This document shows, piece after piece, positions 1-64,000 of a DNA stretch of 64,000 nt. A program made the position numbers and the translations under genes. Under the pieces are notes generated by a model. The model saw nothing but the letters and a program-made list of their open reading frames with translations. It had not been told where the DNA came from and did no database searches. Each line of letters begins with the position of its first letter. The first letter of the stretch is position 1. Source of the stretch: Rugalucina vietnamica (Eukaryota; Mollusca; Bivalvia; Lucinida; Lucinidae); contig OZ024871.1 of assembly GCA_964017185.1 (NCBI GenBank), positions 5,231,714 through 5,295,713 on the forward strand, given 5' to 3'.

Positions 1-1754
1 GTAATTGAATGTTTTGTATTTTGACCACTTGACGCTTTACCTCAGCGAAAAATGCTGGCATCGTAGGATCAAAGCGCCGTAATTACTGCTGCGCAGCATT
101 ACGCGCCCCGTTGCTTTGCGACAACGACTGAACAAGCGGTGAATTGTTTGTGAACACATTAGTGAGAAAGGGGATGGGCCATACCGCGGCTTCGACTCAT
201 ACAGTCTCGTCAGTGGCAACATGGAGCCAAAGAGAATTACTGAAATGTTGCATCTTTCAATATGGTAGTCAATACAAAGACTTATATTATCTAAATGGGG
301 CCAAATATATTAAACATTGGTTAGAAAATGAATCTTAACCGACCATGAATTTCTGATTTCTCAGAATATCCTCGCTGATCTCAAAGGACCAAAAACAAAA
401 TGTAAACTGCACTATGGATAAAAAACTGGCATATGCAGGGATGTGCAGGGATAAAAACTGGCATATGCAGGGATATACCTTTTTTTCTTAATTTTATATC
501 CAAAACATAGATTATGGGCACTCATTGAAATCGCCTCGACGTAGTGGTTCAAACATGTACCCACAATCAATGTTTTTTAGCACATATATTGAAAAATTTC
601 ATTTGTTCCAACTAAATATTCCATTTTTTTATTGTTGAAAAAAATCTCTGTTCATTGCATGGGCAAGTTTTTGTAATGGAAATGTTAGAAAAAAATAGAT
701 ATTTGAGAAAATGCCTTCAAAATCATTATTCTCGTTTGTCTAAAATATGTATATTTTTTGTATATGAAAGTTAATCATACATTCCGCGACTGCAATAATT
801 TCTCCTGCTTTCGCTACTCAGTACAACAATCACTACTCTATGCAAACAGGTATTCTAGTATCTAACTACTACTATAACTTGAACTACGTCTATAACTTGA
901 CACTTTAACCCACCGGGTTGTATATATGTATATAGTAGTGTTAGATTTATGCCCTTGTCTTTGTATTATAAATGTATTTGTCTGTTTATGTTTTATGTGA
1001 GGAAACCTACTAGTGGTCTTAGGGCTGTTAGGAATCCTCGTTAAATAAATAAAGCATTAAATAAATAGTATCTAAGCTTTTTTGTATGACAAAGTCCTTC
1101 TGATCAAATAATATTGACATATAATTCAAGCGAAAATATTTTACTTTAACTGTTCTTATTGATGCTATTTGATGATTTTATGAGGAAATGATAATTCTAA
1201 AAGGCTCATTATGTGTTTGCATTATTACATTTTATTTATAGACCATATTCATGACTAAAATTTCATATTCATTAATACAACCACAACACTTCTTATTGTT
1301 GAATTGAGTCAGTACTTTTAGTGGCTTAAAGAAAACCTTATGTGTTTTTTTTTTATTTGTTTTTGTGTTTACCATATTAAAAACATCATTAATATTTTGT
1401 ATGTGCAGCCTGCAAAAATAAATAAAGATAAACATTGATTTCCCTTCATTATTTGATCAAAATAAATAAAACTTTTTCTGATCAGTGTTGTGTCTCTACA
1501 GTTGGGAATTGTATCTGACAGACATTTTAGATGTCATCTTGAAATTCTGAAAATGCTCAATAGCGGAAACAATATCTTAGATTCTTTGATGGCAAGAAGC
1601 TTAGATACCATGATGGTCATTCAGACTCGTACTGGCCATTCTCGATTTTCAAAATATACAACAATACTCCGTCAAGTTTTGCTGGTTGTTGTAACAAACG
1701 ACTATGATTAATATTTTAAAATAAAAATGTGCTTCTAATTGATAATTCAAAGTG
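1..1754. other. AT-rich non-coding flank
   Basis: No reading frame in this stretch shows codon structure, a domain or length beyond chance. It contains one foldback-family repeat (annotated separately at 421-585). Around 1040-1070 the sequence ends in repeated TAAATAAA blocks, the kind of tail left by an old retroposon, but no matching body was recognised. Nothing else can be supported. Confidence 0.6.
421..585 (+). repeat. Foldback/MITE-like repeat, copy F1 (degenerate)
   Basis: This copy shares its order of landmarks with the copies at 36121-36235 (opposite strand) and 62395-62534. The order is a head with AAACTGG and ATGCAGGG, then a GATATACC block, a T-rich run, CAAAACATAGATT, a GCCTCG centre and GTACCCACAATC. 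In this copy the palindrome is eroded, and the head (AAAAACTGGCATATGCAGGG) is present twice, at 421-440 and 453-472. There is no coding capacity. It is probably a non-autonomous foldback DNA element. Confidence 0.6.
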
Positions 1755-1830
1755 AAAAGGTACAAGTAGGCAATGATCAGAGAATAAATATTAAACAAAT
1801 TTCCACCCAAAAACTGACGCAAAAAAAAAA
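1755..1830 (-). mobile_element. Decayed 3' tip of a Naiad-like PLE
   Basis: The sequence starting AAAAGGTACAAGTAGGCAA matches the 3' end of the PLE copies at 34217, 51487 and 58797. It continues with a weaker match to the terminal hairpin region (CCAC..CAAAAAC..ACG) before an A-run at about 1821-1833 and the first satellite base at 1846. Only about 75 bp survive, so this is a terminal fragment in minus orientation lying against the satellite border. Confidence 0.6.
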
Positions 1831-3264
1831 AAATAGATAAATAAACCAGAGTTTTCCCGGAATAGCCGACGTATGGGCCGTGAAGGCACTTGTATGGACT
1901 ACAAAACCCACTGGGTCTCCAACTCCCGAAAGTCGAAAAAGTACCCAGCCGAAGAGGGTACCCGCGGCATGCCTTTTCTATACGGAAAAGTGCATTTTCG
2001 GTCATATTTGTCCCCCTATTTCTCGGAAACCAGAGTTTTCCCGGCATAGCGGTGCATGTGGTCTGAGAGTGCCACCTTTCTACTGTAAGACCCACTAGGT
2101 GGCTAGCTCCCGAAAGTCCGCGCTCGGCGATGACAGGCCTGCAAATTACCCCACCCCCTACCGGCACATGTTATAGTGCCCAATGTTCGAGTTAAAATTT
2201 CCGAGAAACCAGAGTTTTCCCGGAATAGCCGACGTATGGGCCGTGAAGGCACTTGTATGGACTACAAAACCCACTGGGTCTCCAACTCCCGAAAGTCGAA
2301 AAAGTACCCAGCCGAAGAGGGTACCCGCGGCATGCCTTTTCTATACGGAAAAGTGCATTTTCGGTCATATTTGTCCCCCTATTTCTCGGAAACCAGAGTT
2401 TTCCCGGCATAGCGGTGCATGTGGTCTGAGAGTGCCACCTTTCTACTGTAAGACCCACTAGGTGGCTAGCTCCCGAAAGTCCGCGCTCGGCGATGACAGG
2501 CCTGCAAATTACCCCACCCCCTACCGGCACATGTTATAGTGCCCAATGTTCGAGTTAAAATTTCCGAGAAACCAGAGTTTTCCCGGAATAGCCGACGTAT
2601 GGGCCGTGAAGGCACTTGTATGGACTACAAAACCCACTGGGTCTCCAACTCCCGAAAGTCGAAAAAGTACCCAGCCGAAGAGGGTACCCGCGGCATGCCT
2701 TTTCTATACGGAAAAGTGCATTTTCGGTCATATTTGTCCCCCTATTTCTCGGAAACCAGAGTTTTCCCGGCATAGCGGTGCATGTGGTCTGAGAGTGCCA
2801 CCTTTCTACTGTAAGACCCACTAGGTGGCTAGCTCCCGAAAGTCCGCGCTCGGCGATGACAGGCCTGCAAATTACCCCACCCCCTACCGGCACATGTTAT
2901 AGTGCCCAATGTTCGAGTTAAAATTTCCGAGAAACCAGAGTTTTCCCGGAATAGCCGACGTATGGGCCGTGAAGGCACTTGTATGGACTACAAAACCCAC
3001 TGGGTCTCCAACTCCCGAAAGTCGAAAAAGTACCCAGCCGAAGAGGGTACCCGCGGCATGCCTTTTCTATACGGAAAAGTGCATTTTCGGTCATATTTGT
3101 CCCCCTATTTCTCGGAAACCAGAGTTTTCCCGGCATAGCGGTGCATGTGGTCTGAGAGTGCCACCTTTCTACTGTAAGACCCACTAGGTGGCTAGCTCCC
3201 GAAAGTCCGCGCTCGGCGATGACAGGCCTGCAAATTACCCCACCCCCTACCGGCACATGTTATA

Positions 3265-6200
3265 GTGCCCAATGTTCGAGTTAAAATTTCCGAGAAACCA
3301 GAGTTTTCCCGGAATAGCCGACGTATGGGCCGTGAAGGCACTTGTATGGACTACAAAACCCACTGGGTCTCCAACTCCCGAAAGTCGAAAAAGTACCCAG
3401 CCGAAGAGGGTACCCGCGGCATGCCTTTTCTATACGGAAAAGTGCATTTTCGGTCATATTTGTCCCCCTATTTCTCGGAAACCAGAGTTTTCCCGGCATA
3501 GCGGTGCATGTGGTCTGAGAGTGCCACCTTTCTACTGTAAGACCCACTAGGTGGCTAGCTCCCGAAAGTCCGCGCTCGGCGATGACAGGCCTGCAAATTA
3601 CCCCACCCCCTACCGGCACATGTTATAGTGCCCAATGTTCGAGTTAAAATTTCCGAGAAACCAGAGTTTTCCCGGAATAGCCGACGTATGGGCCGTGAAG
3701 GCACTTGTATGGACTACAAAACCCACTGGGTCTCCAACTCCCGAAAGTCGAAAAAGTACCCAGCCGAAGAGGGTACCCGCGGCATGCCTTTTCTATACGG
3801 AAAAGTGCATTTTCGGTCATATTTGTCCCCCTATTTCTCGGAAACCAGAGTTTTCCCGGCATAGCGGTGCATGTGGTCTGAGAGTGCCACCCTTCTACTG
3901 TAAGACCCACTAGGTGGCTAGCTCCCGAAAGTCCGCGCTCGGCGATGACAGGCCTGCAAATTACCCAACCCCCTACCGGCACATGTTATAGTGCCCAATG
4001 TTCGAGTTAAAATTTCCGAGAAACCAGAGTTTTCCCGGAATAGCCGACGTATGGGCCGTGAAGGCACTTGTATGGACTACAAAACCCACTGGGTCTCCAA
4101 CTCCCGAAAGTCGAAAAAGTACCCAGCCGAAGAGGGTACCCGCGGCATGCCTTTTCTATACGGAAAAGTGCATTTTCGGTCATATTTGTCCCCCTATTTC
4201 TCGGAAACCAGAGTTTTCCCGGCATAGCGGTGCATGTGGTCTGAGAGTGCCACCCTTCTACTGTAAGACCCACTAGGTGGCTAGCTCCCGAAAGTCCGCG
4301 CTCGGCGATGACAGGCCTGCAAATTACCCCACCCCCTACCGGCACATGTTATAGTGCCCAATGTTCGAGTTAAAATTTCCGAGAAACCAGAGTTTTCCCG
4401 GAATAGCCGACGTATGGGCCGTGAAGGCACTTGTATGGACTACAAAACCCACTGGGTCTCCAACTCCCGAAAGTCGAAAAAGTACCCAGCCGAAGAGGGT
4501 ACCCGCGGCATGCCTTTTCTATACGGAAAAGTGCATTTTCGGTCATATTTGTCCCCCTATTTCTCGGAAACCAGAGTTTTCCCGGCATAGCGGTGCATGT
4601 GGTCTGAGAGTGCCACCTTTCTACTGTAAGACCCACTAGGTGGCTAGCTCCCGAAAGTCCGCGCTCGGCGATGACAGGCCTGCAAATTACCCCACCCCCT
4701 ACCGGCACATGTTATAGTGCCCAATGTTCGAGTTAAAATTTCCGAGAAACCAGAGTTTTCCCGGAATAGCCGACGTATGGGCCGTGAAGGCACTTGTATG
4801 GACTACAAAACCCACTGGGTCTCCAACTCCCGAAAGTCGAAAAAGTACCCAGCCGAAGAGGGTACCCGCGGCATGCCTTTTCTATACGGAAAAGTGCATT
4901 TTCGGTCATATTTGTCCCCCTATTTCTCGGAAACCAGAGTTTTCCCGGCATAGCGGTGCATGTGGTCTGAGAGTGCCACCCTTCTACTGTAAGACCCACT
5001 AGGTGGCTAGCTCCCGAAAGTCCGCGCTCGGCGATGACAGGCCTGCAAATTACCCAACCCCCTACCGGCACATGTTATAGTGCCCAATGTTCGAGTTAAA
5101 ATTTCCGAGAAACCAGAGTTTTCCCGGAATAGCCGACGTATGGGCCGTGAAGGCACTTGTATGGACTACAAAACCCACTGGGTCTCCAACTCCCGAAAGT
5201 CGAAAAAGTACCCAGCCGAAGAGGGTACCCGCGGCATGCCTTTTCTATACGGAAAAGTGCATTTTCGGTCATATTTGTCCCCCTATTTCTCGGAAACCAG
5301 AGTTTTCCCGGCATAGCGGTGCATGTGGTCTGAGAGTGCCACCCTTCTACTGTAAGACCCACTAGGTGGCTAGCTCCCGAAAGTCCGCGCTCGGCGATGA
5401 CAGGCCTGCAAATTACCCCACCCCCTACCGGCACATGTTATAGTGCCCAATGTTCGAGTTAAAATTTCCGAGAAACCAGAGTTTTCCCGGAATAGCCGAC
5501 GTATGGGCCGTGAAGGCACTTGTATGGACTACAAAACCCACTGGGTCTCCAACTCCCGAAAGTCGAAAAAGTACCCAGCCGAAGAGGGTACCCGCGGCAT
5601 GCCTTTTCTATACGGAAAAGTGCATTTTCGGTCATATTTGTCCCCCTATTTCTCGGAAACCAGAGTTTTCCCGGCATAGCGGTGCATGTGGTCTGAGAGT
5701 GCCACCTTTCTACTGTAAGACCCACTAGGTGGCTAGCTCCCGAAAGTCCGCGCTCGGCGATGACAGGCCTGCAAATTACCCCACCCCCTACCGGCACATG
5801 TTATAGTGCCCAATGTTCGAGTTAAAATTTCCGAGAAACCAGAGTTTTCCCGGAATAGCCGACGTATGGGCCGTGAAGGCACTTGTATGGACTACAAAAC
5901 CCACTGGGTCTCCAACTCCCGAAAGTCGAAAAAGTACCCAGCCGAAGAGGGTACCCGCGGCATGCCTTTTCTATACGGAAAAGTGCATTTTCGGTCATAT
6001 TTGTCCCCCTATTTCTCGGAAACCAGAGTTTTCCCGGCATAGCGGTGCATGTGGTCTGAGAGTGCCACCTTTCTACTGTAAGACCCACTAGGTGGCTAGC
6101 TCCCGAAAGTCCGCGCTCGGCGATGACAGGCCTGCAAATTACCCCACCCCCTACCGGCACATGTTATAGTGCCCAATGTTCGAGTTAAAATTTCCGAGAA

Positions 6201-9200
6201 ACCAGAGTTTTCCCGGAATAGCCGACATATGGGCCGTGAAGGCACTTGTATGGACTACAAAACCCACTGGGTCTCCAACTCCCGAAAGTCGAAAAAGTAC
6301 CCAGCCGAAGAGGGTACCCGCGGCATGCCTTTTCTATACGGAAAAGTGCATTTTCGGTCATATTTGTCCCCCTATTTCTCGGAAACCAGAGTTTTCCCGG
6401 CATAGCGGTGCATGTGGTCTGAGAGTGCCACCTTTCTACTGTAAGACCCACTAGGTGGCTAGCTCCCGAAAGTCCGCGCTCGGCGATGACAGGCCTGCAA
6501 ATTACCCCACCCCCTACCGGCACATGTTATAGTGCCCAATGTTCGAGTTAAAATTTCCGAGAAACCAGAGTTTTCCCGGAATAGCCGACGTATGGGCCGT
6601 GAAGGCACTTGTATGGACTACAAAACCCACTGGGTCTCCAACTCCCGAAAGTCGAAAAAGTACCCAGCCGAAGAGGGTACCCGCGGCATGCCTTTTCTAT
6701 ACGGAAAAGTGCATTTTCGGTCATATTTGTCCCCCTATTTCTCGGAAACCAGAGTTTTCCCGGCATAGCGGTGCATGTGGTCTGAGAGTGCCACCTTTCT
6801 ACTGTAAGACCCACTAGGTGGCTAGCTCCCGAAAGTCCGCGCTCGGCGATGACAGGCCTGCAAATTACCCCACCCCCTACCGGCACATGTTATAGTGCCC
6901 AATGTTCGAGTTAAAATTTCCGAGAAACCAGAGTTTTCCCGGAATAGCCGACGTATGGGCCGTGAAGGCACTTGTATGGACTACAAAACCCACTGGGTCT
7001 CCAACTCCCGAAAGTCGAAAAAGTACCCAGCCGAAGAGGGTACCCGCGGCATGCCTTTTCTATACGGAAAAGTGCATTTTCGGTCATATTTGTCCCCCTA
7101 TTTCTCGGAAACCAGAGTTTTCCCGGCATAGCGGTGCATGTGGTCTGAGAGTGCCACCCTTCTACTGTAAGACCCACTAGGTGGCTAGCTCCCGAAAGTC
7201 CGCGCTCGGCGATGACAGGCCTGCAAATTACCCAACCCCCTACCGGCACATGTTATAGTGCCCAATGTTCGAGTTAAAATTTCCGAGAAACCAGAGTTTT
7301 CCCGGAATAGCCGACGTATGGGCCGTGAAGGCACTTGTATGGACTACAAAACCCACTGGGTCTCCAACTCCCGAAAGTCGAAAAAGTACCCAGCCGAAGA
7401 GGGTACCCGCGGCATGCCTTTTCTATACGGAAAAGTGCATTTTCGGTCATATTTGTCCCCCTATTTCTCGGAAACCAGAGTTTTCCCGGCATAGCGGTGC
7501 ATGTGGTCTGAGAGTGCCACCCTTCTACTGTAAGACCCACTAGGTGGCTAGCTCCCGAAAGTCCGCGCTCGGCGATGACAGGCCTGCAAATTACCCCACC
7601 CCCTACCGGCACATGTTATAGTGCCCAATGTTCGAGTTAAAATTTCCGAGAAACCAGAGTTTTCCCGGAATAGCCGACGTATGGGCCGTGAAGGCACTTG
7701 TATGGACTACAAAACCCACTGGGTCTCCAACTCCCGAAAGTCGAAAAAGTACCCAGCCGAAGAGGGTACCCGCGGCATGCCTTTTCTATACGGAAAAGTG
7801 CATTTTCGGTCATATTTGTCCCCCTATTTCTCGGAAACCAGAGTTTTCCCGGCATAGCGGTGCATGTGGTCTGAGAGTGCCACCTTTCTACTGTAAGACC
7901 CACTAGGTGGCTAGCTCCCGAAAGTCCGCGCTCGGCGATGACAGGCCTGCAAATTACCCCACCCCCTACCGGCACATGTTATAGTGCCCAATGTTCGAGT
8001 TAAAATTTCCGAGAAACCAGAGTTTTCCCGGAATAGCCGACGTATGGGCCGTGAAGGCACTTGTATGGACTACAAAACCCACTGGGTCTCCAACTCCCGA
8101 AAGTCGAAAAAGTACCCAGCCGAAGAGGGTACCCGCGGCATGCCTTTTCTATACGGAAAAGTGCATTTTCGGTCATATTTGTCCCCCTATTTCTCGGAAA
8201 CCAGAGTTTTCCCGGCATAGCGGTGCATGTGGTCTGAGAGTGCCACCCTTCTACTGTAAGACCCACTAGGTGGCTAGCTCCCGAAAGTCCGCGCTCGGCG
8301 ATGACAGGCCTGCAAATTACCCAACCCCCTACCGGCACATGTTATAGTGCCCAATGTTCGAGTTAAAATTTCCGAGAAACCAGAGTTTTCCCGGAATAGC
8401 CGACGTATGGGCCGTGAAGGCACTTGTATGGACTACAAAACCCACTGGGTCTCCAACTCCCGAAAGTCGAAAAAGTACCCAGCCGAAGAGGGTACCCGCG
8501 GCATGCCTTTTCTATACGGAAAAGTGCATTTTCGGTCATATTTGTCCCCCTATTTCTCGGAAACCAGAGTTTTCCCGGCATAGCGGTGCATGTGGTCTGA
8601 GAGTGCCACCCTTCTACTGTAAGACCCACTAGGTGGCTAGCTCCCGAAAGTCCGCGCTCGGCGATGACAGGCCTGCAAATTACCCCACCCCCTACCGGCA
8701 CATGTTATAGTGCCCAATGTTCGAGTTAAAATTTCCGAGAAACCAGAGTTTTCCCGGAATAGCCGACGTATGGGCCGTGAAGGCACTTGTATGGACTACA
8801 AAACCCACTGGGTCTCCAACTCCCGAAAGTCGAAAAAGTACCCAGCCGAAGAGGGTACCCGCGGCATGCCTTTTCTATACGGAAAAGTGCATTTTCGGTC
8901 ATATTTGTCCCCCTATTTCTCGGAAACCAGAGTTTTCCCGGCATAGCGGTGCATGTGGTCTGAGAGTGCCACCTTTCTACTGTAAGACCCACTAGGTGGC
9001 TAGCTCCCGAAAGTCCGCGCTCGGCGATGACAGGCCTGCAAATTACCCCACCCCCTACCGGCACATGTTATAGTGCCCAATGTTCGAGTTAAAATTTCCG
9101 AGAAACCAGAGTTTTCCCGGAATAGCCGACGTATGGGCCGTGAAGGCACTTGTATGGACTACAAAACCCACTGGGTCTCCAACTCCCGAAAGTCGAAAAA

Positions 9201-11250
9201 GTACCCAGCCGAAGAGGGTACCCGCGGCATGCCTTTTCTATACGGAAAAGTGCATTTTCGGTCATATTTGTCCCCCTATTTCTCGGAAACCAGAGTTTTC
9301 CCGGCATAGCGGTGCATGTGGTCTGAGAGTGCCACCTTTCTACTGTAAGACCCACTAGGTGGCTAGCTCCCGAAAGTCCGCGCTCGGCGATGACAGGCCT
9401 GCAAATTACCCCACCCCCTACCGGCACATGTTATAGTGCCCAATGTTCGAGTTAAAATTTCCGAGAAACCAGAGTTTTCCCGGAATAGCCGACGTATGGG
9501 CCGTGAAGGCACTTGTATGGACTACAAAACCCACTGGGTCTCCAACTCCCGAAAGTCGAAAAAGTACCCAGCCGAAGAGGGTACCCGCGGCATGCCTTTT
9601 CTATACGGAAAAGTGCATTTTCGGTCATATTTGTCCCCCTATTTCTCGGAAACCAGAGTTTTCCCGGCATAGCGGTGCATGTGGTCTGAGAGTGCCACCC
9701 TTCTACTGTAAGACCCACTAGGTGGCTAGCTCCCGAAAGTCCGCGCTCGGCGATGACAGGCCTGCAAATTACCCAACCCCCTACCGGCACATGTTATAGT
9801 GCCCAATGTTCGAGTTAAAATTTCCGAGAAACCAGAGTTTTCCCGGAATAGCCGACGTATGGGCCGTGAAGGCACTTGTATGGACTACAAAACCCACTGG
9901 GTCTCCAACTCCCGAAAGTCGAAAAAGTACCCAGCCGAAGAGGGTACCCGCGGCATGCCTTTTCTATACGGAAAAGTGCATTTTCGGTCATATTTGTCCC
10001 CCTATTTCTCGGAAACCAGAGTTTTCCCGGCATAGCGGTGCATGTGGTCTGAGAGTGCCACCCTTCTACTGTAAGACCCACTAGGTGGCTAGCTCCCGAA
10101 AGTCCGCGCTCGGCGATGACAGGCCTGCAAATTACCCCACCCCCTACCGGCACATGTTATAGTGCCCAATGTTCGAGTTAAAATTTCCGAGAAACCAGAG
10201 TTTTCCCGGAATAGCCGACGTATGGGCCGTGAAGGCACTTGTATGGACTACAAAACCCACTGGGTCTCCAACTCCCGAAAGTCGAAAAAGTACCCAGCCG
10301 AAGAGGGTACCCGCGGCATGCCTTTTCTATACGGAAAAGTGCATTTTCGGTCATATTTGTCCCCCTATTTCTCGGAAACCAGAGTTTTCCCGGCATAGCG
10401 GTGCATGTGGTCTGAGAGTGCCACCTTTCTACTGTAAGACCCACTAGGTGGCTAGCTCCCGAAAGTCCGCGCTCGGCGATGACAGGCCTGCAAATTACCC
10501 CACCCCCTACCGGCACATGTTATAGTGCCCAATGTTCGAGTTAAAATTTCCGAGAAACCAGAGTTTTCCCGGAATAGCCGACGTATGGGCCGTGAAGGCA
10601 CTTGTATGGACTACAAAACCCACTGGGTCTCCAACTCCCGAAAGTCGAAAAAGTACCCAGCCGAAGAGGGTACCCGCGGCATGCCTTTTCTATACGGAAA
10701 AGTGCATTTTCGGTCATATTTGTCCCCCTATTTCTCGGAAACCAGAGTTTTCCCGGCATAGCGGTGCATGTGGTCTGAGAGTGCCACCCTTCTACTGTAA
10801 GACCCACTAGGTGGCTAGCTCCCGAAAGTCCGCGCTCGGCGATGACAGGCCTGCAAATTACCCAACCCCCTACCGGCACATGTTATAGTGCCCAATGTTC
10901 GAGTTAAAATTTCCGAGAAACCAGAGTTTTCCCGGAATAGCCGACGTATGGGCCGTGAAGGCACTTGTATGGACTACAAAACCCACTGGGTCTCCAACTC
11001 CCGAAAGTCGAAAAAGTACCCAGCCGAAGAGGGTACCCGCGGCATGCCTTTTCTATACGGAAAAGTGCATTTTCGGTCATATTTGTCCCCCTATTTCTCG
11101 GAAACCAGAGTTTTCCCGGCATAGCGGTGCATGTGGTCTGAGAGTGCCACCCTTCTACTGTAAGACCCACTAGGTGGCTAGCTCCCGAAAGTCCGCGCTC
11201 GGCGATGACAGGCCTGCAAATTACCCCACCCCCTACCGGCACATGTTATA
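3265..11250. repeat. Satellite zone with 1089-bp trimeric sub-repeats
   Basis: Two variant sites (CACCTTTCTAC versus CACCCTTCTAC; ATTACCCCACC versus ATTACCCAACC) define three unit types: TTT+CCCCA, CCC+CCCAA and CCC+CCCCA. They follow in that order as trimers at 3265-4353, 4354-5442, 6532-7620, 7621-8709, 9073-10161 and 10162-11250. Extra TTT+CCCCA units separate the paired trimers. This is a higher-order repeat of three 363-bp units. Confidence 0.85.
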
Positions 11251-14200
11251 GTGCCCAATGTTCGAGTTAAAATTTCCGAGAAACCAGAGTTTTCCCGGAA
11301 TAGCCGACGTATGGGCCGTGAAGGCACTTGTATGGACTACAAAACCCACTGGGTCTCCAACTCCCGAAAGTCGAAAAAGTACCCAGCCGAAGAGGGTACC
11401 CGCGGCATGCCTTTTCTATACGGAAAAGTGCATTTTCGGTCATATTTGTCCCCCTTTTTCTCGGAAACCAGAGTTTTCCCGGCATAGCGGTGCATGTGGT
11501 CTGAGAGTGCCACCCTTTCTACTGTAAGACCCACTAGGTGGCTAGCTCCCGAAAGTCCGCGCTCGGCGATGACAGGCCTGCAAATTACCCCACCCCCTAC
11601 CGGCACATGTTATAGTGCCCAATGTTCGAGTTAAAATTTCCGAGAAACCAGAGTTTTCCCGGAATAGCCGACGTATGGGCCTTGAAGGCACTTGTATGGA
11701 CTACAAAACCCACTGGGTCTCCAACTCCCGAAAGTCGAAAAAGTACCCAGCCGAAGAGGGTACCCGCGGCATGCCTTTTCTATACGGAAAAGTGCATTTT
11801 CGGTCATATTTGTCCCCCTATTTCTCGGAAACCAGAGTTTTCCCGGCATAGCGGTGCATGTGGTCTGAGAGTGCCACCTTTCTACTGTAAGACCCACTAG
11901 GTGGCTAGCTCCCGACAGTCCGCGCTCGGCGATGACAGGCCTGCAAATTACCCCACCCCCTACCGGCACATGTTATAGTGCCCAATGTTCGAGTTAAAAT
12001 TTCCGAGAAACCAGAGTTTTCCCGGAATAGCCGACGTATGGGCCGTGAAGGCACTTGTATGGACTACAAAACCCACTGGGTCTCCAACTCCCGAAAGTCG
12101 AAAAAGTACCCAGCCGAAGAGGGTACCCGCGGCATGCCTTTTCTATACGGAAAAGTGCATTTTCGGTCATATTTGTCCCCCTATTTCTCGGAAACCAGAG
12201 TTTTCCCGGCATAGCGGTGCATGTGGTCTGAGAGTGCCACCCTTCTACTGTAAGACCCACTAGGTGGCTAGCTCCCGAAAGTCCGCGCTCGGCGATGACA
12301 GGCCTGCAAATTACCCAACCCCCTACCGGCACATGTTATAGTGCCCAATGTTCGAGTTAAAATTTCCGAGAAACCAGAGTTTTCCCGGAATAGCCGACGT
12401 ATGGGCCGTGAAGGCACTTGTATGGACTACAAAACCCACTGGGTCTCCAACTCCCGAAAGTCGAAAAAGTACCCAGCCGAAGAGGGTACCCGCGGCATGC
12501 CTTTTCTATACGGAAAAGTGCATTTTCGGTCATATTTGTCCCCCTATTTCTCGGAAACCAGAGTTTTCCCGGCATAGCGGTGCATGTGGTCTGAGAGTGC
12601 CACCCTTCTACTGTAAGACCCACTAGGTGGCTAGCTCCCGAAAGTCCGCGCTCGGCGATGACAGGCCTGCAAATTACCCCACCCCCTACCGGCACATGTT
12701 ATAGTGCCCAATGTTCGAGTTAAAATTTCCGAGAAACCAGAGTTTTCCCGGAATAGCCGACGTATGGGCCGTGAAGGCACTTGTATGGACTACAAAACCC
12801 ACTGGGTCTCCAACTCCCGAAAGTCGAAAAAGTACCCAGCCGAAGAGGGTACCCGCGGCATGCCTTTTCTATACGGAAAAGTGCATTTTCGGTCATATTT
12901 GTCCCCCTATTTCTCGGAAACCAGAGTTTTCCCGGCATAGCGGTGCATGTGGTCTGAGAGTGCCACCTTTCTACTGTAAGACCCACTAGGTGGCTAGCTC
13001 CCGAAAGTCCGCGCTCGGCGATGACAGGCCTGCAAATTACCCCACCCCCTACCGGCACATGTTATAGTGCCCAATGTTCGAGTTAAAATTTCCGAGAAAC
13101 CAGAGTTTTCCCGGAATAGCCGACGTATGGGCCGTGAAGGCACTTGTATGGACTACAAAACCCACTGGGTCTCCAACTCCCGAAAGTCGAAAAAGTACCC
13201 AGCCGAAGAGGGTACCCGCGGCATGCCTTTTCTATACGGAAAAGTGCATTTTCGGTCATATTTGTCCCCCTATTTCTCGGAAACCAGAGTTTTCCCGGCA
13301 TAGCGGTGCATGTGGTCTGAGAGTGCCACCCTTCTACTGTAAGACCCACTAGGTGGCTAGCTCCCGAAAGTCCGCGCTCGGCGATGACAGGCCTGCAAAT
13401 TACCCAACCCCCTACCGGCACATGTTATAGTGCCCAATGTTCGAGTTAAAATTTCCGAGAAACCAGAGTTTTCCCGGAATAGCCGACGTATGGGCCGTGA
13501 AGGCACTTGTATGGACTACAAAACCCACTGGGTCTCCAACTCCCGAAAGTCGAAAAAGTACCCAGCCGAAGAGGGTACCCGCGGCATGCCTTTTCTATAC
13601 GGAAAAGTGCATTTTCGGTCATATTTGTCCCCCTATTTCTCGGAAACCAGAGTTTTCCCGGCATAGCGGTGCATGTGGTCTGAGAGTGCCACCTTTCTAC
13701 TGTAAGACCCACTAGGTGGCTAGCTCCCGAAAGTCCGCGCTCGGCGATGACAGGCCTGCAAATTACCCCACCCCCTACCGGCACATGTTATAGTGCCCAA
13801 TGTTCGAGTTAAAATTTCCGAGAAACCAGAGTTTTCCCGGAATAGCCGACGTATGGGCCGTGAAGGCACTTGTATGGACTACAAAACCCACTGGGTCTCC
13901 AACTCCCGAAAGTCGAAAAAGTACCCAGCCGAAGAGGGTACCCGCGGCATGCCTTTTCTATACGGAAAAGTGCATTTTCGGTCATATTTGTCCCCCTATT
14001 TCTCGGAAACCAGAGTTTTCCCGGCATAGCGGTGCATGTGGTCTGAGAGTGCCACCCTTCTACTGTAAGACCCACTAGGTGGCTAGCTCCCGAAAGTCCG
14101 CGCTCGGCGATGACAGGCCTGCAAATTACCCAACCCCCTACCGGCACATGTTATAGTGCCCAATGTTCGAGTTAAAATTTCCGAGAAACCAGAGTTTTCC

Positions 14201-17059
14201 CGAATAGCCGACGTATGGGCCGTGAAGGCACTTGTATGGACTACAAAACCCACTGGGTCTCCAACTCCCGAAAGTCGAAAAAGTACCCAGCCGAAGAGGG
14301 TACCCGCGGCATGCCTTTTCTATACGGAAAAGTGCATTTTCGGTCATATTTGTCCCCCTATTTCTCGGAAACCAGAGTTTTCCCGGCATAGCGGTGCATG
14401 TGGTCTGAGAGTGCCACCCTTCTACTGTAAGACCCACTAGGTGGCTAGCTCCCGAAAGTCCGCGCTCGGCGATGACAGGCCTGCAAATTACCCCACCCCC
14501 TACCGGCACATGTTATAGTGCCCAATGTTCGAGTTAAAATTTCCGAGAAACCAGAGTTTTCCCGGAATAGCCGACGTATGGGCCGTGAAGGCACTTGTAT
14601 GGACTACAAAACCCACTGGGTCTCCAACTCCCGAAAGTCGAAAAAGTACCCAGCCGAAGAGGGTACCCGCGGCATGCCTTTTCTATACGGAAAAGTGCAT
14701 TTTCGGTCATATTTGTCCCCCTATTTCTCGGAAACCAGAGTTTTCCCGGCATAGCGGTGCATGTGGTCTGAGAGTGCCACCTTTCTACTGTAAGACCCAC
14801 TAGGTGGCTAGCTCCCGAAAGTCCGCGCTCGGCGATGACAGGCCTGCAAATTACCCCACCCCCTACCGGCACATGTTATAGTGCCCAATGTTCGAGTTAA
14901 AATTTCCGAGAAACCAGAGTTTTCCCGGAATAGCCGACGTATGGGCCGTGAAGGCACTTGTATGGACTACAAAACCCACTGGGTCTCCAACTCCCGAAAG
15001 TCGAAAAAGTACCCAGCCGAAGAGGGTACCCGCGGCATGCCTTTTCTATACGGAAAAGTGCATTTTCGGTCATATTTGTCCCCCTATTTCTCGGAAACCA
15101 GAGTTTTCCCGGCATAGCGGTGCATGTGGTCTGAGAGTGCCACCCTTCTACTGTAAGACCCACTAGGTGGCTAGCTCCCGAAAGTCCGCGCTCGGCGATG
15201 ACAGGCCTGCAAATTACCCAACCCCCTACCGGCACATGTTATAGTGCCCAATGTTCGAGTTAAAATTTCCGAGAAACCAGAGTTTTCCCGGAATAGCCGA
15301 CGTATGGGCCGTGAAGGCACTTGTATGGACTACAAAACCCACTGGGTCTCCAACTCCCGAAAGTCGAAAAAGTACCCAGCCGAAGAGGGTACCCGCGGCA
15401 TGCCTTTTCTATACGGAAAAGTGCATTTTCGGTCATATTTGTCCCCCTATTTCTCGGAAACCAGAGTTTTCCCGGCATAGCGGTGCATGTGGTCTGAGAG
15501 TGCCACCCTTCTACTGTAAGACCCACTAGGTGGCTAGCTCCCGAAAGTCCGCGCTCGGCGATGACAGGCCTGCAAATTACCCCACCCCCTACCGGCACAT
15601 GTTATAGTGCCCAATGTTCGAGTTAAAATTTCCGAGAAACCAGAGTTTTCCCGGAATAGCCGACGTATGGGCCGTGAAGGCACTTGTATGGACTACAAAA
15701 CCCACTGGGTCTCCAACTCCCGAAAGTCGAAAAAGTACCCAGCCGAAGAGGGTACCCGCGGCATGCCTTTTCTATACGGAAAAGTGCATTTTCGGTCATA
15801 TTTGTCCCCCTATTTCTCGGAAACCAGAGTTTTCCCGGCATAGCGGTGCATGTGGTCTGAGAGTGCCACCCTTCTACTGTAAGACCCACTAGGTGGCTAG
15901 CTCCCGAAAGTCCGCGCTCGGCGATGACAGGCCTGCAAATTACCCCACCCCCTACCGGCACATGTTATAGTGCCCAATGTTCGAGTTAAAATTTCCGAGA
16001 AACCAGAGTTTTCCCGGAATAGCCGACGTATGGGCCGTGAAGGCACTTGTATGGACTACAAAACCCACTGGGTCTCCAACTCCCGAAAGTCGAAAAAGTA
16101 CCCAGCCGAAGAGGGTACCCGCGGCATGCCTTTTCTATACGGAAAAGTGCATTTTCGGTCATATTTGTCCCCCTTTTTCTCGGAAACCAGAGTTTTCCCG
16201 GCATAGCGGTGCATGTGGTCTGAGAGTGCCACCCTTTCTACTGTAAGACCCACTAGGTGGCTAGCTCCCGAAAGTCCGCGCTCGGCGATGACAGGCCTGC
16301 AAATTACCCCACCCCCTACCGGCACATGTTATAGTGCCCAATGTTCGAGTTAAAATTTCCGAGAAACCAGAGTTTTCCCGGAATAGCCGACGTATGGGCC
16401 GTGAAGGCACTTGTATGGACTACAAAACCCACTGGGTCTCCAACTCCCGAAAGTCGAAAAAGTACCCAGCCGAAGAGGGTACCCGCGGCATGCCTTTTCA
16501 ATACGGAAAAGTGCATTTTCGGTCATATTTGTCCCCCTATTTCTCGGAAACCAGAGTTTTCCCGGCATAGCGGTGCATGTGGTCTGAGAGTGCCACCCTT
16601 CTACTGTAAGACCCACTAGGTGGCTAGCTCCTGAAAGTCCGCGCTCGGCGATGACAGGCCTGCAAATTACCCCACCCCCTACCGGCACATGTTATAGTGC
16701 CCAATGTTCGAGTTAAAATTTCCGAGAAACCAGAGTTTTCCCGGAATAGCCGACGTATGGGACGTGAAGGCACTTGTATGGACTACAAAACCCACTGGGT
16801 CTCCAACTCCCGAAAGTCGAAAAAGTACCCAGCCGAAGAGGGTACCCGCGGCATGCCTTTTCTATACGGAAAAGTGCATTTTCGGTCATATTTGTCCCCC
16901 TATTTCTCGGAAACCAGAGTTTTCCCGGCATAGCGGTGCATGTGGTCTGAGAGTGCCACCTTTCTACTGTAAGACCCACTAGGTGGCTAGCTCCCGAAAG
17001 TCCGCGCTCGGCGATGACAGGCCTGCAAATTACCCCACCCCCTACCGGCACATGTTATA

Positions 17060-20000
17060 GTGCCCAATGTTCGAGTTAAAATTTCCGAGAAACCAGAGTT
17101 TTCCCGGAATAGCCGACGTATGGGCCGTGAAGGCACTTGTATGGACTACAAAACCCACTGGGTCTCCAACTCCCGAAAGTCGAAAAAGTACCCAGCCGAA
17201 GAGGGTACCCGCGGCATGCCTTTTCTATACGGAAAAGTGCATTTTCGGTCATATTTGTCCCCCTATTTCTCGGAAACCAGAGTTTTCCCGGCATAGCGGT
17301 GCATGTGGTCTGAGAGTGCCACCTTTCTACTGTAAGACCCACTAGGTGGCTAGCTCCCGACAGTCCGCGCTCGGCGATGACAGGCCTGCAAATTACCCCA
17401 CCCCCTACCGGCACATGTTATAGTGCCCAATGTTCGAGTTAAAATTTCCGAGAAACCAGAGTTTTCCCGGAATAGCCGACGTATGGGCCGTGAAGGCACT
17501 TGTATGGACTACAAAACCCACTGGGTCTCCAACTCCCGAAAGTCGAAAAAGTACCCAGCCGAAGAGGGTACCCGCGGCATGCCTTTTCTATACGGAAAAG
17601 TGCATTTTCGGTCATATTTGTCCCCCTATTTCTCGGAAACCAGAGTTTTCCCGGCATAGCGGTGCATGTGGTCTGAGAGTGCCACCTTTCTACTGTAAGA
17701 CCCACTAGGTGGCTAGCTCCCGAAAGTCCGCGCTCGGCGATGACAGGCCTGCAAATTACCCCACCCCCTACCGGCACATGTTATAGTGCCCAATGTTCGA
17801 GTTAAAATTTCCGAGAAACCAGAGTTTTCCCGGAATAGCCGACGTATGGGCCGTGAAGGCACTTGTATGGACTACAAAACCCACTGGGTCTCCAACTCCC
17901 GAAAGTCGAAAAAGTACCCAGCCGAAGAGGGTACCCGCGGCATGCCTTTTCTATACGGAAAAGTGCATTTTCGGTCATATTTGTCCCCCTATTTCTCGGA
18001 AACCAGAGTTTTCCCGGCATAGCGGTGCATGTGGTCTGAGAGTGCCACCCTTCTACTGTAAGACCCACTAGGTGGCTAGCTCCCGAAAGTCCGCGCTCGG
18101 CGATGACAGGCCTGCAAATTACCCAACCCCCTACCGGCACATGTTATAGTGCCCAATGTTCGAGTTAAAATTTCCGAGAAACCAGAGTTTTCCCGGAATA
18201 GCCGACGTATGGGCCGTGAAGGCACTTGTATGGACTACAAAACCCACTGGGTCTCCAACTCCCGAAAGTCGAAAAAGTACCCAGCCGAAGAGGGTACCCG
18301 CGGCATGCCTTTTCTATACGGAAAAGTGCATTTTCGGTCATATTTGTCCCCCTATTTCTCGGAAACCAGAGTTTTCCCGGCATAGCGGTGCATGTGGTCT
18401 GAGAGTGCCACCTTTCTACTGTAAGACCCACTAGGTGGCTAGCTCCCGAAAGTCCGCGCTCGGCGATGACAGGCCTGCAAATTACCCCACCCCCTACCGG
18501 CACATGTTATAGTGCCCAATGTTCGAGTTAAAATTTCCGAGAAACCAGAGTTTTCCCGGAATAGCCGACGTATGGGCCGTGAAGGCACTTGTATGGACTA
18601 CAAAACCCACTGGGTCTCCAACTCCCGAAAGTCGAAAAAGTACCCAGCCGAAGAGGGTACCCGCGGCATGCCTTTTCTATACGGAAAAGTGCATTTTCGG
18701 TCATATTTGTCCCCCTATTTCTCGGAAACCAGAGTTTTCCCGGCATAGCGGTGCATGTGGTCTGAGAGTGCCACCCTTCTACTGTAAGACCCACTAGGTG
18801 GCTAGCTCCCGAAAGTCCGCGCTCGGCGATGACAGGCCTGCAAATTACCCAACCCCCTACCGGCACATGTTATAGTGCCCAATGTTCGAGTTAAAATTTC
18901 CGAGAAACCAGAGTTTTCCCGGAATAGCCGACGTATGGGCCGTGAAGGCACTTGTATGGACTACAAAACCCACTGGGTCTCCAACTCCCGAAAGTCGAAA
19001 AAGTACCCAGCCGAAGAGGGTACCCGCGGCATGCCTTTTCTATACGGAAAAGTGCATTTTCGGTCATATTTGTCCCCCTATTTCTCGGAAACCAGAGTTT
19101 TCCCGGCATAGCGGTGCATGTGGTCTGAGAGTGCCACCCTTCTACTGTAAGACCCACTAGGTGGCTAGCTCCCGAAAGTCCGCGCTCGGCGATGACAGGC
19201 CTGCAAATTACCCCACCCCCTACCGGCACATGTTATAGTGCCCAATGTTCGAGTTAAAATTTCCGAGAAACCAGAGTTTTCCCGGAATAGCCGACGTATG
19301 GGCCGTGAAGGCACTTGTATGGACTACAAAACCCACTGGGTCTCCAACTCCCGAAAGTCGAAAAAGTACCCAGCCGAAGAGGGTACCCGCGGCATGCCTT
19401 TTCTATACGGAAAAGTGCATTTTCGGTCATATTTGTCCCCCTATTTCTCGGAAACCAGAGTTTTCCCGGCATAGCGGTGCATGTGGTCTGAGAGTGCCAC
19501 CTTTCTACTGTAAGACCCACTAGGTGGCTAGCTCCCGAAAGTCCGCGCTCGGCGATGACAGGCCTGCAAATTACCCCACCCCCTACCGGCACATGTTATA
19601 GTGCCCAATGTTCGAGTTAAAATTTCCGAGAAACCAGAGTTTTCCCGGAATAGCCGACGTATGGGCCGTGAAGGCACTTGTATGGACTACAAAACCCACT
19701 GGGTCTCCAACTCCCGAAAGTCGAAAAAGTACCCAGCCGAAGAGGGTACCCGCGGCATGCCTTTTCTATACGGAAAAGTGCATTTTCGGTCATATTTGTC
19801 CCCCTATTTCTCGGAAACCAGAGTTTTCCCGGCATAGCGGTGCATGTGGTCTGAGAGTGCCACCCTTCTACTGTAAGACCCACTAGGTGGCTAGCTCCCG
19901 AAAGTCCGCGCTCGGCGATGACAGGCCTGCAAATTACCCAACCCCCTACCGGCACATGTTATAGTGCCCAATGTTCGAGTTAAAATTTCCGAGAAACCAG

Positions 20001-23000
20001 AGTTTTCCCGGAATAGCCGACGTATGGGCCGTGAAGGCACTTGTATGGACTACAAAACCCACTGGGTCTCCAACTCCCGAAAGTCGAAAAAGTACCCAGC
20101 CGAAGAGGGTACCCGCGGCATGCCTTTTCTATACGGAAAAGTGCATTTTCGGTCATATTTGTCCCCCTATTTCTCGGAAACCAGAGTTTTCCCGGCATAG
20201 CGGTGCATGTGGTCTGAGAGTGCCACCCTTCTACTGTAAGACCCACTAGGTGGCTAGCTCCCGAAAGTCCGCGCTCGGCGATGACAGGCCTGCAAATTAC
20301 CCCACCCCCTACCGGCACATGTTATAGTGCCCAATGTTCGAGTTAAAATTTCCGAGAAACCAGAGTTTTCCCGGAATAGCCGACGTATGGGCCGTGAAGG
20401 CACTTGTATGGACTACAAAACCCACTGGGTCTCCAACTCCCGAAAGTCGAAAAAGTACCCAGCCGAAGAGGGTACCCGCGGCATGCCTTTTCTATACGGA
20501 AAAGTGCATTTTCGGTCATATTTGTCCCCCTTTTTCTCGGAAACCAGAGTTTTCCCGGCATAGCGGTGCATGTGGTCTGAGAGTGCCACCCTTTCTACTG
20601 TAAGACCCACTAGGTGGCTAGCTCCCGAAAGTCCGCGCTCGGCGATGACAGGCCTGCAAATTACCCCACCCCCTACCGGCACATGTTATAGTGCCCAATG
20701 TTCGAGTTAAAATTTCCGAGAAACCAGAGTTTTCCCGGAATAGCCGACGTATGGGCCGTGAAGGCACTTGTATGGACTACAAAACCCACTGGGTCTCCAA
20801 CTCCCGAAAGTCGAAAAGTACCCAGCCGAAGAGGGTACCCGCGGCATGCCTTTTCTATACGGAAAAGTGCATTTTCGGTCATATTTGTCCCCCTATTTCT
20901 CGGAAACCAGAGTTTTCCCGGCATAGCGGTGCATGTGGTCTGAGAGTGCCACCTTTCTACTGTAAGACCCACTAGGTGGCTAGCTCCCGACAGTCCGCGC
21001 TCGGCGATGACAGGCCTGCAAATTACCCCACCCCCTACCGGCACATGTTATAGTGCCCCAATGTTCGAGTTAAAATTTCCGAGAAACCAGAGTTTTCCCG
21101 GAATAGCCGACGTATGGGCCGTGAAGGCACTTGTATGGACTACAAAACCCACTGGGTCTCCAACTCCCGAAAGTCGAAAAAGTACCCAGCCGAAGAGGGT
21201 ACCCGCGGCATGCCTTTTCTATACGGAAAAGTGCATTTTCGGTCATATTTGTCCCCCTATTTCTCGGAAACCAGAGTTTTCCCGGCATAGCGGTGCATGT
21301 GGTCTGAGAGTGCCACCTTTCTACTGTAAGACCCACTAGGTGGCTAGCTCCCGAAAGTCCGCGCTCGGCGATGACAGGCCTGCAAATTACCCCACCCCCT
21401 ACCGGCACATGTTATAGTGCCCAATGTTCGAGTTAAAATTTCCGAGAAACCAGAGTTTTCCCGGAATAGCCGACGTATGGGCCGTGAAGGCACTTGTATG
21501 GACTACAAAACCCACTGGGTCTCCAACTCCCGAAAGTCGAAAAAGTACCCAGCCGAAGAGGGTACCCGCGGCATGCCTTTTCTATACGGAAAAGTGCATT
21601 TTCGGTCATATTTGTCCCCCTATTTCTCGGAAACCAGAGTTTTCCCGGCATAGCGGTGCATGTGGTCTGAGAGTGCCACCCTTCTACTGTAAGACCCACT
21701 AGGTGGCTAGCTCCCGAAAGTCCGCGCTCGGCGATGACAGGCCTGCAAATTACCCAACCCCCTACCGGCACATGTTATAGTGCCCAATGTTCGAGTTAAA
21801 ATTTCCGAGAAACCAGAGTTTTCCCGGAATAGCCGACGTATGGGCCGTGAAGGCACTTGTATGGACTACAAAACCCACTGGGTCTCCAACTCCCGAAAGT
21901 CGAAAAAGTACCCAGCCGAAGAGGGTACCCGCGGCATGCCTTTTCTATACGGAAAAGTGCATTTTCGGTCATATTTGTCCCCCTATTTCTCGGAAACCAG
22001 AGTTTTCCCGGCATAGCGGTGCATGTGGTCTGAGAGTGCCACCTTTCTACTGTAAGACCCACTAGGTGGCTAGCTCCCGAAAGTCCGCGCTCGGCGATGA
22101 CAGGCCTGCAAATTACCCCACCCCCTACCGGCACATGTTATAGTGCCCAATGTTCGAGTTAAAATTTCCGAGAAACCAGAGTTTTCCCGGAATAGCCGAC
22201 GTATGGGCCGTGAAGGCACTTGTATGGACTACAAAACCCACTGGGTCTCCAACTCCCGAAAGTCGAAAAAGTACCCAGCCGAAGAGGGTACCCGCGGCAT
22301 GCCTTTTCTATACGGAAAAGTGCATTTTCGGTCATATTTGTCCCCCTATTTCTCGGAAACCAGAGTTTTCCCGGCATAGCGGTGCATGTGGTCTGAGAGT
22401 GCCACCCTTCTACTGTAAGACCCACTAGGTGGCTAGCTCCCGAAAGTCCGCGCTCGGCGATGACAGGCCTGCAAATTACCCAACCCCCTACCGGCACATG
22501 TTATAGTGCCCAATGTTCGAGTTAAAATTTCCGAGAAACCAGAGTTTTCCCGGAATAGCCGACGTATGGGCCGTGAAGGCACTTGTATGGACTACAAAAC
22601 CCACTGGGTCTCCAACTCCCGAAAGTCGAAAAAGTACCCAGCCGAAGAGGGTACCCGCGGCATGCCTTTTCTATACGGAAAAGTGCATTTTCGGTCATAT
22701 TTGTCCCCCTATTTCTCGGAAACCAGAGTTTTCCCGGCATAGCGGTGCATGTGGTCTGAGAGTGCCACCCTTCTACTGTAAGACCCACTAGGTGGCTAGC
22801 TCCCGAAAGTCCGCGCTCGGCGATGACAGGCCTGCAAATTACCCCACCCCCTACCGGCACATGTTATAGTGCCCAATGTTCGAGTTAAAATTTCCGAGAA
22901 ACCAGAGTTTTCCCGGAATAGCCGACGTATGGGCCGTGAAGGCACTTGTATGGACTACAAAACCCACTGGGTCTCCAACTCCCGAAAGTCGAAAAAGTAC

Positions 23001-26000
23001 CCAGCCGAAGAGGGTACCCGCGGCATGCCTTTTCTATACGGAAAAGTGCATTTTCGGTCATATTTGTCCCCCTATTTCTCGGAAACCAGAGTTTTCCCGG
23101 CATAGCGGTGCATGTGGTCTGAGAGTGCCACCTTTCTACTGTAAGACCCACTAGGTGGCTAGCTCCCGAAAGTCCGCGCTCGGCGATGACAGGCCTGCAA
23201 ATTACCCCACCCCCTACCGGCACATGTTATAGTGCCCAATGTTCGAGTTAAAATTTCCGAGAAACCAGAGTTTTCCCGGAATAGCCGACGTATGGGCCGT
23301 GAAGGCACTTGTATGGACTACAAAACCCACTGGGTCTCCAACTCCCGAAAGTCGAAAAAGTACCCAGCCGAAGAGGGTACCCGCGGCATGCCTTTTCTAT
23401 ACGGAAAAGTGCATTTTCGGTCATATTTGTCCCCCTATTTCTCGGAAACCAGAGTTTTCCCGGCATAGCGGTGCATGTGGTCTGAGAGTGCCACCCTTCT
23501 ACTGTAAGACCCACTAGGTGGCTAGCTCCCGAAAGTCCGCGCTCGGCGATGACAGGCCTGCAAATTACCCAACCCCCTACCGGCACATGTTATAGTGCCC
23601 AATGTTCGAGTTAAAATTTCCGAGAAACCAGAGTTTTCCCGGAATAGCCGACGTATGGGCCGTGAAGGCACTTGTATGGACTACAAAACCCACTGGGTCT
23701 CCAACTCCCGAAAGTCGAAAAAGTACCCAGCCGAAGAGGGTACCCGCGGCATGCCTTTTCTATACGGAAAAGTGCATTTTCGGTCATATTTGTCCCCCTA
23801 TTTCTCGGAAACCAGAGTTTTCCCGGCATAGCGGTGCATGTGGTCTGAGAGTGCCACCCTTCTACTGTAAGACCCACTAGGTGGCTAGCTCCCGAAAGTC
23901 CGCGCTCGGCGATGACAGGCCTGCAAATTACCCCACCCCCTACCGGCACATGTTATAGTGCCCAATGTTCGAGTTAAAATTTCCGAGAAACCAGAGTTTT
24001 CCCGGAATAGCCGACGTATGGGCCGTGAAGGCACTTGTATGGACTACAAAACCCACTGGGTCTCCAACTCCCGAAAGTCGAAAAAGTACCCAGCCGAAGA
24101 GGGTACCCGCGGCATGCCTTTTCTATACGGAAAAGTGCATTTTCGGTCATATTTGTCCCCCTTTTTCTCGGAAACCAGAGTTTTCCCGGCATAGCGGTGC
24201 ATGTGGTCTGAGAGTGCCACCCTTTCTACTGTAAGACCCACTAGGTGGCTAGCTCCCGAAAGTCCGCGCTCGGCGATGACAGGCCTGCAAATTACCCCAC
24301 CCCCTACCGGCACATGTTATAGTGCCCAATGTTCGAGTTAAAATTTCCGAGAAACCAGAGTTTTCCCGGAATAGCCGACGTATGGGCCGTGAAGGCACTT
24401 GTATGGACTACAAAACCCACTGGGTCTCCAACTCCCGAAAGTCGAAAAAGTACCCAGCCGAAGAGGGTACCCGCGGCATGCCTTTTCTATACGGAAAAGT
24501 GCATTTTCGGTCATATTTGTCCCCCTATTTCTCGGAAACCAGAGTTTTCCCGGCATAGCGGTGCATGTGGTCTGAGAGTGCCACCTTTCTACTGTAAGAC
24601 CCACTAGGTGGCTAGCTCCCGACAGTCCGCGCTCGGCGATGACAGGCCTGCAAATTACCCCACCCCCTACCGGCACATGTTATAGTGCCCAATGTTCGAG
24701 TTAAAATTTCCGAGAAACCAGAGTTTTCCCGGAATAGCCGACGTATGGGCCGTGAAGGCACTTGTATGGACTACAAAACCCACTGGGTCTCCAACTCCCG
24801 AAAGTCGAAAAAGTACCCAGCCGAAGAGGGTACCCGCGGCATGCCTTTTCTATACGGAAAAGTGCATTTTCGGTCATATTTGTCCCCCTATTTCTCGGAA
24901 ACCAGAGTTTTCCCGGCATAGCGGTGCATGTGGTCTGAGAGTGCCACCTTTCTACTGTAAGACCCACTAGGTGGCTAGCTCCCGAAAGTCCGCGCTCGGC
25001 GATGACAGGCCTGCAAATTACCCCACCCCCTACCGGCACATGTTATAGTGCCCAATGTTCGAGTTAAAATTTCCGAGAAACCAGAGTTTTCCCGGAATAG
25101 CCGACGTATGGGCCGTGAAGGCACTTGTATGGACTACAAAACCCACTGGGTCTCCAACTCCCGAAAGTCGAAAAAGTACCCAGCCGAAGAGGGTACCCGC
25201 GGCATGCCTTTTCTATACGGAAAAGTGCATTTTCGGTCATATTTGTCCCCCTATTTCTCGGAAACCAGAGTTTTCCCGGCATAGCGGTGCATGTGGTCTG
25301 AGAGTGCCACCCTTCTACTGTAAGACCCACTAGGTGGCTAGCTCCCGAAAGTCCGCGCTCGGCGATGACAGGCCTGCAAATTACCCAACCCCCTACCGGC
25401 ACATGTTATAGTGCCCAATGTTCGAGTTAAAATTTCCGAGAAACCAGAGTTTTCCCGGAATAGCCGACGTATGGGCCGTGAAGGCACTTGTATGGACTAC
25501 AAAACCCACTGGGTCTCCAACTCCCGAAAGTCGAAAAAGTACCCAGCCGAAGAGGGTACCCGCGGCATGCCTTTTCTATACGGAAAAGTGCATTTTCGGT
25601 CATATTTGTCCCCCTATTTCTCGGAAACCAGAGTTTTCCCGGCATAGCGGTGCATGTGGTCTGAGAGTGCCACCTTTCTACTGTAAGACCCACTAGGTGG
25701 CTAGCTCCCGAAAGTCCGCGCTCGGCGATGACAGGCCTGCAAATTACCCCACCCCCTACCGGCACATGTTATAGTGCCCAATGTTCGAGTTAAAATTTCC
25801 GAGAAACCAGAGTTTTCCCGGAATAGCCGACGTATGGGCCGTGAAGGCACTTGTATGGACTACAAAACCCACTGGGTCTCCAACTCCCGAAAGTCGAAAA
25901 AGTACCCAGCCGAAGAGGGTACCCGCGGCATGCCTTTTCTATACGGAAAAGTGCATTTTCGGTCATATTTGTCCCCCTATTTCTCGGAAACCAGAGTTTT

Positions 26001-27952
26001 CCCGGCATAGCGGTGCATGTGGTCTGAGAGTGCCACCCTTCTACTGTAAGACCCACTAGGTGGCTAGCTCCCGAAAGTCCGCGCTCGGCGATGACAGGCC
26101 TGCAAATTACCCAACCCCCTACCGGCACATGTTATAGTGCCCAATGTTCGAGTTAAAATTTCCGAGAAACCAGAGTTTTCCCGGAATAGCCGACGTATGG
26201 GCCGTGAAGGCACTTGTATGGACTACAAAACCCACTGGGTCTCCAACTCCCGAAAGTCGAAAAAGTACCCAGCCGAAGAGGGTACCCGCGGCATGCCTTT
26301 TCTATACGGAAAAGTGCATTTTCGGTCATATTTGTCCCCCTATTTCTCGGAAACCAGAGTTTTCCCGGCATAGCGGTGCATGTGGTCTGAGAGTGCCACC
26401 CTTCTACTGTAAGACCCACTAGGTGGCTAGCTCCCGAAAGTCCGCGCTCGGCGATGACAGGCCTGCAAATTACCCCACCCCCTACCGGCACATGTTATAG
26501 TGCCCAATGTTCGAGTTAAAATTTCCGAGAAACCAGAGTTTTCCCGGAATAGCCGACGTATGGGCCGTGAAGGCACTTGTATGGACTACAAAACCCACTG
26601 GGTCTCCAACTCCCGAAAGTCGAAAAAGTACCCAGCCGAAGAGGGTACCCGCGGCATGCCTTTTCTATACGGAAAAGTGCATTTTCGGTCATATTTGTCC
26701 CCCTATTTCTCGGAAACCAGAGTTTTCCCGGCATAGCGGTGCATGTGGTCTGAGAGTGCCACCTTTCTACTGTAAGACCCACTAGGTGGCTAGCTCCCGA
26801 AAGTCCGCGCTCGGCGATGACAGGCCTGCAAATTACCCCACCCCCTACCGGCACATGTTATAGTGCCCAATGTTCGAGTTAAAATTTCCGAGAAACCAGA
26901 GTTTTCCCGGAATAGCCGACGTATGGGCCGTGAAGGCACTTGTATGGACTACAAAACCCACTGGGTCTCCAACTCCCGAAAGTCGAAAAAGTACCCAGCC
27001 GAAGAGGGTACCCGCGGCATGCCTTTTCTATACGGAAAAGTGCATTTTCGGTCATATTTGTCCCCCTATTTCTCGGAAACCAGAGTTTTCCCGGCATAGC
27101 GGTGCATGTGGTCTGAGAGTGCCACCCTTCTACTGTAAGACCCACTAGGTGGCTAGCTCCCGAAAGTCCGCGCTCGGCGATGACAGGCCTGCAAATTACC
27201 CAACCCCCTACCGGCACATGTTATAGTGCCCAATGTTCGAGTTAAAATTTCCGAGAAACCAGAGTTTTCCCGGAATAGCCGACGTATGGGCCGTGAAGGC
27301 ACTTGTATGGACTACAAAACCCACTGGGTCTCCAACTCCCGAAAGTCGAAAAAGTACCCAGCCGAAGAGGGTACCCGCGGCATGCCTTTTCTATACGGAA
27401 AAGTGCATTTTCGGTCATATTTGTCCCCCTATTTCTCGGAAACCAGAGTTTTCCCGGCATAGCGGTGCATGTGGTCTGAGAGTGCCACCCTTCTACTGTA
27501 AGACCCACTAGGTGGCTAGCTCCCGAAAGTCCGCGCTCGGCGATGACAGGCCTGCAAATTACCCCACCCCCTACCGGCACATGTTATAGTGCCCAATGTT
27601 CGAGTTAAAATTTCCGAGAAACCAGAGTTTTCCCGGAATAGCCGACGTATGGGCCGTGAAGGCACTTGTATGGACTACAAAACCCACTGGGTCTCCAACT
27701 CCCGAAAGTCGAAAAAGTACCCAGCCGAAGAGGGTACCCGCGGCATGCCTTTTCTATACGGAAAAGTGCATTTTCGGTCATATTTGTCCCCCTTTTTCTC
27801 GGAAACCAGAGTTTTCCCGGCATAGCGGTGCATGTGGTCTGAGAGTGCCACCCTTTCTACTGTAAGACCCACTAGGTGGCTAGCTCCCGAAAGTCCGCGC
27901 TCGGCGATGACAGGCCTGCAAATTACCCCACCCCCTACCGGCACATGTTATA
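17060..27952. repeat. Three tandem copies of a 10-unit, 3631-bp higher-order repeat
   Basis: The blocks 17060-20690, 20691-24321 and 24322-27952 each consist of ten satellite units in the same order of variant types. Each block opens with the only unit carrying CTCCCGACAGTCC, and each closes with the only unit carrying CCCCCTTTTTCTCGG plus the 1-bp longer CACCCTTTCTAC. Closing units start at 20327, 23958 and 27589, exactly 3631 bp apart. Older relatives of the closing unit lie at 11251 and 15970, at spacings of 4719 and 4357 bp, so the same variant is also found in longer, less regular blocks. Confidence 0.88.
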
Positions 27953-30900
27953 GTGCCCAATGTTCGAGTTAAAATTTCCGAGAAACCAGAGTTTTCCCGG
28001 AATAGCCGACGTATGGGCCGTGAAGGCACTTGTATGGACTACAAAACCCACTGGGTCTCCAACTCCCGAAAGTCGAAAAAGTACCCAGCCGAAGAGGGTA
28101 CCCGCGGCATGCCTTTTCTATACGGAAAAGTGCATTTTCGGTCATATTTGTCCCCCTATTTCTCGGAAACCAGAGTTTTCCCGGCATAGCGGTGCATGTG
28201 GTCTGAGAGTGCCACCCTTCTACTGTAAGACCCACTAGGTGGCTAGCTCCCGAAAGTCCGCGCTCGGCGATGACAGGCCTGCAAATTACCCCACCCCCTA
28301 CCGGCACATGTTATAGTGCCCACTGTTCGAGTTAAAATTTCCGAGAAACCAGAGTTTTCCCGGGATAGCCGACGTATGGGCCGTGAAGGCACTTGTATGG
28401 ACTACAAAACCCACTGGGTCTCCAACTCCCGAAAGTCGAAAAAGTACCCAGCCGAAGAGGGTACCCGCGGCATGCCTTTTCTATACGGAAAAGTGCATTT
28501 TCGGTCATATTTGTCCCCCTATTTCTCGGAAACCAGAGTTTTCCCGGCATAGCGGTGCATGTGGTCTGAGAGTGCCACCCTTCTACTGTAAGACCCACTA
28601 GGTGGCTAGCTCCCGAAAGTCCGCGCTCGGCGATGACAGGCCTGCAAATTACCCCACCCCCTACCGGCACATGTTATAGTGCCCAATGTTCGAGTTAAAA
28701 TTTCCGAGAAACCAGAGTTTTCCCGGAATAGCCGACGTATGGGCCGTGAAGGCACTTGTATGGACTACAAAACCCACTGGGTCTCCAACTCCCGAAAGTC
28801 GAAAAAGTACCCAGCCGAAGAGGGTACCCGCGGCATGCCTTTTCTATACGGAAAAGTGCATTTTCGGTCATATTTGTCCCCCTATTTCTCGGAAACCAGA
28901 GTTTTCCCGGCATAGCGGTGCATGTGGTCTGAGAGTGCCACCCTTCTACTGTAAGACCCACTAGGTGGCTAGCTCCCGAAAGTCCGCGCTCGGCGATGAC
29001 AGGCCTGCAAATTACCCCACCCCCTACCGGCACATGTTATAGTGCCCAATGTTCGAGTTAAAATTTCCGAGAAACCAGAGTTTTCCCGGAATAGCCGACG
29101 TATGGGCCGTGAAGGCACTTGTATGGACTACAAAACCCACTGGGTCTCCAACTCCCGAAAGTCGAAAAAGTACCCAGCCGAAGAGGGTACCCGCGGCATG
29201 CCTTTTCTATACGGAAAAGTGCATTTTCGGTCATATTTGTCCCCCTATTTCTCGGAAACCAGAGTTTTACCGGCATAGCGGTGCATGTGGTCTGAGAGTG
29301 CCACCCTTCTACTGTAAGACCCACTAGGTGGCTAGCTCCCGAAAGTCAGCGCTCGGCGATGACAGGCCTGCAAATTACCCCACCCCCTACCGGCACATGT
29401 TATAGTGCCCAATGTTCGAGTTAAAATTTCCGAGAAACCAGAGTTTTCCCGGAATAGCCGACGTATGGGCCGTGAAGGCACTTGTATGGACTACAAAACC
29501 CACTGGGTCTCCAACTCCCGAAAGTCGAAAAAGTACCCAGCCGAAGAGGGTACCCGCGGCATGCCTTTTCTATACGGAAAAGTGCATTTTCGGTCATATT
29601 TGTCCCCCTATTTCTCGGAAACCAGAGTTTTCCCGGCATAGCGGTGCATGTGGTCTGAGAGTGCCACCCTTCTACTGTAAGACCCACTAGGTGGCTAGCT
29701 CCCGAAAGTCCGCGCTCGGCGATGACAGGCCTGCAAATTACCCCACCCCCTACCGGCACATGTTATAGTGCCCAATGTTCGAGTTAAAATTTCCGAGAAA
29801 CCAGAGTTTTCCCGGAATAGCCGACGTATGGGCCGTGAAGGCACTTGTATGGACTACAAAACCCACTGGGTCTCCAACTCCCGAAAGTCGAAAAAGTACC
29901 CAGCCGAAGAGGGTACCCGCGGCATGCCTTTTCTATACGGAAAAGTGCATTTTCGGTCATATTTGTCCCCCTATTTCTCGGAAACCAGAGTTTTCCCGGC
30001 ATAGCGGTGCATGTGGTCTGAGAGTGCCACCCTTCTACTGTAAGACCCACTAGGTGGCTAGCTCCCGAAAGTCCGCGCTCGGCGATGACAGGCCTGCAAA
30101 TTACCCCACCCCCTACCGGCACATGTTATAGTGCCCAATGTTCGAGTTAAAATTTCCGAGAAACCAGAGTTTTCTCGGAATAGCCGACGTATGGGCCGTG
30201 AAGGCACTTGTATGGACTACAAAACCCACTGGGTCTCCAACTCCCGAAAGTCGAAAAAGTACCCAGCCGAAGAGGGTACCCGCGGCATGCCTTTTCTATA
30301 CGGAAATGTGCATTTTCGGTCATATTTGTCCCCCTATTTCTCGGAAACCAGAGTTTTCCCGGCATAGCGGTGCATGTGGTCTGAGAGTGCCACCCTTCTA
30401 CTGTAAGACCCACTAGGTGGCTAGCTCCCGAAAGTCCGCGCTCGGCGATGACAGGCCTGCAAATTACCCCACCCCCTACCGGCACATGTTATAGTGCCCA
30501 ATGTTCGAGTTAAAATTTCCGAGAAACCAGAGTTTTCCCGGAATAGCCGACGTATGGGCCGTGAAGGCACTTGTATGGACTACAAAACCCACTGGGTCTC
30601 CAACTCCCGAAAGTCGAAAAAGTACCCAGCCGAAGAGGGTACCCGCGGCATGCCTTTTCTATACGGAAAAGTGCATTTTCGGTCATATTTGTCCCCCTAT
30701 TTCTCGGAAACCAGAGTTTTCCCGGCATAGCGGTGCATGTGGTCTGAGAGTGCAACCCTTCTACTGTAAGACCCACTAGGTGGCTAGCTCCCGAAAGTCC
30801 GCGCTCGGCGATGACAGGCCTGCAAATTACCCCACCCCCTACCGGCACATGTTATAGTGCCCAATGTTCGAGTTAAAATTTCCGAGAAACCAGAGTTTTC

Positions 30901-32251
30901 CCGGAATAGCCGACGTATGGGCCGTGAAGGCACTTGTATGGACTACAAAACCCACTGGGTCTCCAACTCCCGAAAGTCGAAAAAGTACCCAGCCGAAGAG
31001 GGTACCCGCGGCATGCCTTTTCTATACGGAAAAGTGCATTTTCGGTCATATTTGTCCCCCTATTTCTCGGAAACCAGAGTTTTCCCGGCATAGCGGTGCA
31101 TGTGGTCTGAGAGTGCCACCCTTCTACTGTAAGACCCACTAGGTGGCTAGCTCCCGAAAGTCCGCGCTCGGCGATGACAGGCCTGCAAATTACCCCACCC
31201 CCTACCGGCACATGTTATAGTGCCCAATGTTCGAGTTAAAATTTCCGAGAAACCAGAGTTTTCCCGGAATAGCCGACGTATGGGCCGTGAAGGCACTTGT
31301 ATGGACTACAAAACCCACTGGGTCTCCAACTCCCGAAAGTCGAAAAAGTACCCAGCCGAAGAGGGTACCCGCGGCATGCCTTTTCTATACGGAAAAGTGC
31401 ATTTTCGGTCATATTTGTCCCCCTATTTCTCGGAAACCAGAGTTTTCCCGGCATAGCGGTGCATGTGGTCTGAGAGTGCCACCCTTCTACTGTAAGACCC
31501 ACTAGGTGGCTAGCTCCCGAAAGTCCGCGCTCGGCGATGACAGGCCTGCAAATTACCCCACCCCCTACCGGCACATGTTATAGTGCCCAATGTTCGAGTT
31601 AAAATTTCCGAGAAACCAGAGTTTTCTCGGAATAGCCGACGTATGGGCCGTGAAGGCACTTGTATGGACTACAAAACCCACTGGGTCTCCAACTCCCGAA
31701 AGTCGAAAAAGTACCCAGCCGAAGAGGGTACCCGCGGCATGCCTTTTCTATACGGAAATGTGCATTTTTGGTCATATTTGTCCCCCAATTTCTCGGAAAC
31801 CAGAGTTTTCCCGGCATAGCGGTGCATGTGGTCTGAGAGTGCAACCCTTCTACTGTAAGACCCACTAGGTGGCTAGCTCCCGAAAGTCCGCGCTCGGCGA
31901 TGACAGGCCTGCAAATTACCCCACCCCCTACCGGCACATGTTATAGTGCCCAATGTTCGAGTTAAAATTTCCGAGAAACCAGAGTTTTCCCGGAATAGCC
32001 GACCTATGGGCCGTGAAGGCACTTGTATGGACTACAAAACCCACTGGGTCTCCAAATCCCGAAAGTCGAAAAAGTACCCAGCCGAAGAGGGTACCCGCGG
32101 CATGCCTTTTCTATACGGAAATGTGCATTTTCGGTCATATTTGTCCCCCTATTTCTCGGAAACCAGAGTTTTCCCGGCATAGCGGTGCATGCGGTCTGAG
32201 AGTGCAACCCTTCTACTGTAAGACCCACTAGGTGGCTAGCTCCCGAAAGTC
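27953..32251. repeat. Uniform satellite zone grading into the diverged right edge
   Basis: From 27953 onward almost every unit is of one type (CCC+CCCCA), with no higher-order pattern. Private substitutions accumulate to the right. Examples are TTTTCTCGGAATAG at about 30171 and again at about 31621, CGGAAATGTGCATTTT at about 30301, 31754 and 32114, and GAGTGCAACC at about 30750, 31838 and 32201. Some are shared by neighbouring units, so they spread locally before fixation stopped. Confidence 0.8.
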
Positions 32252-32510
32252 CGCGGCATGCCTTTTCTATACGGAAGTGCGCATTTTTGGTCATATTTGT
32301 ACCCCTATTTCTTGGAAACCAGAGTTTTCCTGGCATAGCGGCGTATGCGGCCTGAGAGTGCCACCATTCTAATGTAAAACCCATAAAGTCGCTAGCTCCC
32401 GAAAGTCCGCGCTCGGCGATGACAGGTTCACAGCCGAAGAAGGTACCCGCACTTTGCTTTTTTATATGGAAGTGTGTATTTTCGGTCATTTTCGTAATAT
32501 TTTTCTTGGG
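32252..32510. repeat. Scrambled, diverged satellite units at the array end
   Basis: At about 32254 the sequence jumps from AAAGTCCGCG in the second half-unit to GGCATGCC of the first half-unit, consistent with recombination at the shared CCGCG. One full but heavily substituted second half follows (TTCTTGGAAACCAGAG to CTCGGCGATGACAGG). It then jumps again into AGCCGAAGAAGGTACCCGC. Recognisable homology fades by about 32510. Confidence 0.8.
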
Positions 32511-34216
32511 CTGAGTAGATAATTTGGTGGGCTTCCAACCCCGTTATATCTCGTCTGTGGAACTTAGATTTCATGTTGGCAGTTTCGGCTGGTTCTGCTA
32601 GCAGTAACAGCTGATTCGGCTGTTTCGGCTACTTCTGCCAGCAGATTCTGCTACTTCGGCTGTTTCGGCTAACTTCACCCATCTATTTATTTGTGTCTGT
32701 TTTATATTTAGTATGTACTGCAAAGTATCACTAGTGTACGACATTTGGGTGTACAAAACACGATCTTAAAAGAGACTATTTCTCGTCGGAAGCTTCTGTC
32801 TGTAAACTACCCCCTCCTCAAATCTGCACCATTCTAGAGGGTAAAACCCAACCCTAGGGTGGTTGCAAAACGGAATACCGGAAAAACTCAACGGTCAACC
32901 CCCCTTTGAACTAGGCTCGTTGGGTAGATGTATGGCTGAGCTATAAGGCGAGGGGAGTCTTTTTGGTCATAAAATGTTTGGTAACAGCTGGGAGTGTCAC
33001 AAAGTGCGACAATTTGCATTGTGGCCTATGGACAATTTTTGACTGGTGTCACCCCAGGAGAAAATATTTCCGGGTTGAAATCAAATTGATTTATGTGATT
33101 TCTAGCTTTGTTTATGACCAAATCGGATTAGTTTATGGCTGATTATAGACAATGCGAGTAGCGGAGGCTGATCATACTTTTTGAAACAGGTGACAAGGCT
33201 GGTATTTTCATTTTTACAGCTTGTTTACATTCTTTGCCTGCATTTTCGTCACAGTATGATATAGAGTTCAACTTTCCATACGTCAGTTTGTTCATCCGTC
33301 CGTCTGTTCTGTCAGCAACTTATGTCAAATAGCATTAAAGTGTTTCTTTGTAACTATGATAGACATGAATGTGAAACCTTGCTTAGTTATTGTCCTTCAC
33401 ATACTCTTCAAGCATGCACCTTCACGCGATAGCCTTGACATACATTTCACGCTTCACTGACTGACAGTTAAAACAAAATACAAGCGATTCCAACAAAACT
33501 AAACTCTTACTTTTTCATATTTTCAAAGCTGAAATTCTTGCCAGACAACAACAACATGCTAGGGTCTGTGGCTGAGTCAAGATGCAGGCTGATCCTCAAA
33601 TCCAGAAAAATCAGGCCTTTATTAACAGCTGTGTTTCCACTAGTCCAACCGACCCTGATTTTTAGCCCCGTTCTTACATTTTTTATTGCCAATTCCATGC
33701 CAACCAACCCTTGATTTTTGCAGGAATATGGACAAATGGCTTCAAATTGTCTTCATTGCAAACAATTATCTCACATTCTCTTACTTCATAAAAGTTTTAA
33801 ATAGTTAAATGAAAGGTTTAGGGAGTGCAACAATCAAAACAAACACCCAACACAAGTCGCCAAGAGGAAGAGAACAACTTCACAACATAGAAAACCCACA
33901 ACAAAATGAACGACTACAATAAACAGAGTTATCTTCATTGCCTGTCTGATTACGCTTTGGAGATGATTTACGTCTTTTTACCTGTTTTCGATAAACAAAC
34001 GATAAATAGTGTCTACATACCTACAAACCCTATTTTTTCCGGCAAGGTAGCTGAAATGCAGCTAATTTTCATGCCTCATTTTGTGAAAAATTTTCAGAGT
34101 GGCCATAAATTATTCTATGACTTGTTCCCCTTCCGTCTGATGCAAGCACCTCATTACGAAAACATGCCCATGCAATAAGCTTTTTTAAAAATTGCAAAAA
34201 ATGAAAATTTTCAGTA
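32511..34216. other. Non-coding spacer with minor repeats
   Basis: No gene is supported. At 32578-32686 there is a degenerate minisatellite of TTCGGCTGTTTCGGCTA and TTCTGC(C/T)A elements. At about 32826-32880 a weak relic of the satellite second half can be made out (GCACCATTCTA, TAAAACCCA, AGGGTGG in the right order). The rest is AT-rich sequence in which I see nothing. Short open frames here have no features of real proteins. Confidence 0.55.
32578..32686. repeat. Degenerate TTCGGCT/TTCTGCT minisatellite
   Basis: The words TTTCGGCT and CTTCTGC alternate with small spacers over about 100 bp, including the same TTCGGCTGTTTCGGCTA word at about 32612 and 32657. The unit is irregular, about 7-9 bp nested in about 45 bp. 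Confidence 0.55.
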
Positions 34217-34837
34217 GAAAAAGGTACAAGTAGGCAAAGATCAGGAAAAGGCGCAATCAGAAAAAGATTCCCACTCCAAAAACCGAGGTGGGAAAAAACC
34301 AAACTAACAATCAGGTACTTATACCATGAAACATATCGTAAGCCGAATGAGCAGCTATTTTCCCAATAGGTGGCCACTCAGTTACCTTAACTTAACTAAA
34401 AATATGAAAACATACATAAGGCGCCAACAGCACAAAAATTTTAAACACCAAGACATAAAACAAAAAGAACCACTACAGAAGTATCGACTTGGAACGATCA
34501 GTAACACAAAGTTACTGGCGGGCTTAAACCGGTTTTACAGGTACCTAACCTCACCCTCAGCTTCTGCAGTGGTTCACAACATTTAGTTAGTTCTTCGGTC
34601 CTCGTGGTGAATCTCTTACTAGTCAATGAATCATCAAGAACAAACAAATAAATCATGATAAACATCCTGATGAATCAAAAACCAGGACTCACAGATTGAG
34701 TAAGCTTCCCGACGATGGAGATCCCTGGGCGCCGAATAACCTACTAACTCCGGAGCAAAAGAAAAACACCAGTTGGACCCCGGTGGGCCAAGCAACAGAC
34801 AAGAAGCTCCGGCCCCAACCAACTAAAATGAATAGCT
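34217..34837 (-). other. PLE 3' UTR (copy A)
   Basis: About 620 bp lie between the RT stop and the 3' end and are conserved in copies C, D and E. Conserved structure includes a CCGGAG..CTCCGG long-range stem just after the stop, an AGTAAC-TTTGT-GTTACT hairpin and, at the extreme 3' end, a hairpin with CCCAC/GTGGG arms. Open frames seen here on either strand are shadows that stay open only because the nucleotides are shared between copies. Confidence 0.75.
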
Positions 34838-36101
34838 TTAAGTCGGGGCCATCATAGAGTCTGACGCCCGACCCACCGGCGTGCAATTAAAGAAGGCAGC
34901 ATAGTTATCAACCATGATTGGGTTAAAAACTAAGCATGCAGACTGTCGCATAACATTCAAGTTATAACCTATACGTCTGTAACGTGATATGATTTTTCCG
35001 AACTGAAGAGAAAAATCATTTATTCCTTTAAGTTTCTTTAATTTGTAAACCAAGTCACCATAAAATTCAGGTTCCGAAAGGCCCTCACTTAAAAGTGTCT
35101 TTAACCCAACATTATATTTGGAAATCAATTCATAGTGTCTACGATAAAATTTAGAAAAGGTTTTTCGAAGTTTATGATACCGATAGCCCTGTTGGAGAAG
35201 TTTTGCCGTTAAACATTTATTTCGAGCGTTGAAGTCTGTAACATGATTGCAGACTCTAGCAAACCTAATAAGTTGCGAAATGTATACACCATAAGAAGCA
35301 CGACGAGGAACGTCACCATCCAAAAAAGGAAAATTTACTATATCAAAATCAAAGTCATCGCGCTTATCATAAATTTTAGAAGAAACAAATCCATTTGCAA
35401 CAGAAAGATGTAGATCTAAAAAGGGGGCTTCGGTATCTGAGATATTAGCTTTGTTCAACTGAAGTTCAGGTGGATAAATTTGATTGACCATACCTTCAAA
35501 ATAAGGGTTGTCAATGTTCAAAAGGTCATCGAGGTACCTAGATGTGGAATTAAAAGCCTCGATAACATCAGCTTGATTATCATGGTTAAGAGAATCCATG
35601 AAATCTCTTTCGTAGCAGTATAAAAATAAAACAGCTACGAGAGGTGCGCAATTTGTCCCCATCGGAATTCCAACAATTTGTCTGTATAACTTGGTCCCAA
35701 ATCTAATATAAATATTATCAAGGAGATAGGATAAGGCGTCGCACACATTCTGACATGACCAAAGGGTATACCGACTTTGGTCAGAGGAAGTGAAAAAAGC
35801 CTTTCTGTCATTACATGCCAAATAAAGTGAACCATAGTTTTTTAATGCCCTTTTGAAGGTCCACTCTATCAAATCCAGAAGTTTTTCTTTAATTAGATTA
35901 TGTGGTAATGTTGTATACAGAGTAGAAAAATCATATGTGGACAAGCTTGTCGCACGGAACTCTCTACACTTCAATTTACTGAGCACCTCACCAGAATTTT
36001 TTATTGACCAAAACCAATTTTTATTTGAAGTTTCATACACTGTCTCACAGTATCTTATAACATGAGATTTGATAGCAGTAAGACAAGAAGTTAATAATTT
36101 A
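34838..36101 (-). pseudogene. PLE reverse transcriptase, C-terminal two thirds (copy A)
   Basis: This is the RT domain of a Penelope-like retroelement, the family whose RT is closest to telomerase. Visible motifs in order are motif A (STYDFSTLYTTLP, catalytic Asp), motif B (GIPMGTNCAPLVA) and motif C (SRYLDDLLN, the YxDD box). A thumb and C-terminal region follow (about 200 residues) up to a TAA at 34838-34840 after SDSMMAPT. The frame is open for about 400 codons. The N-terminal endonuclease and first RT motifs are missing through 5' truncation, and a 1-bp loss near 36103 (relative to the copy at 60660) breaks the frame at the edge. ALVAVLF here replaces a residue that is Asp in the sister copy. 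It cannot be functional on its own. Confidence 0.88.
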
Positions 36102-36120
36102 GAAGTTCAGAAAAACTTAT

Positions 36121-36235
36121 AGTTTTCTTATTTTTGCTCAAAGCATAGATTGTGGGTACACGTTAGAACCGCCTCGCCAATCTATGTTTGGAAAAAAAAA
36201 TAAAAAAATAGGTATACCCCTGCATACACCAGTTT
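36121..36235 (-). repeat. Foldback/MITE-like repeat, copy F2 (one arm partly deleted)
   Basis: Read on the minus strand, it has the AAACTGG head, ATGCAGGGGTATACC, a T-rich run, CAAACATAGATTGG, CGAGGCGGTTCTAACGTGTA, CCCACAATCTATG and TGAGCAAAAATAAGAAAA. Compared with copy F3 (62395-62534), the inner part of one arm (from GAGGGTAC to the centre) is missing, so it no longer folds end to end. It begins 11 bp from the truncated end of PLE copy A. Confidence 0.75.
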
Positions 36236-37847
<1,612 letters not shown>

Positions 37848-37961
37848 AATAAGGTGACTAATTCAAAATAGTATATCAGGTTTCGACAGTCAGGCGAGTG
37901 CAGATGAAATCAGTTTAGCAAATATAAACACACATTTTTCCCTGTGTTTTTATGCTGACTT

Positions 37962-38136
37962 CAAGGTATGGTCAATCAAATTTATCCACCTGAACTACAG
38001 TTGAACAAAGCCAATATCTCAGATACCGAAGCCCCCTTTTTAGATCTACATCTTTCTGTTGCAAATGGATTTGTTTCTTCTAAAATTTATGATAAGCGCG
38101 ATGACTTTGATTTTGATATAGTAAATTTTCCTTTTT
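37962..38136 (+). mobile_element. Naiad-like PLE copy B/C, left piece
   Basis: The plus strand encodes the post-YLDD part of the PLE RT (from GMVNQIYPPELQLN to DFDIVNFPF) with no stop. It is 5'-truncated at about 37962. It ends at AAATTTTCCTTTTT (38123-38136), exactly where the LINE begins. The next residues of the same RT (DGDVPRRASYG) are found 13 kb away at about 51264, so this and the piece at 51252-52606 are one interrupted copy. Confidence 0.88.
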
Positions 38137-39814
38137 AAATTGTCATTTCAAACGGGTCGCTTAACAGAACTTCAACAACAGAGCATTATAACTCTTTTAC
38201 CGAAAGTAGGTAAAGATTCTTGTTTTTTGTCAAACTGGCGACCAATTAGTTTACTAAACGTTGACTATAAAATAGCTTCAAAGGTAATAGCAAACAGAAT
38301 AAAATCCGTTTTACGAACAATTATAAATGAAACACAAGCATTAACATCGCAGGAACTGAATTCAAAACATCTTTGTTTGCTGATGATGCAGCATTTATTA
38401 TGGATGGTAAGAGAAAGTCCTTTGAAACTTTAATAAATATTATGGATAATTTTAGTTATTTATCAGGTCTATGTCTAAACACAAACAAATGTCAAGTTCT
38501 TCGAATAGGTTCTATGAAATTAAAATCTATTGAATATTTAAAACATAGAAAATACCTGTGGAGTTCTGACGAAGCAAAGTGTCTTGGAATGATTTTCAAC
38601 ACAGATAAACAAAAGCTGTTTTCATTAAATTTAGAACCAAAAATAAAAGACTTTGAAAAATGTTTACAGCAATGGCAACACAAAAAATTAACTTTGATGG
38701 GTAAAATCGTTGTAATAAAAAATTATGCACTTCCAAAACTCATTTATCCATTAACATCATTACCGAATCCTCCAAGAGAAACTGTCAAGCATTTAGAAAA
38801 TATCATGTTCAATTTTTTATGGGACGGTAAACCGGACAAAATAAAAAGAGAGACAATTACGCAGGACTACGAACGTGGCGGTCTTAAAATGATAGATATT
38901 GAGAGATTTATACTTTCACTCAAAGTCGGTTGGATAAAGCGCCTAACACAAACGGATAATAATAAACTATTGAGAAAAATTTATGAAAGTAATCTAATGA
39001 AACTCGGTGGTAATATTGTCTTTGAATCAAACCTAAACAAAGACGACATAAACTCTATTTTTTGCCAAATCATCCTTTCTCAGAGCATAAAATATGTCAA
39101 AGATATGTTTGATAAAGGGACACAGAGTTTTTACACATTTCCTGCTCTAAAAGAAAAATACAATCTACTGCCATCGGATTTTCTTAAATACTTAAGCATT
39201 TTAAATAGCATACCAAAAGCATGGAAACGCCAATTTAAAAATGAAGACCAAAATATCCAACCAGATGTAAAAATTATTCAAATGATAGAAGAAAATAAAT
39301 TAACCAATTCTTATATCTATAAAACGCTAATGCAAAAAACAGAAATAAACACTTCTAAACCGCGAGAAAAATGGAATAGTATCTTTTCAAATGAAAATCG
39401 TAACTGGAGAATAATTTACTTAGTCGCTCAGAAGTCAACAAATGACATTAGATTACGAAATTTTCAATATAAACATTTAATGCGCATAATCCCAACAAAT
39501 CAATTTTTGACCAAATGCCACATCACAAGCTCTACACTTTGTGATTTTTGTAATATGGAAATCGAGACACTTTCCCATCTATTTTGGGAGTGTATACATG
39601 TACAAGATTTCTGGACATCACTGCAAAGTTTTCTTAGCCAAACTCATATGAATATTGATATAAACATGAAAACAGTTACCTTCGGTATTTGTGATCAAAT
39701 TAATAAGAAAAATATAAATGGAAAGAACTTTATTATTTTCCAAGCAAAACATTTTATCTATAAACATAAACATCGTAAAACGAAACCAACACTAAATCAA
39801 TTGCCAATCAACAT
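38137..39814 (+). pseudogene. Tx1/L1-like LINE RT ORF, left part (truncated, deleted, interrupted)
   Basis: The sequence encodes the start of a LINE RT (TELQQQSIITLLPKVGKD, SNWRPISLLNVDYKIASKVI), then after an internal deletion at about 38340-38365 the SLFADDAAF catalytic box. The deletion removes the RT motifs with the first catalytic Asp and the QG box, and also shifts the frame. After that, about 480 codons are open: thumb, GKIVVIKNYALPKLIYPL, FLWDGK, and a C-terminal zinc knuckle (CDFCNMEIETLSHLFWEC) typical of L1/Tx1 ORF2. It is 5'-truncated at 38137. The ORF breaks at about 39814 (PINI), where the LTR element is inserted, and resumes at 50918. It is dead as an enzyme source. Confidence 0.88.
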
Positions 39815-41066
39815 TTTTGTTTATCTCATGTAATTAATGATTATGATTGATGAACATTATGTAAAATTAGACTCTATACAAGTCTGGACTTAAATTTCAG
39901 CTAGTTTCCAATTTCAGGTAGCTTTATGTACAAATTAATGATTAATGGCTATACATGGGAGATAACTCCTCCCAGCTACATAAGGGTAACTTTACCCGTA
40001 TACAAAATAAGAATTAGTGATTAATGAGCATACATGAGGGTCACTTCACCCCTATACAAATGAAAACTAATGAGTACATGGGAGATAACTCCTCCCAGCT
40101 GTATAAGGGTTATTTTACCCATATACAAACTAGATATAGCCACTTCATGCGATAGGCCATATGCAAGATGAGACATGTATTTGTATGTCTGCGAGAACAT
40201 ACGCAACTAATACAAATTGGAACATAAGTATATATACATGTACAAGCAAATGAGTAATAAATATATACAGGCAAAGGAGTAAAATATATCAGTGTGAGAT
40301 CTGATGGCTCGCGATCCTTCATCAGGAAAGGACTAGCTGCAACTATATAAATCTGCTGAACTGAAATAATATAATTGGAAAGCAAATAGATAGAACCAAA
40401 TCAAAACAATATAAAACAGAAAACTAAATCAAACTGAATATGAATGCTCTAGCTTGGAGCTAAACAAAATCAGGCTAAATGTAACTAAAACTGAGTTCTT
40501 AAGAACCACTCCAATGCCTAGACTTTACATGGAGGCCAATGTTAAATTTATGTATATATTCTATAGAAAAGTTTTACAGATAACTTACAACTGATCTATA
40601 GTTTTGAATTAACATGGTGGCATAGTCTATGCATGTGGCAGTCATTCCTAAAAACTGAGAATAAAATAAGGTAAGATAGTATGCAGCTACAGAAGCAATT
40701 ACTAGCTCTACTCTAAACATGCATAAACTTACAGTCAGACGGTTTTGGAATCTGCAATGACAAAATAGAAAAGGTTAATACCAAGCAAACATATATATAT
40801 TGATATACTATCAAAAATAACAAATTCCCAGAGACGGCAGTTTCAAAGAGCTAGCCATCTAAGGAAAATATGAATAATTTTGAGAATTGATCTTCATACC
40901 AAAAGTAGAAAACAGCTGAATTTCTTTGTTTTAAATCTTTTTATATCCGCGCTGTAAATTCTGTTAAGAACTATGAACCCAAAAGTGGTTCTTCAATCAA
41001 ACCTAGTATCTTGTTGCATACATGAGCCGAACCAAGGTGTAACAGTGGATTAACATTTATAGGAGA
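39815..41066 (-). other. Non-coding 3' region of the composite LTR element
   Basis: AT-rich, without genes. It holds the imperfect tandem repeat at 39952-40140. At 40837-40855 it has a copy of the GCAGTTTCAAAGAGCTAGC word that otherwise occurs only on the other side of the TatD ORF (42751-43199), tying this region to the same element. No LTR sequence is seen. Confidence 0.5.
39952..40140. repeat. Imperfect tandem repeat, three units
   Basis: Units start TACATG at 39952, 40031 and 40075. Units 1 and 3 share TACATGGGAGATAACTCCTC, CCAGCT, TAAGGGT, TTTACCC and TATACAAA. Unit 2 is internally shortened (TACATGAGGGTCACTTCACC). GGGAG..CTCCC can form a short hairpin in units 1 and 3. Confidence 0.75.
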
Positions 41067-42228
41067 CTACCAGGGCAAGTTATACAACCTGGCAGCGTTC
41101 CGATTGCAGAGCCTCACAATGTCAGTCACAGACATATTTAAGTGTCTGGCAGCCTTTTCTGCTACATCCAAAATGTCCCAGGGGTATTGAGCCAAATAAG
41201 AAGCGTCCGTCTCGAGCAATAGTCTTTTGTGACCATCCAAAGAGCTCAGGGCATTCATAGTTCTTGAGTCGTCAACAGTTACCGGGGAAATACTAAAATA
41301 ACAGTTGGGCATGTCAGTACTCCACTGTTTGTACTCCTCCTGCCCCCCAATGAAACAATGGCGGTGGATAGGATGGTTAAGCATATCCATATCCTCAAGT
41401 AGGTCGTGAACGTTTTTAGCCGCCAAAGTTGACATACCATGGTCCTCGCACATGTAAAACCAAGACTTTGTTCAGCTGTTTTGCCAGTTGAAAGGCAAGC
41501 CGCAGGAATCTGAGCTGTCCCTGGATTTTCTGACTACGACAGTATTCTTTATCATAACAGCCATGTAGACACTTCGTAGTTAGATCCAGGCCAACCTCTC
41601 CTATTCCCACAGCTTCCGGATATTTCTCCACCATCCCTTTCAACTGATCATACAATAATTCTACCTCAGTTTCCGTGATCATATGGGGGTGGACACCCAT
41701 CATTGCCTGAGGAGTGAAACTGGACAAAAGTGGTGTTAAGAGAGCTGGGTGAATCAGAGCAATGAGTCTTTTGGGGGGAAGCACAATATATTCACCCAGA
41801 GGAACAGGTTCCAAACCGGCCCTTCGGTCATATTCTCCGAGAAAGAAATATTCTCTCTCAGAGAAATTGAGGGGAGATGACGACGTGAGCTCCCTAACTG
41901 CTGCACAGCCCAGCAGCTCCAGGGGAGATCCCAGGCCCATCTCCTGACTGATGAACAAGAACATCCCATTCACCAGTAAGAACCAGGCCTGAAGGAGACC
42001 CTGCCCAGAGAACAGCTGATGCTGCCCATGCACATTACGGAGCTCCCGCTCATTCCCAGCAGACATATGACAATCTATGCATGAAGTGGCGGGGTTCATA
42101 AACCAGGGTAGATGAACCCTTAACATGTGGCGATATACATGGGGACAGTTGGCCCCACAGATTTGGCAATTGTCATAGAAGGCTCTTCCTCTCTTAGCTC
42201 TTGATGCCATCCTGCAAGTATAGAACAT
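41067..42228 (-). pseudogene. TatD-nuclease-like protein with zinc-finger N-terminus, frameshifted
   Basis: TatD proteins are metal-dependent deoxyribonucleases with a TIM-barrel fold. The ATG at 42228 or 42210 starts a zinc-binding-like segment (CQICGANCPHVYRHMLRVH, then CIDC). About 110 residues without a recognised domain follow, then TatD motifs in order: MMGVHPHM, AVGIGEVGLD, VLVLHVR. After a one-base frame slip near 41440 come IHRHCFIGG, LLLETDASYL and the family C-terminus LCNRNAARLYNLPW. The first TatD motif (the HxH metal ligands before GVHPH) is absent, so even the repaired frame might be inactive. A TTGCAG|G just before the ATG at 42210 could be a splice acceptor. It shares strand with gag-pol and lies within the same LINE interruption, so it is probably cargo of the LTR element. 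A host gene fragment is less likely. Confidence 0.8.
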
Positions 42229-43272
42229 GAAGGATGCCCATCGGCATGCTCCACACAAATATGGGGCCAACACTCAACACATGCATATATTCACATGTAA
42301 AATATCCTAAGTATCTGTTTCATGGAATGAATATAAATTCATTCCATGACTCAAATGGTAAAAAAATGCTAAGCAATGAAGCAATTTATAGTATATACAT
42401 GTAATATTGGCCACAACAGACATGAAATGCAGAATAATGATCATCAAGACAAAAAAACAAGCTAATATCGGCCATGAAAATCAGACATGAAAATGCAATG
42501 TTAATGGCCATATTGAGACAACAAATCATAACTATTGGCCATGAAAGACAGACTTCCTGAAATGCAGCATATGAAATACTGACCAATGATGAAATTTAAT
42601 ATAGTTACTTGCAAAAAATATGTTTCATTATATTTTCATACATTTACCATGTAAACATGGTAAATACCAAAATTCAGTGCAAATTTGCACTGACTAATCT
42701 TGAATGATAGAGAAGATGAGTCTCCAACACCATGTTTTAGCAATGATCATGCAGTTTCAAAGCGCTAGCGTGAATCATCACCAAAACAGATGTCAGCTTT
42801 TGTAATGCATGTGTCAAATGAAACCCTTGGATCACTTGATCAAGCACAAATTCCGCAGATACAAAGCACTAGCAAGAATAGGTACCAGATCAAGCTCCAA
42901 AATTGAAATAATGTATGAAAAATGCAGATGGACTGGTAATCATGACGGCACCATAGGCTGTCGCCATGCAGTTTCAAAGAGCTAGCATAGGCGACAACAA
43001 CTGATGACGTCATAACGTTGACAAAATTGCAAAACACATTGTGACAAAACATAGATCATGACGTCACTAACAGCAATCACCCTGCAGTTTCAAAGAGCTA
43101 GCAAAGGTGACAGCGACCACTGACGTCACTTATTCCACGTAACAAAAACAAACTATGACGTCACTGTCAGCGATTGTCCTGCAGTTTCAAAGAGCTAGCA
43201 TGAAGCAACAGCAGACACTGACGTCACTTACATACAACACACTGATCTCTGTACAAAATCATGGCAGATAGT
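42229..43272 (-). other. Spacer between integrase and TatD ORF
   Basis: No coding signal. The right half is the tandem repeat with CRE octamers described separately. The left half (42229-42740) is AT-rich, with GGCCAT(A/G)..GAAA words repeated loosely at about 42410-42545. It could act as the promoter of the downstream TatD ORF; this is inferred from position only. Confidence 0.45.
42751..43226 (-). promoter_or_regulatory. Tandem repeat with five CRE-type TGACGTCA octamers
   Basis: The word GCAGTTTCAAAGAGCTAGC (or a close variant) occurs at 42751, 42855, 42968, 43084 and 43181, spaced 97-116 bp. The palindrome TGACGTCA occurs five times: 43005-43012, 43059-43066, 43121-43128, 43156-43163 and 43219-43226. 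TGACGTCA is the consensus CREB/ATF binding site. The block is just downstream of integrase and 0.5-1 kb upstream of the TatD start on the same strand. A regulatory role is inference. Confidence 0.6.
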
Positions 43273-45135
43273 CTATTCTTGAAATCTGGCAGGTAATTTG
43301 ATCTTCCTTCCTACCCTTGTGGTCCTAGGCTCCAATGGGAGCTGAGTGTTGGAAATTTGCTCCTCATCAGAGTCAGATTCTGAGCCGCACTGTGAACCAT
43401 TGTGGGGATTGGGGTCATTCTCTACCAAGTCACTGCCCTCAGAAAGGCTCTTATCCCCAAACAGCATTGGCAATGTCATGTCTGGATCATCCCCCAGCAT
43501 GTATGGGAGTGTTTGATCAGGATCAAACAACCCACCATCTGGGAAATCATCCAGACCGATCTCTTCAGGCTCTGTGTCAAGACCCTCCTCTTCATCCATG
43601 GGCAAAGTGCTTAGAAATGAATGTCGCTTCCTTTGCAACCACAGTGGAAAAGAAGAATCTTCACACGGCTTAATACGGTCATGGTGCACAAATGTCACCC
43701 TACGTCTTCCCTGGAGTGCATAGACTGGGGGCCGAGCTCTTATAATTAAATATGGACCAATCCAGGGGGGTCTCATTTTGGAACTTATCCCTATCTGGGT
43801 AGCGGAGTCTCTTAAATAGACTACGTCGCCTTCCTTAAAGGACCTTTCAAATAGCCTTAGGTCGTAATCTCTCTTTTGACGCAGTTGAGTTGAGCCAATC
43901 TTCTCCCTGGCCAAATGATGTATCTTGGAGAGATTACTGGTAAGATTTGCGACCCAAGTTGGCGGGTCCTGGGGAGTATTTCTTGGTAGCCCAAGAATAA
44001 GATCGATTGGTTGGATAACCTCTCTCCCCAACATGAGCATATTGGCCGAAAAACCTGTTGACTTGTTTTTCATTGAATGAAGGGCCATTGAAATGAGGGG
44101 AAGATGCTCGTCCCAGCCTTTTACACCCCGAGAGACATAAGCTCTTATCATCTGTAGTATAATCCGGTTATAAACCTCAACCTGGCCATTACCAGAAGGA
44201 TGGTATGGTGTCGTCCTGGTCTGTGAGATCTCTATGACCTTGCAAAATGCCTTAAATAGATTGCTTTGGAAATTTTTCCCTTGGTCTGTGTGGACCTCCA
44301 GAGGACAGCCAAAGGTTACTATGAAGTGTTTTAAGAACGCCTCGGCTGTCAACTCTGCATTTTGGGCTGGTAACGCAGCCAATTCAACCCATTTCGTGAA
44401 TTGGTCCACCATGACCAATACATAGGCTGAGCCTGATTTGGACCTAGGATTTATAGGTCCAATGATATCCAAGTGAACACGTTCCATTGGATACCCTGCG
44501 TGATATAACTCTAGAGCAGTCCTGGGTGTTCGATTCCCTTTTTTGTTCTTGTTGCAATTTGCACACTGTTTAACATATATGTGACTATCTTTGGACATCC
44601 CATACCAATAAAATCTCTGCTTCAGTCTGTCTAATGTCTTTTGTTGGCCTAAAGGTCCAGAATCCCTCGAGTCATGGCAGTAGTACAGGACTCGAGGCCT
44701 GAGTTCCATAGGAACAATTAAGCATGCAGAGTTGCCTTTCTGGTTTGCCCAAGAATAGTACAAAATACCGTCCTGCAACACCAGATAGTCCCGGTTTAGC
44801 CAAAGAGCTCTTGTTTCAGGACTAGTGAGTTGCAGTTCACGAGTGGTTGGCTCATAAGAGTGCTCTAGCCAGTTTATCACTATGCCAATGTTAGGGTCTT
44901 CTGTTTGGGATCTTCTGAGTTCTGGGGCCGATAAACCTTCCATCCAATTGGAACCTGCCTGTGCCCCTGGCACAGCCTGATCTGCTAATTCAACCCCTAC
45001 ACTACGCACTGCCAAAGGGACAACATCATCCACATCCTCGTTGAACCGAGCCCACTGCTTATGTGCCCGCGTACAATAATGGCACCCCCACATGGGAGAT
45101 CCCTTTAATTCTGGCCAGCGCTGTAGCAGTCGCAT
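43273..45135 (-). CDS. Integrase of the gypsy-type element
   Basis: Integrase inserts the reverse-transcribed DNA into the host chromosome. The 620-codon frame contains an N-terminal CxxC-bearing spacer (WGCHYCTRAH) and the HH-CC zinc domain (CHDSRD.., then CANCNK). It then has a DDE core with Asp in LDIIGPI, Asp in HTDQGKNF and Glu in GNGQVEVYNR, and a GPY-type C-terminal motif (PPWIGPYLI). An acidic tail rich in E, D and G follows, with no chromodomain. It is in a different frame from the PR-RT-RH ORF, which it overlaps by 31 bp. The ATG at 45135 could be internal, and the two frames are probably one polyprotein broken by a small indel, although a second recoding event cannot be excluded. 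It ends just before the CRE repeat zone. Confidence 0.88.
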   Translation of the reverse strand: MRLLQRWPELKGSPMWGCHYCTRAHKQWARFNEDVDDVVPLAVRSVGVELADQAVPGAQAGSNWMEGLSAPELRRSQTEDPNIGIVINWLEHSYEPTTRELQLTSPETRALWLNRDYLVLQDGILYYSWANQKGNSACLIVPMELRPRVLYYCHDSRDSGPLGQQKTLDRLKQRFYWYGMSKDSHIYVKQCANCNKNKKGNRTPRTALELYHAGYPMERVHLDIIGPINPRSKSGSAYVLVMVDQFTKWVELAALPAQNAELTAEAFLKHFIVTFGCPLEVHTDQGKNFQSNLFKAFCKVIEISQTRTTPYHPSGNGQVEVYNRIILQMIRAYVSRGVKGWDEHLPLISMALHSMKNKSTGFSANMLMLGREVIQPIDLILGLPRNTPQDPPTWVANLTSNLSKIHHLAREKIGSTQLRQKRDYDLRLFERSFKEGDVVYLRDSATQIGISSKMRPPWIGPYLIIRARPPVYALQGRRRVTFVHHDRIKPCEDSSFPLWLQRKRHSFLSTLPMDEEEGLDTEPEEIGLDDFPDGGLFDPDQTLPYMLGDDPDMTLPMLFGDKSLSEGSDLVENDPNPHNGSQCGSESDSDEEQISNTQLPLEPRTTRVGRKIKLPARFQE

Positions 45136-47404
45136 GCCTCCAAAGGGTCCCTAATGCGACTGAGCGCGTCCGCGTTAATGTGTTCTGCCCCACGCCTATG
45201 AATCAGTTTGAAATCATACTGGGACAGTTCCTCAAGAAATCGAGCTAACTGACCCTCTAAATGCTTGAAACGGGTTAGCCAAACAAGGGAATTGTGGTCC
45301 GAGCGGATAAGAAAATGGCGTCCCAGCAAATAATGCCGAAACTGGCGGCAGAACTTTACGACAGCCAATAATTCCTTGCGCGTTGTGCAGTAGTTTCTGT
45401 GCTGCTTTAGGAGAACATGACTGGCAAAGCAGATGGGCTTTACTACTCCGTCTTGAATCTGGGATAATGCGGCCCCTATTTGATTACCACTTGCGTCAGT
45501 GTCCAGAATAAATTGGCCAGTAGGTGAAGGATGCGACAACATTGGGGCCGTTATAGCTAATTCTTTCAATTTTTCAAAGCAAGCCTGATGTTTACCTCTC
45601 CAATAAAATGAATCTGCATGAACAAGTGCATATAGGTCAGCTGAGACCTGAGCAAAATCTTTGATGTGATTCCTGTGATAGTTCATGAAACCAAGGAAAG
45701 ATTGCAGCTCTTTCACATTGGTGGGGACGGGCCAACCTTTGACAGCCTCAAGTTTGTCAGGAGAGATAGACACACCGTCTCCGCTCACCATTTTGCCAAG
45801 AAATTCTACCTTTTCTCTGAAAAAATGGCACTTGCGTGGTTTCAATTTGAGAGAATGCTCACGGAAACGGGTGAAAACCTTCCTGAGTGCTACTAATGTA
45901 TCCTCAAAATCTGTGCCAAGAACGATAATATCGTCCAAGTAAACAATAACTTCTTCCCAAGTCAAGCCCCGCATTACCAACTGAATAGCCCTAGAAAATG
46001 TTGCAGGGGCTGTACAGAGACCCATCGGTAAACGGGTCCATTGGAAACTCCCGAACCGGGTATTGAATGAAGTTTTATGACGACTACTCTTTTCGAGGGG
46101 GATCTGGTAGTATCCAGAGCAAAGGTCAAGGACACAGAACATGCTCTTGCCATAGAGGGAGTCCAGGCAGTCCTCAATCAATGGAAGGCTGTAATTGTCT
46201 TTGTATGTCTTGTCATTCAGGGCACGGTAATCAATACAGTATCTGAGCTCCCCAGTTTTTTTCCGCACAAGCACTGGAGCAGCTGACCATTCAGACACAG
46301 AGGGTTCAATAACACCTTGCTTCAAGAGTTTTTCAAGATACTCTTGTTCCTGTTTTTGAAACTGGAGTGGAGTGCGCCGAAATTTTACATTAATTGGGAT
46401 TTCATCATGTGTTTGGATTTTATGCTCCACTCCAGAATTGAGACATCCCAAATCAAAATCATCCTTAGAAAAAATATCTGAAAATTCAGTGATCAATTTC
46501 TTAAATTTAAATTTCTGATTTTCCGAAAGTTCGGAAATATTGTCTGAATACATTTTTTGTAAATGTGAAGGTATTTCTTCATGGTCCCTCTCTGTCTGTA
46601 GATCTTGTGCCTGGTGTGCTTGGTATGCATGGGCTAGCTCAGGGCCTACCGGATCCTCAGGGGAGATAATTTCATCTATTTCCGGTACAGGTGTGGCGTA
46701 CTCTGCATGACCTATTTTTTTACCTTTTTTGTAGGTCACAAAGAAATCAGAGTCGTTTATGACTTTCAAGGTCACATGCTGACCTTCACCATAAACACGA
46801 GATGCCAGAACATGTTTGGATGGAATACTCTCAACTACATAAGTACCCTCAATTGGCTGGTCCAGTTTAGCTTTTATGTAACTAACTGAGTGTGGCTGTA
46901 CAACGGTACGGCGTATAACAGTGACCTTGGAAAATTGGTAACCTGGTGTCATGGTAACATCAACATGCAAAGTATCCTCCCCAATAGTCAAAGTTTCATT
47001 ACCTAGATCAAGAATGCTAGAGGTAGCTTTCAAAAAATCAAGCCCAAGCAAACAGGGATCTTTAACTGGGGCCACACAGACGGTATGCAAGAAAGTCTGT
47101 GTTCCAACAGTAATCGGCACATTGTAAATAATACGCCCCTTTACAGGGTCTGTGCCAATGCCTGATAGAACACAAACAGGGCCCACTTGTTCTTGACTAT
47201 ATACTGGGGCAAGATAGTCATCACGTACTAATGTTACCATGGCAGCTGTATCCAGAATAGCCTTTGTTTCAATTCCATTAATTAATGTCTTAATGGAAGC
47301 AGTGAGATTTCTTTGGCTTGGTAGAGAAACCTCAAGCACCTCACAATGACGACTCAGATCTGATCGGACTAGGTGGTGGTCGTCTGTTGACCTAGTCCGT
47401 CCAT
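45105..47404 (-). CDS. Pol: aspartic protease, reverse transcriptase, RNase H
   Basis: The frame is in the -1 phase relative to gag and is open from the frameshift site at 47405 through the gag stop, so no own start codon is needed. Protease shows the catalytic motif as AILDTAAMVTLV (DTA instead of DTG/DSG) and the later LLGLDFL. RT shows YCIDYRALN, FCVLDLCSGYYQIP, RLPMGLCTAP and the catalytic VYLDDIIV. RNase H shows the acidic ligands in LDTDASG, RKELLAV and RSDHNSL. It ends after DALSRIRDPLE at a stop at 45105. All motifs expected of Ty3/gypsy Pol up to integrase are present without a stop. Confidence 0.92.
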
Positions 47405-47411
47405 GTTTAAA
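47365..47411 (-). promoter_or_regulatory. -1 ribosomal frameshift signal at the gag/pol boundary
   Basis: On the minus strand the heptamer T TTA AAC (47411-47405) is in the gag zero frame (codons AAT TTA AAC). A 5-nt spacer and a perfect 10-bp stem follow, CGGACTAGGT (47399-47390) with ACCTAGTCCG (47374-47365), enclosing a 15-nt loop. The gag stop TAG lies inside the 3' arm of the stem. After a -1 slip the frame is open straight into protease. T TTA AAC is a classic X XXY YYZ slippery site. Confidence 0.88.
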
Positions 47412-49978
47412 TTTTGGACGGGCTGTGAGGACCTTACATGGGCCTCGGGGCTTCTAGGTCTGTTTTGCTGTGGCACAGAATAATTGGGATCTGACCGACT
47501 TGGTGATTGACTCCTGGAATAAGCAGGAGAATTCTGGTACCTTTGTGGTGACCTACTTTGACCTTGGTCCTTATCCCTATATGGCCAAGGTGGATTCTGA
47601 TAGCCTCTGTACTGGCTAGGGGGTTGTTGCTGACTAGCCGCGGAATATCCCCGAGATGGTGGATACCCACAACTATCCGGGTACTGTGGATACCCACGAC
47701 TATCCGGGTATTGTGGGGAGTATCCCGAAGACTGTTGAGACCCCCGGTTACCAGCATACTGTGGAGGCCCTGGAGGGTATCCAGAGCTGGGGGCATACTG
47801 TGCAGAATAGTATCTATCCATTGCTGGGTTACCCCCATCTCTGGATGGGCTTCTGGGGTAATTTGGGGTGGCATAGCCCTGGTATGGGTAAGAACCCTGT
47901 CTGGAAGGTGAACGCCGGTCATATTGCTGACCACCACCAGGGGAACCGCCACGATAATAGTCCGGTGTCTTTTGTCTAGGTGGCCAACTTTGGCCTTGTG
48001 GACCGGCTGAATACCGTGACGGAGACCGTGATGGTGACCTGTAGTATGTGGGTGACCTTTGATTTTGAATAACTTTCACAAGGTCATCCACCTTTTTTTC
48101 TATGCCAGCTACCCGTTTTTCCTCTTCGACAGTGAACTGTCGTTCCTTAAAAGTAACCTTTCCTCCATTTATTGCCTTTTTATTGGCCATTATTGTTTTT
48201 ACCCGTTTGCAGGCATCATGAATGGTGGTCGGTGCCTCATTCATGACCATCATAGCTGCATCTTTATGCCTACAGCCACGAAGGAATGCTTCTGTAGAGA
48301 CTTGCTGTATTAGAGCCGATCTCTCATCTTTAAACCCGTCAAGTGTAATTGTCAAAATTCTCTGTAAGTAATCTTCAAGTGTCTCGTCATCGTCCTGTCG
48401 TATCGTTGTGAGTCTTTGCCTTGCAGCTATGGGTTCTTCTTTAAGGTCAAACCGCAAAGCAAGTTCCTGTTTGAGTCCATTATAATTGTCTTTGTTATCA
48501 GACCGAGCAGCATACTCTAAAGCTTTTTCAGTTAGACAGTCATACAGTCTGTCAAGTTTCTTCTGGTCCGTCCACCCCTTCCTGGTAGCAATCCTGTCGA
48601 ACTTCATAATAAATGACGACCAGGATTGACCAGCAGAGTCCCCTGAAAATAACTGCAGTCGAGGGGGCGGGGGTGAATTACTCTGACTGGAGCTATCAGC
48701 CGAGGTCGATCGTCTGGATCGGGATTTCCTGTGCCTCGATCGACCTCTGTCCCCGGTCATCTGTCCGGTTGAAGTCTCAGTCTGTGACATTTGTACAGTC
48801 TGTATTTGTCCGGTCACTGATTGAGGTTGTCCAGTCTGTGTTGTATTCTGTATAGATGCAGCTGGTGGCTCAGTATTTGGAATGCTGTCTGCCGCAGTCA
48901 AAACTGTGTGTTTTGCTGCTGCAGCAACAGGATTGATGGTACTTGAAAATATCGCAGACTTTGGAATAGCTGCTGCAATATTGTCAATCAACAATTGCTG
49001 AGGATGTTTGGGTTCTACATCTAAAGGGATGATTGATGATATAGGCTGAGATACAGATGTGAAGTGTGTGGGCGTAGAAACAGGTATATTTAATGAGACT
49101 GGTTGTGTCACAATTGCTTTTGCTGCATTAGGTGTAGCTAACTGGCCAAATGTTTGTACAAGTGAGCTTTTCTGATCCATTTGTACTCCGCTCGGTGGGG
49201 GTGTATTTGGTTGTGTCTTATATATAGGTAAATTGTGAGAAATTGGTACAGGTGGGGGTATCCATTTGCTGATATCCGCCATGAAGGTGTCATGACCTGA
49301 CAATTTTGTTTGCATCTCCGATGTTGTTTTGTTTTGTTGAGACAACTGAGATTGTAGCTTGTTGCTATTTTGTTGAAGTTGATCCATGCTCTGGGTAAGT
49401 AATGTTAACTTCTCTGTCAATGCCATACCCAAATTGTGCATTTGGCTGTTCAAGTGGTCAAACTGATGCCCCAAAATTCCTACGGATTCCTCCAGTGGAC
49501 CTTGTACAGGGTGTATTTTAAATTTCCCTTGTGTCATTGTTTGTCCCGTTTGAGGAGGGGGCAGCTGGTATAGACCATTGTCCATAGTCTGTGCAATAGT
49601 AGTCACAGTTTGTTCTGTTGTGACAGTCTGTCCAACTGTTGTAGCATGTTCATTAGTGATTGTCTGTCCAAACGTCACTGTTTGTCCCGGTGACAAAGTA
49701 TTTTCCGTCAAGGGATTTGCAGGGGGAAATTGCATTTTTTCAGTCTGATCTGGGTCAACAGATGCATGGAATGTTATTGACAGGAGCCCCTGGTCAATAA
49801 AAGCTTGCCAATTTTCAGTCTGAAGTCTTATTTGGGCCAAATGGGTAACCGTAATCTTTGGGCGTTGGCCTGCCAATACTTCATTCCTCAAAGCAATAAT
49901 ATCAGAGGCAGACTTAGGCCCTATGCCTTCTAGGGTCTCCAAGTCTGCTTGAGAACATGTATACAAATTCATAGCCAT
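47369..49978 (-). CDS. Gag with helix-hairpin-helix N-terminus
   Basis: The frame has 869 codons from the ATG at 49978. Residues about 5-35 form a ComEA-like helix-hairpin-helix signature (SQADLETLEGIGPKSASDII), normally a non-specific DNA-binding fold. Residues about 95-135 have a tandem QTVT-type repeat. Residues about 165-235 are Gln-rich heptad-like sequence, likely coiled coil. About residue 420 there is an Arg/Ser stretch. Residues about 440-620 carry the retrotransposon gag capsid domain (SWSSFIMKFDRIATRKGW; LEDYLQRILTITLDGF; AFLRGCRHKDAAM). The last ~220 residues are Tyr/Pro/Ser/Arg-rich low complexity with a repeated YPDS(R/C)GYP. No CCHC zinc knuckle is visible, so nucleic-acid binding may rest on the RS/Tyr-rich tail or the HhH. 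It ends in TAG inside the frameshift hairpin. Confidence 0.9.
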   Translation of the reverse strand: MAMNLYTCSQADLETLEGIGPKSASDIIALRNEVLAGQRPKITVTHLAQIRLQTENWQAFIDQGLLSITFHASVDPDQTEKMQFPPANPLTENTLSPGQTVTFGQTITNEHATTVGQTVTTEQTVTTIAQTMDNGLYQLPPPQTGQTMTQGKFKIHPVQGPLEESVGILGHQFDHLNSQMHNLGMALTEKLTLLTQSMDQLQQNSNKLQSQLSQQNKTTSEMQTKLSGHDTFMADISKWIPPPVPISHNLPIYKTQPNTPPPSGVQMDQKSSLVQTFGQLATPNAAKAIVTQPVSLNIPVSTPTHFTSVSQPISSIIPLDVEPKHPQQLLIDNIAAAIPKSAIFSSTINPVAAAAKHTVLTAADSIPNTEPPAASIQNTTQTGQPQSVTGQIQTVQMSQTETSTGQMTGDRGRSRHRKSRSRRSTSADSSSQSNSPPPPRLQLFSGDSAGQSWSSFIMKFDRIATRKGWTDQKKLDRLYDCLTEKALEYAARSDNKDNYNGLKQELALRFDLKEEPIAARQRLTTIRQDDDETLEDYLQRILTITLDGFKDERSALIQQVSTEAFLRGCRHKDAAMMVMNEAPTTIHDACKRVKTIMANKKAINGGKVTFKERQFTVEEEKRVAGIEKKVDDLVKVIQNQRSPTYYRSPSRSPSRYSAGPQGQSWPPRQKTPDYYRGGSPGGGQQYDRRSPSRQGSYPYQGYATPNYPRSPSRDGGNPAMDRYYSAQYAPSSGYPPGPPQYAGNRGSQQSSGYSPQYPDSRGYPQYPDSCGYPPSRGYSAASQQQPPSQYRGYQNPPWPYRDKDQGQSRSPQRYQNSPAYSRSQSPSRSDPNYSVPQQNRPRSPEAHVRSSQPVQNLNMDGLGQQTTTT

Positions 49979-50637
49979 TGTGATAATACAAAATATCAAT
50001 TACAGGTGAGCAAAACAAATAGACAAAATAACAGGTAAGCAATTCAAAGCAATTGGAATAAAGACATGGGGAAAATAACAACTCAAACACATTCAAATTT
50101 TCCAAATTAAATGAAAAGCATGCGTCACTTGCAAAACGAAAAATGTTCTGCGCTTGACGAAGTCAAAATACACCTGAAAACATGAAAATGAACACAGAAA
50201 TTAGCTGCTATGTAGGGACTATAATACTCGTAATTTACAGCCTCAAAAATTAAGGAATTACCTGTCAAAATATCAAAATTTTGCCTAAATTTTAGAAATC
50301 CCACGTTTTTCACAAACAAAACGGAAATAGCCTCAATTTGACAGCTAAATTTTCATTTGCTTTCCAAATGTGCCAAAAACGAACCGGAACAGACAATTTC
50401 GGAAAATTCGATAATTTTTCGGCGAATTTTATCAAATTTACGTAAGAATTAGCATTTAATGACAAAGAAACTTAGAAATAAGGAATTTTAGAATTTTTTT
50501 TGGCTCAAATTTAAAGAGAAAGACCAAAAATTAAGAAAATTGCATTAAATTTCAAAAACTGTCTCCCTAAAAATTTTACGGAAATTTGCGCAGCTAAAAA
50601 TAGCACGAGGGGACTGAGGGAATCACTTCAATTACCT
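49979..50637 (-). other. Untranslated leader between primer-binding site and gag
   Basis: About 660 bp of AT-rich sequence with no ORF of note, as expected of an LTR-element leader. A packaging signal may lie here but none can be recognised. Confidence 0.6.
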
Positions 50638-50655
50638 TTGTAATCCTCGTCGCCA
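50638..50655 (-). other. Candidate primer-binding site
   Basis: The minus strand reads TGGCGACGAGGATTACAA immediately after the LTR end CATCACA. Starting TGG directly at the LTR boundary is the normal position and first triplet for a tRNA primer site (complement of CCA). The tRNA species was not identified. Confidence 0.65.
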
Positions 50656-50917
50656 TGTGATGTGAATCAACCTACCTGAATTCAGGAAACCGCTCTCGCA
50701 GGTACGTCTGTTCAGGTTGAAGTCTAGGAGGTTGAATCCCGAATATCGCTCACACTCTAGCACGGGCTTTTCCCAGGTCACGTGATGACGGAGGTTGCCG
50801 GAAATCGTCGGAGATACCCGATGGTGTTGTTGCTGTATTATCGTCCTCTGAAGGCGCTCCTCGCTCCCGATGACTGCCTACAACTAATCTGCGAGTCCAA
50901 CACTTTATTTCGTCACA
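50656..50917 (-). repeat. 5' LTR (262 bp)
   Basis: The minus strand starts TGTGACGAAATAAAGTG and ends TTCACATCACA, giving TGTGA..TCACA termini. It abuts the primer-binding site on one side and, on the other, the base where the LINE ORF resumes. An AATAAA lies near its start. No second copy was found, so the call rests on the termini, the primer-binding site and the LINE junction. Confidence 0.7.
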
Positions 50918-51035
50918 AATCTATATTGAGAAAGAAATAGCTTTGTCAAACGACAAATTACATCTCTTCGAAGAAAAATGGAATGCTTTTTTACAAGCAT
51001 TAAACTGAATAATAGAACAAATTGTCCACAGAGTG

Positions 51036-51087
<52 letters not shown>

Positions 51088-51251
51088 TAAAATATTTATT
51101 TTTGCACATTGTATAAACTTTGCATAACAGACCTTGAAACTTGTATCTCTCTTTATGTATGTTGATATGTTGAGGTTTATTTATTGTCTTGGTGAATATC
51201 ATATATTTGTTGTACAGTGTGTGAAAATAGAGAACAAATAAAAAAAAAAAA
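50918..51251 (+). pseudogene. Tx1/L1-like LINE, right part: ORF C-terminus, 3' UTR and poly(A)
   Basis: The first codons read IYIEKEIALSNDKLHLF, then EEKWNAFLQALN and TGA at about 51006-51008, the usual C-terminal helix of this LINE class. They continue the ORF that breaks at 39814. The 3' UTR includes a (TC)23 tract and ends in AACAAATAAAA with a 13-nt A run. It is followed by AAATTCCTTTTTT (51251-51263), a target-site duplication of AAATTTTCCTTTTT at 38123-38136. Confidence 0.85.
51039..51084. repeat. (TC)23 microsatellite
   Basis: A perfect 46-bp TC run within the LINE 3' UTR, about 170 bp before the resumption of the split PLE. Confidence 0.97.
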
Positions 51252-52606
51252 AATTCCTTTTTTGGATGTTGACGTTCTTCGTCGTGCTTCTTATGGTGTA
51301 TAAATTTCGCAACTTATTAGGTTTGCTAGAGTCTGCAATCATGTTACAGACTTCAACGCTCGAAATAAATGTTTAACGGCAAAACTTCTCCAACAGGGCT
51401 ATCGGTATTATAAACTTCGAAAAGCCTTTTCTAAATTTTATCGTAGACACTATGAATTGATTTCCAAATATAATGTTGGGTTAAAAAGGTACAAGTAGAC
51501 AAAGATCAGGAAAAGGCGCAATCAGAAAGAGATTCCCACTCCAAAAACCGAAAAACCGAGGTGGGAAAAAACCAAACTAACAATCAGGCACTTATACCAT
51601 GAAACATGTCCTAAGCCGAATGAGCAGCTATTTTCCCAATAGGTGGCCACTCAGTTACCTTAACTTAATTAAGAATATAAAAACATACATAAGGCGCCAA
51701 CAGCACAAAAATATTTTTAAAATTTTAAGTGAGGGCCTTTCGGAACCTGAATTTTATGGTGACTTGGTTTACAAATTTAAGAAACTTATAGGAATTAATG
51801 ATTGTTCTTTTCAATTCAGAAAAATCATAACACGTTACAGACGTATAGGTTATAACTTGAATGTTATGCGACAGTCTGCATGCTTAGTGTTTAACCCAAT
51901 CATTGTTGATAACTATGCTGCCTTCTTTGATTGCACGCAGGTGGGTCGGGTGTCAGACTCTATGATGGCCCCGACTTAAAGCTATTCATTTTAGTTGGTT
52001 GGGGCCGGAGCTCCTTGTCTGTTGCTTGGCCCACCGGGGTCCAACTGGTGTTTTTCTTTTGCTCCGGAGTTAGTAGGTTATTCGGCGCCCAGGGATCTCC
52101 ATCGTCGGGCAGCTTACTCAATCTGTGAGTCCTGGGTTTTGATTCATCAGGATGTTTATCTTGATTTATATGTTTGTTCTTGATGATTCATTGACTAGTT
52201 AGAGATTCACCACGAGGACCGAAGAACTAAATGTTATGAACCACTGCAGAAGCTGAGGGTGAGGTTAGGCGCCTGTAAAACCGGTTAAAGCCCGCCAGTA
52301 ACTTTGTGTTACTGATCATTCCAGTGCGATACTTCTGTGATGGTTCTTTTTGTTTTATGTCTTGGTGTTTAAAATTTTATTGTGCTGTTGGCGCCTTATG
52401 TGTGTTTTCATAGTTTTAGTTAAGTTAATGTAACTGAGTGGCCACCTATTGGGAAAATAGCTGCTCATTCGGCTTAGTAATACGATATGTTTCATGGTAT
52501 AAGTACCTGATTGTTAGTTTGGTTTTCTCCCACCTCGGATTTTCGAGTGGGAAGCTTTTTCTGATTGCGCCTTTTCCTGATCTTTGCCTACTTGTACCTT
52601 TCAATA
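51252..52606 (+). mobile_element. Naiad-like PLE copy B/C, right piece with inverted insert
   Basis: This continues the RT coding sequence from the left piece (DGDVPRRASYG at about 51264 onward). There are a few lesions: an in-frame TAA (TATGGTGTATAAATTTC) where other copies read YIS, and an altered LRKAFSKFY. It is interrupted at 51486 by an inverted PLE 3' tip and resumes at about 51720 with SEGLSEPEFYGDLVYK. It ends at ASDSMMAPT-TAA (51979), followed by the full 3' UTR to CTTGTACCTTT at about 52600. Confidence 0.88.
51486..51719 (-). mobile_element. Inverted PLE 3'-end segment inside the PLE RT
   Basis: The sequence begins AAAGGTACAAGTAGACAAAG and proceeds through the terminal hairpin (CCCACTCC..GAGGTGGG) and GGTGGCCACTCAGTTACC to GGCGCCAACAGCACAAAAAT. 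This is the last ~230 bp of the same family in opposite orientation. It sits between GTTGGGTTAAA and TTTTAAGTGAGG of the RT frame and replaces about 5 bp (GACAC in copy A). No duplication of target bases is visible. Confidence 0.85.
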
Positions 52607-53431
52607 AAAACAAACCGCTACTTTTAGAATTAATAGTCATAAGGAATTCGTGTTGCTTTCAGCATATATTGAGATAGAAACCTCTGTGTATCCGTTTGTG
52701 CACTGAACAAGATAAAATGCATTCAGAAAACTGTTGCTTGTGAGTTGTGAATATAAATAGATAAATTAATAAACCGTTCTACAACTCGATGATAATTATA
52801 ATCAGGAATATAAGGTGTTAATGCAAAACGACAGTCAAGTGCGTGCAGATGAAACCCGTATAATAATAATAACTGATGATGATCCGTTGTAAAATGTTTC
52901 AACAAAGATGTTTGCACCATGCAGCATTTTGTTTGTCATATCTGCGTTGGTTGTCTCTGAATAACTGGTAAGCACGCATAGTGTGTTTAGGAAGTGAGCG
53001 TTCTGACCTGTTCTGTCTCTTGACAGTTACATTAAGCATCACAATACCAAATCTACATTATACGCGTACATTTATTTTATCTGTTTATCTTTATGATAAT
53101 TCATTCTAGAGTACTCAAAACAAACATGCTTTAAAGCCTTTAGAAGACCTCTCATCCTTTTGTCAATGACATATCTGTTAATCGCCAGCAACATATGCAC
53201 GTTGCTGATACGCACAGATTAGCGGATATCTATATACGTGCATCAGCGGACACCTCGGCACCGCACTTCTGCGGTGAAATATCATACATGAAATCACTTT
53301 TTGTTTTCATTTAAAAGTAAGTTCAAGTACTCATATCTGATTTTACGAACAGGAACAGCTGTTGAAAACAAAAGAGGGAAGACAGATAAAGGAAAATAAA
53401 TGTTTGAAAATATTAAAGATCAGACAATACA
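52607..53431. other. Non-coding spacer
   Basis: AT-rich with no supported gene. A word CGACAGTCAAGTGCGTGCAG at about 52830 resembles CGACAGTCAGGCGAGTGCAG at about 37887, on the other flank of the split PLE, but the match does not extend far. Confidence 0.45.
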
Positions 53432-53788
53432 TACGGGGGTCATTCAAGAATTAATGACAATGGATCCATATCTCGGAAAGTATAAATAAGCTCGGCTTTA
53501 TTTGATATGTTACATGTGGACACATATATTATGCATTCATGCTGAAAATTTTGTGCTTTTATCATGTCTAGATTTGACGCTATGCTAATTTGAATATGGC
53601 TCCTGAAGTGTCCATGGACGCGAAAAAGTCTTTTTTACTTATTTTTGTACGGGGGTAGGGTAAGCAAAACGTGTAGGATTGTTGCTTGGACAGTCTTATC
53701 AGTGATTTTTGATGAATAATAAAAGCAATAGAGGTCAACAAGGGCAACCATAACATTTATGTCAATTTCCTGATTTGCAACACGCGTG

Positions 53789-53801
53789 GTTGCTAAGCAA
53801 C
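53789..53801. promoter_or_regulatory. X-box (RFX)-like palindrome, left
   Basis: GTTGCTAAGCAAC fits the RFX X-box consensus GTNRCC/N-RGYAAC apart from one position. It is followed by CAGAAC as at the right site. Function is not shown. Confidence 0.4.
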
Positions 53802-54227
53802 AGCAGAACAGGACAAAATAAACCCATTCTGAGCCTAACAGTGTATTTTAAACCAAATATTGAAACAATCGAATAAATTCCAACAGCTAGTGATGTGTTT
53901 AATCTTACAGGTATTCCTATGGCTTCTTAACAAAAACAAAAAATCAAAAATCTGAGACTGTTATGGAACAAGTATTAGATTTTAAAAAGACTAGCTAGAT
54001 TTGATACAGTTAAATTTGAACTGGAGACGGTGTTGATTCATTTTGAAACTCTGTGTACAGTGTCATTGTGATCAATACCATTGACAGTCATGCTTACAGC
54101 AACCACATATTTAATCCTCATTAAATGTTGTTAACATATCCAAAATACTGGTCTTCCATCCAGGCAAGTACTAGCTTTTATAAACAACAGTGTGTCGCGT
54201 CCAAGCTCATTTACCTTGTATTCTTTG

Positions 54228-54240
54228 GTTGCCTAGCAAC
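54228..54240. promoter_or_regulatory. X-box (RFX)-like palindrome, right
   Basis: GTTGCCTAGCAAC is a perfect match to the RFX X-box consensus and is extended to GGTTGCCTAGCAACC. RFX factors control ciliary genes in animals. Its location inside a transposon-like element makes a regulatory role speculative. Confidence 0.45.
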
Positions 54241-54387
54241 CACAGAACTGACATCTTAGCGAACTTTTGGAGGAACCATTGAATAGCATACATCTTCAAA
54301 TTTGGTAATTAGTATATGAGAAGCACACAAGTGTTAAGCAAAAAGATTAATGGAATCATTGTCATTAATTCCTGAATGACCCCCGTA

Positions 54388-55513
54388 TATATATTTTTTT
54401 ATCTCTGTTGCGACAAAAGTCAGTCGACTCCATGACTAAGCACGTGATAGGAAGATCAGGACGAACAGCCGCAAGTTTTCCGAAAAACTTCGGTAGCGCA
54501 CCAAGTAGGTTTTTGTACTCTTAAAATCGGAGCACACTTTCACGTGCGACATCATGACGTTAGAGGTCTTAATTGAGCTATAAATTTTCTGTGGGTATTA
54601 AAATGACTGCCATTTAAGAATACCATTTTGTCTCATCTTAAACTTCAAGGCATTGACGATTTTAGGATTTTGGTACCAACGTCTATGCTTAAACAAAAAC
54701 TCAAAGGGCAACGAGCGCTCACCTGAGAATGATTAGAGGAATCTGTAGCTCACTCAATAGGGATTTTTCAAACTCCCAAGCGCATTTACCTCTTCAATCA
54801 GTAACGGGATCTAGTTGAAATTTGAAATTCACTCCTTGTTACTGCCAAGAATGATGAAGACCTGATAAAAATAAAGGCGCTAGAGTGTTAGGAACGCTAA
54901 CCAGAAACTCAAGGACAGCTAACTCTTTTGTCCTTCAGCTGATCTGGTCAAAATAAAAACTCATCCAATATACGAGCCGCCTCATGAGAAAACCAACAAT
55001 CTGCATAATATAAAAGCGGAGTTAACATTTGGTGTATGGCACGAGTGGTGGGGGATATACTATCTCAACATCGATTTGCTTTGGATTGATTTTGGCTTAA
55101 CATTTATTCAGGGTGTTAATAAGAACTATAGAGAGATTAATGTGCTCAAAGAAGAACCCAGGACCAGTCGCTCCGGAGTCATGTAAAATTCTTATAATAT
55201 TGCCTGGGGGTGGGGACGGATGAGCCCCTGGCGTACATTTTTTTTCAAAATTATTAATATTCAGTCCTACTGCCCATTTTGTTTTCATATTTGGGCATGG
55301 CGGCCATCCTGGTCATGTGACCTCGATTTTTATAAACACACTCCCCCATTTCTATAGATGTTTCGTATAAACTTTGGCATTGTTTGGTCAAGTGGTTTCA
55401 AAGGAGGGGGTGTTTGAATATTATGGTAATATACTGTCATGTAAATTGCCTCAGGCTGGGGGGCAGATGAGCCCTGTGTCCATTTATTTCAGAATCATTG
55501 ACATTCAGTCCTT
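54388..55513. other. Non-coding spacer with a diverged direct duplication
   Basis: No gene supported. The segments 55182-55270 and 55438-55513 share, in order, CATGTAAA.TT, TGCCT, CTGGGGG, GATGAGCCC and ATT.ATATTCAGTCCT-like blocks, so this is an old duplication about 255 bp apart. The second copy ends exactly where PLE copy D begins. Confidence 0.5.
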
Positions 55514-56075
55514 TGAATGTTATGCGACAGTCTGCATGCTTAGTTTTAAACCCAATCATGGTTGATAACTATGCTGTCTTCTTTAATTGCACGCCGATGG
55601 ATCGGGCGTCAGACTCTATGATGGCACCGACTTAAAGCTATTCATTTTAGTTGGTTGGGGCCGGAGCTTCTTGTCTGTTGCTTGGCCCACCGGGGTTCAA
55701 CTGATGTTTTTCTATTGCTCCGGAGTTAGTAGGTTATTCGGCGCCCAGGGATCTCCATCGTCGGGCAGCTTACTCAATCTGTTGAGTCATTGTTTTTGAT
55801 TCATCAGGATGTTTATCATGATTTATTTGTTTGTTCTTGATGATTCATTGACTAGTTAGAGATTCACCACGAGGACCGAAGAACTAACTAAATGTTATGA
55901 ACCACTGCAGAAGCTGAGGGTGAGGTTAGGATCCTGTAAAACCGGTTTAAGCCCGCCAGTAACTTTGTGTTACTGATCGTTCCAATGCGATACTTCTGTG
56001 GTGGTTCTTTTTGTTTTATGTCTTGGTGTTTAAAATTTTTTTTGTGCTGTTGGCGCCTTATGTATGTTTTTATAT
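55514..56075 (+). mobile_element. Naiad-like PLE copy D, C-terminal end and 3' UTR
   Basis: It starts within the last 40 RT codons (NVMRQSACLVLNPIMVDNY), runs through MMAPT-TAA (stop at about 55632) and through most of the 3' UTR. It then stops at about 56075, before the terminal hairpin, where LINE-2 sequence begins. It is truncated on both sides. A longer open frame that starts in this 3' UTR and runs into LINE-2 is a chance fusion. Confidence 0.85.
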
Positions 56076-57874
56076 TTCAACCAACAATTGACGGTAAACA
56101 GAATGTGGCACAAAGAGGGTTCACTGCCAAAACTTCGCCATTAAATGCTGCTCTCATTGTTGAGGAAGCAATCAGGGAATGCAGGGGCGCACGGGATACA
56201 GCCCATTTCATCTTCCTCGATGCTAAGTCTGCGTTCGGTATGGTTAACCATAACCTCATGATGAGACGACTGTATCATACTGGCGTTAAAGACAAGCACT
56301 ATATTCTCATCAACGACATGCATCAGAATGCAACCAGTATCATAAAGTGGGCGAGTGAAAAGTCTGAGCCATTCAATATCCGTGTTGGAGTAAGACAAGG
56401 AGGAATATTAAGTTCCGGATTATATAAAGTCCATATTAATCCACTGTTAGAGAGACTCCAAGACCCAAACCTCGGAATCAAGATAGGGTCGATACGCATA
56501 TATACTTTTGATTTTATTGACAGTCCACGAACCTTTTGCTTTCCCCTCGTATATTGTGCATCCTCTGCTTGTGTTGACGACTTGACAGTGGGGTGTAGGG
56601 ACGGTAGCGAGGGGCAAACCATGGTTTCTGGGACCCAGGACTTTTCTTCAATGGAACGTTATGAACTCCAACCGGTTAAAAGTGTATTTTTGACGGCCCA
56701 ACCTGGAAATAGACCTAGAAGTGTACATCAACCGCAATTTGAATTAAATGGACAGAAACTTAAAAATGTAAATGTTGCTACTCATTTGGGGATCAAAAGG
56801 GGGATAACAACAAACAAAACTGGTGATGAGAATGTCAGCCACAACATTAGCAGAGCTCACCGGACAGCTTACAGCATGTTTGCCTCTGGTTTTCATGGAC
56901 ATAACGGTCTAGATCCACAAACAACGATACACCTTATAAGGATTTATATCCTTCCTGTGTTGTTATATGGGCTTGAAATCATCCTGTTGAACAAGTCGCA
57001 ACTAGATCGCCTAGAACTGTACCAGAAAAAGTTGTTAAAACAAGTGTTATCTGTTCCTGTGAACACTCCGGATGCTGCAGTGTACATTCTTACGGGACTT
57101 TTACCAATAGAAGCACAAAATCACAAGAAAGTACTCATATTCTTCAACAACTTATGTAATCAGTCCAGTGACTCAATTGAAAAACGACTAGCTATTAGAC
57201 AAACAACAGTTAAACTCTAAAAAGTAACAGCTGGTTTATTGATGTGAAAAAGCTGCTTTTGAAATATGATCTTGATGAAGCAGATGTTTATTTGAATGAT
57301 CCACCCTCAAAACAAGAATGGAAAAAGTTAACCAGTAAAAACCTGAACTGCTACTGGAGGGAATATCTAGTGCGGCAAACAAAGGTATACAAGACTCTCA
57401 GATATAATTATAAATCTGGAACAATATAAACCTGGAGTGCTTCACACCCTTCTGCAAACAGAATAGCTGTGAAGCTGAAAATGTTATGTGGTGCCTACAC
57501 CTTACAGTCAACAAGATCTTCCTGTAAACAGTCTGCAGTAAATCCGAATTGTCAGTTATGTAATACAGCTGGAGAAACCTTAGAACATTTTATCCTACAC
57601 TGTGATACTCTCGATCTTGTGAGAAAGCCAATTATACAGGACATTAGCTCAGAACTAAACCAGAACCATGCATAGTGTTAAGTTTCATGAACTATCAGAA
57701 GATACTCAACTGCAGATAATATTGGACTGTACAATTTTAATAAGAAAACAGTGGAACTGGAAAAGAAGTGTTGAAAGACTGTCTACAGTAGAATTCCATA
57801 ACAGAATACTGATCCACAATTTGGTAGGGTCAAGATATAAACTTTTAAAAGCAATCCCGAGAAGGCAACGCTAG
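56076..57874 (+). pseudogene. Second LINE (non-LTR RT), degenerate, clade uncertain
   Basis: The RT begins mid-domain with AQRGFTAKTSPLNAALIVEE, followed by FIFLDAKSAFGMVNH (motif A), VGVRQGGILSSGLYKVHIN (motif B) and ACVDDLTVG (motif C, Val before DD where YADD-type residues are usual). About 20 residues between KIGSI and CASSAC look like an extra segment. RT continues to 57220 and then breaks. Further C-terminal pieces are recognisable at 57244-57429, 57469-57675 (zinc knuckle CQLCNTAGETLEHFILHC) and 57668-57874. It may belong to the I/Nimb-like or CR1-like lineages, but this cannot be settled by eye. It is 5'-truncated at the junction with PLE copy D. Confidence 0.82.
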
Positions 57875-58796
57875 AATTCCTGACATCAAATACACCAGTA
57901 TAGATTTAAATACTACTAAACAAACAAAAACACAAATAACTATAACTCATATAAAGACATTTGACCTACGTATTTGTAAAACTACATGTGCGTTTGTTTT
58001 ATGAAGGATGAAAAGAAGTTAATACAGATACAGAATAGCACTTATTTTCACAGCATTGACATTAAATACCTTTCTATTCTTCAAGACAAATGAAACAGAA
58101 ATTGATGTTAAGTAATATTATGCACACACGTGTATATCCAAAATGTTGAAAAATAGGTAAAAAAAGCAAAAGGTGTTTGCATGAACTATACATATAACAG
58201 TTTATAGGAAGATTAAAACAGATAAATACGTTTATAACTGGCTTTTCTTTTGATATAAAATATATCATAATTTATATCCATTCGGAATAATTCTCGAGTT
58301 ATCAAATATTCCACATATAGCGTCGACACTACTCGACAGAGCCTATCTGACGAAAACTTTTGGCCGGTAAGAGGGTGGGGTCTTAATATTTTCGGACTTG
58401 TCTGAAATTTGGTATGGACACATTTATCAAGCTAGAGAACAGTTGGTATAATAATCAGGTTGATCATATAAAAAATCCAAACGATAAAACACCCTAGACT
58501 ATCGGTTTAATAAACTTATAAATAAAAAAAAAACAAAAACATTTTTTTCTTTATTTGAAAGTGTTTTTCACATCATAATGCAAATGTTGAAATTCGTACA
58601 ATGCATTCTCAGTGGGGAAATCAATGCGCTGTTGCATCCAAGTCTTGAGTCATTCCTAGTAGACAAATTGTAGGAATAGTGTGGTGACAATCCTTGGTAA
58701 TTTAAAAAAAAAATACCAAACAATTAAATTGTTCCTTTTTGTTTACGCAAAATGACTCAATTTTGAAAACTGATAAATTTGACATTCATTTACGAA
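57875..58796. other. Non-coding AT-rich spacer
   Basis: Contains the possible 3' tail of LINE-2 (AAACAAACAAAAACACAAAT at about 57918). Otherwise no feature could be recognised. Confidence 0.45.
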
Positions 58797-59417
58797 AAGG
58801 TACAAGTATGCAAAGATCAGGAGAAGGCGCAATCAGAAAGAGATTCCCACTCCAAAAACCGAGGTGGGAAAAAACCAAACTAACAATCAGGCACTTATAC
58901 CATGAAACATATCGTAAGCCGAATGAGCAGCTATTTTCCCAATAGGTGGCCACTCAGTTACCTTAACTAAATTAAAAATATGAAAACATACATGAGGCGC
59001 CAACAGCACAAAAAAAATTTAAACACCAAGACATAAATCAAAAAGAACCACCACAGAAGTATCGCCTTGGAACGATCAGTAACACAAAGTTACTGGCGGG
59101 CTTAAACCGGTTTTACAGGATCCTAACCTCACCCTCAGCTTCTGCAGTGGTTCATAACATTTAGTAAGTTCTTCGGTCCTCGTGTTGAATCTCTAACTAG
59201 TCAATGAAACATCAAGAACAAACAAATAAATCATGATAAACATCCTGATGAATCAAAAACAAGGACTCACAGATTGAGTAAGCTGCCCGACGATGGAGAT
59301 CCCTAGGCGCCGAATAACCTACTAACTCCGGAGCAAAGAAAAACACCAGTTGAACCCCCGTGGGCCAAGCAACAGACAAGAAGCTCCGGCCCCAACCAAC
59401 TAAAATGAATAGCTTTG
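58797..59417 (-). other. PLE 3' UTR (copy E)
   Basis: Same conserved 3' UTR as copies A, C and D, including the CCGGAGC/GCTCCGG-type stem, AGTAAC..GTTACT hairpin and CCCAC..GTGGG 3'-terminal hairpin. Minus-strand bases 59122-59160 hold an ATGA..AA..TGA arrangement that is discussed as a possible SECIS. Confidence 0.75.
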
Positions 59418-59461
59418 TCGGGGCCATCATAGAGTCTGACGCCCGATCCACCGGCGTGCAA

Positions 59462-60397
59462 TTAAAGAAAGGCAGCATAGTTATCAACCATGATTGGGTT
59501 AAAAACTAAGCATGCAGACTGTCGCATAACATTCAAGTTATAACCTATACATCTGTAACGTGTTATGATTTTTCTGAACAGAAAAGAAAAATCATTAATT
59601 CCTATAAGTTTCTTAAATTTGTAAACTAAGTCACCATAAAATGCAGGTTCCGAAAGGCCCTCACTTAAAAGCGTCTTTAATCCAACATTATATTTGGAAA
59701 TCAATTCAAAGTGTCTACGATAAAATTTAGAAAAGGTTTTTCGAAGTTTATGATACCGATAGCCCTGTTGGAGAAGTTTTGCCGTTAAACATTTATTTCG
59801 AGCGTTGAAGTCTGCAACATGATTGCAGACTCTAGCAAACCTAATAAGTTGCGAAATGTAAACACCATAAGAAGCACGACGAGGAACGTCACCATCTAAG
59901 AAAGGAAAATTTACTATATCAAAATCAAAGTCATCGCGCTTATCATAAATTTTAGAAGAAACAAATTCATTTGCAACAGAAAGATGTAGATCTGGAAAGG
60001 GGGCTTCGGTATCTGAGATATTGGCTTTGTTCAACTGATGTTCAGGTGGATAAATTTGATTGACCATTACTTCAAAATAAGGGTTGTCAATGTTCAAAAG
60101 GTCATCGAGGTACCTAGATGTGGAATTAAAAGCCTCGATAACATCAGCTTGATTATCATGGTTAAGAGAATCCATGGAATCTCTTTCGTAGCAGTATAAA
60201 AATAAATCAGCTACGAGAGGTGCGCAATTTGTACCCATCGGAATTCCAACAGTTTGTCTGTATGACTTGGTCCCAAATCTAATATAAATATTATCAAGGA
60301 GATGGGACAAGGCGTCGCACACATTCTGACATGACCAAAGTGTATACCGACTTTGGTCAGAGGAAGTGAATAAAGCCTTTCTGTCATTACATGCCAA
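59462..60397 (-). pseudogene. PLE RT, C-terminal part (copy E)
   Basis: Contains motif B (GIPMGTNCAPLVADLF), the catalytic SRYLDDLLN and the thumb/C-terminal region to NPIMVDNYAAF. A 1-bp insertion at about 59468 then shifts the frame. The usual MMAPT end is found in the next frame, where the TAA has been lost by a 2-bp deletion (about 59417) so that translation would run on into the 3' UTR. Confidence 0.85.
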
Positions 60398-60416
60398 ATA
60401 AAGTGAACCATAGTTT

Positions 60417-61323
60417 TTAGGTCCACTTTATCAAATCCAGAAGTTTTTCTTTTATTAGATTATGTGGTAATGTTGTATACAGAGTAGATAAATCATACGT
60501 GGACAAGCTTGTCGCACGGAACCCTCTACACTTCAATTTACTGAGCACCTCACCAGAATTTTTTATTGACCTAAACCAATTTTTATTTGAAGTTTCATAC
60601 ACTGTCTCACAGTATCTTATAACATGAGATTTGATAGCAGTAAGAGAGGAAGTTAATAATTTAGAAAGTTCAGTGGTAGTACAAGAGCTAGAATTTGCAA
60701 TAAATCTAGCTTTGTATGGTCTTTTGTGAAGCTTAGGTAACCAATACATCGTAGGAAGTTTGTCTTGGCCTTCATTGACACAAACAGAAAACTTAACAGG
60801 TAAATCGTTTAAGTGGGCATTAACTACAGACACTTCATCAGTATCTGTCTCCAGATAAGCCCTGGTACCATCAAGCTCCTGTTTTAAGGTGTTAACGTAG
60901 TGAAGCATACAAACGACAACAACATTGTTTGCGGCTTTGTCTGCCGGAACCAAGACATACTTTCTATGAAATTCTTGGATACCCTGCTTCAAATGCCTAA
61001 ATGACGATTTGGGTTTAGGAGGTAAAAGATTAGTATTTTGTGAATAAAACTTAATACGTTTATCCACGATAGTGAAGATACTTCTTTTCCATTCTTTAAG
61101 AGCATTATCCTCAACACCCTCTCGTTTACACCATCGATTACCGAAATCATTTAATGCAGATGCAATCTCCTCTCTACATTTGTCGAAATTAATGTAGGAA
61201 GGGAATCTATATTTCGGATCTTTAGAAACAATTTTGCGAATTCTAGAATCCGAAATTATTTTTAAATTTCCAGTAACTATATGTCCGGCTGGTTGATAAA
61301 CATATTTTTGAATCTTTACAATC
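60417..61323 (-). pseudogene. PLE RT, N-terminal part (copy E)
   Basis: After a 1-bp insertion in an A run directly past the CxC motif, the frame continues with YVYQPAGHIVTGNLKIISD, then SKDPKYRFPS and the RT entry region (KYVLVPADKAANNVVVV; MYWLPKLHKRPYKARFI). It ends with motif A (STYDLSTLYTTLPH). A roughly 14-bp deletion at about 60418, relative to copy A, removes FKRA-type residues and shifts the frame. The long segment between entry motifs and motif A is compatible with the fingers insertion reported for Naiad RTs. Confidence 0.85.
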
Positions 61324-62172
61324 TCAAGACTTGGGAGTATTAGCATGGATATCAAGGTTTGAAACAAGTTTATTGAAATTAGAAATAGTATTTCTGATTG
61401 GTTTGTTATATTTGTAACAAATAATAGGAGGTTCTGAATTTTGGAAGTAGGTAGGTATAAACTGTATCACTGATTTATCTTGGAATATGCTTGGTAAATC
61501 AATAAAGTCAATTCCTTTATTAATGAAAGGAATTTTTATAGAGCTTCTAATGTGATTAGATTCGGAATCGATAAATGGACGAAGAGCATGCTGAGTATAA
61601 CATCTTGTTAACAGTGCAGCGTCATACATTTGATGATTTCTATCGTAAAATCTATTAGCCTCTGTGTCCAAGGAACGTAATGCAGCAATAGGTAGAGAAC
61701 TAAGATAAGACAGCATTGGATGTCGACCGTGAATCCTTAGTTTAACAGCTAAATCATTAAGGGAAATGTTCAATTTCAATGCAGCGCATCGTTTACGTTT
61801 GTCATTACCCTTTTTCCGTATACCATGAGATCTAGATTTACGTTTACGGGACTCTGAAAGTGTAAGCACATCAAAATCGGGCATTTTGGAAATGTTACCT
61901 TCATGGTAAATGATGTCGTTAAATCCCAGTGGAAAGGGTGTTTGCAGTAATTTTATCCATTTAAGTTCAGTTTCAAATCGTTTGATGTTTTTGAATCTAA
62001 CTGAAGAATTTTCATCATATGAGATTTTCTCCACTGGTTGAATTATAACATCATTGGGAGAATGACCAGTGCTCTTAAAATGCTGGTACAGAAAGGTATC
62101 ATTATTTTTTGGCTTTCTGATTCTACGATAGTGCTCACCAAATCGTTTTTGCAAAGTTCGACGAGCTTGTTT
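61324..62172 (-). pseudogene. PLE GIY-YIG endonuclease (C-terminal part) and linker
   Basis: The first residues KQARRTLQKRFGEHYRRI, followed by DTFLYQHFKSTGHSPND, match the part of PLE GIY-YIG nucleases after the YIG box. They include the His residues that complete the CCHH zinc site. The GIY/YIG tyrosines and the two Cys would lie upstream and are lost. A basic stretch (SRKRKSRSHGIRKK) follows, then a roughly 170-residue region with RIHGRHPMLSYLSSLPIAAL and QFIPTYFQNSE. The frame ends at a TGA (61324-61326) that occupies the first Cys of the CxC motif (SxDCKDSK). Confidence 0.82.
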
Positions 62173-62175
62173 CTA

Positions 62176-62394
62176 AGGTGTAGTGGCTTTTGTGTGTGTG
62201 TTTTAATTCCATAGGCGCGTGGCGCTTTCTGATATGCCGGATGGCTACCTTATTGGAAAACAGTTGGTCATCTTGCTCTTAAAGTGTGTTAACAAAATTG
62301 TGATGTTTTGTGCTGCACTGTTTATGATTGGAGTTTCATCAGGAAAACATGTCCATGCAATGAATACCCCCTTAAATCCCATATTTATATTGTA
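62176..62394. other. Short non-coding spacer
   Basis: Includes a GTGTGTGTG run at about 62190-62200 directly at the truncated 5' end of PLE copy E. Nothing else recognised. Confidence 0.45.
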
Positions 62395-62534
62395 AAAACT
62401 AGGGTATGCAGGGGTATACATATTTTTCTTATTTTGCTCCAAAACATAGATTGAGGGTACTTGATAGAACCGCCTCGGCGAGGCGGTTCTAACGTGTACC
62501 CACAATCTATGTTTTGAGCAAAAATAAGAAAAAT
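62395..62534 (+). repeat. Foldback/MITE-like repeat, copy F3 (near-perfect palindrome)
   Basis: A head with AAACTAGGGTATGCAGGGGT and ATACA leads into a 113-bp palindrome (62422-62534) centred at about 62478. The central 25 bp, AGAACCGCCTCG-G-CGAGGCGGTTCT, is perfect. The outer arms (TTTTTCTTATTTTG..CAAAACATAGATTG and CAATCTATGTTTTG..AATAAGAAAA) match with few differences. It can extrude as a long cruciform or hairpin. It is the best preserved of three copies in the window. Confidence 0.85.
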
Positions 62535-62662
62535 ACCGAAGATTTTCTACTGTAAATGTGTCATTTTTTTACAACTTTAAAAATCACTGTATACTGCATG
62601 TGCAATTTTTTGTAATGAAATTGAGTGTACTGTCTTACTGGAGTTATTCAGCAAGTTATATA

Positions 62663-63483
62663 CTTATACGCAAAAGAAACGCAACAACTTACATTCTCGT
62701 TTTCTTCTACATTACCCATGTAAGGATAGTTTTTAAAAAAAATATTTTATGTCCCTACACAATAAGTAATGATTTGCCATAAACTGTATTTGATCACATG
62801 TTTTCGTTTTGACGTTAATGTGACGTCTGTGTTTTTTGACAATTTGCGTCTAAAATATGGACGTTTATTTCGATTGAAAAACAAACAGAATCAATCGGTA
62901 GCCTAGTATCTGTACAAGCAGAAAACAACAAAACTGCTTGGAAATTATTGTTTAGCAGCTTTCTTATTTGATGCGTTTCTTTGATGACGTTAGCTTATTT
63001 TTTTTCAAACAGTCATTACATACTCATTATGCCCGGTTAGGACGCAATCTTTTTGTCATTTGTGAAATGTACTAATAGCTACATTATGTCATTAAAAGGT
63101 TTCGATTATTGATATCCGTTTGCCTATTAACAGCCAATTACGTTAAAACTTATACACGTCACATACACATAATAAGCGTCGACCAATGCGTAAATTTTCC
63201 ATATTTGCGCTTGTTGCCCTTTGTGCTTTTGAAAACCAAACGTTGGTTTGAAATTTCATTTTCGCATACAATGCAAGGTATTGCACCTCTGTGACTTTTA
63301 AAAAATGGGTAACCTTGAAGTTTTGCCGTTTTCTCGGCAGCCATAAGCAGCAGTGTTCTGATTTTCATGCTGTACGCAAGGCAAAGAACTGGACTTGTCA
63401 ATCGTAATATCACCAAAAGAAATTCCTCACTCGATAAGACGAAATTTGCAGTTTATAAGTGTTGCGAAACTTTTGCGTTTAAG
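62663..63483. mobile_element. Possible TA-flanked TIR element, about 820 bp
   Basis: The left end CTTATACGCAAAAGAAACGC and the reverse complement of the right end CTTAAACGCAAAAGTTTCGC agree at 16 of 20 positions, and further on over CAACA. TA flanks both ends (62661-62662; 63484-63485). The AAAAGAAACGCAACA word is reminiscent of Tc1-like termini. No transposase frame was recognised. Confidence 0.5.
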
Positions 63484-63485
63484 TA

Positions 63486-64000
63486 TATTACGCTATGATC
63501 GATCCTCGTTTATTGGTTTAAAGATGAATCTTCATCAAGATAAAAACGTTCTACCATGTAAATAAAGAAATAATGCATGGTTTGAACTGTAATGGATAAC
63601 TGATTTCATTCAGAACTTATGTTAGAGAGAGAGACAGTAATATATCAAAGGAATGTCTAAGAAATTCCTAAAAACAGTGTTGATGTGTAAGTACATACCA
63701 TTCATATCTAAAATGCAAAAAACATTCTCGAAGCATTGGGTATTACATAATTTCTGAATGGATAAATAGATAAAAATTCGTTCACTTTTAAACAGATATG
63801 ATTAAAAAGAAGTAGCTAACGGTGAAAATGATAAAACGAAATAGAATAAAACATTTAAATACTGCGTAATGTTCTAACTGAACATTCTGAAGCAGCAAAA
63901 CTAGCAAACAGAGAACTCTACAGAAACAACAACAACAATAACATGTATAAGTTATTATATAGGAGGTCACTGTGTGAAATAGATGATGTGCTTCTATTGA
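63486..64000. other. Non-coding AT-rich end of window
   Basis: Contains a short GAGAGAGAGACA tract at about 63626. No gene or repeat could be supported. Confidence 0.45.

What the first reader, a model, noticed from the sequence alone, without database searches (positions are those of the whole stretch)
39815..50917. LTR retrotransposon apparently carrying a TatD-type nuclease gene
The LINE ORF is interrupted once, from about 39814 to 50918. Everything between, gag-pol and the TatD ORF on the same strand, therefore seems to have arrived as one insertion. The right boundary is exactly the LTR start. A shared word (GCAGTTTCAAAGAGCTAGC) occurs on both sides of the TatD ORF (40837 and 42751-43199). 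A DNase with a zinc-finger N-terminus as retrotransposon cargo would be an unusual accessory module.
Basis: partly seen in the sequence, partly recalled or inferred. Interest (0 to 1): 0.78.

Follow-up and report, generated by a model that had tools for sequence, protein, structure and literature searches.

The report
Retrotransposon carrying nuclease and RNA hairpins
A mobile element in this large genome carries, besides its copying genes, a zinc-finger nuclease gene bracketed by rows of RNA hairpins, an arrangement kept in dozens of relatives and so probably a working part of the element.

Summary
Window 39802-50902 (minus strand) is a Ty3/gypsy-like LTR element with gag, pol and a TatD nuclease gene after integrase; this copy is broken (3' LTR missing, TatD and pol damaged). 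In the same 1.09-Gb genome 34 of 36 listed loci with an integrase at least 65% identical have TatD 0.8-2.9 kb downstream on the same strand, in at least six subfamilies; LTR pairs 97.6-100% identical enclose it in six copies. TatD keeps its metal ligands and two C2H2 motifs, has dN/dS 0.15-0.18 between subfamilies, and starts just after a 3' splice site in 23 of 23 full-length copies, so it is probably expressed like env. The "shared word" is the constant loop of an RNA hairpin array: stems covary (48 cells versus 18 shuffled), with 42 G-U against 2 A-C cells; other subfamilies have other loops at the same place. Best reading: hairpins on genomic RNA serve an element-encoded factor, perhaps TatD itself; that last link is inference. 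The loop also occurs in 33 loci without TatD. My paper searches found no such element.

The parts
39802..50902 (-). LTR retrotransposon copy, truncated at its 3' (left) end; 3' LTR and about 527 bp before it missing
   Evidence: alignment to C12 copy L005/L006, LTR search finds one LTR only in the window
50658..50902 (-). 5' LTR, 245 bp, TG...CA
50643..50655 (-). primer binding site TGGCGACGAGGAT, matching the 3' end of tRNA-Ser(GCT) (tRNA sequence recalled)
   Evidence: sequence printed; tRNA identity recalled
47369..49999 (-). gag ORF, weak Retrotrans_gag and helix-hairpin-helix matches (below cut-off)
45105..47339 (-). pol part 1: protease (weak), reverse transcriptase, RNase H
43273..45135 (-). 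pol part 2: integrase (H2C2, rve); in another frame than part 1 in this copy
   Evidence: single 1355-aa frame in L005
43156..43226 (-). RNA hairpin unit 1 (loop core 43181-43199), bounded by TGACGTCA
43059..43128 (-). RNA hairpin unit 2 (loop core 43084-43102)
42943..43012 (-). RNA hairpin unit 3 (loop core 42968-42986)
42825..42902 (-). RNA hairpin unit 4, diverged loop (42855-42873)
42726..42794 (-). RNA hairpin unit 5 (loop core 42751-42769)
42212..42230 (-). putative 3' splice site (pyrimidine-rich tract + CAG), 1 nt before the TatD ATG
   Evidence: window sequence printed; same site in C12 copy L023
41067..42210 (-). TatD gene with two C2H2-type motifs; broken here (deletion of about 263 bp at 41698/41699 removing HxH, frameshift near 41450); intact 468 aa in C12
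40822..40870 (-). RNA hairpin unit 6, after the TatD stop (loop core 40837-40855)

Best explanation
A lineage of Ty3/gypsy-like LTR retrotransposons that has kept, in the place where retroviruses have env, a third gene for a two-zinc-finger TatD nuclease of the HxH (TATDN2/TATDN3) type. SHOWN: linkage to integrase in many loci, LTRs around it, conserved active-site residues, purifying selection between subfamilies. STRONGLY INDICATED: TatD is translated from a spliced subgenomic mRNA whose acceptor lies 1-11 nt before the ATG; the unspliced RNA, from which gag-pol is read, keeps an array of hairpins between integrase and TatD (5 in A, up to 8 in B) and 1-2 after TatD, selected as RNA with a constant loop and freely changing but paired stems. 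INFERRED: the loops are multimerised docking sites for an element-encoded protein, most economically the zinc-finger TatD protein, so that the product of the spliced mRNA acts on the unspliced RNA (logic of Rev/RRE or of CERV in Cer1), for export, selection for packaging, or structure-specific RNA cleavage. My step probabilities: cargo 0.97; RNA-level function of the hairpins 0.9; spliced TatD mRNA 0.75; recognition by an element-encoded factor 0.55; that factor being TatD 0.35.
For: Linkage 34 of 36 loci (both lists hold only the best-scored candidates); 12 of 26 more distant integrases (40-46%) have a PF01026 match downstream on the same strand within 8 kb. LTR pairs 97.6-100% around TatD in six copies, 4-bp target duplications in five of those six (ends shifted by 1-2 bases by eye in two). 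Catalytic H202, H204, E293, H341, H372, D423 invariant in 26 of 26 proteins over 420 aa; TatD domain matched over its full length in 6 of 6 representatives; dN/dS 0.175 (A-B), 0.147 (A-C, dS 1.9), 0.153 (E-F) against 0.084 for RNaseH-integrase A-B. Integrase and TatD identities fall together (rank correlation 0.87 over 31 hand-picked pairs). Splice acceptor 23 of 23 copies in six subfamilies, background 159 of 1454 ATGs. Hairpins: 48 both-sides-changed cells versus 18.2 shuffled, covariation score 0.528 versus 0.244, slides 0.088-0.146; own arms -26.6 versus other units' arms -14.8 kcal/mol in A/B, and the sense strand pairs better in 42 of 42 representative units; G-U 42, A-C 2, Watson-Crick 181, other 31 cells. 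Other subfamilies have their own loops at the same place. Human TATDN2 is described as a structure-specific RNase (PMC12709183, passages); CERV, encoded by a spliced Cer1 mRNA, is needed for genomic RNA export (PMC10309623, abstract and one section).
Against: No transcript was seen, so splicing and hairpin formation in cells are untested, and no GTRAG donor was found in the window's 5' leader. The loop is not exclusive to TatD elements: 28 of 76 exact loop words lie in them and 48 lie in 33 other loci, none within 15 kb of a listed TatD or integrase row; the one read (L053/L054) carries four such hairpins in non-coding sequence without a convincing pol or TatD match. Eight of 16 exact words of the subfamily-E loop also lie outside the four known E copies. 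That TatD reads the loops rests on co-location and co-divergence only. One of 16 units (B1) folds better as antisense; unphased windows over the A array are no more extreme on the sense than on the antisense strand (mean z -1.25 and -1.80); a unit's own arm is its best partner in only 8 of 16 A/B units and the three short 3' units show little difference; the number of pairs changed on both sides (11) is reached by 57 of 500 shuffles. Within subfamilies dN/dS is uninformative or high (1.47 from very few changes for L029-L033, 0.54 for L036-L052).
Confidence: 0.5

Rival explanations
1. The hairpin array is read by Gag (packaging) or by a host export or stability factor; the TatD nuclease is a separate accessory enzyme acting on cDNA ends, abasic sites or RNA:DNA hybrids. 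The two merely share the same stretch.
For: TatD enzymes act on ssDNA, RNA and AP sites (PMC10085689 passages); M-PMV RNA binds host NXF1 directly (PMC10309623 section); the A/B loop also occurs in 33 loci without a listed TatD nearby.
Against: In the A and B copies fetched, loop hits lie only between integrase and TatD and just after TatD, none in leader, gag or pol; loops differ between subfamilies in one host, which is odd for a shared host factor.
Confidence: 0.33
2. TatD is a structure-specific RNase whose substrates are the element's own hairpins: it trims or destroys genomic RNA, a copy-number brake or a processing step.
For: Conserved active site; TATDN2 reported as structure-specific RNase with RNA endonuclease and 3' exonuclease activity (PMC12709183 passages); few copies of the window's own family, 9 LTR matches.
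Against: No direct evidence of cleavage; a self-destroying activity should be lost from successful copies unless it pays.
Confidence: 0.15
3. The array is DNA-level: an internal promoter or enhancer of TatD built of TGACGTCA (CRE-like, recalled) sites, dyad symmetry being a by-product.
For: TGACGTCA or near copies flank most units in subfamilies A and B; the array sits upstream of TatD.
Against: G-U cells 42 against A-C 2 and better pairing of the sense strand in 42 of 42 units point to RNA; the printed units of subfamilies D, E and F lack this site; so do the 3' units.
Confidence: 0.08
4. Chance: TatD is a host gene or pseudogene next to, or caught with, this one insertion.
For: The window copy alone lacks a 3' LTR, so by itself it could not exclude this.
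Against: 34 loci with the same order and strand; six copies with an LTR pair shown to enclose TatD.
Confidence: 0.01

Closest known systems
Bdelloid rotifer Vesta/Juno LTR retrotransposons with DEDDy exonuclease or GDSL esterase as ORF3 (PMC5408684; passages, including part of the abstract)
   Same: An enzyme gene, in one case a nuclease, captured as ORF3 of LTR elements, where other lineages have env; ORF3s said to be expressed from spliced messages.
   Different: Different nuclease (DEDDy, not TatD); the word 'hairpin' does not occur in its text; it reports no significant departure from neutrality within the genome.
Cer1 of C. elegans with CERV (PMC10309623; abstract and section 15 read)
   Same: Protein from a spliced mRNA of an LTR retrotransposon, with a putative zinc-binding loop, acting on unspliced genomic RNA.
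   Different: No nuclease activity and no hairpin array are described in what I read.
HIV-1 Rev/RRE and M-PMV export element (recalled; also mentioned)
   Same: Structured RNA in unspliced retroviral RNA that marks it for export, in Rev's case through a virus-encoded protein.
   Different: One compact structured element, not an array of separate constant-loop hairpins; Rev is no enzyme (recalled).
Human/medaka TATDN2 and E. coli YcfH (PDB 1YIX)
   Same: TatD domain with HxH motif and ligands; 1YIX is the best solved match (E 1e-7); TATDN2 described as structure-specific RNase.
   Different: Host genes, not mobile; the two C2H2-type motifs of the element protein were not compared with TATDN2.

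Membership tests
Ty3/gypsy LTR retrotransposon | PR-RT-RNaseH-INT order in pol | tested here: met
   (protease matches below cut-off, RVT_1, RT_RNaseH, H2C2, rve in this order); one 1355-aa frame
Ty3/gypsy LTR retrotransposon | Two LTRs with TG...CA and short target duplications | tested here: met
   Met for sister copies: six LTR pairs, 4-bp duplications in five. Not met by the window copy, whose 3' LTR is missing
Ty3/gypsy LTR retrotransposon | Placement in a Ty3/gypsy clade by RT phylogeny | not tested
   no reference set of retroelement RTs was held; the name rests on domain order and Pfam matches
TatD nuclease (PF01026), HxH group | TatD domain above cut-off with HxH, E, H, H, D ligands | tested here: met
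   domain in 6 of 6 representatives; residues in 26 of 26 proteins over 420 aa; the window copy itself lacks HxH
TatD nuclease (PF01026), HxH group | Nuclease activity | not testable with these tools
   sequence only
Env-like third gene of retroelements | Position between pol and 3' LTR | tested here: met
Env-like third gene of retroelements | Expression from spliced mRNA | tested here: inconclusive
   acceptor in 23 of 23 copies; donor not found, no transcripts
Env-like third gene of retroelements | Membrane glycoprotein | tested here: not met
   Pfam finds TatD in the C-terminal part and C2H2-type motifs lie at the N-terminus; no membrane predictor was run; it holds env's place but is not an env
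Rev/RRE-type export pair | Element protein binds the RNA structure and drives export | not testable with these tools
   needs biochemistry; works-like claim only

The most novel reading that the evidence does not exclude
A self-recognition system of a retroelement: each subfamily encodes a zinc-finger TatD nuclease and carries a cognate array of RNA hairpins whose constant loop is its private address; loop and nuclease diverge together, and other, non-coding repeats have acquired the same private loop (33 other loci for the A/B loop, 8 for the E loop) and ride on, or are policed by, the matching element.
Probability: 0.25. Interest if true: 0.93.

Novelty: new variant of a known kind. Interest (0 to 1): 0.78.

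Why it matters
Captured enzymes in the env place of LTR elements are known, but what they do is mostly open. Here the enzyme is under purifying selection between the subfamilies that could be measured and comes with a large, covarying RNA hairpin array at a fixed place, so the role of an accessory nuclease becomes directly testable: which protein reads the loops, and is specificity private to each subfamily. If TatD reads them, it is a new kind of protein-RNA pair in a mobile element; some TatD/TATDN2 genes annotated in genomes may then be element genes.

Tried and rejected
Rejected: (1) one-off capture of a host TatD gene. (2) Intron loss as the reason for the 263 bp missing from the window's TatD: the stretch is coding in the C12 copy and carries the HxH motif, so it is a deletion. 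(3) Known RNA family: no Rfam match up to E = 1 in 39700-43400. (4) Loop pairing with a complementary stretch in the element: the loop search on both strands of the window and L005-L022 (up to 4 of 19 mismatches) gave sense-strand hits only. (5) Viral relatives of the TatD protein: none confirmed in IMG/VR by the close-relative search. (6) MAFFT alignment of subfamily C hairpins (A2) misaligned some units; replaced by the alignment-free arm test. (7) Papers: TatD + retrotransposon 14 papers, TATDN2 + transposable element 6, TatD + gypsy 3; nothing in their listed titles or abstract starts describes such an element; of these I read passages only in PMC6962438 and PMC5840709. Searches for accessory ORFs, RNA elements, TATDN2 as RNase and TATDN2 expansion gave the analogues named; beyond those only listings were seen. 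Not done: structure prediction (its rule does not list loci fetched by whole-genome search, and the window's own TatD is broken), comparison with other animals (none held), LINE copies, loops D and F in the whole genome (not completed), a tree of integrases.

Dropped rows and choices: integrase tier 2 was scripted for 26 of 46 rows against 30 of 90 PF01026 rows; the other 20 rows have no TatD or PF01026 row within 10 kb. The whole-genome lists hold only the best-scored candidates (one search scored 85 of 3198), so counts are of listed rows. The 31 identity pairs were picked by hand. The splice background counts ATGs of near-identical copies more than once. The 16 units of alignment A1 come from the window and one B copy, out of 55 distinct units; units of C-F are representatives under 85% identity.
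Full report
WHAT IS IN THE WINDOW. The window lies in an unnamed 1.09-Gb genome of 47 contigs (C3:5231714-5295713). The element is on the minus strand. Its 5' LTR is 50658-50902; a primer binding site TGGCGACGAGGAT lies two bases inside it (sequence; the match to tRNA-Ser(GCT) is recalled). gag, then pol in two overlapping frames, then two overlapping TatD pieces follow. At 50903 a LINE-like C-terminus, 3' UTR and A-rich tail resume (by eye); the LINE ORF on the left has a zf-RVT match and runs to about 39800. There is no LTR on the left: no direct repeat links the ends, and a whole-genome search with the LTR gives a single LTR here but pairs on C12, C15 and C6 and two part matches at C3:9.45M (9 matches in all).

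THE SISTER COPY. On C12 the element has both LTRs (L005/L006): 3' LTR at L005 982-1226, 5' LTR at L006 2857-3101, 99.6% identical over 245 bp, 4-bp duplication ATGC, a 1355-aa pol frame and a TatD frame of 489 codons whose likely ATG gives 468 aa. Window homology starts at 39802, so the window copy has lost about 770 bp with the 3' LTR. Its TatD has lost about 263 bp with the IDSHFHLD motif, the frame being kept, and has a frameshift near 41450; pol changes frame near 45130. The C15, C6:53.67M and C1:98.87M copies have internal deletions.

TATD IS A STABLE THIRD GENE. The 468-aa protein finds 91 rows in the genome, among them long open copies at 100, 78, 61-62, 43-47 and 32-33% identity. The integrase half of pol finds 86 rows (only the best candidates are scored there). 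Of the 40 rows at 65% or more, 38 have a TatD row on the same strand within 8 kb; merged to loci, 34 of 36. The exceptions are C1:61.1M, whose TatD lies 10.7 kb away, and C11:55.3M. Of 26 rows at 40-46% examined, 12 have a PF01026 match downstream on the same strand, ten of them within 1.9 kb, in open frames of up to 829 codons; the other 14, and 20 further rows, have none listed. This is consistent with a trait of one clade; no tree was built. LTR pairs enclose TatD in six copies: C12 99.6%, C11:32.07M 99.6%, C6:16.27M 100%, C3:5.53M 100%, C15 97.6%, C1:98.87M 98.3%; C6:53.67M has a further pair, 93.7% over 189 bp; for C1:89.7M and C3:1.74M no pair was found in the stretches fetched. Identical LTRs mean recent insertion. 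Integrase and TatD identity fall together (rank correlation 0.87, 31 hand-picked pairs), as expected of co-inheritance, with TatD evolving faster.

THE PROTEIN. In 26 of 26 proteins over 420 aa the residues H202, H204, E293, H341, H372 and D423 are invariant; the region aligns with E. coli YcfH (1YIX, E 1e-7); their role as TatD metal ligands is recalled. 23 of 23 proteins over 460 aa have two C2H2-type motifs in about the first 65 residues; Pfam gave no match there for the six representatives. dN/dS is 0.175 between A and B, 0.147 between A and C and 0.153 between E and F; D-E is saturated, and within subfamilies the values are uninformative or high. RNaseH-integrase A-B gives 0.084. HxH puts it with TATDN2/TATDN3 rather than TATDN1 (PMC10085689, passages).

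EXPRESSION. In 23 of 23 full-length copies, in six subfamilies, a YAG preceded by at least 10 pyrimidines in 15 lies 1-11 nt before the TatD ATG; 159 of 1454 other ATGs in the non-coding flanks meet that rule (at 11 or more: 17 of 23 and 60 of 1454). The sequences around the site differ between subfamilies, which suggests that the site is kept by selection. No GT(A/G)AG donor was found in the window's 5' leader. Spliced expression is therefore likely, not shown.

THE SHARED WORD IS A HAIRPIN LOOP. Five units lie between integrase and TatD and one after TatD in A; up to eight and two in B. On 16 units (A1) 11 of 16 consensus pairs are changed on both sides in some unit; against shuffles 48 cells versus 18.2, score 0.528 versus 0.244, 0 of 500 shuffles as high, and slides give 0.088-0.146 (the count of changed pairs alone, 11 versus 9.0, is reached by 57 of 500). 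Paired cells hold 181 Watson-Crick, 42 G-U, 2 A-C and 31 other, which marks the sense RNA as the selected molecule. The sense strand is more stable in 15 of 16 units by folding and in 42 of 42 representative units of all subfamilies by arm pairing. An alignment-free test gives own arms -26.6 and foreign arms -14.8 kcal/mol in A/B and the same direction in C, D, E and F; the own arm is the best partner in 8 of 16 (A/B), 8 of 11 (C), 4 of 4 and 3 of 3 (D), 3 of 4 (E), 3 of 4 (F); for the three short 3' units the difference is small (-14.4 and -13.0). Windows over the arrays have mean z from -1.25 to -2.65; pol, TatD, leader and 3' non-coding of A from -0.33 to 0.04; in A the antisense strand of the array is as extreme (-1.80), in C-F it is weaker (-0.77 to -1.26). 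Rfam has no match.

OTHER SUBFAMILIES HAVE OTHER LOOPS. At the same place subfamily C has AGCTCTTTGAGTT, D has CTTCAATAGGGTGTACTTGTGAAG and CAGTGTGATATTCTT, E has AAATCCTGTGCGTAGCT, F has AGCTGGTATGCTTGTTG, with 1-2 units after the TatD stop in each (in D with the second loop). One host, one position, different loops: this points to a reader that diverges with the element.

THE LOOP ALSO LIVES ELSEWHERE. The A/B loop core occurs 76 times exactly (reversed control 0); 28 are in known TatD elements, 48 in 33 other loci, 15 of these as pairs 102 or 106 bp apart. None of the 33 lies within 15 kb of a listed TatD, PF01026 or integrase row. The one that I read has four such hairpins in 651 bp, each better folded on the sense strand, and in 1.75 kb no pol or TatD match beyond one at E 0.66. 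The E loop occurs 16 times: 8 in the four known E copies, 8 elsewhere, again not near a listed row; these 8 were not read. Either these are non-autonomous families that use the same signal, or the loop serves something wider. This counts against a strict TatD-only pairing and for a signal that is worth copying.

MECHANISM. I commit to a cis-trans pair: TatD protein from a spliced mRNA, hairpin array in the unspliced RNA, the array read by an element-encoded factor. TATDN2 is reported as a structure-specific RNase (PMC12709183, passages), which makes TatD a natural candidate, and CERV of Cer1 shows a protein from a spliced element mRNA acting on genomic RNA (PMC10309623). Whether binding serves export, packaging or cleavage is open.

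NOVELTY. Enzymatic ORF3s, including a DEDDy exonuclease, are known from bdelloid LTR elements (PMC5408684, passages); a TatD nuclease with zinc fingers and a hairpin array did not turn up in my searches. Filed as a new variant of a known kind.

Noticed in passing
L053 (C1:96734150-96734800), L054, and 32 other loci listed: A non-coding repeat (one locus read) with four hairpins bearing the same loop as the A/B elements, flanked by A-rich runs, no convincing pol or TatD match in 1.75 kb; possibly a non-autonomous partner family.
   Followed up: partly
L009 6640-6720 (C6:53.67M copy): The 5' LTR of this deleted copy is preceded by a longer stretch resembling the T-arm and acceptor of a tRNA-Ser (recalled), as if the primer tRNA had been copied beyond the usual primer binding site.
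   Followed up: no
L005 940-985 and window 39800/50903: Both the window copy and the C12 copy seem, by eye, to sit in the C-terminal coding part of related LINEs; possible target preference or just LINE abundance.
   Followed up: no
window 49880-49999 (minus): Gag begins with a helix-hairpin-helix-like stretch (PF00633, E 9e-4, below cut-off).
   Followed up: no
window 1843-32255: Satellite of about 84 copies of a 363-bp unit, 99% matches, filling nearly half of the window.
   Followed up: no
window 51485-52601 and 34838-36040: Inverted repeats of 65-110 bp (92-93%) around a fragment sharing its C-terminal part (ending SDSMMAPT) with the ORF at 34838-36040.
   Followed up: no
G000 C11:14782201, C4:66900634, C2:17608179, C3:7503967: Four TatD-like places in frames of about 538 codons, 32-33% identical to the element protein, without a listed integrase match nearby; maybe a further mobile family.
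   Followed up: no
PMC6962438 (giant squid genome), figure legend passage: A predicted TATDN2 gene is drawn among transposon-like genes near Hox genes; such annotations may be element genes of this kind.
   Followed up: no
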